This document shows positions 1 to 37,798 of a stretch of DNA of 37,798 nt, piece after piece. The notes beneath the pieces are model-generated. The model saw nothing but the letters and a program-made list of their open reading frames with translations. It made no database searches and had not been told where the DNA came from. Position numbers and translations under genes: made by a program. Every line of letters begins with the position of its first letter. Positions within the stretch are counted from its first letter, which is position 1. This DNA comes from Bacteroidota bacterium (GTDB lineage: Bacteria > Bacteroidota > Bacteroidia > M30B66), in contig CANHIS010000027.1 of assembly GCA_947460255.1 (NCBI GenBank), positions 1 to 37,798 of the forward strand, written 5' to 3'.

Positions 1-174
1 AACGACGATAGCGATGATGATAACGACAATGATGACAACGACGATAGCGATGATGATAACGACAATGATGACAACGACGATAGCGATGATGATAACGACA
101 ATGATGACAACGACGATAGCGATGATGATAATGACAATGATGACAACGACGATAGCGATGATGATAATGATGAT
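1..174 (+). repeat. 36-bp in-frame tandem repeat encoding Asp/Asn/Ser
   Basis: Four complete 36-bp units (1-36, 37-72, 73-108, 109-144) and a partial fifth are joined head to tail without spacers. Each encodes NDDSDDDNDNDD. The first three units are identical; later units differ by C-to-T changes at third positions. The array touches the window edge and may be longer. The unit is a multiple of three, so copy-number change would keep the frame. Confidence 0.95.
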
Positions 175-1506
175 GTAACAGAAAACGATACTACTACAAC
201 TCCAGTTGATTCATTACCAGTTCCTTCTGCATGTGTAGCTACTGAAGTGATCAACTTCACACCAGGCACAACCAACGATTTACTTACTCCAATTGATCCA
301 GCACGTTTAAATACTGCAAATGCTTTGGGAATGCCTGAAGACAGTGATGCAACTACAACTAACTACAACTTTTTGACACTTGGATTTGGCGGAGAGATTA
401 CTTTGAAATTTGCTTATCCAATACACAATGGCGAAGGAGATGATCTTTATGTAGTTGAAACAACCTTTGGCAACAATGCGGGAAACTGCAACAGATACCC
501 TGAAAAGATTCGCGCATTTGGTTCACAAGATGGTTGCAACTGGATTTGGTTAGGCGATGGATGTCAGAACACCTTCTTCGATTTCAAGACACTTGGTTGG
601 ATTCAATACGTTAAGCTTCAAGATATCTCTGATATTTCTCACCCTTACGGTGGATTGGCTGACGGTTATGATTTAGATGGTGTGGTATGCTTGCACGGTG
701 AAGAATTAAATCCAGTACCTGCAGCATTGAGCAACCAATTTGCAACATCATTCTCCGACTTCTCTCAAGGCATGATGAAAAACGGAAATCCAGTTCCAGC
801 AGCACGTAGCAACGCAAACAATGCTCTAGGAGCTCCACAAGGAACTGATGTTGTTAACTTCCTAAGCCTTGGTTTTGGTGGACAGATTACTTTAACATTT
901 GATTACTTAGTTTACGACAAACCAGGAACTGACCTTACAATTGTTGAAACATCATACAGCAACCCAACATGTGTTAACTACCCAGAAACTGCACGTCTCG
1001 AAGTTTCGATCGACAATGTAAATTGGTTCCAAATTGAAGGTGATGTTTGTTTGGACGAATCGGTTGATGTTGCATCAGCAGGACTAGCATACTTCTCTTA
1101 CCTCCGCATCACTGATGCATCAGCAATGAGCAGTGCAAGATTCCCAGGAAGTGCAGATGGTTTTGATATCGACGGAGTAATTGTTGATCAGCCAGGATGT
1201 TCAGCTCCAGCAGCTCGTTTCGCCGACAACACTTCAACACCTGATGAAGTTACTGAAATCACTATCGCTCCAAATCCATTCAACAACGAGCTTTCGGTTA
1301 ACCTAACTACAAGCAGCACCGAAGAAACATTTGTGATCACTGTAGTAAATACAGTAGGACAAACAGTAAGTAACGAAACAGTTACAGTAAGCGCTAACGA
1401 CAACAGCCGTCACTCAATCAACGGAAACGGACTTTCAGCAGGAACTTACTTAATCAGTGTTCGCTCAGCTTTTAACAACCAAACTTTAAGAGCAGTAAAA
1501 CTCTAA
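1..1506 (+). CDS. T9SS-sorted surface protein with Asp-rich repeat (5' truncated)
   Basis: The frame is open from base 1, so the N-terminus lies outside the window; the first in-frame start-like codon (GTG at 247) sits inside a domain and is not a true start. Order: an Asp/Asn/Ser repeat (codons 1-58), a Thr/Pro linker, then two copies of a roughly 140-residue domain (about codons 85-235 and 262-395). Each copy carries an N/ALG start, an LGFGG motif, a VVETT/IVETS strand and a YDLDGV/FDIDGV end. The last ~80 residues (from IAPNPFNNEL to LRAVKL) match a type A T9SS sorting domain, so the protein is probably exported and anchored on the cell surface. The Asp-rich stretch could bind calcium, which is an inference. 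No catalytic motif is recognised. An intrinsic terminator follows 23 nt after the stop. Confidence 0.85.
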   Translation, partial: NDDSDDDNDNDDNDDSDDDNDNDDNDDSDDDNDNDDNDDSDDDNDNDDNDDSDDDNDDVTENDTTTTPVDSLPVPSACVATEVINFTPGTTNDLLTPIDPARLNTANALGMPEDSDATTTNYNFLTLGFGGEITLKFAYPIHNGEGDDLYVVETTFGNNAGNCNRYPEKIRAFGSQDGCNWIWLGDGCQNTFFDFKTLGWIQYVKLQDISDISHPYGGLADGYDLDGVVCLHGEELNPVPAALSNQFATSFSDFSQGMMKNGNPVPAARSNANNALGAPQGTDVVNFLSLGFGGQITLTFDYLVYDKPGTDLTIVETSYSNPTCVNYPETARLEVSIDNVNWFQIEGDVCLDESVDVASAGLAYFSYLRITDASAMSSARFPGSADGFDIDGVIVDQPGCSAPAARFADNTSTPDEVTEITIAPNPFNNELSVNLTTSSTEETFVITVVNTVGQTVSNETVTVSANDNSRHSINGNGLSAGTYLISVRSAFNNQTLRAVKL

Positions 1507-1529
1507 CCATTACACAACAACCAATGAAG

Positions 1530-1561
1530 ATCCGGTTCCTGAAAAGGGGCCGGATTTTTTG
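1530..1561 (+). terminator. Intrinsic terminator after the Asp-rich surface gene
   Basis: A 10-bp stem (1530-1539 with 1546-1555, including two G-U pairs in RNA) around a TGAAAA loop is followed at once by a run of T residues. It lies 23 nt after the stop at 1506. No T-run follows on the opposite strand, so it serves the + strand gene. Confidence 0.85.
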
Positions 1562-1574
1562 TTTGAATACTTTG

Positions 1575-1606
1575 AGTCTTTAGTACTGAGTACTGAGTCT
1601 TTAGTA
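1575..1606. repeat. Degenerate 7-bp tandem array, AGTNYTN type
   Basis: Four full heptamers and a partial fifth, all starting AGT and alternating between AGTCTTT and AGTACTG, fill the space between the convergent genes ending at 1506 and 1672. The same type, on the opposite strand, occurs at 24543-24587. Confidence 0.7.
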
Positions 1607-1671
1607 TGCGATATAAGCGGAAAGTACTGTTTGTTGTTTCTGAAGGGCGTGGATGGTTTACCCCATTTATC

Positions 1672-4600
1672 CTAGTGAATCAGTGTCACACTTCCTTTGT
1701 ACTCAACAGTTTCTTTATTGATTCGACTTCTTCCTGTGATTGTCCAGATATACACATCCTGTTTGGCATCGCTGCCGTCCCAACCAGCGTCGATCTGATT
1801 GGTGGAGAAAATTCTTTGTCCCCAGCGATTAAACACTTGAAACTCGAAATCTTCTACTTCAAAGCCAGAAGCAACCGGAACGAAAATGTCGTTCAATCCA
1901 TCTTCATTTGGCGAGAATGCACCAGGAACATAGAGTGCAAATTCGTCGAAGACAAGCACTGTGTCGCGTTTCGATGCTTCACAACCTTCGGAGGTTACCG
2001 CTGAATACGTAACAACATAAGCACCAGTGTCTTCGAAAAGAATCTGTACTTGGTCGTTATTAAAGATTCCAAAACCTTCAATTTCCCACGTTTCATTATA
2101 CGCATTGCTGGTTAAGCCAGAAAACGTTACCAAAGGATCGCTCAATGTAGTTACTGGAGGATCGATGCTAAACTGTAGATTGGCACGTGGCAGAATTTCG
2201 ATGTAATTCGGAATAGATTGACTTCCAGAGCATCCAATTACATCTGTAAGTGTAAGCGTGATTGTATAGTTTCCAGCTTCCACATATTCGTGGGATGGAA
2301 ATGAAGATGATGCATAATCGCCATCACCAAACGACCAAGAATAAAGAAACGGGCCAATTCCGCTTGTACTTGAGCCAAAATTGATGATCGAAGGCAAACA
2401 ATCTTTTACCAAATCAGCACTGATAACTGGCACTGGAATAGGGCGAACCTGAACGGTTATATTGTCTGTCATGTTTGTAGCAGGACATTGTGAACCAGTA
2501 GTTACAGAATATACGCCTGATGAAGTAACTGTAATGGAGTTGCTTGTAGAACCGTTGCTCCAAAGGTAACTTGCAGCTGCGCTAGAAGAAAGTGTAACAG
2601 AATCTCCTTGGCAAACATCCGTTGGCCCGCTGGCAGTAATTACTGGTGTATTTGCCAAAGGAATTACTGTAACAACCAATGAATTAGAAGCGAATGACAA
2701 GCACCCATTTGCATCGGTGTAAGTTGCGGTGTATGCTCCTGTGGCACCAACCTCTATGCTGGCGGTGGTGGCCCCTGTACTCCAAGTAATTCCAGTGGTT
2801 GGATTTGCATTGAGGACAACTGTTTGTCCGTCGCAAAAACTCAATGTTTGCGCTGCAGATATCACTGGAGCCGTTGGACGTGGATTCATTGTAACGGTTA
2901 CTGGCGCTGATGTAGGTGCTTGGCAACCATTTAGATTTACTGTTGATACAGAAAAAACACCACTAACATTTACAGTAATTGCTTGTGTAGTCTGGCCATT
3001 GCTCCATAAATACGATTGTGCAGTTGGAACCGATAAAGTAACTGATTCACCTTGGCAGAAAGTAGTGTTGCCAGCTGCTGTAATTACAGGAGCTGTTGGC
3101 GTAGGATATAATGTAGTAGCGAAATTGGCGGATACTGGAGAGCTGCAACCATTTGCATCTGTTATGGTTACAGAAAATACACCTGTTGTATTTACAGAAA
3201 TTGTTTGTGTTACTGCACCGTTATTCCAAAGCCATGACGATGCGGCTGGAGCTTGCAGCACAGTGCTGCCTCCTGGACAAAATGCCGCTGCTGATTGTGC
3301 TGTAATAACTGGCTGCGTTGGAAGCGGATTCACAGTAACAGTAATCGGTAAAGAAGTACTTTCGCAGCCCAATGCATCGGCAATTGTAACTGAATAAATG
3401 CCTGAAGTGGTAGCGATAATTGAAACACCTGTTGCACCTGTCGACCATTCATATGAGTTTGATGCTGATGATGTTAACTGGACATTCCCACCTTGACAAA
3501 ATACCAACGGTCCATTTGCTACAATTGAAGGTACCGGCGGACCTGGTGTAACATTCACTACTACGGCGGCCGATGCTGGTGATGAACAACCATTGGCATC
3601 AGTTAGAACAACCGTGTATGATCCTGATGTGTTTACTGTGATGGATGAACCACTTGCGCCATTTGACCAGAGGTAAGTAACACCACCAGACGCAGATAAA
3701 GTAACTTCACCACCTTGACAAAAAGTGGTTGGACCAGAAGCAGTAATCGTTGGTGCTGCAGGTTGAGTGAAAACTGTAACAGTTACGGGTGCTGATGGAG
3801 CCGAAACACAACCATTGACATCGGTTACAGTTAAGGTGTAATTGGATGTTGTTGCAGGAGTTGCTAGTGGATTTGGAAGGTTCGGATTGTTCAAACCTGC
3901 TGATGGAGACCATAAATATATATTGCCTCCCGAACCTGAAAGTTGAGCGCCAGTTCCTGAGCAATTTGCTGCACCAGTTCCTGGATCTGCAACTGGGAGA
4001 GGATTAACGGTAACTAAAACATCGTCGGTGCTAGTGCAGCCTTCGGCAGATGTTACGGTTACTACATAAGATCCTGTAAAAGATGGAGATGCGAGTGGAT
4101 TTGCAATATTGGCATTGTTCAATCCTAAAGTTGGCGACCAAGAATAAGTTCCGCCGCCAGTGGCTTGAAGCTGCACAGCAGAACCAATGCAGACTGTGGT
4201 CGGTATTCCTGCGTCGGCAGTTGGGAGTGGATTAACAACGACAATAAATGAAGCGGATGCAGGACATGCACCCGAAGTAGAATTTGCAGTAACCGAATAA
4301 GTTGTTGTAGTTGAAGGATTCACTGTAACTGAGGCAGTAGTTGAAGCTGCCAAACCATCTGCAGCCAGCCAGTTGTAACCATTTGAAGAGCCAGAGGCAG
4401 TAAGCGTTACATCTTCTCCCGGACAAATTGCATTATCGGTGGAAGCGATATTCAACGGTGGAGCAGCTTCGAGTCCAACGTTAACGGTTCCTGATCCACT
4501 GCATCCTGCGGCGTTTGTTACGGTGAGTGTAAATGTTGTGGCAGCTCCAATGGTGGCAGTGGCCGGATTTACAAGATTGTTGGCAAAAACACCGGCTGGC

Positions 4601-5520
4601 GTCCATGTGTAAGTATTGTAACCAGCAGGGCCGGTGAGCACAACGTCGTCGCCCGCGCAAACGGTAGCAACAGAAGCAGTTGGTGTAACTGTAAATGGTG
4701 GATTCACAGTTACCGTGACAGGTATCCGTGGTGATGGACAGCCATTGATCACCGTTTGCACCCAGTAAGTGGTTGTGGTATTTAAGACAGGTGTGGTGAA
4801 ATTTGGCCCAATACCGACAAATGAAGCAGCAGTTTGCGAAACGTACCATTTAATAAGTCCGCCGCCAGTTGCTGTTAATAAAGCAGTTTGTCCAGCACAA
4901 ATCGTAACAGGAGCAACAGAAAGCCCAGGATTGGTTGGATTTGCTACAACCATCACGTTGTAGTCTTCCGTTTCTCCATAGTTTTCGTTGGTGCATGGCC
5001 CTGCAGGCACACCGCTAAAAGCCGACCTTACCCGCATTCTAGTTAAACCTAAGGTTGCAGTAGTTGGGGCTGTGATGGTTCCGTTGAAGGCTTGAAGACC
5101 TGCACTCCCACTGTTAAATGCCATTTCGCAGGAATTTGAAGCATTGTTTTCAAATACTCCATTTTGATCCCAATCTACCCAAATCTTAAATCCTTGAACA
5201 AATGAGGGCCCTGCAATACCTTGAGAACCTTGAACTTGAACTTGAAAAGAACTGCCACGCATAACGGTAACCGTCATGGATGAATTGTAAGTAAAATTTG
5301 AAGGTAAAGTACCGTTACAATTGGTATTTAGGTTAGAAATATTGGTGATCCCGCCCGTAGTTGAGAAATTATTGATGTTATCGTCGGTAACACCCGGATT
5401 AAAGCAGGCATTTGTGTACGAAGGGGTACAGTATTGTGCATATGAAGGCAAGTTGAAAACCAACAACAACACAAAAACCGCTAAAACACTGATAATTCTA
5501 CGTTTGTAGAGTTTCTCCAT
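1672..5520 (-). CDS. Giant adhesin-like protein, GEVED + Ig-like/PKD repeats, T9SS type B tail
   Basis: 1282 residues. A signal peptide (about residues 1-29, ending SYAQ) is followed by a GEVED-type domain (about 110-190: WVDWDQNGVFE, then NYGETEDYNV). Next comes a long series of ~80-residue Ig-like modules whose hallmarks recur: an (I/F)C.G(E/Q) strand, LTASGG, a YLWSNG strand and a T.ANGC strand. A PKD domain near residue 1060-1135 carries YSWSFGDGD. The C-terminal ~88 residues (from YVPGAFSPNEDGLND through FNRWGQRIF to the end) are the gliding-motility-associated type B T9SS domain. By family knowledge it is an exported surface or released adhesin; ligand unknown. It is transcribed away from xseAB and has a clear promoter next to its ATG. 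Internal modules are similar enough at DNA level to permit recombination. Confidence 0.9.
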   Translation of the reverse strand: MEKLYKRRIISVLAVFVLLLVFNLPSYAQYCTPSYTNACFNPGVTDDNINNFSTTGGITNISNLNTNCNGTLPSNFTYNSSMTVTVMRGSSFQVQVQGSQGIAGPSFVQGFKIWVDWDQNGVFENNASNSCEMAFNSGSAGLQAFNGTITAPTTATLGLTRMRVRSAFSGVPAGPCTNENYGETEDYNVMVVANPTNPGLSVAPVTICAGQTALLTATGGGLIKWYVSQTAASFVGIGPNFTTPVLNTTTTYWVQTVINGCPSPRIPVTVTVNPPFTVTPTASVATVCAGDDVVLTGPAGYNTYTWTPAGVFANNLVNPATATIGAATTFTLTVTNAAGCSGSGTVNVGLEAAPPLNIASTDNAICPGEDVTLTASGSSNGYNWLAADGLAASTTASVTVNPSTTTTYSVTANSTSGACPASASFIVVVNPLPTADAGIPTTVCIGSAVQLQATGGGTYSWSPTLGLNNANIANPLASPSFTGSYVVTVTSAEGCTSTDDVLVTVNPLPVADPGTGAANCSGTGAQLSGSGGNIYLWSPSAGLNNPNLPNPLATPATTSNYTLTVTDVNGCVSAPSAPVTVTVFTQPAAPTITASGPTTFCQGGEVTLSASGGVTYLWSNGASGSSITVNTSGSYTVVLTDANGCSSPASAAVVVNVTPGPPVPSIVANGPLVFCQGGNVQLTSSASNSYEWSTGATGVSIIATTSGIYSVTIADALGCESTSLPITVTVNPLPTQPVITAQSAAAFCPGGSTVLQAPAASSWLWNNGAVTQTISVNTTGVFSVTITDANGCSSPVSANFATTLYPTPTAPVITAAGNTTFCQGESVTLSVPTAQSYLWSNGQTTQAITVNVSGVFSVSTVNLNGCQAPTSAPVTVTMNPRPTAPVISAAQTLSFCDGQTVVLNANPTTGITWSTGATTASIEVGATGAYTATYTDANGCLSFASNSLVVTVIPLANTPVITASGPTDVCQGDSVTLSSSAAASYLWSNGSTSNSITVTSSGVYSVTTGSQCPATNMTDNITVQVRPIPVPVISADLVKDCLPSIINFGSSTSGIGPFLYSWSFGDGDYASSSFPSHEYVEAGNYTITLTLTDVIGCSGSQSIPNYIEILPRANLQFSIDPPVTTLSDPLVTFSGLTSNAYNETWEIEGFGIFNNDQVQILFEDTGAYVVTYSAVTSEGCEASKRDTVLVFDEFALYVPGAFSPNEDGLNDIFVPVASGFEVEDFEFQVFNRWGQRIFSTNQIDAGWDGSDAKQDVYIWTITGRSRINKETVEYKGSVTLIH

Positions 5521-5524
5521 AGTC

Positions 5525-5555
5525 CAAAAATAACCATTCAGGTTGATCGACGCAA
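5525..5555 (-). promoter_or_regulatory. Bacteroidota-type promoter of the giant adhesin gene
   Basis: On the minus strand TTG (5555-5553) is separated by 20 nt from TATTTTTG (5532-5525), a full match to the -33 TTG / -7 TAnnTTTG pattern. The -7 box ends only 4 nt before the ATG at 5520, which predicts an almost leaderless transcript. Confidence 0.65.
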
Positions 5556-5622
5556 GTTATTTTTTACATTCTCTTAACATCGAAAGTTAGATGATACTGT
5601 TTTGCTTTTCGTTGCACCTTGA

Positions 5623-5835
5623 TCACTTTCCCATTTTCCCGATCACTTTATCAAGTTCAGCTTCGGTATTTCGGAGTTTTTCACGGCAATATTCAACCAA
5701 TTCAGAAGCTCGCTTCACCTTATCGGCCAATTCGTCGATGGATACAGATTCGTTTTCGATCGCTTCAGCAATTTTCCGGAGTTCCAAGAGTGCTTGTTCG
5801 TAGCTGAGATGCGCAGGTTCTTTCGTTTTAGCCAT
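5623..5835 (-). CDS. xseB: Exodeoxyribonuclease VII small subunit
   Basis: A 70-residue helical protein starting MAKTKEP. It has the family's core: SYEQALLELRKIAEAIE, then LADKVKRASEL and YCREKL. It is the small subunit that binds XseA to form exonuclease VII, which degrades single-stranded DNA to oligonucleotides in the cytoplasm. The start at 5835 overlaps the end of xseA by 8 nt (ATGGCTAA), a usual arrangement for translational coupling; the frame can be extended to 5868, but that would place more sequence inside xseA. Length matches the family (about 65-85 residues). Confidence 0.95.
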   Translation of the reverse strand: MAKTKEPAHLSYEQALLELRKIAEAIENESVSIDELADKVKRASELVEYCREKLRNTEAELDKVIGKMGK

Positions 5836-7240
5836 TTGATTCTGTGTTGATGATGGTAGCATCGGCAAGACCTCCGATGAGGTTGATCTGTATTTTGTCG
5901 CCAGTCGAAATCTGATTCAATTCATTAATCACTTTCCCATTCTTGCGTACCATTGCAAAACCACGCTTCATAGTAGATTCGGGGCTCAAAATACGAATAA
6001 CATTTTCGATACCCAGGAGTTCTTGTTGTTTCGATCGACTCAGTTGGATTGCTGCGGTTTGGATTCCCCGGAGGGTATTTACAACTTCTGTCTTAGCGCG
6101 TTGCATTTGTAAAACGGGTAAGGTGGAAATTCTCCTTCCGAGTTCAATTTGAATCTCTCCGGCTTTCCTGATCAATTTTAAGGAATCGTTGCTAACAGTG
6201 TTTTTTAGTTGGGCGAGAAAATCTCTTTCAGATGCACATTGTTCTCGACTGAGTTGCCTGATTTGGTCTCTTGATGCGCCAAGGGTTTCATGCGCCGAAA
6301 GCATCATCTTTTGCACACGTATCACAATTTGTTGTCGCACGGCCAAAATTCGTTCTTCGAAAGCACGGTTTTGCGCAATGATGAATTCGGCCACCATGGT
6401 TGGCGTTTTTAAGCTGGTGTGTGCAACCATATCGGTGAGTGAAATATCTTTCAAATGGCCCAAACCTGTGATCACCGGAAGCGGGAAACGTGCAACTGCT
6501 TTCACGAGTGAGTAAGCATCGTAGAGCAAAAAATCGGTTTGTGAACCACCACCACGCACCAAAATCACTGCATCGTAAATTGTACCTTTTGAGAAAATTT
6601 CAACCAACCGAGTAACCAACTGATTTACATTGGCTTCCCCTTGAACCACAGTCGCGAAAAGGTCTATTCGTATCTGAAACCCAAATGGATTTTCCTGAAG
6701 AGTATGCACAAAATCTTGGTATCCAGCGCTTTGTTCAGACGAAATGACTGCTATCCGCCGAAAGGCTAAAGGCAATTTTAACGATTGGTTTCGGGTAAAC
6801 AACCTACCGTCCACAAGTTGCACTGCATCAGAATTTTCTGCCAGTAATTTCTTAAGTGACTGTTGCCGTTGTTGCTGAAATTTTCCAGCACTGAAATTCA
6901 CGTCAACATGTTGCAGCTGCAGTTTTAATCCCTTAACGGGATGAAAGGAAACATTCATTTGCACCAGTACCTCGATGCCATTTGTGAATTCCTGCTGGGT
7001 TGCTTCTTCGAAGGAGCGCATGGAGGCATACCCCAAATTGAAGCCGACGCAAGACAGTTCGGCCGAAACGACACCCGTGGAAGCATCCTTCTCGACCAAA
7101 TGAAAATACAGATGACCTTTATTTTCGTAGATCTTAAGGTTCGATATTTCTCCAGTAACCCAGTAAGATTGATGTCCAAACCTTTCCCGTATGCCACTTT
7201 CGAGCATTCGAGCAAAATCGGTGAGGCGGATTGGATTCAT
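5828..7240 (-). CDS. xseA: Exodeoxyribonuclease VII large subunit
   Basis: 470 residues, close to the family norm. An N-terminal OB-fold-like region (about 1-110, with YWVTGEISNLK) precedes the catalytic region. The signature ILVRGGGS is followed by DAYSLVKAVARFPLPVITGLGH and D..AHTSLKTPTMVAEF. The usual GHETD is GHLKD here, a change in the two residues after His that also occurs in Bacteroidota homologues as far as I recall. A coiled-coil-rich C-terminal half is expected to bind XseB. The enzyme digests single-stranded DNA in both directions during repair and recombination. It overlaps xseB and is divergent from the amylase gene, with only 47 bp between them. Confidence 0.96.
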   Translation of the reverse strand: MNPIRLTDFARMLESGIRERFGHQSYWVTGEISNLKIYENKGHLYFHLVEKDASTGVVSAELSCVGFNLGYASMRSFEEATQQEFTNGIEVLVQMNVSFHPVKGLKLQLQHVDVNFSAGKFQQQRQQSLKKLLAENSDAVQLVDGRLFTRNQSLKLPLAFRRIAVISSEQSAGYQDFVHTLQENPFGFQIRIDLFATVVQGEANVNQLVTRLVEIFSKGTIYDAVILVRGGGSQTDFLLYDAYSLVKAVARFPLPVITGLGHLKDISLTDMVAHTSLKTPTMVAEFIIAQNRAFEERILAVRQQIVIRVQKMMLSAHETLGASRDQIRQLSREQCASERDFLAQLKNTVSNDSLKLIRKAGEIQIELGRRISTLPVLQMQRAKTEVVNTLRGIQTAAIQLSRSKQQELLGIENVIRILSPESTMKRGFAMVRKNGKVINELNQISTGDKIQINLIGGLADATIINTESNG

Positions 7241-7287
7241 TTTTTATGGGGCATCGAAAATAAGGCTGATTTCGGTACTTTGGATGC

Positions 7288-9096
7288 ATGAATAATAGAA
7301 TCCTTGTAACACTGCTTTTCTGGAGTGGTTCGTTGTTGTCGCAATCGCCAAAGTGGGCTAGTAGTGCCGTTTGGTACCAAATATTTCCTGAGCGCTTTTG
7401 CAATGGCGATCCTACCAACGATCCCAAAATTGAGGATCAGATCGGTTGCTGGCCACATGACACAACTGGACCATGGAAAATTCATCCATGGACATCAGAT
7501 TGGTATCAGCTTCAAACTTGGGAGCAACAAAACGGAAAAGGCTATTCATTCAATATTACCAGACGCAGATATGGTGGTGATATTCAGGGCATCATCAATA
7601 AAATTGGCTACTTAAAAGATTTAGGAATTAATACGTTGTATTTAAATCCTGTGTTTATGGCGCCATCGAACCACAAATATGATGGCGCGATGTATCACCA
7701 TATTGATCCCACTTTTGGCCCAAACCCTGAAGGGGATAAGGCAATGATGTTGAAAGAGGATCCACTAAAACCAGAAACATGGGTGTGGACATCGGCCGAT
7801 AAATTGGCTTTGAAAATGATCGATACATTGCATAAATCGGGTATTCGAGTAATTTTTGATGGCGTATTTAATCATTTAGGTGTAACCAGCTTTGCTTTTA
7901 AAGACTTAGTACAAAATGGAAAGAATTCGAATTATGCGAAATGGTTTACGGTGAAGCAGTTTGCAGATTCATCAACTGGGAAGGAATTGGATTATGAAGG
8001 ATGGTTTGGTGTGAAGGATTTACCGGAGATCAGGGAGGATGAAAACGGAATTGTAGATGGGCCAAAACAATACATTTATTCGAGCACTAAAAGATGGATG
8101 GATCCAAATGGCGACGGAAATCCAAATGATGGAATCGACGGTTGGCGCTTGGATGTTGCTTTCTGTGTGCGCCACGAATTTTGGAAAGACTGGAGAAAAG
8201 TTGTTAAGGGAATTAATCCTGAAGCCTATTTAACAGCTGAAGTAATTGATAGTGTTAGTAAAGTTCGCCCCTATGTTGAAGGAGATGAATTTGATGCAGT
8301 AATGAATTATAATTTCGGATTTATTCTGGCAGATTATTTCATCGGAGAAAATAGACTTAGCCCATCGCAATTAGATAAATCGTTAAAGAATTTACGGGAA
8401 GCTTTTGGCACAGATCCACAAATAATGATGAATTTATTTGATAGCCACGACACCAATAGAATGGCATCTCACATTGTGAATGGACAAAGAAAAAAGTACC
8501 ACAATTGGGGCGAATACTTCGGTTGGTCGAGGGCGGAGAATAAAGAATATTTAACTCGAAAACCCAATAAAAAAGAACGTGATATTCAAAAAATGATTTT
8601 GTCATTTATGGCATGTTATCCTGGCGCGCCAATGATGTATTATGGAACTGAAGCGGGCATGTGGGGAGCAAATGATCCAGACTGCAGAAAACCCATGGTA
8701 TGGAAAGAATTAACCTATGAAACAGAGAAATACAAAGCCGACGGAACATTAAGTGGCGTAGAAGATGATGCAAATTTTGATCAAGAATTTTACACCTTTT
8801 GTAAATCGCTTCTACAGTTTAGAAAAGATCAAACAGTATTGCATACAGGGAATTACAAAACATTAGTAGCAGATGATTCCTTGGGCATTTTCGGTTTCGA
8901 AAGAAGAAATTCGGAGGATGTAGTAATTGCTTTATTTAATTCGGGAAATACAGCTTATCGATTCGAATATAAACTATCTGAAATACAGGCCATGTATACC
9001 GTTCCAGGAAACATGAAGATTCAATCTCCTGGAGGGAATTTAGTAACAACTGTCGAACCTAAATCGTTTTTAATTCTACGTACATCAGGGTTTTAA
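7288..9096 (+). CDS. Exported GH13 alpha-amylase-family glycoside hydrolase
   Basis: 602 residues with an N-terminal signal peptide (about 1-19). The GH13 regions are all present: DGVFNH (Asp191), GWRLDVAF with nucleophile Asp289, LTAEVID with acid/base Glu318, and FDSHDTNR with Asp388. The start of the barrel has AVWYQIFPERF, typical of the neopullulanase/cyclomaltodextrinase-like and maltogenic enzymes. A C-terminal beta domain ends in the SFLILR strand. It should hydrolyse alpha-1,4-glucans or related oligosaccharides in the periplasm or outside; exact specificity cannot be read. No T9SS tail, no lipobox and no SusC/SusD neighbours, so it is not in a recognisable starch-utilisation locus. 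A near-promoter sequence TACTTTG lies 5 nt upstream of the ATG. Confidence 0.93.
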   Translation: MNNRILVTLLFWSGSLLSQSPKWASSAVWYQIFPERFCNGDPTNDPKIEDQIGCWPHDTTGPWKIHPWTSDWYQLQTWEQQNGKGYSFNITRRRYGGDIQGIINKIGYLKDLGINTLYLNPVFMAPSNHKYDGAMYHHIDPTFGPNPEGDKAMMLKEDPLKPETWVWTSADKLALKMIDTLHKSGIRVIFDGVFNHLGVTSFAFKDLVQNGKNSNYAKWFTVKQFADSSTGKELDYEGWFGVKDLPEIREDENGIVDGPKQYIYSSTKRWMDPNGDGNPNDGIDGWRLDVAFCVRHEFWKDWRKVVKGINPEAYLTAEVIDSVSKVRPYVEGDEFDAVMNYNFGFILADYFIGENRLSPSQLDKSLKNLREAFGTDPQIMMNLFDSHDTNRMASHIVNGQRKKYHNWGEYFGWSRAENKEYLTRKPNKKERDIQKMILSFMACYPGAPMMYYGTEAGMWGANDPDCRKPMVWKELTYETEKYKADGTLSGVEDDANFDQEFYTFCKSLLQFRKDQTVLHTGNYKTLVADDSLGIFGFERRNSEDVVIALFNSGNTAYRFEYKLSEIQAMYTVPGNMKIQSPGGNLVTTVEPKSFLILRTSGF

Positions 9097-9130
9097 TAGC
9101 CGACTAATGCAATTAAGAATTTAAAATAAA

Positions 9131-9162
9131 ATGCCCGAAAAAGAGAATTCCTTTTCGGGCAT
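9131..9162 (-). terminator. Intrinsic terminator between convergent genes
   Basis: A perfect 11-bp inverted repeat (9131-9141 and 9152-9162; arm ATGCCCGAAAA) has a 10-nt loop. On the minus strand it is followed by TTTATTTTAA, so it mainly terminates the operon of 12127-9182. The plus side has no T-run, but the stem may still help end the amylase transcript. Confidence 0.85.
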
Positions 9163-9181
9163 AATAAAAAGCATTTATGAA

Positions 9182-10057
9182 TTAGAATATCAAGTATCCA
9201 ACGCGCAAAAACAAGTTCATTCCTGTAGAAGCTTTGCGATACCTAATGTACGAGTCAACGGTGTTCCAGCGCGATGCAGGAAATGCACCAAAGTTGGCTC
9301 CATTGTTTCTAGCCAAAACACTCGCTACATATCCATCTCTTGGTCTGTTTTCGGCACTAGTCATGGAATATGAAAATCCCCAAGAAAAATCAACAGTTAA
9401 AACGTCAAACATGACCCATTGCTTTCCAAAGTTCATTTGAAATGAAGTGGTATTTATTTTCCGATCGGCAATTTTTACAGTTTTACGGTCTTTGATATAA
9501 TAAGACTCAGATACCCATGAATTAAAATCGCTCACTGAAGGAAGAGGCATTTGAAGATTGCCAGATACTTTTTGGGTACCTCTAAAAAATTCCAATGAGA
9601 AATATCTGCCGTATGGTGCAGAAAGCACAGCATTTTTATATTTCCTAAATCCTAATGACCACACTGAAGATTGAACATCAAGTCGCGCTGGTGATGAAAA
9701 AACCTCTGGGTCATCGTAACTGTATGCATCAGAGGAGATTTGTTGTGGAAGAATATTCTCAATCTGAGCAGGAGTGTAACCATATGATGCCAAATTCGCG
9801 CTTCCTGCAGTATTGAAAAAATTGTAAGCATATGACAATCTGTATTCAGGTCGGATTTTAGAACTCAAAAGTGAATATCCGGCTGTAAATGAAACCTTCT
9901 TCCCAACAGCATATTCGAATTGAAGATCGTTTAGTGGCGCTCTAAAGCCATTGATTACTCCAAGTTTTATTACAGCCTTCTTGCCAATAACGCCTTGTGC
10001 AGAAAGCACCGAGCTCAGAGAAAGAATTAAATAAATCGCAATTAAAACTTTTCTCAT
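9182..10057 (-). CDS. Putative outer-membrane or envelope protein of unknown function
   Basis: 291 residues with a signal peptide (about 1-20, ending VLSAQ). The mature part alternates short polar/aromatic beta-strand-like stretches (VSFTAGYSLL, YRLSYAYNFF, FSLEFFRG, VDFSWGFSYSM) and ends in MNLFLRVGYLIF, a terminal strand with a final Phe as in outer-membrane barrels. No family recognised with certainty. The start ATG overlaps the stop of the upstream lipoprotein gene (ATGA), so it is the last gene of a translationally coupled three-gene operon and is followed by a strong terminator. A role with the lipoprotein and the M48 peptidase in the envelope is inferred from position only. Confidence 0.7.
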   Translation of the reverse strand: MRKVLIAIYLILSLSSVLSAQGVIGKKAVIKLGVINGFRAPLNDLQFEYAVGKKVSFTAGYSLLSSKIRPEYRLSYAYNFFNTAGSANLASYGYTPAQIENILPQQISSDAYSYDDPEVFSSPARLDVQSSVWSLGFRKYKNAVLSAPYGRYFSLEFFRGTQKVSGNLQMPLPSVSDFNSWVSESYYIKDRKTVKIADRKINTTSFQMNFGKQWVMFDVLTVDFSWGFSYSMTSAENRPRDGYVASVLARNNGANFGAFPASRWNTVDSYIRYRKASTGMNLFLRVGYLIF

Positions 10058-10731
10058 TTTTTGAAGAATTTATCAAGTAAATAAAAGCTGTCGTAAACAA
10101 ACATCTTCATTTCGGTCTTTTTCACCAGGTTAGAATATCCCTTTATTTCTTGGTATTCAATACGTCCCAAGCTTAGGTCGACTACCACGTGAAAGAGATA
10201 AGATTTTCCATGTGAGGTGTAAATGTCGACAAGCGAAAAATAAGGCGTATCGTATTTGTTAACTAGTTGTGCCAGTTCAGCAGGTAATTGAGTTGGAACT
10301 ACAAATTTTTGAATGATTACCTTTTTATATGTATTCGATTCAACTTCATTCATAGGATTGTCCTGCACGTTCAACGATTTCAAAATAGTTGATTTCAGTG
10401 GAAGCAAATCCTTGTAGTAATTGGTTAAGTTCTCGCCCTCGCTGTATGGAGAATAGACTTCATAAGTGAGACCGTTCTTTTTGGAGTATTTTTCGATGGA
10501 CTGATTGTAAACTTCCTTGAATTTGTTTGCAAACTCATAGTCCTCTGTATCAAAATCCGAATCTTCAAATTTTCTATAAGTCGGATTGATGCAAACTACC
10601 TTGCGAAAATCTGCCTTCTTACTTTGAAAAGTCTCCGTATGTAGTGCGAATATAAAGCCGCTTGAACTAGAGCAAGACCCAAGTGAAACTAAGGTTACAA
10701 TGCCGAGGAGAAAGTTAATGTAGTTTCTCAT
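10054..10731 (-). CDS. Predicted lipoprotein, unknown function
   Basis: 225 residues. A hydrophobic leader ends in a lipobox LGSC (Cys20) followed by a Ser-rich segment, so it is predicted to be a lipidated envelope protein. The rest is charged and mixed alpha/beta (FANKFKEVYNQSIEKYSKKNG, then SLVDIYTSHGKSYLFHVVVD); I do not recognise a family. It overlaps the M48 gene upstream by 17 nt and the envelope gene downstream by 4 nt, which is strong evidence for one transcript and probably linked function. Confidence 0.75.
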   Translation of the reverse strand: MRNYINFLLGIVTLVSLGSCSSSSGFIFALHTETFQSKKADFRKVVCINPTYRKFEDSDFDTEDYEFANKFKEVYNQSIEKYSKKNGLTYEVYSPYSEGENLTNYYKDLLPLKSTILKSLNVQDNPMNEVESNTYKKVIIQKFVVPTQLPAELAQLVNKYDTPYFSLVDIYTSHGKSYLFHVVVDLSLGRIEYQEIKGYSNLVKKTEMKMFVYDSFYLLDKFFKK

Positions 10732-12127
10732 TTACGTTTGATATATAAATTCCGTCGGGAAATTTTGACGAATAATTTTTGTAGTGAATTTTTGCAGTTT
10801 CTTTTCCAAGGTGAATATCCGCGGCAGATGCCAAGTAATACAAAACTGTTTCGTTTGTATTGTCAGATTCCCAAAGTTTCTTCAGATAAGTAAACAAAAA
10901 CTTACCTAAATCATCGTTGGGAGTATCTGCGAAAATCAATTTTAATTGCGCCATCGAGGTCGAATTTCGGAGCTCTGTTTCACTGAGTAAATCATCGATT
11001 ACACCAGCACTTTTTAAATTACACAGCCAAAATAAATTCGAAACAACCATATTCTTAGCAAATGCATCCGACGGATAAAGTTCTGAAAGTCGGAGTGAGT
11101 TGTAAAAGCCTTGCAAATAATCGGCTCTGTAATAATCGTTCTTCACCATTTCAAAACGCGCCAATCGCTGGAACCTCAAAAAAACATCTGAATTCAAAGT
11201 GGTTGTTGGAGCAACGTAATTAATAGAAGATAAAATTTCACTGGCAGCCAGTTGTCTTTTTTGCCCTTCAGGATGACTTTCAAACATATCATCGTTCCCA
11301 CTCAGCAAAGTTTTATTCTCTTTCTTGGATGACTTTCTTAAAACTCTTTTAACTTCCTTGGCAGAGACAATCGAAGTGTCCAATTTAAATGCATCTGTTT
11401 TGAAAAACTTCAACACATCAAAGCCTGTAGAATCTTGACCATCACCTGTAACCAACTCAAGTGCCTTACTGTATTCGTTAGCATTAAATGGTGATGCGGC
11501 TATAAGATTTAATCCTCCAGCATCGGCTTCATATTCAGATTCTCTGGAGTATTTCATGCTCAAATATTGAGACGTGTAAGACCTTCTTCCAGATTTCTTA
11601 TTTTCATTCGTAGCCTTTACTTGTTGTAGGGAGTGATTCTTCTTAAAATGACAAATCTCATGCGCCAAAACGCCTGCAAGCTGAGATTCGCTTTCCATCA
11701 ATCCAATCAATCCAATATTTACGATAACCGTTCCGTCGATAACACAAAAAGCATTGGGGATGGAAGAACGACTAAGTAAAACACGATAAATCCCTGTTTC
11801 TGGATTGTTATCTGGATCTATTTTTTGGATGATCCCTTCTAAATACTCTGAAATTTCGTCATTGATGTAGAAATCACCTGAGTTGATCATGCCTGAAATT
11901 CTCATCAAGGCATTAGAATACAACTTGTAGGCAACGTCCTTTTCAAGCACATCTTGGTTTTTGGCCAAGGTTTTTGCCTTTTTTTCAAGGTCAAAAACGT
12001 ACTTCGACAAATCGGAATTTTGAAATACTTTTAATTGATCATCAGGAACCTTTTGGGCTTCCGAACTAGAGATACTACCCAAAACGAGGGAGATCAATAG
12101 TAGTAATTTGAAGTTAAAATTTTTCAT
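10715..12127 (-). CDS. M48-family zinc metallopeptidase, exported
   Basis: 470 residues from the chosen ATG at 12127, which begins a good signal peptide (MKNFNFKLLLLISLVLGSIS, ending SEAQ); the frame extends 9 codons upstream without a better start. The zinc motif HEICH (His156, Glu157, His160) lies in LAGVLAHEICHFKKNHS, and the third ligand is probably Glu198 in ESEYEAD. This is the M48 (Ste24/BepA-like) pattern. The C-terminal ~200 residues look helical and may form a repeat or binding domain, as in BepA-like periplasmic proteases, but I cannot assign TPRs. First gene of the operon with the lipoprotein and envelope protein; BepA-type outer-membrane quality control is a possible role, inferred. 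Confidence 0.88.
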   Translation of the reverse strand: MKNFNFKLLLLISLVLGSISSSEAQKVPDDQLKVFQNSDLSKYVFDLEKKAKTLAKNQDVLEKDVAYKLYSNALMRISGMINSGDFYINDEISEYLEGIIQKIDPDNNPETGIYRVLLSRSSIPNAFCVIDGTVIVNIGLIGLMESESQLAGVLAHEICHFKKNHSLQQVKATNENKKSGRRSYTSQYLSMKYSRESEYEADAGGLNLIAASPFNANEYSKALELVTGDGQDSTGFDVLKFFKTDAFKLDTSIVSAKEVKRVLRKSSKKENKTLLSGNDDMFESHPEGQKRQLAASEILSSINYVAPTTTLNSDVFLRFQRLARFEMVKNDYYRADYLQGFYNSLRLSELYPSDAFAKNMVVSNLFWLCNLKSAGVIDDLLSETELRNSTSMAQLKLIFADTPNDDLGKFLFTYLKKLWESDNTNETVLYYLASAADIHLGKETAKIHYKNYSSKFPDGIYISNVNEKLH

Positions 12128-12381
12128 AAGTAGAGTCCGTAAAAATAGTACCATTTGCTAAAGTTGCAAATAAAATCGAAGAATATTCCATTCGCTCCTA
12201 GCATCAGATTTGAAATGCAGCAACAACAAACAAACTTGTTCTAAAAATTATAGTTAAGATCAATAGAACTATCGGAAATTTAACCTTTTCATAAACAAAC
12301 CGCAGCTTATAAATATACTAACAGCGCTAAATTCTAAATGAAATTACACTAAAACACAATCGATCGTTTCATTCGATTTCA

Positions 12382-12389
12382 TACTTTTA
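12382..12389 (+). promoter_or_regulatory. Candidate -7 box of the amidohydrolase operon
   Basis: TACTTTTA matches TAnnTTTG at 7 of 8 positions and ends 4 nt before the ATG at 12394. No convincing TTG at the -33 position was found. If used, the mRNA would be leaderless or nearly so. The 266-bp region from 12128 to 12393 also must hold the divergent promoter of the M48 operon, which I could not place. Confidence 0.4.
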
Positions 12390-12393
12390 GCGC

Positions 12394-15300
12394 ATGAAGA
12401 TAAAACTACTGCTGATTCAATTTTTTTGTATCTCTTTTTATGCTGCTTCGCAAATTGTTGCTCCAGTGAACGGCATTCCAGACATCAGAAATACAACCAT
12501 CGCGATAACAGGAACTACAATTCATAAAAATGCGAATGAATCACTAAACAATGCAACGCTGTTGTTCAAAAATGGAAAGATACTCTCCATCGGAAATGAC
12601 ATTAAAATTCCAAATGATGCAATCGTAATTTCCCTACCGGGGAAACATATCTATCCAGCATTCATCGACTTGTCGTCTAACTTCGGACTTCCAACAGTAA
12701 AGGAAAATTCAAGAGGTGCGCAAACAGTAGATAGATTCGAGCAAGGCGCATTGGCTTGGAACATGGCCATCCATCCTGAATATAGAGCAATTAATCAATT
12801 CGTTCCGAAAGTCTCCGAAGCAGCAAATTACCGCAAAATGGGCTTTGGATATGTTTGCACACACAACAAAGATGGGATTATGCGCGGTACCGGCGCCGTG
12901 GTGAGCCTTGCAGAAAAGCCAGTTACGGAGAGTGTAATTAAAAGTGATGCAATTACAGGGTATTCATTTCAAAAAGGTAGCTCAACACAAGAATATCCAG
13001 CATCACTAGTTGGAAGTATTGCACTTCTAAGGCAATCACTAATTGATGCGAATTGGTACAATACTTATAAGGGAAAGTCGTATTTTAATGAGTCTTATCA
13101 AGCTTGGAATTCTAGTAAAAATCTTCCAATTCTTTTCGAAACACTAAATTGGCAAGACGTATTAAAGGCACTGGAAATAGCCAAGGAATTTGAATTAAAT
13201 TTATTGATTGAGGGAAATGGCGATGAGTACTTAATTGCAGAGACGCTAAAAAGGTCGAACGCGAAAATATGTTTACCAATTAATTTTCCTGTTGCCTTAG
13301 ATTTAAGCGACCCGGAAATTGCAGAAAAAGTGCCACTTTCCACATTATTGCACTGGGAAGCGGCACCAACAAATCCTGCATATTTATTTAAACAGGGAAT
13401 TTCATTTGCAATTACCGCTGAAGGTATAAGTGATGAGGAAACGTTTTTTAAGCAGCTGCGAAAAGCTCATCTTGCAGGATTACCAAGTTCAGAAATATTA
13501 AATGCATTAACCAAAACCCCTTCCGAAATTGTTGGAATTTCGGATCGTACTGGCGAATTAAAAAACAATTATGATGCGTCATTTATTGTTTGTAGCGATT
13601 CTCTCTTACATCCTAAAAATAAAATTCTAGAAAATTGGGCAATGGGGCAACGCATGCAACTCGATGCCGCTTTAAACATGGATTTGAGCGGCATTTATAA
13701 TGGCATGATAAAAAACGATAGTATCGAATATACCATCAAATCAAAATCAAATCCAGCAGATATTGAAGGAAAAATTGGAAATGATAAATTTAAAGGCAAA
13801 ATTACTTTGCAAGGTTATAATGTAGCATTAAAAATAAATAAAACGGAACAAGAAACCATACACCTCCAAGGAATTCTCAATGCTAACCTATCCATAGCAG
13901 GAACAGGAATAAATGATCAATTAGCAAATTGGACAATTGCTCGAAAAGGCGATGTACCTGCAGATACATCCAAAGAAGATATCGTTTCGGTTTTACATGC
14001 AGATTCACTTAATCTTCGATACCCTTTTGGTGGATTTGGTTACGCGATTAAACCTTTGAAGGAAGCTGTTTTGATTCAGAATGCTACACTTTGGACGAAT
14101 GAATCTGAAGGAATTAAAACAGCATCAATTCTCATCGAAAACGGTAAAATTATAGCAATTGGGGAGGCCGAAAGTTTAAAAAGTCGAGTTTCAGATAGAA
14201 ATAATCTGAAGACAATTGATGGCACAGGAAAACATGTTACTCCCGGAATTATAGATGAACATTCGCATATAGCACTGAGCAGAGGTGTAAATGAAGGAAC
14301 ACAAAACAATACAGCAGAAGTGCGCATGGGTGATGGATTAGACGCTACTGACGTGGATATTTATCGACAATTAGCTGGAGGTGTAACAACTGCGCAATTG
14401 CTACATGGATCATCGAACCCAATTGGAGGACAATCTGCAATCATTAAGTTTAAATGGGGCGAATTTGGAAATGACCTTTTGCTTTCCAATGCCCCTGGAC
14501 ATATCAAATTTGCATTGGGAGAAAATGTGAAGCAAAGCAATTGGGGAAATCAAAAAACTGCACGCTTTCCTCAAACAAGAATGGGCGTTGAACAGGTATT
14601 TTACGATGCATTTCAAAGGGCTGCAGAATATAAAAAAGCAAAAGAAGAATGGAGTAAATTCAGTGATAAAGAAAAGAAAGCGAAAACGGAACCGTTGCGG
14701 AATTTAGAATTAGATGCCATTGCAGAAATTATTGATGGCAAACGTAATATTACATGCCATAGCTATGTGCAATCGGAAATTAATATGCTCATGCATGTTG
14801 CCGATTCGATGGGATTCAAAGTAAATACCTTTACACACATATTGGAAGGATATAAATTGGCTGATAAACTCAAGGCACACGGGGCAAATGCTTCAACATT
14901 TTCTGATTGGTGGGCTTACAAATGGGAGGTAAATGATGCCATTCCGCACAACGGAGCTTTATTACATAAAATGGGGGTCAATGCAGGATTTAATTCGGAT
15001 GATGCAGAAATGGGAAGACGATTAAATCAAGAAGCTGCAAAAGCAATTTTATATGGTGGAATTTCGGAAGAAGAAGCCTTGAAATTCGTGACATTAAATC
15101 CTGCGAAAATGTTAAAAATAGATCAAAGAACAGGTAGCTTGAAACCGGGGAAAGACGCCGACATTGTTATTTGGAACAACAATCCATTGTCGGTGTACGC
15201 AAGGCCGGAACAAACCTTTGTTGAAGGAATTAGATACTTTGATGTTGAACAAGATAAAATACTGCAAGAATTAAATCGCTTAGATAGAATGAGGATTATT

Positions 15301-15411
15301 CAAAAAATGCAGAAAGAAAAACAAAGTGGAAAACCGACCAGAAAAGCTAAAATTCCGCATAAACATTATTACACTTGCGATGATCTTTACAATGAATTTG
15401 AAACTGAATAA
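12394..15411 (+). CDS. Exported double-domain amidohydrolase (N-domain degenerate)
   Basis: 1005 residues with a signal peptide (about 1-19, ending YAASQ). Two amidohydrolase-fold units are in tandem. The first (about 30-430) keeps the fold landmarks (KHIYPAFIDL, later SEIVGISDRTGELKNNYDASFIV) but the HxH metal motif is replaced by Ser94-x-Asn96. The second (about 560-985) is imidazolonepropionase-like and complete: VTPGIIDEHSH (His623, His625), CHSY (His789), THILEG (His815) and GFNSDDAEMG (Asp869). So one active metal site is predicted, hydrolysing an unknown amide or cyclic substrate in the periplasm. The middle (about 430-540) is beta-rich. It is 4 nt upstream of another amidohydrolase-fold gene; the two are probably cotranscribed and may form a complex. 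Confidence 0.9.
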   Translation: MKIKLLLIQFFCISFYAASQIVAPVNGIPDIRNTTIAITGTTIHKNANESLNNATLLFKNGKILSIGNDIKIPNDAIVISLPGKHIYPAFIDLSSNFGLPTVKENSRGAQTVDRFEQGALAWNMAIHPEYRAINQFVPKVSEAANYRKMGFGYVCTHNKDGIMRGTGAVVSLAEKPVTESVIKSDAITGYSFQKGSSTQEYPASLVGSIALLRQSLIDANWYNTYKGKSYFNESYQAWNSSKNLPILFETLNWQDVLKALEIAKEFELNLLIEGNGDEYLIAETLKRSNAKICLPINFPVALDLSDPEIAEKVPLSTLLHWEAAPTNPAYLFKQGISFAITAEGISDEETFFKQLRKAHLAGLPSSEILNALTKTPSEIVGISDRTGELKNNYDASFIVCSDSLLHPKNKILENWAMGQRMQLDAALNMDLSGIYNGMIKNDSIEYTIKSKSNPADIEGKIGNDKFKGKITLQGYNVALKINKTEQETIHLQGILNANLSIAGTGINDQLANWTIARKGDVPADTSKEDIVSVLHADSLNLRYPFGGFGYAIKPLKEAVLIQNATLWTNESEGIKTASILIENGKIIAIGEAESLKSRVSDRNNLKTIDGTGKHVTPGIIDEHSHIALSRGVNEGTQNNTAEVRMGDGLDATDVDIYRQLAGGVTTAQLLHGSSNPIGGQSAIIKFKWGEFGNDLLLSNAPGHIKFALGENVKQSNWGNQKTARFPQTRMGVEQVFYDAFQRAAEYKKAKEEWSKFSDKEKKAKTEPLRNLELDAIAEIIDGKRNITCHSYVQSEINMLMHVADSMGFKVNTFTHILEGYKLADKLKAHGANASTFSDWWAYKWEVNDAIPHNGALLHKMGVNAGFNSDDAEMGRRLNQEAAKAILYGGISEEEALKFVTLNPAKMLKIDQRTGSLKPGKDADIVIWNNNPLSVYARPEQTFVEGIRYFDVEQDKILQELNRLDRMRIIQKMQKEKQSGKPTRKAKIPHKHYYTCDDLYNEFETE

Positions 15412-15415
15412 TCCG

Positions 15416-16687
15416 ATGAAATTCGTAACAATTGTTTTGATCTGCCTTTTAAACTTATCAGGTAAATCGCAAGATGGAGGAATCCTTTTTATCAATGGCA
15501 TCATTCATTGCGGAAATGGAACCGTTTACAATAATGGCGTATTGGGAATAAAGGCTGGTAAAATTGATTTAGTAGCAGACGGCAGCGTAGTAAAAATTAA
15601 TCGTTCTTCTTATGTACAAATCATTGATTTACAAAATCAACATGTTTATCCAGGTTTTATTGCAATGAATTCTTCCATCGGCTTAAAGGAAATTGATGCT
15701 GTAAGAGCCACTTTAGATTATGCTGAAACGGGCGACATAAATCCACATGTTCGATCGATGCCAGCCTTTAACACCGATTCAAAAATCATCCCGACCGTTC
15801 GATCAAACGGCGTATTAACAGTTCAGGCAACGCCGCAAAGAGGAACAATTCCTGGTGCATCGTCAATTTTCTATCTCGACGGTTGGAATTGGGAAGACGC
15901 CTTGTTGAAAGCAGATGATGGGATACATTTAAATTGGCCTGAATATCCTCAAAGAAAACCAGAAAATGATACCGTAAAACTTTCAAAAACTCACCAAAAA
16001 CAAAGAGAGATTCTCGCATTTTTTGAAGAGGCCAAAGCTTACAGCAACAACCCAAATCAACCAGAGAAAAATCTTCGGTTTGAAGCCATGCGCGGGCTTT
16101 TCAACGGTAGCAAAATCCTGTATTTACATTGCAATCAAATGCGCGACATTGTTGACGCGGTGCAAATGACTCAAAAAACAGGCATATCGAAAAGAGTAAT
16201 TGTGGGCGGAGTTGAAAGTTATAAAGTAACACAGCTGTTGAAAGATGCTCAAATTCCTGTGGTTTTGCCAAGGCTACATCGTTTACCCGATTTCAACGAC
16301 CAAGCCACAGACTGGCCGTATCGCTTACCTGCATTACTAGCAGATTCGGGCGTGAAGGTTATTCTAAGTTACGATGGAGACATGGAAGCTATGGGAACAA
16401 GAAATCTAGGTTTTGTTGCTGGAACCGCTGCAGCATATGGAGTAGAAAAAGAAATGGCACTCCAAATGATCACACTTTTCGCAGCACAAGCATTAGGAAT
16501 TGATCGTGTGACAGGCAGTTTGGAAGTGGGAAAATCGGCCGACTTCTTTGTTTCCACTGGCGACGCACTCGATATGCGTACATCATCCGTAAAAAATGCA
16601 TTCATCAAAGGAAAAGAAATTGATCTCGACAATCATCAAAAATCATTGCATAATAAATATCTAAATAAATACGGACAGCCGAAATAA
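15416..16687 (+). CDS. Exported amidohydrolase-fold protein lacking HxH
   Basis: 423 residues from ATG 15416, which gives a signal peptide (MKFVTIVLICLLNLSGKSQ); the frame is open further upstream into the previous gene, but those codons are unlikely to be used. The amidohydrolase frame is clear (HVYPGFIAM, then VTGSLEVGKSADFFV near the C-terminus), yet the expected D-x-H-x-H after PGFI is A83-M-N85-S-S87, and no full set of later metal ligands is visible apart from the SYDGD segment. It is probably a non-catalytic or altered partner of the larger amidohydrolase 4 nt upstream. Intergenic spacing implies an operon. Substrate unknown. Confidence 0.85.
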   Translation: MKFVTIVLICLLNLSGKSQDGGILFINGIIHCGNGTVYNNGVLGIKAGKIDLVADGSVVKINRSSYVQIIDLQNQHVYPGFIAMNSSIGLKEIDAVRATLDYAETGDINPHVRSMPAFNTDSKIIPTVRSNGVLTVQATPQRGTIPGASSIFYLDGWNWEDALLKADDGIHLNWPEYPQRKPENDTVKLSKTHQKQREILAFFEEAKAYSNNPNQPEKNLRFEAMRGLFNGSKILYLHCNQMRDIVDAVQMTQKTGISKRVIVGGVESYKVTQLLKDAQIPVVLPRLHRLPDFNDQATDWPYRLPALLADSGVKVILSYDGDMEAMGTRNLGFVAGTAAAYGVEKEMALQMITLFAAQALGIDRVTGSLEVGKSADFFVSTGDALDMRTSSVKNAFIKGKEIDLDNHQKSLHNKYLNKYGQPK

Positions 16688-16786
16688 ATACTCTTTCGAT
16701 CACTAATGAACTGAAAATACTGGAAAAAATTTGGTTCTTAATTGAAATTTGAGGCGTTTACTTCTTCCTGTTGCTCGAAATTTTTC

Positions 16787-16794
16787 TAATTTTG
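16787..16794 (+). promoter_or_regulatory. -7 box upstream of the coiled-coil protein gene
   Basis: TAATTTTG is an exact TAnnTTTG match 27 nt before the ATG at 16822. It lies inside the 5' extension of the frame and supports the ATG rather than the TTG at 16771 as the start. A TTG lies 13 nt upstream, which is shorter than usual spacing. Confidence 0.5.
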
Positions 16795-16821
16795 ACAGCA
16801 TCAGTTTATCGACAAAAATTT

Positions 16822-17727
16822 ATGGAAGCCAACAACCAACAATCAGGGAATAACAAGAAAACAGTGTACCTGCTGGGCTTGTTATTATTCATTTCAGTGG
16901 CAACTAATATCTATCTTTTTACAAGGACTACAGGAGCTGAAAGCACTGTAGCCATGAGAGAGGCAGAGGTTGATTCACTTTCTGATGTGAAGAAAAATAT
17001 CGAAGACGACTACCAAGCAATGACCTTCGAACTTGACCAATTCAAGGGCAAGAATATCCAACTAGATAGCCTATTGGAGCAAGCCAATACAGATATCGAA
17101 AAACAGAAAAGAAAGATTGATCAATTGATTAAAGAGAATAAAGATATTCCTTTGATCCGCCGTCAAATGGAAGAACTAAAAGCCATTCGTGATCAATACA
17201 GAATTCAAATTGAACAACTCATTAAAGAAAATAAAGAGTTGAAATTTGAAAACATCAACCTTACACAAACAGTGAGCGACCTCAATAAAACTACCAAACA
17301 ACTGAACGAGAAGGTGGAATTGGCGTCTGTTTTAAAAACCGAAAATCTTTCCGTGAAAACCCTACGCGAAAAAGGCAAAGGGAAAATGGAAGAAACTGAG
17401 AAAGCAAAACGTGTGAGCAGGATTAGTACAGTGTTTGTTGTGGCCGAAAACAAAGTGGCCAAACCAGGCAACAAAGATGTGGTAATGCGCATCGTTAAGC
17501 CAGATGGCTATGTGTTAACCGATGCTAACAATGGATCAGGGAATTTCACCAAAGAGGACGGAAGGAACACTGAATTTACAGCCAGAAAAACCCTTGAATA
17601 TTCAAACAACCGAGCGGAATTGGTTTTTGATTGGGACCAAACTGAGGAATTAAAAGCAGGCCTTTATATTTCCGAAATTTATATGGATGGCAAATTAATG
17701 GGGACCTATAAATTCAATTTGAAATAA
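16822..17727 (+). CDS. Membrane-anchored coiled-coil protein, unknown function
   Basis: 301 residues. After a polar N-terminus (MEANNQQSGNNKK) there is one transmembrane segment (about 14-34, VYLLGLLLFISVATNIYLF). Residues about 40-200 are strongly heptad-like and charged (for example IEKQKRKIDQLIKENKDIPL and IEQLIKENKELKFENINL), predicting a long coiled coil in the periplasm. The C-terminal ~110 residues are a small beta-rich domain (ISTVFVVAENKVAKPGNKDV to YISEIYMDGKLMG). Bacteroidota often have such proteins of unknown role; I do not know a named family. A small gene follows 7 nt later, so the two form a likely operon just upstream of odhA. Confidence 0.8.
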   Translation: MEANNQQSGNNKKTVYLLGLLLFISVATNIYLFTRTTGAESTVAMREAEVDSLSDVKKNIEDDYQAMTFELDQFKGKNIQLDSLLEQANTDIEKQKRKIDQLIKENKDIPLIRRQMEELKAIRDQYRIQIEQLIKENKELKFENINLTQTVSDLNKTTKQLNEKVELASVLKTENLSVKTLREKGKGKMEETEKAKRVSRISTVFVVAENKVAKPGNKDVVMRIVKPDGYVLTDANNGSGNFTKEDGRNTEFTARKTLEYSNNRAELVFDWDQTEELKAGLYISEIYMDGKLMGTYKFNLK

Positions 17728-17734
17728 TTAATTG

Positions 17735-18115
17735 ATGAGTGATTCTAAGCCTTCAACAAGACTTCCAGGGCTTAATGAGCCAGGAATTTTAGTGGATGCT
17801 GAATTTCTTTCTCAAAAAGAACTGCTCAGGAATTTAATCCTTCAAATTAGAAAGGATTTCGATTCTGCGGGAATTCCCATAAAATTGCTTCTCAATACCA
17901 AGTATTCGTTTAGCGAATTGGCGCAAATAATTTCGGATGCCTTTATGCAATCCGGGGCTACAGCTATGTTTAACCTTTTGTACCGAGTTGATGTTTCTGA
18001 AAAACAACTGAAAGACGGAATGCCAACCCCCGGAATAGATCCAATTCTTGTCGCCGAATTGGTGGTGAAAAGAGAGCTTCAAAAAGTGGTTCTTAGGAAG
18101 CAATACTCTCAATAA
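17735..18115 (+). CDS. Small conserved-looking protein, unknown function
   Basis: 126 residues starting MSDSKPSTRLPGLNEPG; a TTG directly before (17732) is less likely. No signal peptide or membrane segment, so cytoplasmic. Mostly helical (EFLSQKELLRNLILQIRKDF, LAQIISDAFMQSG), with a conserved-looking LLYRVDVSEKQL segment. Seven nt downstream of the coiled-coil membrane protein gene and 103 nt upstream of odhA, which has its own promoter box. I do not recognise a family. Confidence 0.75.
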   Translation: MSDSKPSTRLPGLNEPGILVDAEFLSQKELLRNLILQIRKDFDSAGIPIKLLLNTKYSFSELAQIISDAFMQSGATAMFNLLYRVDVSEKQLKDGMPTPGIDPILVAELVVKRELQKVVLRKQYSQ

Positions 18116-18189
18116 CAGTTGCTTATTGCTTAGTGTAACAAACTCAAACAAATGATTACAAAAATCGACCTAAACAAATCGATTTGCCT

Positions 18190-18197
18190 TACTTTTG
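18190..18197 (+). promoter_or_regulatory. -7 box of odhA
   Basis: TACTTTTG is an exact match to TAnnTTTG, 21 nt before the ATG at 18219, followed by an A-rich stretch. No good -33 TTG at the usual distance. It shows that odhA can be transcribed independently of the two genes upstream. Confidence 0.55.
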
Positions 18198-18218
18198 CTC
18201 TCATCTTTAAAAAATAGA

Positions 18219-20951
18219 ATGGACACATTCAGCTATCTCGCCGCCTCTGATCCTGCCGCTTTAGACCACCTTTATCAACAATACTTAGAAAATCCATCTT
18301 CTGTAGACAACAGCTGGGCATCTTTCTTTGAAGGTGTTGATTTTGCAACGAAGACCTATCCGCAGAAGCCACAATCGGCAAATGGTGAAATACCTGAAAA
18401 TGTTACCCGAGAATTTAAAGTGATCAATTTGATCAACGGTTATCGTTCACGTGGACATTTATTTACACGCACCAACCCAGTTCGAGAGCGAAGAAAATAT
18501 ACTCCTACACTCGACATCCAGAATTTTGGGCTTGCAACCTCAGACCTTGAAACAGTGTATCAAGCTGGCGCATTGATCGGCATTGGTCCAGCCAAGCTGA
18601 GTGCTATTATCAAACATCTTGAAGATACCTATTGCCAGAGCATTGGTGTTGAATACATGTACATCCGAAATACCGAAGTGGTTGAATGGATGCAGAAGAA
18701 AATGGAAGGCAGTCGCGGCAGAACTGAATATTCGAAAGACGAAAAGAAAGCCATTTTCCAAAGACTGAACGACGCTGTAGGATTTGAGAGTTTCTTAGAT
18801 AAAAAGTTCGTTGGTCAGAAACGTTTCTCACTTGAAGGATGCGAGGCTTTAATTGCTGCTCTTGACCATGTAATCGAACGTGGTGCCGACTTAGGTATCC
18901 GTGAATTTGTAATGGGCATGGCTCACAGAGGCCGCCTTTCAGTGCTTGCAAATATTTTCAAAAAGGATTGCAAGAGCATCTTCACTGAATTTGAAGGGAA
19001 AGAATACGATGATGAGGAGTTTTCAGGTGATGTGAAATACCATCTTGGCTATTCAACAAAAGTAAAAACACGTGGTGGCGCAGATGTTCGAATGACATTG
19101 GCTCCAAACCCGTCGCATCTTGAAGCTGTTGGACCTGTGGTTGAAGGGATTGCTCGCGCTTTCGCGGAGGAAGAACACGACAACAACCTCGATAAAATTG
19201 CACCAATTGTTATTCATGGTGATGCTGCAATTGCTGGGCAAGGTGTTGTTTATGAAACCGTCCAAATGGCAAAATTGGATGGCTACAAAACAGGTGGAAG
19301 CATCCATATTGTGGTGAACAATCAAGTTGGATTCACTACAAATTACACCGATGCACGCTCATCCATTTATTGCACCGATGTAGCCAAAGTTACTTTAAGT
19401 CCAGTATTTCATGTAAATGCTGACGATGTTGAAGCAGTGGTGTTTGCAGTAGATCTTGCCATGGAATTCCGTCAGAAATTTCATGGAGATGTGTTTATCG
19501 ATTTATTGGGTTATCGTAAATATGGCCACAATGAAGGAGATGAACCACGCTTCACGCAACCAATTCTTTACAAGGCAATTGCAAAGCATCAAAATCCTCG
19601 TCAGATTTATTTGGAAAGATTGCTTGCAGAAGGAAATCTCACCCAAGAAGAAGCAAACCAACTTGATGCAGAACTTCGCTTAAAGCTTGATTCTGCGCTT
19701 GAATTGGCGCGCAAAACTGATAAAACAATCATCAGTAATTTTCTTGAAGCCATTTGGAAAAAATACCGTTCTGCTACAGAAAAAGATTTTCTTAAATCCC
19801 CGAAAACAGCGGTTTCGGAAAAGCAATTAAATGAAATTGCCAAAGTAATTTACACTGTTCCTGAAGGCATGAAATTCTTCAAGAAAATGGAGAAAGTGCT
19901 TCAAGACAGAAAAGACATGGTTGAAAAATCTGGTCTAATCGATTGGGGAATGGGCGAAATGTTAGCATACGGCTCATTGCTCCAAGAAGGCCATCCAATT
20001 AGGTTTTCAGGACAAGATGTGGAGCGAGGAACCTTCTCTCACCGACATGCTGTATTGAAAATTGAAGATTCTGAAGAAGAATATGTTCCGCTCAGCAATT
20101 TGAGTAAAAACCAAGCGAGATTTAATATTTACAATTCATTATTGAGTGAATATGCAGTGCTTGGCTTCGATTACGGTTATTCACTTGCAACGCCAGAAGC
20201 ATTAACGATTTGGGAAGCACAATTTGGCGATTTCAACAATGGTGCTCAAATTATGATCGACCAGTTTATTTCTTCTGCTGAAGACAAATGGAGAAGCCAA
20301 AGTGGATTGGTGATGTTACTTCCACATGGTTACGAAGGACAAGGCGCAGAGCACTCTTCAGCACGTTTAGAGCGTTTCTTGACCTTATGTGCAGAGTTAA
20401 ATATGTTTGTGTGTAATGTCACTACTCCAGCAAACTATTTCCATATGATTCGTCGTCAATTGGCACTTCCATTTAGAAAGCCATTGGTGGTGATGTCGCC
20501 AAAAAGTTTGCTTCGTCATCCAAAATGTGTGAGCGAATTAAAGGCATTTACAAGTGGAACTTTCGAGGAATTAATCGACGATACAACCGTAAAAGCAGCC
20601 GATGTAAAACGCGTAGTGTTCTGCACAGGCAAGCTCTATTATGAATTGTTGGAACAGCGCGATGCAGGCAATTTGAAGCATGTGGCATTGGTGAGAATTG
20701 AACAATTGTATCCTTTCCCGATGCAGCAGTTTGAAGCCGTACTGAAGAAATACAACAAAGCAAAACAGTTTGTTTGGGCACAAGAAGAACCTGAAAACAT
20801 GGGCGCTTGGATGTACTTGTTGCGTAAGCTTCGTCATTTAACCAATCTTGAAGTTGTAGCTCGCGCTGAAAGTGGTTCGCCAGCAACTGGAAGTTCTAAG
20901 CGTCATGCTGTGGAGCAGAAAGCTTTGGTGGCTAAGGCGCTGGGAATGTAA
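18219..20951 (+). CDS. odhA: 2-oxoglutarate dehydrogenase E1 component
   Basis: 910 residues, in the usual range. The N-terminal E1o segment is present (LDHLYQQYLENPSSVDNSW, then FFEG). Thiamine-diphosphate contacts: GDAAIAGQGVVYE (Asp335) with VNNQVGFTT, and GHNEGDEP (His437). The C-terminal transketolase-like half includes GQDVERGTFSHRHA and LPHGYEGQGAEHSSARLERF, then GSSKRHAVEQKALV. The enzyme decarboxylates 2-oxoglutarate and passes the succinyl group to the E2 lipoyl domain in the TCA cycle. The frame opens at 18195, but ATG 18219 fits the conserved start MDTFSYL and the promoter box. No E2 gene (odhB/sucB) follows, although E1 and E2 are usually adjacent. Confidence 0.97.
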   Translation: MDTFSYLAASDPAALDHLYQQYLENPSSVDNSWASFFEGVDFATKTYPQKPQSANGEIPENVTREFKVINLINGYRSRGHLFTRTNPVRERRKYTPTLDIQNFGLATSDLETVYQAGALIGIGPAKLSAIIKHLEDTYCQSIGVEYMYIRNTEVVEWMQKKMEGSRGRTEYSKDEKKAIFQRLNDAVGFESFLDKKFVGQKRFSLEGCEALIAALDHVIERGADLGIREFVMGMAHRGRLSVLANIFKKDCKSIFTEFEGKEYDDEEFSGDVKYHLGYSTKVKTRGGADVRMTLAPNPSHLEAVGPVVEGIARAFAEEEHDNNLDKIAPIVIHGDAAIAGQGVVYETVQMAKLDGYKTGGSIHIVVNNQVGFTTNYTDARSSIYCTDVAKVTLSPVFHVNADDVEAVVFAVDLAMEFRQKFHGDVFIDLLGYRKYGHNEGDEPRFTQPILYKAIAKHQNPRQIYLERLLAEGNLTQEEANQLDAELRLKLDSALELARKTDKTIISNFLEAIWKKYRSATEKDFLKSPKTAVSEKQLNEIAKVIYTVPEGMKFFKKMEKVLQDRKDMVEKSGLIDWGMGEMLAYGSLLQEGHPIRFSGQDVERGTFSHRHAVLKIEDSEEEYVPLSNLSKNQARFNIYNSLLSEYAVLGFDYGYSLATPEALTIWEAQFGDFNNGAQIMIDQFISSAEDKWRSQSGLVMLLPHGYEGQGAEHSSARLERFLTLCAELNMFVCNVTTPANYFHMIRRQLALPFRKPLVVMSPKSLLRHPKCVSELKAFTSGTFEELIDDTTVKAADVKRVVFCTGKLYYELLEQRDAGNLKHVALVRIEQLYPFPMQQFEAVLKKYNKAKQFVWAQEEPENMGAWMYLLRKLRHLTNLEVVARAESGSPATGSSKRHAVEQKALVAKALGM

Positions 20952-21624
20952 AGATTACTCAAGGTGTTTATTTCCGTGGACTTAAGTCGACGGTTGCGGG
21001 GTTTACTATTCTCCATGCACTAAAGGCAATAATTTAGGTATGATCTGATCTACTTGCAATGTATTTCAAGGTTGCAGGGATTTTATTAGATATGTCTCTC
21101 AATTTGTTAAAACATAGCTGTAGTCTATGTCTGAAGCCCAATAGAATGATGTACGGTTTTTTAGAATTAAAGTAGAATGAACGATTGAACCTTTAATTGT
21201 TAATAAATTTCAAAAGCTCTTCAGAAAAAATTTATGGCCCCGGTTTTTTTATGAGTTTGAAAATAATCGAGTCAATTATTGAACATTAATAGGCTACCTA
21301 AGCATTAAATTATCAAATCAATTTTAATCACAGAATTTTCTTTCCAGATTTACAACTAGATATACCTACCTAAAAATCACACAAGACCTCTCTTTGTTTG
21401 GGAATATTAAAATTTAATTATAATTTCAGTCATTACATCGGCCTTAAAACATTATTATTTACATACTTAAATGACTTAACATAAATTAATTATATTTTAC
21501 ACTTCTGTTTTACTTGCATCTTTACAATTTTCTTTATGCCTCTAAATGAAGGGATTGGCAGCTATTAATACTTGTGTAAGTAATGACGATTTGGTTCATT
21601 TGATAGAATCAATTATAAAAACAG
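20952..21624. other. 673-bp intergenic region with no recognised gene
   Basis: AT-rich. No credible ORF and no tRNA-like fold. A near-perfect 20-bp palindrome (20974-20993, one mismatched pair, centre TTAA) lies 22 nt after the odhA stop and resembles the hairpin at 24482-24495; it lacks a T-run. The downstream half presumably holds the promoter of the gene at 21625, with TATATTTT near 21490 as a weak candidate. Confidence 0.6.
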
Positions 21625-24099
21625 ATGATGAAAAAAATCAAAAGTACAGCAAGATTAAAGGGCCGTATTTTAAAGGCCTTATTGTTATTCGTAGTGTTAT
21701 TTTCAGTGAATGATGCTTTTGCGCAACTTCCTTTCAATCCGGGAATACTCGCTTCTGGTAATCAAACGGTGTGTAATCTTGGAGATCCAAACAATATTGT
21801 TTTTTCAACATTGCCTTCGCCAGCATCGAAAACTTACCAATGGTATTTGAGAGAAGGGATTTTTGCCTCTCCTGCAGCAACTGCATCAGTTACAGGGTGG
21901 ACCCTTATTTCGGGTGCTACTGCTTCTTCTTATGACCCTCAGCCGTTTATAGCCACGTCGAGAACTTTCGCATGCCGAGTAACATCTGGGGCCAATAGTT
22001 TGTGGGCATCTGGCGTTAGACAGGTCAACGTTCTTCCGACTATAAACAGAGGCACCATTGCCGCCGGTAATCAATCCTTTAGCTTATCTGGGAATCCTAG
22101 TATAATTACCTTATCTCCAAGTACCTCGGGTGGAACTGGAACATTTACTTACCAGTGGTATTCTAAATTAGGAATTCATTCTGCTCCTACAGGTTCTGCA
22201 ATTCCAACCGGATGGACAGCCATTTCAGGTGCAACATCCAGTTCCTACGATCCTCCAGTTCAAAACCAAAGCATTACATACGCATTAATGGTGAATCCTA
22301 CTGGAACGCCCGATTGCTCTGGCCCTGTTTGGTCATCGTTTGAGAGAAAAATCACAATCTTTTATTCATCGGGCACTTTGGCCGCTGGAAACCAAACACT
22401 TTGTTATGATGCCGACCCTGCTAATATTACCTTTTCAACTGCTGCAACTGCTGGCGTAACCTATCAATGGTATTTCCAAGACGGAATTCTTTTGTTACCA
22501 CCTGCAACAACAGCTTCAACTACTGGTTGGACAGCCATTGGTGGTGCAACAGCAAGTAGTTATAACCCACCTGCAGGCCTTTTAAATTCAAGAGCTTATG
22601 CTTGCCGAGTAATTAACGGACCAACAAGTCTTTGGGCGTCTGGCATTAGGCAAATTACAATATCGACATTCACAGATCTTGGAGTAACAAGTTTTGTCGG
22701 AATCCCAATTGAATTGCCGCAACATGATCTTATGTACTTTGCAAGCGGAAACCCGCCTCCAGTTAAATGCAATTTGTCGAATCCAGCAGGATATACATAT
22801 GAATGGTATTCCTTTTCGGGCGTTTCATATGCTCCGAATGGCGCTTCGGTTCCAGCAGGTTGGACACTTATTCCCGGCGCAACAACAGATACTTACGACC
22901 CACCAACAATCACCTCCACTCGCTCCTACGCTTGTCGTGTAAGATACAATGGCTGTTATCGCTGGTCTACAGTAGGAGCTATAGCAATTGTTACTACCCA
23001 AAATTTCGGTCAGTTGGCAGGTGATTTAAGAGATACCACATGCTATGGATTTGCTCCTGACCCAATTACATTCTCAATTGCACCAGCTGCTGGAGCTACA
23101 GTAAATTGGTATCGTACTCCAGACCTAAAATCTCCACATGCACCAATTGGAGGTTTAGATGAATTTGTTGGCTCTGGTCTTTCATATAGTCCATTGATTT
23201 GGTGGGATGCTAGTTCAACTTTCCCAATGAATCGATTTTATATCCCTCGAGTAACCATTGGGAGCACATCTTATTGGCTTACTCCGAAATACATAAATGT
23301 TAAGTTTGGAGTAGGCACAGGCGATCTTTACGGAATAGATATAGAAGAAATTTGCTCCCCAGCTCTGCCAAGTTTGACATTTACCTTAAATGCTGCTAGC
23401 GGCGAATCAAATGTTTTCGTTTACCAATGGTATGTTACAGACTTAAACTATACGCCATCTGGATTTTGCGAAAGAATTAGCATTAGCCCAACTTGGAGCG
23501 CTATTGGTTCTCCTTTTATAGTTGAAAACTTACCATTTTGGTCTTCTGACAATGTTTTGTATCTCTCTTTACCATCCGTTTTACCAACAATTACAGCACC
23601 TCCCATGGTTGACGCTGGTGGGAACTACAATATTCTAAGCTATAAGTTGCAAATAACTCCTGTAAACTCAGCAACATCATTAGTTCCAATTATAAGTTGT
23701 AACGAAAATTTTTGTGGTCCAATTGAAGAAGTTGGTCCTGAATTGTATACTTTGGGAGCTGTTCAAGTGAAATATAGACAATGTGGAGGTTCTGCTAGAT
23801 ACGCTGCACCGGGAAGTGAATTAGAAAATGCAAAATCTGCTTTTCTAGGTGATGCTTATCCTAATCCAGCAGCTGAATCATTTACGATTGATTACGAATT
23901 GCCTGAAAACAGCGGCAATGCAATTGTTTCGCTTTACGATGTAAGTGGTAAATCAATTAAGCAAATCGAATTGAATGGATCAACAGGCAAACAGCAATTA
24001 AATTTGCCAGTTGGTGATCTTTCTTCTGGAATGTATTTCTATTCTCTTGAAATTGATGGTCATCGTCAAACGACAAAGAGAATTTCTGTGATGCATTAA
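21625..24099 (+). CDS. T9SS-sorted protein with Ig-like internal repeats
   Basis: 824 residues (823 if the second ATG is used). A signal peptide (about 1-33, ending NDAFAQ) precedes about six ~115-residue modules sharing LAAGNQT(L/V)C, YQWY, GWT.I.GAT..SYDPP, then S.AYACRV and LWASG.RQ. The modules appear to be beta-sandwich (Ig-like) repeats that diverge toward the C-terminus, where a Cys-containing segment (SCNENFCGP) follows. The last ~80 residues (AYPNPAAESF to TTKRISVMH, with LYDVSGKSI and LSSGMYFYSL) are a type A T9SS sorting domain. It is predicted to be secreted and attached to the cell surface; a ligand-binding or adhesive role is an inference. A terminator follows 22 nt after the stop. 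Confidence 0.88.
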   Translation: MMKKIKSTARLKGRILKALLLFVVLFSVNDAFAQLPFNPGILASGNQTVCNLGDPNNIVFSTLPSPASKTYQWYLREGIFASPAATASVTGWTLISGATASSYDPQPFIATSRTFACRVTSGANSLWASGVRQVNVLPTINRGTIAAGNQSFSLSGNPSIITLSPSTSGGTGTFTYQWYSKLGIHSAPTGSAIPTGWTAISGATSSSYDPPVQNQSITYALMVNPTGTPDCSGPVWSSFERKITIFYSSGTLAAGNQTLCYDADPANITFSTAATAGVTYQWYFQDGILLLPPATTASTTGWTAIGGATASSYNPPAGLLNSRAYACRVINGPTSLWASGIRQITISTFTDLGVTSFVGIPIELPQHDLMYFASGNPPPVKCNLSNPAGYTYEWYSFSGVSYAPNGASVPAGWTLIPGATTDTYDPPTITSTRSYACRVRYNGCYRWSTVGAIAIVTTQNFGQLAGDLRDTTCYGFAPDPITFSIAPAAGATVNWYRTPDLKSPHAPIGGLDEFVGSGLSYSPLIWWDASSTFPMNRFYIPRVTIGSTSYWLTPKYINVKFGVGTGDLYGIDIEEICSPALPSLTFTLNAASGESNVFVYQWYVTDLNYTPSGFCERISISPTWSAIGSPFIVENLPFWSSDNVLYLSLPSVLPTITAPPMVDAGGNYNILSYKLQITPVNSATSLVPIISCNENFCGPIEEVGPELYTLGAVQVKYRQCGGSARYAAPGSELENAKSAFLGDAYPNPAAESFTIDYELPENSGNAIVSLYDVSGKSIKQIELNGSTGKQQLNLPVGDLSSGMYFYSLEIDGHRQTTKRISVMH

Positions 24100-24121
24100 T
24101 TGATCAATTAAAATTGCATTT

Positions 24122-24153
24122 AAAGCACCTGCGATATTTCGTAGGTGCTTTTT
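24122..24153 (+). terminator. Intrinsic terminator after the repeat-protein gene
   Basis: A 12-bp stem (24122-24133 with 24140-24151, one G-U pair) around a 6-nt loop is followed by Ts, 22 nt after the stop at 24099. Confidence 0.88.
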
Positions 24154-24365
24154 AATTTATAGGAAAATTGAGAATTCTTTAAATGATAATTACGAGTTAA
24201 AATCATTCAACATTATAAATTATAAAAGGCAATTAAATTCGATGCTTAAAGGTTGGCTTGCAGATAATTTAATTCAAGAATAAAAACATTAATCTGAGAA
24301 GAAAGGCTGCATTTATTTGTGAAAGGAAGATCCAACTAAAACGCAAAAATCAATGGTTCGAAATC

Positions 24366-24444
24366 GCGCCAGGGATTGCAGTGGAAAGCCCGTACCGGAG
24401 CTTTGCGAGGAACGGACTTGCAACGAAAAGCCCGGTTGTGCGCC
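24366..24444 (+). repeat. GC-rich dispersed intergenic repeat, copy 1
   Basis: Two imperfect subunits 42 nt apart: ATTGCAGTGGAAAGCCCG (24375-24392) and CTTGCAACGAAAAGCCCG (24417-24434), framed by GCGCC on each side. It is much richer in GC than the surrounding DNA. A diverged copy lies on the opposite strand at 26592-26679, on the other side of lepA. Sequences of this kind are, from memory, common between genes in Flavobacteriia. No open frame. It may be a mobile or structured noncoding element. Confidence 0.7.
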
Positions 24445-24476
24445 CAATCCTAAAATTAGATTAAAATGCACACAAA

Positions 24477-24504
24477 CAGCCCGGACTAAAGTCCGAGGAT
24501 GCTG
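24477..24504. repeat. Hairpin-forming inverted repeat
   Basis: CGGAC (24482-24486) and GTCCG (24491-24495) flank a TAAA loop, and an outer pair CAGC/GCTG (24477-24480, 24501-24504) extends it. It sits between the GC-rich repeat and the 7-bp array. No T-run follows, so it is not a standard terminator. Confidence 0.55.
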
Positions 24505-24542
24505 GTAGTATGAATAAACTTTATAGTTTTCCGAAAAGCGAA

Positions 24543-24587
24543 CTCAAGACTAAGTACTCAAGACTTTAGACTCAGCACTCAAGACTA
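24543..24587. repeat. Degenerate 7-bp tandem array touching the lepA stop codon
   Basis: Six complete heptamers, four of which begin CTCA (CTCAAGA three times), are in phase; the seventh begins with CTA at 24585, the complement of the lepA stop codon. On the minus strand the units read AGTCTTG or AGTACTT and so belong to the same type as 1575-1606. Confidence 0.75.
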
Positions 24588-26372
24588 ATCCAACTTCAAC
24601 ACCGCCATAAACGCCGATTGTGGAATCTCAACAGATCCAACTTGGCGCATACGCTTCTTACCTTCTTTTTGCTTTTCGAGGAGCTTACGTTTACGGGAAA
24701 TATCTCCACCGTAACACTTAGCAGTTACATCTTTACGCATTGCCTTCACCGTTTCTCGGGCAATTACTTTGGCGCCGATTGAAGCTTGGATCGCGATTTC
24801 GAACTGTTGACGAGGCAATAATTCTTTTAATTTTTCGCAAATCTTCTTACCGAAATCGTAAGCATTGTCGCGGTGAATCAATGACGAAAGTGCATCCACT
24901 GGTTCGCCATTGAGCATCAAATCGAGCTTGATCAATTTCGATTCACGGTAATCAATTGGATGGTAATCGAATGACGCATATCCGCGCGAAAGCGACTTCA
25001 ATTTGTCGTAGAAATCAAATACAATTTCACCCATCGGCATTTCGAAAATCAACTCAACACGGTCGGTGGTGAGGTAATTTTGATTCACCAACATCCCACG
25101 TTTTTGGATGCACAAAGTCATAATTGCCCCTGTGTACTCGGCCTTGGTAATTACTTGCGCACGAATGTATGGCTCTTCAATGTAGTCTAACTTGCTTGGA
25201 TCAGGTAAATCGGTAGGGTTGTTCACCACCAAATCTTCCCCATTGGTCAAATAAGCGTGATAGGATACGTTGGGAACCGTTGTGAGCACCGTCATGTTGA
25301 ACTCACGTTCGAGGCGCTCTTGGATGATTTCCATGTGCAACATCCCCAAGAATCCGCATCTGAAACCGAAGCCCAACGCGGCAGATGATTCAGGCTCGAA
25401 AGTCAATGAAGCATCATTCAATTGAAGCTTCTCCATCGAATAGCGAAGCTCTTCATAATCTTCCGTATCAACCGGGAAAATCCCAGCAAATACCATCGGT
25501 TTCACATCTTCGAACCCTTTAATTTGCTCGGTACACGGACGGTCAACATGGGTAATCGTATCCCCTACTTTTACCTCGCGAGCTTCTTTAATTCCAGAAA
25601 TTAAATAACCAACATCGCCGGTTTTAACTTCATCTCTGGCTTCAGGTTTTAAGCGCAACAAGCCAATTTCATCAGCAAAATAGGTGCTTCCCGTTGCCAT
25701 GAATTTAACCTTATCGCCCTTTTTAATCGAGCCATTTAATACTCTGAAATAGGCGTAAATCCCTCTGAAAGAGTTAAAAACAGAATCGAAAATCAGTGCT
25801 TGAAGTGGCGCTTCAGGATCACCTTTTGGCGCTGGAATTCTATCGATAATGGCTTGTAGAATTTCATAAACACCCATTCCAGTTTTACCAGAAGCGGGAA
25901 TAATGTCATCTCTTTTACAGCCAATCATATCCACAATTTGGTCTTTCACTTCTTCAGGCATCGCGCCAGGAAGGTCCATTTTGTTGAGGATTGGGATGAT
26001 TTCTAAATCGTGCTCTAAAGCAAGATAAAGATTAGAAATCGTTTGTGCTTGAATGCCTTGTGCCGCATCTACAATTAAAAGAGCACCTTCACAAGCGGCA
26101 ATTGAACGCGAAACTTCGTACGAAAAATCCACGTGACCAGGCGTATCGATCAAATTGAGGATATATTTTTCCCCATTGAGTTCGTACTCCATTTTGATGG
26201 CCTTACTTTTAATCGTAATCCCACGCTCACGTTCAAGATCCATATCATCAAGCACTTGCGCCTGAGATTCGCGTTTGGTAATGGTGTTTGTATATTCGAG
26301 CAATCGATCGGCAAGGGTTGATTTCCCGTGGTCGATGTGTGCGATAATGCAGAAATTGCGGATGTTTTTCAT
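24585..26372 (-). CDS. lepA: Elongation factor 4 (translation back-translocase)
   Basis: 595 residues, the normal length. GTPase motifs: AHIDHGKST (11-19), DTPGH (76-80) and NKMD (130-133); switch I includes ERERGITIK. The EF4-specific C-terminal region is present ([11 protein letters not shown], and [20 protein letters not shown] near the end). LepA is a ribosome-binding GTPase of the cytoplasm that acts on stalled or assembling ribosomes. The gene stands alone, has an exact -7 box 8 nt before its ATG, and is flanked on both sides by the same kinds of intergenic repeat. Confidence 0.98.
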
Positions 26373-26380
26373 TGCGGTGG

Positions 26381-26388
26381 CAAAGATA
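26381..26388 (-). promoter_or_regulatory. -7 box of lepA
   Basis: On the minus strand TATCTTTG matches TAnnTTTG exactly and ends 8 nt before the ATG at 26372, predicting a leader of only a few nucleotides. No clear -33 TTG was found. Confidence 0.55.
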
Positions 26389-26424
26389 GTTGAAATGTTT
26401 CTCGCGATGCAGGTTTTGACCTCA

Positions 26425-26466
26425 ACGATTTACGATAAACGATGAAAGATAAACGATCAACGATTA
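26425..26466. repeat. Degenerate 7-bp tandem array, ACGATNN type
   Basis: Six contiguous heptamers. Five fit ACGATNN and one is AAGATAA; the last two bases vary between units (TT, AA, GA, CA, TA). It lies 52 nt upstream of the lepA start codon, outside the promoter box. Confidence 0.8.
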
Positions 26467-26591
26467 TTGGCTCAAGTTGTTCATGTATACAGCTGATTAA
26501 CAAGGTCGTTCAGTTCCACCCCAACTTGTAAAAATCTGATCGTGCCGGCCGCCGCATATACTTTTACGATCCTATTCCTGCATTCCGAGCG

Positions 26592-26679
26592 GCGCCGCGC
26601 TTTTCGCTACTAGTCCTCGGTTGCTTTATTCCACTTCGTTTCACGCAGCAACCTGCGGGCTATCCGCTGCAATCGCTGC
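26592..26679 (-). repeat. GC-rich dispersed intergenic repeat, copy 2
   Basis: On the minus strand subunit A reads ATTGCAGCGGATAGCCCG (26673-26656, 16 of 18 bases as in copy 1) and subunit B CTAGTAGCGAAAAGCGCG (26613-26596, 14 of 18). Here the subunits are 60 nt apart because a stem-loop with 7-bp arms GGTTGCT/AGCAACC (26619-26625 and 26647-26653) lies between them. The region 26467-26736 has no plausible gene otherwise. Confidence 0.68.
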
Positions 26680-26736
26680 CGGGAAGTTTTCAGGTAAATT
26701 ATTCATTTAGGTTTATAACAAACAACATCGTTATTC

Positions 26737-27120
26737 CTACTTCCCATATTTCTCCCCATCAATCACCAAAGCTTTTTCGAGGAGTTGAAGAAAAGATCCA
26801 AGAAAATCTTCGTCAGACATGCGATTCTTCAGCATCACAAGCTTTACCATTTTGCGGTCGTCGTGGTGGAAAATTCCCGATTCATCAAATGGAACCAGCA
26901 GTTTGCCCCAATAAAATGCGAAATAAATTCCTAATTTTTTATCTACTGTGAAATATCCAATCGGACCATAACGGTAAATAAATGGAGCGCCGTAACTCAT
27001 TTTACAATAAAGCTTGGCATCAGAATTCAAAATTAAATCAGTAATAAAAAGCAAATCAGGATAAATCGATCTGTCTTGTTTATCAAGCCATGCTTGCCAT
27101 ATCTGAATTCCTGAATGCAT
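26737..27120 (-). CDS. DUF1801-like small protein
   Basis: 127 residues, no signal peptide, so cytoplasmic. The pattern of a helical start (PDLLFITDLILNSD), then MSYGAPFIYRYGPIGYFTV, then LGIYFAFYWGK resembles the DUF1801 (YdhG/iron-chaperone-like) fold, where a YG.P motif precedes strands ending in an aromatic 'GFYFA'-like segment. The match is by eye and moderate. Function of the family is not settled. The gene stands alone between the GC-rich repeat and the terminator of the collagen-like operon, and its start codon is followed by no nearby gene in the same operon. Confidence 0.7.
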   Translation of the reverse strand: MHSGIQIWQAWLDKQDRSIYPDLLFITDLILNSDAKLYCKMSYGAPFIYRYGPIGYFTVDKKLGIYFAFYWGKLLVPFDESGIFHHDDRKMVKLVMLKNRMSDEDFLGSFLQLLEKALVIDGEKYGK

Positions 27121-27180
27121 TTCTAATTGTATTTCTTCAATAATTTAATTTCGAAATTTAATACATAGATAAATGCACTT

Positions 27181-27219
27181 TAAATAAAAAATGCATTGGA
27201 AAATTCATTCCAATGCATT
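27181..27219 (-). terminator. Terminator of the collagen/fibrinogen-like operon
   Basis: A perfect 12-bp inverted repeat (27190-27201 and 27208-27219) with a 6-nt loop. On the minus strand it is followed by TTTTTATTTA, giving the T-tract. It is 63 nt beyond the stop codon of the LamG/fibrinogen-like gene. Confidence 0.88.
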
Positions 27220-27282
27220 GGTGGGGCCATTCTGAACTACTAATAAAAACTTCTAAATAAATGTTTTTTTAATTAAAAGATC

Positions 27283-28788
27283 TTATCGAACCCAATACCA
27301 TATTGTTCCAGGATCTTGCATACAGCCAACTGATCCGCAATTATCCGCCATCCAAGGCGCTGGACTCCATCCTTCGGTTGAGATTAAAGTTCCCCACCAG
27401 CTTCCACCTCCGCAATCGTCACTGGTGGTGATGTATCCGCTACAATCTGAGTACCATGGCATCCGCTGCTCAATACTTCCATCGCTATAATCCCATGTTC
27501 CTTGGCTTCCATTGATTCCAAATTTGGTATTTAGTGTAACGTCTGTTTGAGAATTGCTACCGTGAGTGAAACTGTAAGCACCATTGGCTGTCCAAATACC
27601 TCCATAACTCCTTCGTTGATTGGCATCAATCATATATTGAAATCCACTTGAACTCCTTTTCAAATAATCGGCCCAACCAATAATTGAATAGTTGGAATTA
27701 ATGCTGGGTGCACTTGTATTTAACGAAATAGCATTAGCATAATCCCAACTTCCATTGCTTGCATTGCACATAATTAGAGTCCATCCGCCGCCATCAGTGG
27801 TCATATCTGCATACACCTGAAAAGGCGCACCACCGTTGATATTCAAATTTCGGATCCAATAAATGCCATCTGGAGAACTTGGGAAACTTTGCTTAATCGA
27901 AAAGGCTGTACTTCCAGCAGTTTGAGCCGAAAGGCCATCTCCAAGTGGAGCACCAATAACGAAATTACTTGTATTGCCATCCATCGCAAAGTTCAATAAA
28001 TTTGAGGTGTTGCCATTTCCTGATGCATCATTTAAGGTGGTAATTCCACCATTCAATCCACCAGCATTGCCTTGATTGAAATTGTACAAAGCGACCAATC
28101 CAGCTTCATTGCCCAAAGCTTCAATGTGCATTTCAGCATCAATTTGCGCTTCAGATTTACCATAATTGTAAATTCTCAATTCGTCAAAAGTTGCATCAGA
28201 ATTTGGATCAAATTCCCACCAATTGCTTCTTCCAATGAAACAAAATTCGCGGAGAATGTTCTGAGGTGTTGCCATGATCTGGCTGCCAGATTCTACCCCA
28301 TTGATGTAGATCGTTCCCACATTCCCAACCAAAGTAACCGCTAAATGCGACCATACATCAAGTTGTAACTGTGTGTTGGCAGCAAATTGACTTCCTTCAA
28401 TGTGAAAGGCTGGATAACCCGATGTACCTTCAGTGTAAGCCAACATAACGTTGTTTACTCCAGCACCATTTCCAAAGTCAATCACGCGAGCCCAGTTGCC
28501 AAAACTTCTTGGTTTTACCCAGCATTCAATGGTGAAATCACTGTTGAAATACACGCCTGGTTGAGCCATCGCATAATTGTCTCCTCCGTCAAAATCGAGC
28601 GCATTAAAACTTCCTCTGATAGAAGGCGAAATCAATCTGCCATTGGCTGTTAATCCGCTTTGTCCAATTGCACCAAACTGATTTACCAAGTTCGAAGTAG
28701 CATTAATTTGACCATGCTTATTTACTCCCTGCGCTGATGAACCCAATGATATCAGGATGCAAATCAGCAATTGAAGAATAATCTTCAT
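27283..28788 (-). CDS. Secreted LamG + fibrinogen-like domain protein
   Basis: 501 residues, signal peptide about 1-19 (ISLGSSAQ). Residues about 62-225 form a LamG/concanavalin-like jelly roll (ALDFDGGDNYAM, FTIECWVKPRSF, WSHLAVTLVGNVGTIYING, FDELRIYNYGKSEAQI). Residues about 303-501 resemble a fibrinogen C-terminal/intelectin-type domain: SPDGIYWIRN, FQVYADMTTDGGGWTLIM (GGGW at 333-336), then a Cys-rich end (DCSGY, DDCGGGSWWG, NCGSVGCMQDPGTIWYWVR). Both domain types usually bind carbohydrate or protein, often with calcium. No T9SS tail is seen. The ATG is 11 nt after the stop of the collagen-like gene, so the two are cotranscribed. Confidence 0.85.
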   Translation of the reverse strand: MKIILQLLICILISLGSSAQGVNKHGQINATSNLVNQFGAIGQSGLTANGRLISPSIRGSFNALDFDGGDNYAMAQPGVYFNSDFTIECWVKPRSFGNWARVIDFGNGAGVNNVMLAYTEGTSGYPAFHIEGSQFAANTQLQLDVWSHLAVTLVGNVGTIYINGVESGSQIMATPQNILREFCFIGRSNWWEFDPNSDATFDELRIYNYGKSEAQIDAEMHIEALGNEAGLVALYNFNQGNAGGLNGGITTLNDASGNGNTSNLLNFAMDGNTSNFVIGAPLGDGLSAQTAGSTAFSIKQSFPSSPDGIYWIRNLNINGGAPFQVYADMTTDGGGWTLIMCNASNGSWDYANAISLNTSAPSINSNYSIIGWADYLKRSSSGFQYMIDANQRRSYGGIWTANGAYSFTHGSNSQTDVTLNTKFGINGSQGTWDYSDGSIEQRMPWYSDCSGYITTSDDCGGGSWWGTLISTEGWSPAPWMADNCGSVGCMQDPGTIWYWVR

Positions 28789-28799
28789 TTTAATAAGAA

Positions 28800-30923
28800 T
28801 TAATAAGTGAAATCAAATTGAATGCGATCGCCTACTGAAAGCACATAACCGCCATTGTCTACAGCGCTATACGAAACAGTTGAGCCATCAACCGAATAAG
28901 CATTGTTGCTAATTCGGATACCATTCACGAACATTTTTACTTTTGATCCCGCAGCAGGAAATTGGGAAAGTGAAAAATCAACCTGACCAGCGCTTGCAGA
29001 AAATTCGTCTGCGGCTTCTTGTCTGGCATTTGCCCAGCTTGCATTTCCACTATCGTCGGATGTCAACACCCTTCCTGCACCTTCAGAACCATCGTTGATG
29101 CGAACATTACCATTGACATGCAATCTTGCTTGAGGGTTACGCTCGTTGATACCAACGTTGCCTGTAGGTTGAAGATTGATATGATCATCTCCATCATTTG
29201 CAATCCCAATTTCTAAGGTTCTTGCTTCAGAGCCATCGCGGTTCATTGAAACCATATACCAATCATCTCCACATCCTCCTGGACCTGGCTCTTGAGCTAT
29301 AATACCAGATGTTACATGCTCTGCGATTAGATCTCCACAAGTATTATTGATTGTAAAATCGGATGCCTCATTCACTTCACCAAGTGATAACAAACCGTTG
29401 GCTATGCGCACTTTTACAGTACCCTCGTTGTCGTTAGTATTGTCGGTTCCAATAGAAACAACATCTCCTTTGTTTGTGATGTTGTTGTTATTGGTCCAAA
29501 CAAAGCCATTCCAATAAGCAGTCGCACCAAGCGCAGTGCCTGGAGTTAAAAACCCGGCTTCACCTTGTGGGCCTTGCGGACCTGCAGGTCCTTGTGGGCC
29601 GGCAGGACCATCTAGACCCTGTAGACCACGATCCCCTTGAATACCTTGTTCGCCCTGAGGACCAGTTAAGCCAATCGGACCTTGAGGACCAACTTCACCT
29701 TGAGGACCTTGAGCACCGTCTAATCCATTTTGACCATCAGCGCCTGCTGGACCCTGAGGACCAGTTAAACCAATTGGGCCTTGCGGACCAACTTCCCCCT
29801 GAGGACCTTGAACACCGTCTAATCCATTTTGACCATCTGCTCCAGCTGGACCTTGAGGACCAGTTAAACCGATTGGGCCTTGCGGACCAACTTCTCCCTG
29901 AGGACCTTGAACACCGTCTAATCCATTTTGACCATCTGCTCCAGCTGGACCTTGAGGACCAGTTAAACCGATTGGGCCTTGCGGACCAACTTCGCCTTGA
30001 ATACCTTGTGGACCAACTTCTCCTTGAGGACCTTGAGCTCCGTCTAATCCATTTTGACCATCAGCACCAGCCGGACCTTGAGGACCAGTTAAACCGATTG
30101 GGCCTTGCGGACCAACTTCGCCTTGAATACCTTGTGGACCAACTTCTCCTTGAGGACCTTGAGCACCGTCTAATCCATTTTGACCATCTGCGCCAGCTGG
30201 ACCTTGAGGACCAGTTAAACCAATCGGGCCTTGTGGACCAACTTCACCTTGGATACCTTGTTCCCCTTGAGGACCAGTTAAGCCAATTGGACCTTGCGGA
30301 CCAACTTCTCCCTGAGGACCTTGAGCACCGTCTAATCCATTTTGACCATCTGCGCCAGCTGCACCTTGAGGACCAGTTAAACCAATTGGACCTTGTGGAC
30401 CTTGAGCTCCATCTAATCCATTTTGACCATCAGCACCAGCAGGGCCTTGTGGACCAGTTAAACCAATCGGACCTTGCGGACCAGTAGGACCAGCAACGGA
30501 ATTGCCTGAATGTAAAGCATAAGGAACCGACCATAAAGTACTTGCTCCCATGTTTACGAAGCCGTTACCAAGATCAGCTTCAATCTTGATACTCAATTCG
30601 CTGGCTCCCCAGTTAATCTGATTGAAGTTTTGCAGGCCTGCTTCAGTTGGAGCTCCTTGGCCAATAACCAAATTGAACAGCCCAAATTGATTGGTGCTAA
30701 TATTTTGATGAATTTCTTGATAAATAGGCGCATTGGGCTGACTTTCTCTAAAAAGCGTAATCTGAATCGACAGCGACTGATTCGCAATAACTTGCCCTGA
30801 AGCATTTCTTGCAACTGCTTGATAGTTTACACCTTGTGGTACATCCTGTGCCATTGCAGTGGTTTGAAGTCCGGCAACGAACAGCATACCATAAAACCAT
30901 GCGGAAACGGAAAATTTTTTCAT
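28800..30923 (-). CDS. Secreted collagen-like (Gly-X-Y) protein
   Basis: 707 residues. Signal peptide about 1-26 (ending TTAMAQ). N-terminal domain (27-144: [35 protein letters not shown]) is widespread in Bacteroidota secreted proteins. Residues 145-456 are about 104 uninterrupted Gly-X-Y triplets, mainly [15 protein letters not shown] and GLD. Residues 457-707 resemble phage-tail-fibre-type or structural ends: [18 protein letters not shown], then a C-terminal ~65-residue beta domain ([18 protein letters not shown] to DRIQFDFTY). A trimeric stalk with globular ends is expected. No T9SS tail. Flanked in the same operon by a short T9SS-sorted protein (35 bp upstream) and a LamG/fibrinogen-like protein (11 bp downstream). 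Confidence 0.92.
29556..30491 (-). repeat. Tandem repeat encoding the collagen triple-helix segment
   Basis: Nine copies of a unit that begins [12 protein letters not shown]. The commonest length is 33 residues (99 bp); two copies carry an extra GPQGIQGEV, and two are cut short into a GEQGIQ variant. Neighbouring copies are nearly identical at DNA level, so copy number is likely to vary and short-read assembly may be wrong here. Confidence 0.93.
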
Positions 30924-30958
30924 TTTCTTGAATTAAGGTTTTGAATAAAAAATTGGGA

Positions 30959-31471
30959 TTATTGGGTCTTGGTAATTCTAAGTGTTGTGGTGCGTTGAGA
31001 TTGGGTTTCCTGAACTGTGATCAGGTAAATCCCGGCTCTTAGATCATCACCATAAAAGCTAAAACTTGCTCCAGATGGCGTTACACTCACAATTTGGTCT
31101 TCTCTAATTTGGCGACCAGCCATATCGGAAACACTCAGCCTAAATTCAGCTGATTTAGTCGGCTGAATTTTAAGATTAAAGGATTCGACAAATGGATTCG
31201 GCCAACAATGAATTGAAACCATTTCATTGCCCCATTGAGGAAGACTTGCAATGATGCCTTCATTGGGTTGCTGAAATCCTTCAGTTAAAATGAAACCAGC
31301 ATTGGATCTCGTTAAAACAATTGACTCGCCAATGGTGCTGCTAAACGATAAGTCAGCTTGTTGATTGGTAACAACGCTGCCTTGTGCAGCCAATACGTCT
31401 CTCTCTATAAACTGCGCTTGACAAGCAGTGGAGAGACCTAATAAGGAAAAGAATAGGTAATGTTTTGTCAT
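30959..31471 (-). CDS. Short T9SS-sorted surface protein
   Basis: 170 residues. Signal peptide about 1-19 (ending TACQAQ). The ~50-residue mature region (VLAAQGSVVTNQQADLSFSS, TIGESIVLTRS, ILTEGFQQP) is a short segment that, as I recall, often precedes a T9SS tail in small Bacteroidota proteins. The last ~80 residues (IHCWPNPFVESFNL, VSDMAGRQI, LRAGIYLITV, TTTLRITKTQ) are a type A sorting domain, so the cargo itself is very short. First gene of the collagen-like operon. It could anchor or cap the collagen-like protein on the surface, which is an inference. No clear promoter motif was found upstream. Confidence 0.85.
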   Translation of the reverse strand: MTKHYLFFSLLGLSTACQAQFIERDVLAAQGSVVTNQQADLSFSSTIGESIVLTRSNAGFILTEGFQQPNEGIIASLPQWGNEMVSIHCWPNPFVESFNLKIQPTKSAEFRLSVSDMAGRQIREDQIVSVTPSGASFSFYGDDLRAGIYLITVQETQSQRTTTLRITKTQ

Positions 31472-31970
31472 CGGTTCATCGATTTTGTTGAACCAAATCT
31501 CAGTGCAAATACCTAGTGGTTTTTTCTCTTGATCGCCATTACGTTACAGTGTAAGAAATATAGACGCTGTGGTTAGTTTTAAATTCTTAAAAAACAATTT
31601 GTACGGATACATTTCAGTAAATTCGATATATACAGCAATTCAAAAATAATATTTGCTTTTTCTTTCGTTGTGATATTTAATCATGAAAGGGTGAAAAAAA
31701 GCGACTTCTTTGAGCCAAACGTTGAAACTCTCACAAGTACCATTTAACGATGAAACATCAGATTTTAGAAAATCTATGCCTTCAAAAGAATAAATCAGCG
31801 CAATGTTCAAAAAACTGAAGCCGTCTCTACAAACATGCTATTGGTTTGATTTTCTGATTTTTACATTTTATAATATTAAAATATACTGCTTGCCAAAAAA
31901 TACATTCTTTAAATTGCCATTCCACAACTTAGGAGAAAATACCTATTATTATCTCACAAAACCCTTCCTT
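31472..31970. other. 499-bp divergent intergenic region with two palindromes
   Basis: It separates the collagen-like operon (-) from the cytochrome gene (+). It contains TTACAGTGTAA (31544-31554), an 11-bp palindrome that could be an operator, and AGATTTTAGAAAATCT (31760-31775), a 16-bp AT-rich palindrome. The cytochrome frame is open back to 31803, but the part before 31971 lacks protein-like composition. No exact TAnnTTTG box was identified. Confidence 0.5.
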
Positions 31971-32957
31971 ATGAAATTGAAAAAAATCATTTTATCGCTA
32001 CTTGTTATCATTTTAATTGCTGTTGGAGGCTTTCTGCTCTATGTTCAAACGCACTACAATCAATCATTTGATGAGTCTCATCCTGTAACAGAGCTAAAAG
32101 TTAAATCTGATTCTTCGATCATCGAGCACGGTAGATATTTGGTCTATGGTCCTGCACATTGTGCTCATTGCCACACAGCTTTAGAAAATATTCCCGAACT
32201 CGAAAAAGGCGTAGAAGTGCCGATGTCGGGCGGCTTCGTTTTTGAGCTTCCATTGGGAAATGTGTACACGCCTAATATCACTTCCGATAAAGAAACAGGC
32301 ATTGGAAACCATACCGATGGTGAACTTTACAGAATGCTTCGTCACAATGTTCGAAAGGATGGAGCTGCTTGTCTTGAACTTATGCCGTTTTTCAACATGA
32401 GCGATGAAGACATCCACGCAGTGATAGCCTTCCTTAGAACCGTTCCGCCGGTGAAAAATGAAGTGCCTAAAAACGACTATACGATGATGGGAAAAATCAT
32501 CCGCACAATGGCCATCAAACCTTCTGAACCTGCACAGAATCCGATTCCTTTTGTGAAACAAGATTCTACTATTGCCTACGGGAAATACCTCTGCGAATCG
32601 GTGGCTAATTGTATGGGCTGCCACACCAATAGAGATTTAAAAACTGGGGCTTTTGTTGGAGAGCCTTATGCTGGTGGTTTCCAAATGGGACCAGACAAAA
32701 GCACTGCGATGTACACCTTCATCACACCAAACATTACGTCGGATCCAGAAACGGGCTACCTGCGACTTTATGATGAAGTTGGATTCATCGGCAGAATGCG
32801 TGGTGGCCGTGTGCACCAAACGTCTCCTATGCCTTGGGGACCTTATTCTAGACTAAGCGATTCGGACCTAAAAGCCATCTATCGATATCTTAAAACTGTA
32901 AAACCAGTGAAGCAAAAAAATGCTGGACCAATGATTCCTCCAGCAAGTCAGAGTTAA
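31971..32957 (+). CDS. Diheme cytochrome c
   Basis: 328 residues from ATG 31971, which begins a classic membrane anchor or signal peptide (MKLKKIILSLLVIILIAVGG). Two c-type heme motifs: CAHCH (Cys64, Cys67, His68) and CMGCH (Cys214, Cys217, His218). Each is followed by similar sequence (NVYTPNITSD/ITPNITSDPETG and a late AVIAFLRTVPPVK/AIYRYLKTVKPVK), so the protein is two duplicated cytochrome c domains. The pattern resembles the cytochrome subunits of periplasmic dehydrogenases, but no dehydrogenase gene is nearby. It should transfer electrons in the periplasm, tethered to the inner membrane. A terminator follows 21 nt after the stop. Confidence 0.93.
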   Translation: MKLKKIILSLLVIILIAVGGFLLYVQTHYNQSFDESHPVTELKVKSDSSIIEHGRYLVYGPAHCAHCHTALENIPELEKGVEVPMSGGFVFELPLGNVYTPNITSDKETGIGNHTDGELYRMLRHNVRKDGAACLELMPFFNMSDEDIHAVIAFLRTVPPVKNEVPKNDYTMMGKIIRTMAIKPSEPAQNPIPFVKQDSTIAYGKYLCESVANCMGCHTNRDLKTGAFVGEPYAGGFQMGPDKSTAMYTFITPNITSDPETGYLRLYDEVGFIGRMRGGRVHQTSPMPWGPYSRLSDSDLKAIYRYLKTVKPVKQKNAGPMIPPASQS

Positions 32958-32978
32958 ATTCTGCTTCTGAATTTTTGT

Positions 32979-33020
32979 AAACGCATCTTGATTCTTACGA
33001 ATTTCAAGGTGCGTTTTTTT
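32979..33020 (+). terminator. Intrinsic terminator of the cytochrome gene
   Basis: A 13-bp stem (32979-32991 with 33004-33016, one G-U pair) and a 12-nt loop are followed by a run of T. It overlaps the last 2 bases of the convergent small gene, whose own strand has no T-run here. Confidence 0.88.
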
Positions 33021-33294
33021 ATTCCTTCGACTTCTTTTTCCGAGTGAACTTGCCTTTTTTCTGATAGTATTGTTTAGATCGCATGCGATTTCGAATCGCA
33101 TTGGGATCGGTACTTTGAGATTTTCGAATATGCCCTTTTCGGAATTTTCCACTTCGTGTGATGGTGGGCTTGATGTAAGTACCCGATGATGAACTAGAAG
33201 AGGATGTTGAACAGCCCTTTACGCCAAAGAATACTGCCACCATCATAAAGATGATAAAGTAAAATGTGAAGCATCCTGCTTTGTCCTTTTTCAA
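33019..33294 (-). CDS. Small basic membrane-anchored protein
   Basis: 91 residues from a TTG start at 33294 (LKKDKAGC...), chosen because it yields a basic n-region, a hydrophobic stretch (CFTFYFIIFMMVAVFFGV) and leaves a near-promoter box TATCTTTC (33319-33312) 17 nt upstream. The frame opens at 33366 and an ATG at 33246 is a third choice. After the hydrophobic segment come KGCSTSS and a Ser run; the Cys could be a lipidation site, though Lys before Gly is unusual. The rest is very basic (FRKGHIRKS, QYYQKKGKFTRKKKSKE). Function unknown; a gene of this size could be a false call. Confidence 0.5.
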   Translation of the reverse strand: MKKDKAGCFTFYFIIFMMVAVFFGVKGCSTSSSSSSSGTYIKPTITRSGKFRKGHIRKSQSTDPNAIRNRMRSKQYYQKKGKFTRKKKSKE

Positions 33295-33356
33295 TAGAAT
33301 TGCTTTGGATGGAAAGATATGTGATGATAATCTGATAGTTATGGAATTCTTATGCC

Positions 33357-36242
33357 TCAATCCCAAACAATCCGCTTACTCGAAGTCGGGCCATCCTTAC
33401 TGCTCACGACCAATAAATACAATCCATTGCTGAGGTTCTCGCGATGAATAACTTGTTCATTGCCACTTTGCACCAACTTCCCAGTTGCATCATACAATGC
33501 CCAGTGATTAAGTTCCTTCCAATTAATGAAAATTTGAGTTTGGGCAGGATTTGGAAAAACTTGAATCTTCAGTGATTCATCATTAAGTTGATGGCTGGTG
33601 ATGAGCACCTCAACACACTCACTAGTATCAGAACATCCTGCAACATCTGCCACTACAGCATAACTTCCAGGGGACTCAACTAAGTATTCTTGGATGATAG
33701 CGTTCTCAATGATGGTTCCATCGCAGAAAATCCATTGATAGCTCGCGTTTTCAGGCAGTGCAGTGAGCGTTCCTCCGTTTTCGGTTACCGAAGCTTCTGG
33801 AAGTGCAGTTACGTTTACCGAAATTTCAAGTCTTTCAGATTCCACATTGCAAACCCGAGACGAAGCATAAAAGTTTGAAGATGCATTCAAAATCCCTGTC
33901 GATAATTCTCCACCAGATGCTAAGACATTTCCACCACTAGGTGCATCGAACCATTGCACATCATTTCCTGAAACCTGCAATGTTGTTGATGTTCCTGCAC
34001 ATACTTCCAAAGCCTCTGCACTGCTCGTGTTTTCTGGGATTACAGGGTCTCCACAAACACCGCCACGAATAAAGTAAGGACGAGCATCCTGCAAACAATA
34101 CGTTGCCACGAAAACTTCCCCGTTAAGCTCCTTGATCGTGTTGTACAATCCAGTTTGTGGAACATCATGAATCACCACAGGATTTCCCCAAGAAGTTCCG
34201 TCCGCATCGTTGGCAACAATGGCATACAATTTCAATTTCGGTCCACCTTGATAAACAATGATCGGCTTTCCATTCCAGATGCTCATAGCAGCATACTTTC
34301 CGCCTCCACCGTTAGGTGTAACAGAAACCGGCGTTCCCCAAGTGCTTCCTGCAGCATTTGTGGCGCGAACATATTTGAGTTTGTTGTTGGTTACATCATA
34401 ATAAGCGATCGCGGGAAATCCATTTACTTCTGCCAAGGATGTGTACTGACCCACATTGCCAGGCTCATCAACCAAAACGGCCGTTCCCCAAGAAGTTGCG
34501 GCGGCATTAGTGGATCGAACGTAGCGCAAATTGGCATTCGTTTGATCGTAATGCGCAAAGGCCACCAAGCCATTGATGCGCGCCCAAGAAAGAAAACGAC
34601 CAGAATTTGGAGTGGATTCAGGTGCGAAAACATTGTTCGCCCAAGCCGATCCATCAGTGGCTGAAGCAGCCTTGAAATAGGTTCGGTTGGCATCCGACGA
34701 TAAAAACAAAACCACGGGATTGGTTGAAGGCACCAACAATTGCATTTCAGGCGCTGGTGTTGGATTACTGGAATAAATATAGCTCGTTGCAGCTGGCCAC
34801 GAATTTCCATCAGCATCATTGGCGCGAGAAAACAACACGTATTCATTGTCGCTGTCGTAAAAAACCATCGATGGCCGACCGTCAACCACTTCTAGGTCAC
34901 AGTATTTACCCAAATCATCAGTGGTTTCACCTATCACCAAAGGTGCATTCCAAGTATTTCCAGTGATGTCGGTAGCGCGAACATATTTAGGTTTCCCGTT
35001 GGTTTGGTCGTAATAACAAAGAGCTGGAATGCCATTGATGATCTCAAGTTTCACATGCTCGCCCAGAGCAGAGCTATTGTTCCAGCGTTTAGCAATTTCC
35101 CATTGATTATTGGTCGCTGTAATCCGCTTGCGAAAACACAATCTTCCTCCAATATTTTGCGTGTAAGCTACAGCTGGCTGTCCGTTCAGATCTACAATCC
35201 AATTAAAAGAACCCGAACTGTTTTCGGCATCTACCACCACAGCCGTCGACCAAGCAGAACCTGTTGCATTACTTGCTGTGCTTATCTTTAAACGCGTATT
35301 TGTTTGGTCATAATAACTAACAGTTGGAAATCCTCCAACGAGCGCCATTGCATGGTAAGTGGCGGTTTCACCGGATGTGGATATGAAAATGCTGGTTCCC
35401 CAAGAAGCACCATTGGCATCGGTTGCCCGCACATATTTTACTCTTGTTGATGCAGAAACAAAGTGCGCAATGGCTGGCTGACCATCAACAACCAATAGCC
35501 GAGGATTCGTTCCGCCGGTTTCAACGGCAACCATGGTCGACCAATTATCACCATTGGCATCGGTCGCACGCATGTAACGCAAAGTGGAAGTTCCGGCCGG
35601 ACTGTAAGATAAGGCTATCGCAGGAAAACCATTTACAACAGCCAAGCTGGTTCCTCCAGCAGCTACCGCATTGACTGAAACGAGCGTTTGGGGCGTGTTC
35701 CAAGCATTTCCATTCACATCTGAAGCGCGAACATACCGAAGATCTGAAGCTGTTGCATCATGGTAGCTAATCGCTGGAAAGCCATTTATTATTGCCAAAC
35801 TTGGGAATTTCCCTTGGTTGTTAATTGAATCGATTACAATGGGAGCATTCCAGGTAGCTCCGTCGGGATCTGCAGCTCGAACGTAACGCAAATCGGCATT
35901 GTAGCTGTCGTAGTAAGCAATTGCAGGATGTCCGTTCACGACTTCAAGCGACAAATTCAAACCTACACTTCCACTGTTGTCGACCGTGATCACTTCCGAC
36001 CATTGATTTCCTTGGGCATCTAAAGCATACAGGTATTGCAATCTGGTATGTGTAACATCGTAAAATGCAATGGCCGGCTTTCCATTGACGATCTTCATGC
36101 AATTGTAATGGCCCGTTACACCGGTGCCGCCGATGGTATCAAGAATTTCGACGGGCGTTTGCCAGTTTTGCGCATTTAATGATGGAGTAAGCCAAACACA
36201 AATCAGCGCGAAAAGGCTGTAAAATTTAACTAAATAACTCAT
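33357..36242 (-). CDS. T9SS-sorted protein with 14 propeller-like repeats
   Basis: 961 residues. Signal peptide about 1-24 (ending SLNAQ). About 14 repeats of ~50 residues follow (about 35-755), each with a (V/I)NG.PAI(A/S)YYD strand, a LKYVRATDANG turn and W.TPV. Fourteen units would fit two 7-bladed beta-propellers, which is an inference. Then an Ig-like region with Cys (ALEVCAGTSTTLQVSG, NVQWFDAPSGG, SRVCNVESERLEI) and a second one (SYQWIFCDGTIIENA, AGCSDTSECVEV). The last ~80 residues (IQVFPNPAQTQIFINW, ALYDATGKLV, LSNGLYLLVV, SSKRIVWD) are a type A T9SS sorting domain. Cell-surface localisation is predicted; ligand unknown. TACCTTTC (36275-36268) is a near-match -7 box 25 nt upstream. 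Confidence 0.9.
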   Translation of the reverse strand: MSYLVKFYSLFALICVWLTPSLNAQNWQTPVEILDTIGGTGVTGHYNCMKIVNGKPAIAFYDVTHTRLQYLYALDAQGNQWSEVITVDNSGSVGLNLSLEVVNGHPAIAYYDSYNADLRYVRAADPDGATWNAPIVIDSINNQGKFPSLAIINGFPAISYHDATASDLRYVRASDVNGNAWNTPQTLVSVNAVAAGGTSLAVVNGFPAIALSYSPAGTSTLRYMRATDANGDNWSTMVAVETGGTNPRLLVVDGQPAIAHFVSASTRVKYVRATDANGASWGTSIFISTSGETATYHAMALVGGFPTVSYYDQTNTRLKISTASNATGSAWSTAVVVDAENSSGSFNWIVDLNGQPAVAYTQNIGGRLCFRKRITATNNQWEIAKRWNNSSALGEHVKLEIINGIPALCYYDQTNGKPKYVRATDITGNTWNAPLVIGETTDDLGKYCDLEVVDGRPSMVFYDSDNEYVLFSRANDADGNSWPAATSYIYSSNPTPAPEMQLLVPSTNPVVLFLSSDANRTYFKAASATDGSAWANNVFAPESTPNSGRFLSWARINGLVAFAHYDQTNANLRYVRSTNAAATSWGTAVLVDEPGNVGQYTSLAEVNGFPAIAYYDVTNNKLKYVRATNAAGSTWGTPVSVTPNGGGGKYAAMSIWNGKPIIVYQGGPKLKLYAIVANDADGTSWGNPVVIHDVPQTGLYNTIKELNGEVFVATYCLQDARPYFIRGGVCGDPVIPENTSSAEALEVCAGTSTTLQVSGNDVQWFDAPSGGNVLASGGELSTGILNASSNFYASSRVCNVESERLEISVNVTALPEASVTENGGTLTALPENASYQWIFCDGTIIENAIIQEYLVESPGSYAVVADVAGCSDTSECVEVLITSHQLNDESLKIQVFPNPAQTQIFINWKELNHWALYDATGKLVQSGNEQVIHRENLSNGLYLLVVSSKDGPTSSKRIVWD

Positions 36243-36356
36243 TTGAGATAAAATGGAGGAGAGTTTCGAAAGGTAAGCATTACTCCATTGCGTCTCTTTG
36301 GTTCAATTTGATTTATAGTAGACTTTTCAATCCTCCATCCAAACCCAAAATATCTT

Positions 36357-37481
36357 CTAAGGAGTGTAGTTAAGGATGATTCGCTCGTTTTGGCGCTTGC
36401 TTGTAATGGTGTTCACTGGATATTTCTTTCGGCCGTTCCGTAACATGAATGCAGCAGTGTTCGGACTAATCGATCCTTCATTGAGTGCTTCTACCAGTAG
36501 GGTGTTCTCGCCAGGTTTTAAGGAGAGCTCTAGGCGTTCTTTTTGAGCAGATAATCCATACGAAAGTAAGATCGGTTCTCCATTGAAGTAAACAGAAATT
36601 GTATCTCCATCGATGTTTGAATTGTCCCACACTTCCAGAATCAACTTCTCATTTTTGAGATCCAATTTCACCTGTTGTCGATCCGGTTTCAACTTCGCTT
36701 CCACGGTAGTGTTCGGCTCATTTTCGGAACGCACGATTTCAGGTTTGCTGCGGCTCTCTTTCCGCCGTTCAGGCTTAATCGATTTAGGCTTCACGGTGCG
36801 ATTTCTCCAAATTTCTGGACTAAACCTCAACACCAATCCCAAATAGTTTAAGTTGGTGGTTGCAGTTGCCTCCGATGTGCCGCTGTTGAGTTGAATGGTG
36901 AGCAAGTCGACATTCGAGAAATTGTACATATAAGTAACACCAATGTCAATATGCATGTGGCGACCTGTTTTTACCAAGCCAATTTCAGGGGTAATAAACG
37001 GTGTAGTAGTGTTCGGAACGTTGGCATTGACGAAGAAAAGTCCTTTGGGTTCTGCCATCGAAGCGGCATGATGGAACTGCAATCCAGTTGTGAAATTGAG
37101 CGCCAATCGCGAATGTGGGTTGTTCTTGAGCGGAAAAATTACGAAAGGTCGAATGGCTGCTTTGAAATCGTACTTGCCCAGAGTGTATTCGGTGCTTCCG
37201 ATGGGCGATCGCATGGTAAAAGTGTAATCTTGATAGTTCACGCCACCTTCAAGGGCGACGCCAGCGCGGTCTTTAACCCGCATCATCAAACCAGTTGAAA
37301 GAGAAAGCGCTGTACCAATTCGCTGGTTGATTTGCGGTTCGCCTGAATTTGAAAAATTTGCCAGCGTGGCACCGAGATTAAAATGAATCGGAATGAAATA
37401 CCGAACAGAAGGGCTCTGTGCTCGACAAATCATGTGTGTTGATGCTACAGCAATAAAAAAGAGGAACGATTTCAAATGCAT
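36357..37481 (-). CDS. Outer-membrane barrel-like protein with C-terminal beta domain
   Basis: 374 residues from ATG 37481 (MHLKSFLFFIAVAS...); an in-frame TTG two codons upstream is less likely. Signal peptide about 1-22 (ending MICRAQ). Residues about 25-215 are barrel-like (FNLGATLANF, LSTGLMMRVKDR, GLQFHHAASM, FITPEIGLVKTG, LNYLGLVLRFSP). A basic linker (KPKSIKPERRKESRSKP) leads to a compact ~95-residue C-terminal domain (LILEVWDNSNIDGDTISVYF, LKPGENTLLVEALNEGSISP, NTAAFML, ERIILNY), recurrent in Bacteroidota envelope proteins. Function unknown. The start codon and first signal-peptide codons lie inside the hairpin of the upstream gene's terminator. Confidence 0.8.
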   Translation of the reverse strand: MHLKSFLFFIAVASTHMICRAQSPSVRYFIPIHFNLGATLANFSNSGEPQINQRIGTALSLSTGLMMRVKDRAGVALEGGVNYQDYTFTMRSPIGSTEYTLGKYDFKAAIRPFVIFPLKNNPHSRLALNFTTGLQFHHAASMAEPKGLFFVNANVPNTTTPFITPEIGLVKTGRHMHIDIGVTYMYNFSNVDLLTIQLNSGTSEATATTNLNYLGLVLRFSPEIWRNRTVKPKSIKPERRKESRSKPEIVRSENEPNTTVEAKLKPDRQQVKLDLKNEKLILEVWDNSNIDGDTISVYFNGEPILLSYGLSAQKERLELSLKPGENTLLVEALNEGSISPNTAAFMLRNGRKKYPVNTITSKRQNERIILNYTP

Positions 37482-37512
37482 GTTCAACGCTTTACAGAAA
37501 TCGTTCCTCTTT
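37458..37512 (-). terminator. Terminator hairpin overlapping the next gene's start
   Basis: A perfect 16-bp inverted repeat: minus-strand AAAGAGGAACGATTTC (37512-37497) and GAAATCGTTCCTCTTT (37473-37458), with a 23-nt loop, then TTTATTG. It begins 10 nt after the stop of the thioredoxin-like gene (37523). The ATG at 37481 lies in the loop, and the 3' arm and T-tract encode part of the next signal peptide. Confidence 0.85.
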
Positions 37513-37522
37513 GAATGATCTG

Positions 37523-37798
37523 TTACTTCGAGGCAACAGCGGCCTTCATGCCGTCAACACCTGTTTTTAAGAAGGTGAGATAAGTGTTTTTATCAGTGTA
37601 ACCTACTGGCTCAGCCAATAAATTCCCTTGCGGGGATAAGACCACATATTGTGGCTGCGAGTTCGACTTAAAATTCACGATTTGCAAGTTGCTCCACTTG
37701 TTTCCAACTGTTTTCACACGTTTTCCGGTAAGACAAGAAGTAAACTGCTCTTCTGCAGGCAGCTCTTTTTTCTCATCTACATAAAGTGAAACCAAAAC
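37523..37798 (-). CDS. Thioredoxin/DsbD-like protein, C-terminal part (5' truncated)
   Basis: The frame runs off the end of the window; the last complete upstream codon is GTT (37798-37796) and the TTG at 37795 is internal. The 92 visible codons (91 residues plus the stop) read VLVSLYVDEKKELP, KTVGNKWSNLQIVNF, SNSQPQYVVLSPQGNLL and PVGYTDKNTYLTFLKTG. This matches the C-terminal thioredoxin-fold half of DsbD-like/cytochrome c biogenesis thiol-disulfide interchange proteins of Bacteroidota, including the cis-Pro segment QPQYVVL. The CxxC active site would lie upstream, outside the window. Likely a periplasm-facing redox protein. It is followed by a strong terminator hairpin. Confidence 0.75.
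   Translation of the reverse strand, partial: VLVSLYVDEKKELPAEEQFTSCLTGKRVKTVGNKWSNLQIVNFKSNSQPQYVVLSPQGNLLAEPVGYTDKNTYLTFLKTGVDGMKAAVASK

Follow-up and report, generated by a model that had tools for sequence, protein, structure and literature searches.

Just past the stop codon of a dsbD-like gene, on the minus strand, lies a perfect inverted repeat, hereafter T1, that has the anatomy of an intrinsic terminator, encloses the ATG at which the next gene starts and, with its 3' arm and T run, encodes part of that gene's signal peptide. Both the terminator-like anatomy and the overlap with the signal-peptide codons are real. T1 is most likely an internal terminator that leaks and, in addition, masks the start of the next gene, an arrangement that would keep expression of that gene low and linked to dsbD; we give this reading a probability of roughly one half. 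The window, that is, the whole 37,798-nucleotide stretch analysed here, corresponds to the entire contig C27, which breaks off within dsbD; the genome measures 4.13 Mb.

The 3' end of the dsbD-like gene (37523–37798, minus strand) is present in the window as a 91-aa frame cut by the contig end, and a complete copy of 678 aa is found on an overlapping strain-variant contig, C155, which also carries the upstream operon. The two contig ends share the last 594 bases of the window (window 37205–37798 and C155 6530–7123) at 97% identity and probably represent two strain haplotypes in one metagenome bin. The downstream gene, putatively of outer-membrane type and termed barrel-like (36357–37481, minus strand), encodes a protein of 374 aa whose N-terminus, MHLKSFLFFIAVASTHMICRAQS, resembles a signal peptide. 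This protein matched no Pfam family, and the label ‘barrel-like’ is neither confirmed nor rejected because structure prediction from a two-sequence alignment gave an uninformative pLDDT of 30. The neighbouring protein contains a Por_Secre_tail domain, a sign of a Bacteroidota-type genome, and in the window genome a 961-aa secreted-type gene comes after the barrel-like gene. The dCMP deaminase, S41 peptidase, dsbD and barrel-like genes lie on one strand, with a 41-nt gap between the dsbD stop and the barrel-like ATG; the first three names, as well as the cytochrome c biogenesis/DsbD membrane domain and the thioredoxin domain of the dsbD-like product, were assigned from sequence. T1 thus has codirectional neighbours with short gaps on both sides, as is characteristic of intraoperonic terminators.

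T1 comprises 55 bases, with a perfect 16-bp stem in which 37512–37497 pairs with 37473–37458. As a previous inspection of the bare sequence (the sequence-only reading) had stated, the hairpin begins 10 nt past the thioredoxin-like stop: the TAA occupies 37525–37523, the spacer 37513–37522, and the non-coding 5' arm, AAAGAGGAACGATTTC, runs from 37512 to 37497. The same reading had correctly placed the ATG of the next gene (37481–37479) within the 23-nt loop (37496–37474). The 3' arm, GAAATCGTTCCTCTTT (37473–37458), begins with the third base of codon 3 and reaches codon 8 (Leu-Lys-Ser-Phe-Leu-Phe), and the T6 run that would form the U-tract (37460–37455) supplies codons 8–9, Phe-Phe. The overlap of arm and T-tract with coding sequence claimed earlier is therefore real, with the small correction that the arm ends in codon 8 and that Leu-Lys-Ser-Phe-Leu-Phe-Phe represents codons 3–9 of the N-terminus MHLKSFLFFIAV... 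encoded by the arm and the T run together. The first three bases of the T6 run form the outer pairs of the stem and three further T's lie beyond it; an A-tract precedes the stem, which consists of a 13-bp core, or 16 bp when the A-U extension is counted, and the stem is followed directly by the U-rich tract, as in an intrinsic terminator.

Chance does not account for the stem. When perfect stems of at least 10 bp with loops of 3–30 nt were counted, the longest in the window had 16 bp, and none of 12 dinucleotide shuffles of the window yielded a stem longer than 12 bp. The predicted fold energy of the 101-nt region containing T1 is −33.8 kcal/mol (z = −4.8), a value equalled by none of 200 shuffles. 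The 23-nt main loop, being long for an intrinsic terminator and above the 3–13 nt of the TransTermHP rule (quoted in PMC12207403), counts against the leaky-terminator reading. A small inner helix predicted within the loop pairs part of the AUG, makes the loop partly double-stranded and leaves an apical loop of 5 nt, and some other terminator-like hairpins in the genus sample have loops of 15–24 nt. Those hairpins come from 638 kb of background sequence, made up of the window, a further 23 pieces of its genome and 140 kb of the sister species G001, in which strong A-tract/stem/T-tract hairpins typically come after stop codons and 57 gene ends carry terminator-like hairpins at a median stop-to-stem distance of 19 nt.

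In this sample, a start codon spanned by a terminator-like hairpin was found only at the T1 locus and its G001 orthologue. The earlier statement that dual use of DNA as terminator and coding sequence is rare is thus borne out within the genus sample, at one locus in 638 kb; the word rare is safe and an exact rate is not, because the gene calls are approximate (340–386 genes). The start of the barrel-like gene is also predicted to be folded more strongly than other starts, as expected if it were masked: its −35 to +35 region folds at −24.9 kcal/mol, ranking 1 of 386 genes (mean −8.5, s.d. 3.9). Across the window, C155 and G001, the corresponding energies range from −23.5 to −26.3 kcal/mol, and opening of −16 to +15 is predicted to cost about 18–19 kcal/mol in all three. 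The G001 orthologue ranks 102 of 386 when scored at an upstream ATG and folds at −23.5 kcal/mol at the orthologous ATG.

The start codon may be misassigned: an upstream start would make the entire hairpin coding, and a downstream start would leave the 3' arm non-coding. In favour of misassignment, the frame is open for 24 codons upstream in the window, three of the four variable loop positions are synonymous in the upstream frame, and an in-frame ATG occurs in G001 at the foot of its 5' arm. Yet no upstream start is conserved in the window and C155, and no start codon between codon 1 and the end of the signal peptide is common to all copies. The in-frame TTG at 37487 was tried as an alternative start and rejected, as it is CTA in C155. 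We regard a misassigned start as very improbable. The additional ATG of G001 (L062 4971–5000) is a possible second start that would read MRNDFCKALS-MHLK...; it is created by the same change that removes an A-U pair beside the core of the stem.

A scan of genome contigs and of 395 genomes of the class found G001 as the only close orthologue. Its sequence is identical to L062 across the compared 4.1 kb, and its barrel-like protein is 89% identical to that of the window. G001 keeps the 13-bp core, the ATG in the loop and the arm-encoded signal peptide. The 13-nt core of the 5' arm, GAGGAACGATTTC, is identical in G001 (13/13) and in C155, whose copy of the hairpin has arms identical to those of the window and three differences in the loop. 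In G001, a T occupies the A-tract position beside the core; this breaks the adjoining outer A-U pair, and the G001 stem therefore consists of the 13-bp core rather than 16 bp.

The surroundings of the core have changed more. Only 4 of 11 aligned columns are identical in the spacer between dsbD and T1, and fourfold sites in the barrel-like gene are 56% identical between the window and G001; at that rate, 13 unchanged non-coding bases have a probability near 6e-4. The coding half taken alone is unexceptional. Codons 3–12 of the barrel-like gene are unchanged, whereas nearly all of the next 18 are changed and the signal-peptide stretch that follows the unchanged codons has diverged (36/61). Runs of unchanged codons longer than codons 3–12 occur elsewhere between the window and G001, and 62-column stretches reach or exceed its similarity in 176 of 2945 cases. 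Constraint on the non-coding arm suggests selection on T1 pairing and falls short of proof, as no compensatory changes are found in the arms among the window, C155 and G001. Covariation could not be seen because the arms are unchanged except for the one outer A-U pair. Nor is the constraint clearly on pairing alone, given that the loop segment preceding the ATG has changed hardly more than the arms: of the two loop differences in G001, only one lies in this leader part. The comparison of arms across relatives proposed in the sequence-only reading hence shows pairing and start retained in a second species, without visible covariation.

The same data bear on the alternative that T1 is a plain dsbD terminator whose overlap with the next gene is accidental. 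The barrel-like gene would then have its own promoter in the 3' end of dsbD, and its mRNA would start inside or after the 5' arm, leaving the stem unable to form and the gene free of regulation by it. T1 sits where terminator-like hairpins of this genus usually do, Phe codons arise naturally from a T-tract and suit a signal peptide, and a distant homologue in G007 has a separate upstream region. However, no conserved promoter-like sequence was detected upstream, and it is the leader from the 5' arm to the ATG that is conserved, whereas the 10-nt spacer, the expected site of a −7 element, has diverged. The promoter search found no Bacteroidota-type promoter within 600 nt upstream in the window or in G001, using a strict consensus that could miss one. 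We consider accidental overlap somewhat unlikely.

Gene order bears on how T1 came to its present position. Family genomes with contigs that extend this far share the dCMP deaminase–S41 peptidase–dsbD order, with short gaps, and the genes that come after dsbD differ between them. In the congeners G003 and G004, another hairpin, T2 (GACAGATTGGGAATCGCATTCCCAATCTGTC and a diverged copy), lies directly after dsbD, and in G001, T2, with an A-tract and a T-tract, comes after the barrel-like gene. T2 (GACARATYGGGAATCGCATTCCCRATYTGTC) was located at L062 6155–6201 and directly 3' of the dsbD stop at L034 and L035 (both minus strand). It is absent after the barrel-like gene in the window genome, and no other palindromic copy with up to two mismatches was found in ten family genomes. 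From these positions, the barrel-like gene and T1 sit between dsbD and the terminator of the cluster, a placement that arose either by insertion in the G000/G001 line or by loss in G003/G004. T2 is also a small, clear case of a terminator that is retained although different genes precede it. At two positions of the stem, paired changes distinguish its three copies (A-T to G-C and G-C to A-T), a covariation that T1 does not have.

T2 could be the true operon terminator, T1 having arrived with the barrel-like gene as a leader that acts mainly on translation or mRNA stability (as a processing site or exonuclease barrier) and terminates little. The place of T2, after dsbD in G003/G004 and after the barrel-like gene in G001, fits this idea, as if the gene and T1 lay upstream of the old terminator; the long loop and the very structured start fit it too. 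Against it stand an A-tract and a T6 run, both hallmarks of terminators, the conservation of the T run, the absence of T2 behind the barrel-like gene in the window genome and the absence of such a leader from the G007 homologue. We find this alternative quite unlikely.

The G007 protein is the nearest of the more distant homologues (41%). It has a signal peptide, and its gene is located away from dsbD, with its own upstream region and no start hairpin; for this reason T1 goes with the dsbD neighbourhood rather than with the gene family. The sequence-only reading had named, as a finding that would speak against it, a relative that keeps the signal peptide and loses the pairing. G007 is the only such case, and its gene does not lie beside dsbD; overall, the earlier interpretation is partly supported. 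Separately, small basic proteins encoded near dsbD in the window (33019–33366) and at the L113 locus (5055–5333) of G005, which represents another genus of the family, have a KPxITRxGxFRKGH motif in common, which suggests that a neighbourhood of the small basic protein and dsbD was once contiguous.

A role at the DNA level, as an invertible start segment or a protein-binding palindrome, would account for the long perfect inverted repeat around the start codon. The loop orientation is, however, identical in the window, C155 and G001, by which we rejected inversion, and a segment of 23 bp would be very short for DNA inversion. A dispersed repeat was likewise rejected: the 5' arm and loop are found only at the T1 locus (in the window contig, C155 and G001) and are not repeated elsewhere in ten family genomes. 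We regard a DNA-level element as hardly credible. At the RNA level, no Rfam family matched T1 above threshold, with a single sub-threshold match to mir-191. An antiterminator fold was also rejected, as no 8-nt segment that lies upstream of T1 and is complementary to its stem-loop is common to the window and G001; the lone match was a U-run in the window.

We return to the leaky-terminator reading, in which T1 probably limits both the transcription of the barrel-like gene and its translation. The sequences themselves show the anatomy, its rarity in the genus sample, its conservation in a second species, the operon-like gene order and the extreme predicted structure at the start; from these we infer that T1 terminates, is read through, masks the start and is coupled to the translation of dsbD. 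T1 would act as an intrinsic terminator just past dsbD and end most transcripts of the dCMP deaminase–S41 peptidase–dsbD operon. Polymerases that read through would produce an mRNA in which the T1 stem encloses the start codon of the lineage-specific barrel-like gene, and this enclosure would keep translation of the barrel-like protein low. As the stem starts 10–14 nt past the dsbD stop, a ribosome following closely behind RNA polymerase on dsbD could hinder its formation, which would tie readthrough to dsbD translation; this part of the model assumes that ribosome and polymerase are coupled in the window organism. The outcome would be low expression of the barrel-like protein linked to dsbD. 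A stronger version, in which one RNA hairpin serves either termination or translation initiation but never both, forming a natural single-hairpin device by which the level of a downstream envelope protein is set by the ribosome–polymerase distance at the end of dsbD, is speculative and, in our judgement, unlikely.

Each component has precedents. Where a terminator lies several bp past a stop codon, a closely following ribosome represses it almost completely, and at distances beyond about 30 bp its activity is full; terminators can also function when they lie within the initial 100 bp of a coding region (PMC4824070). T1 resembles the lambda tR2 series of that study in its short stop-to-stem distance, at which a terminating ribosome lowers termination; that series was measured in E. 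coli with engineered spacers, whereas the 10–14 nt of T1 were read from an uncultured Bacteroidota-type genome. Internal terminators set gene ratios within operons, for example in the ABC importer operons of Ruminiclostridium cellulolyticum (PMC9045158), where, as at T1, a stem-loop lies just past an operon gene and the next gene on the same strand is expected to be reached via readthrough only. The R. cellulolyticum stem-loops are described as intergenic, in contrast to T1, known from sequence, where codons of the next gene make up the 3' arm and U-tract and the loop holds the start of that gene. Control of transcription as well as translation by a single hairpin is known from the pT181 repC attenuator (PMC5435934), which can terminate and also mask translation initiation of the next gene. 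There, the ribosome-binding site lies in the 3' half, the start codon 12 nt further, and the switch is made by an antisense RNA and an antiterminator; for T1, no antiterminator was found and no antisense RNA is known. Finally, candidate E. coli attenuators no more than 15 nt from a start codon were proposed to have a terminator hairpin that also sequesters initiation (PMC2965389), and the authors noted in 2010 that no case had been experimentally demonstrated at that date. Those candidates lie near a start, whereas T1 spans one and would also end the transcript of another gene.

T1 is thus best seen as a novel form of internal terminators and start-masking hairpins, whose component parts are already known. 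Should it work on transcription and translation alike, T1 would unite termination and start masking in a very compact natural form; hairpins of this class were put forward in 2010, with no case then demonstrated (PMC2965389), and the pT181 hairpin was later used to examine them (PMC5435934). A further consequence would be that the U-tract and arm of a terminator can double as signal-peptide codons, and terminator finders that exclude coding sequence would consequently miss such sites.
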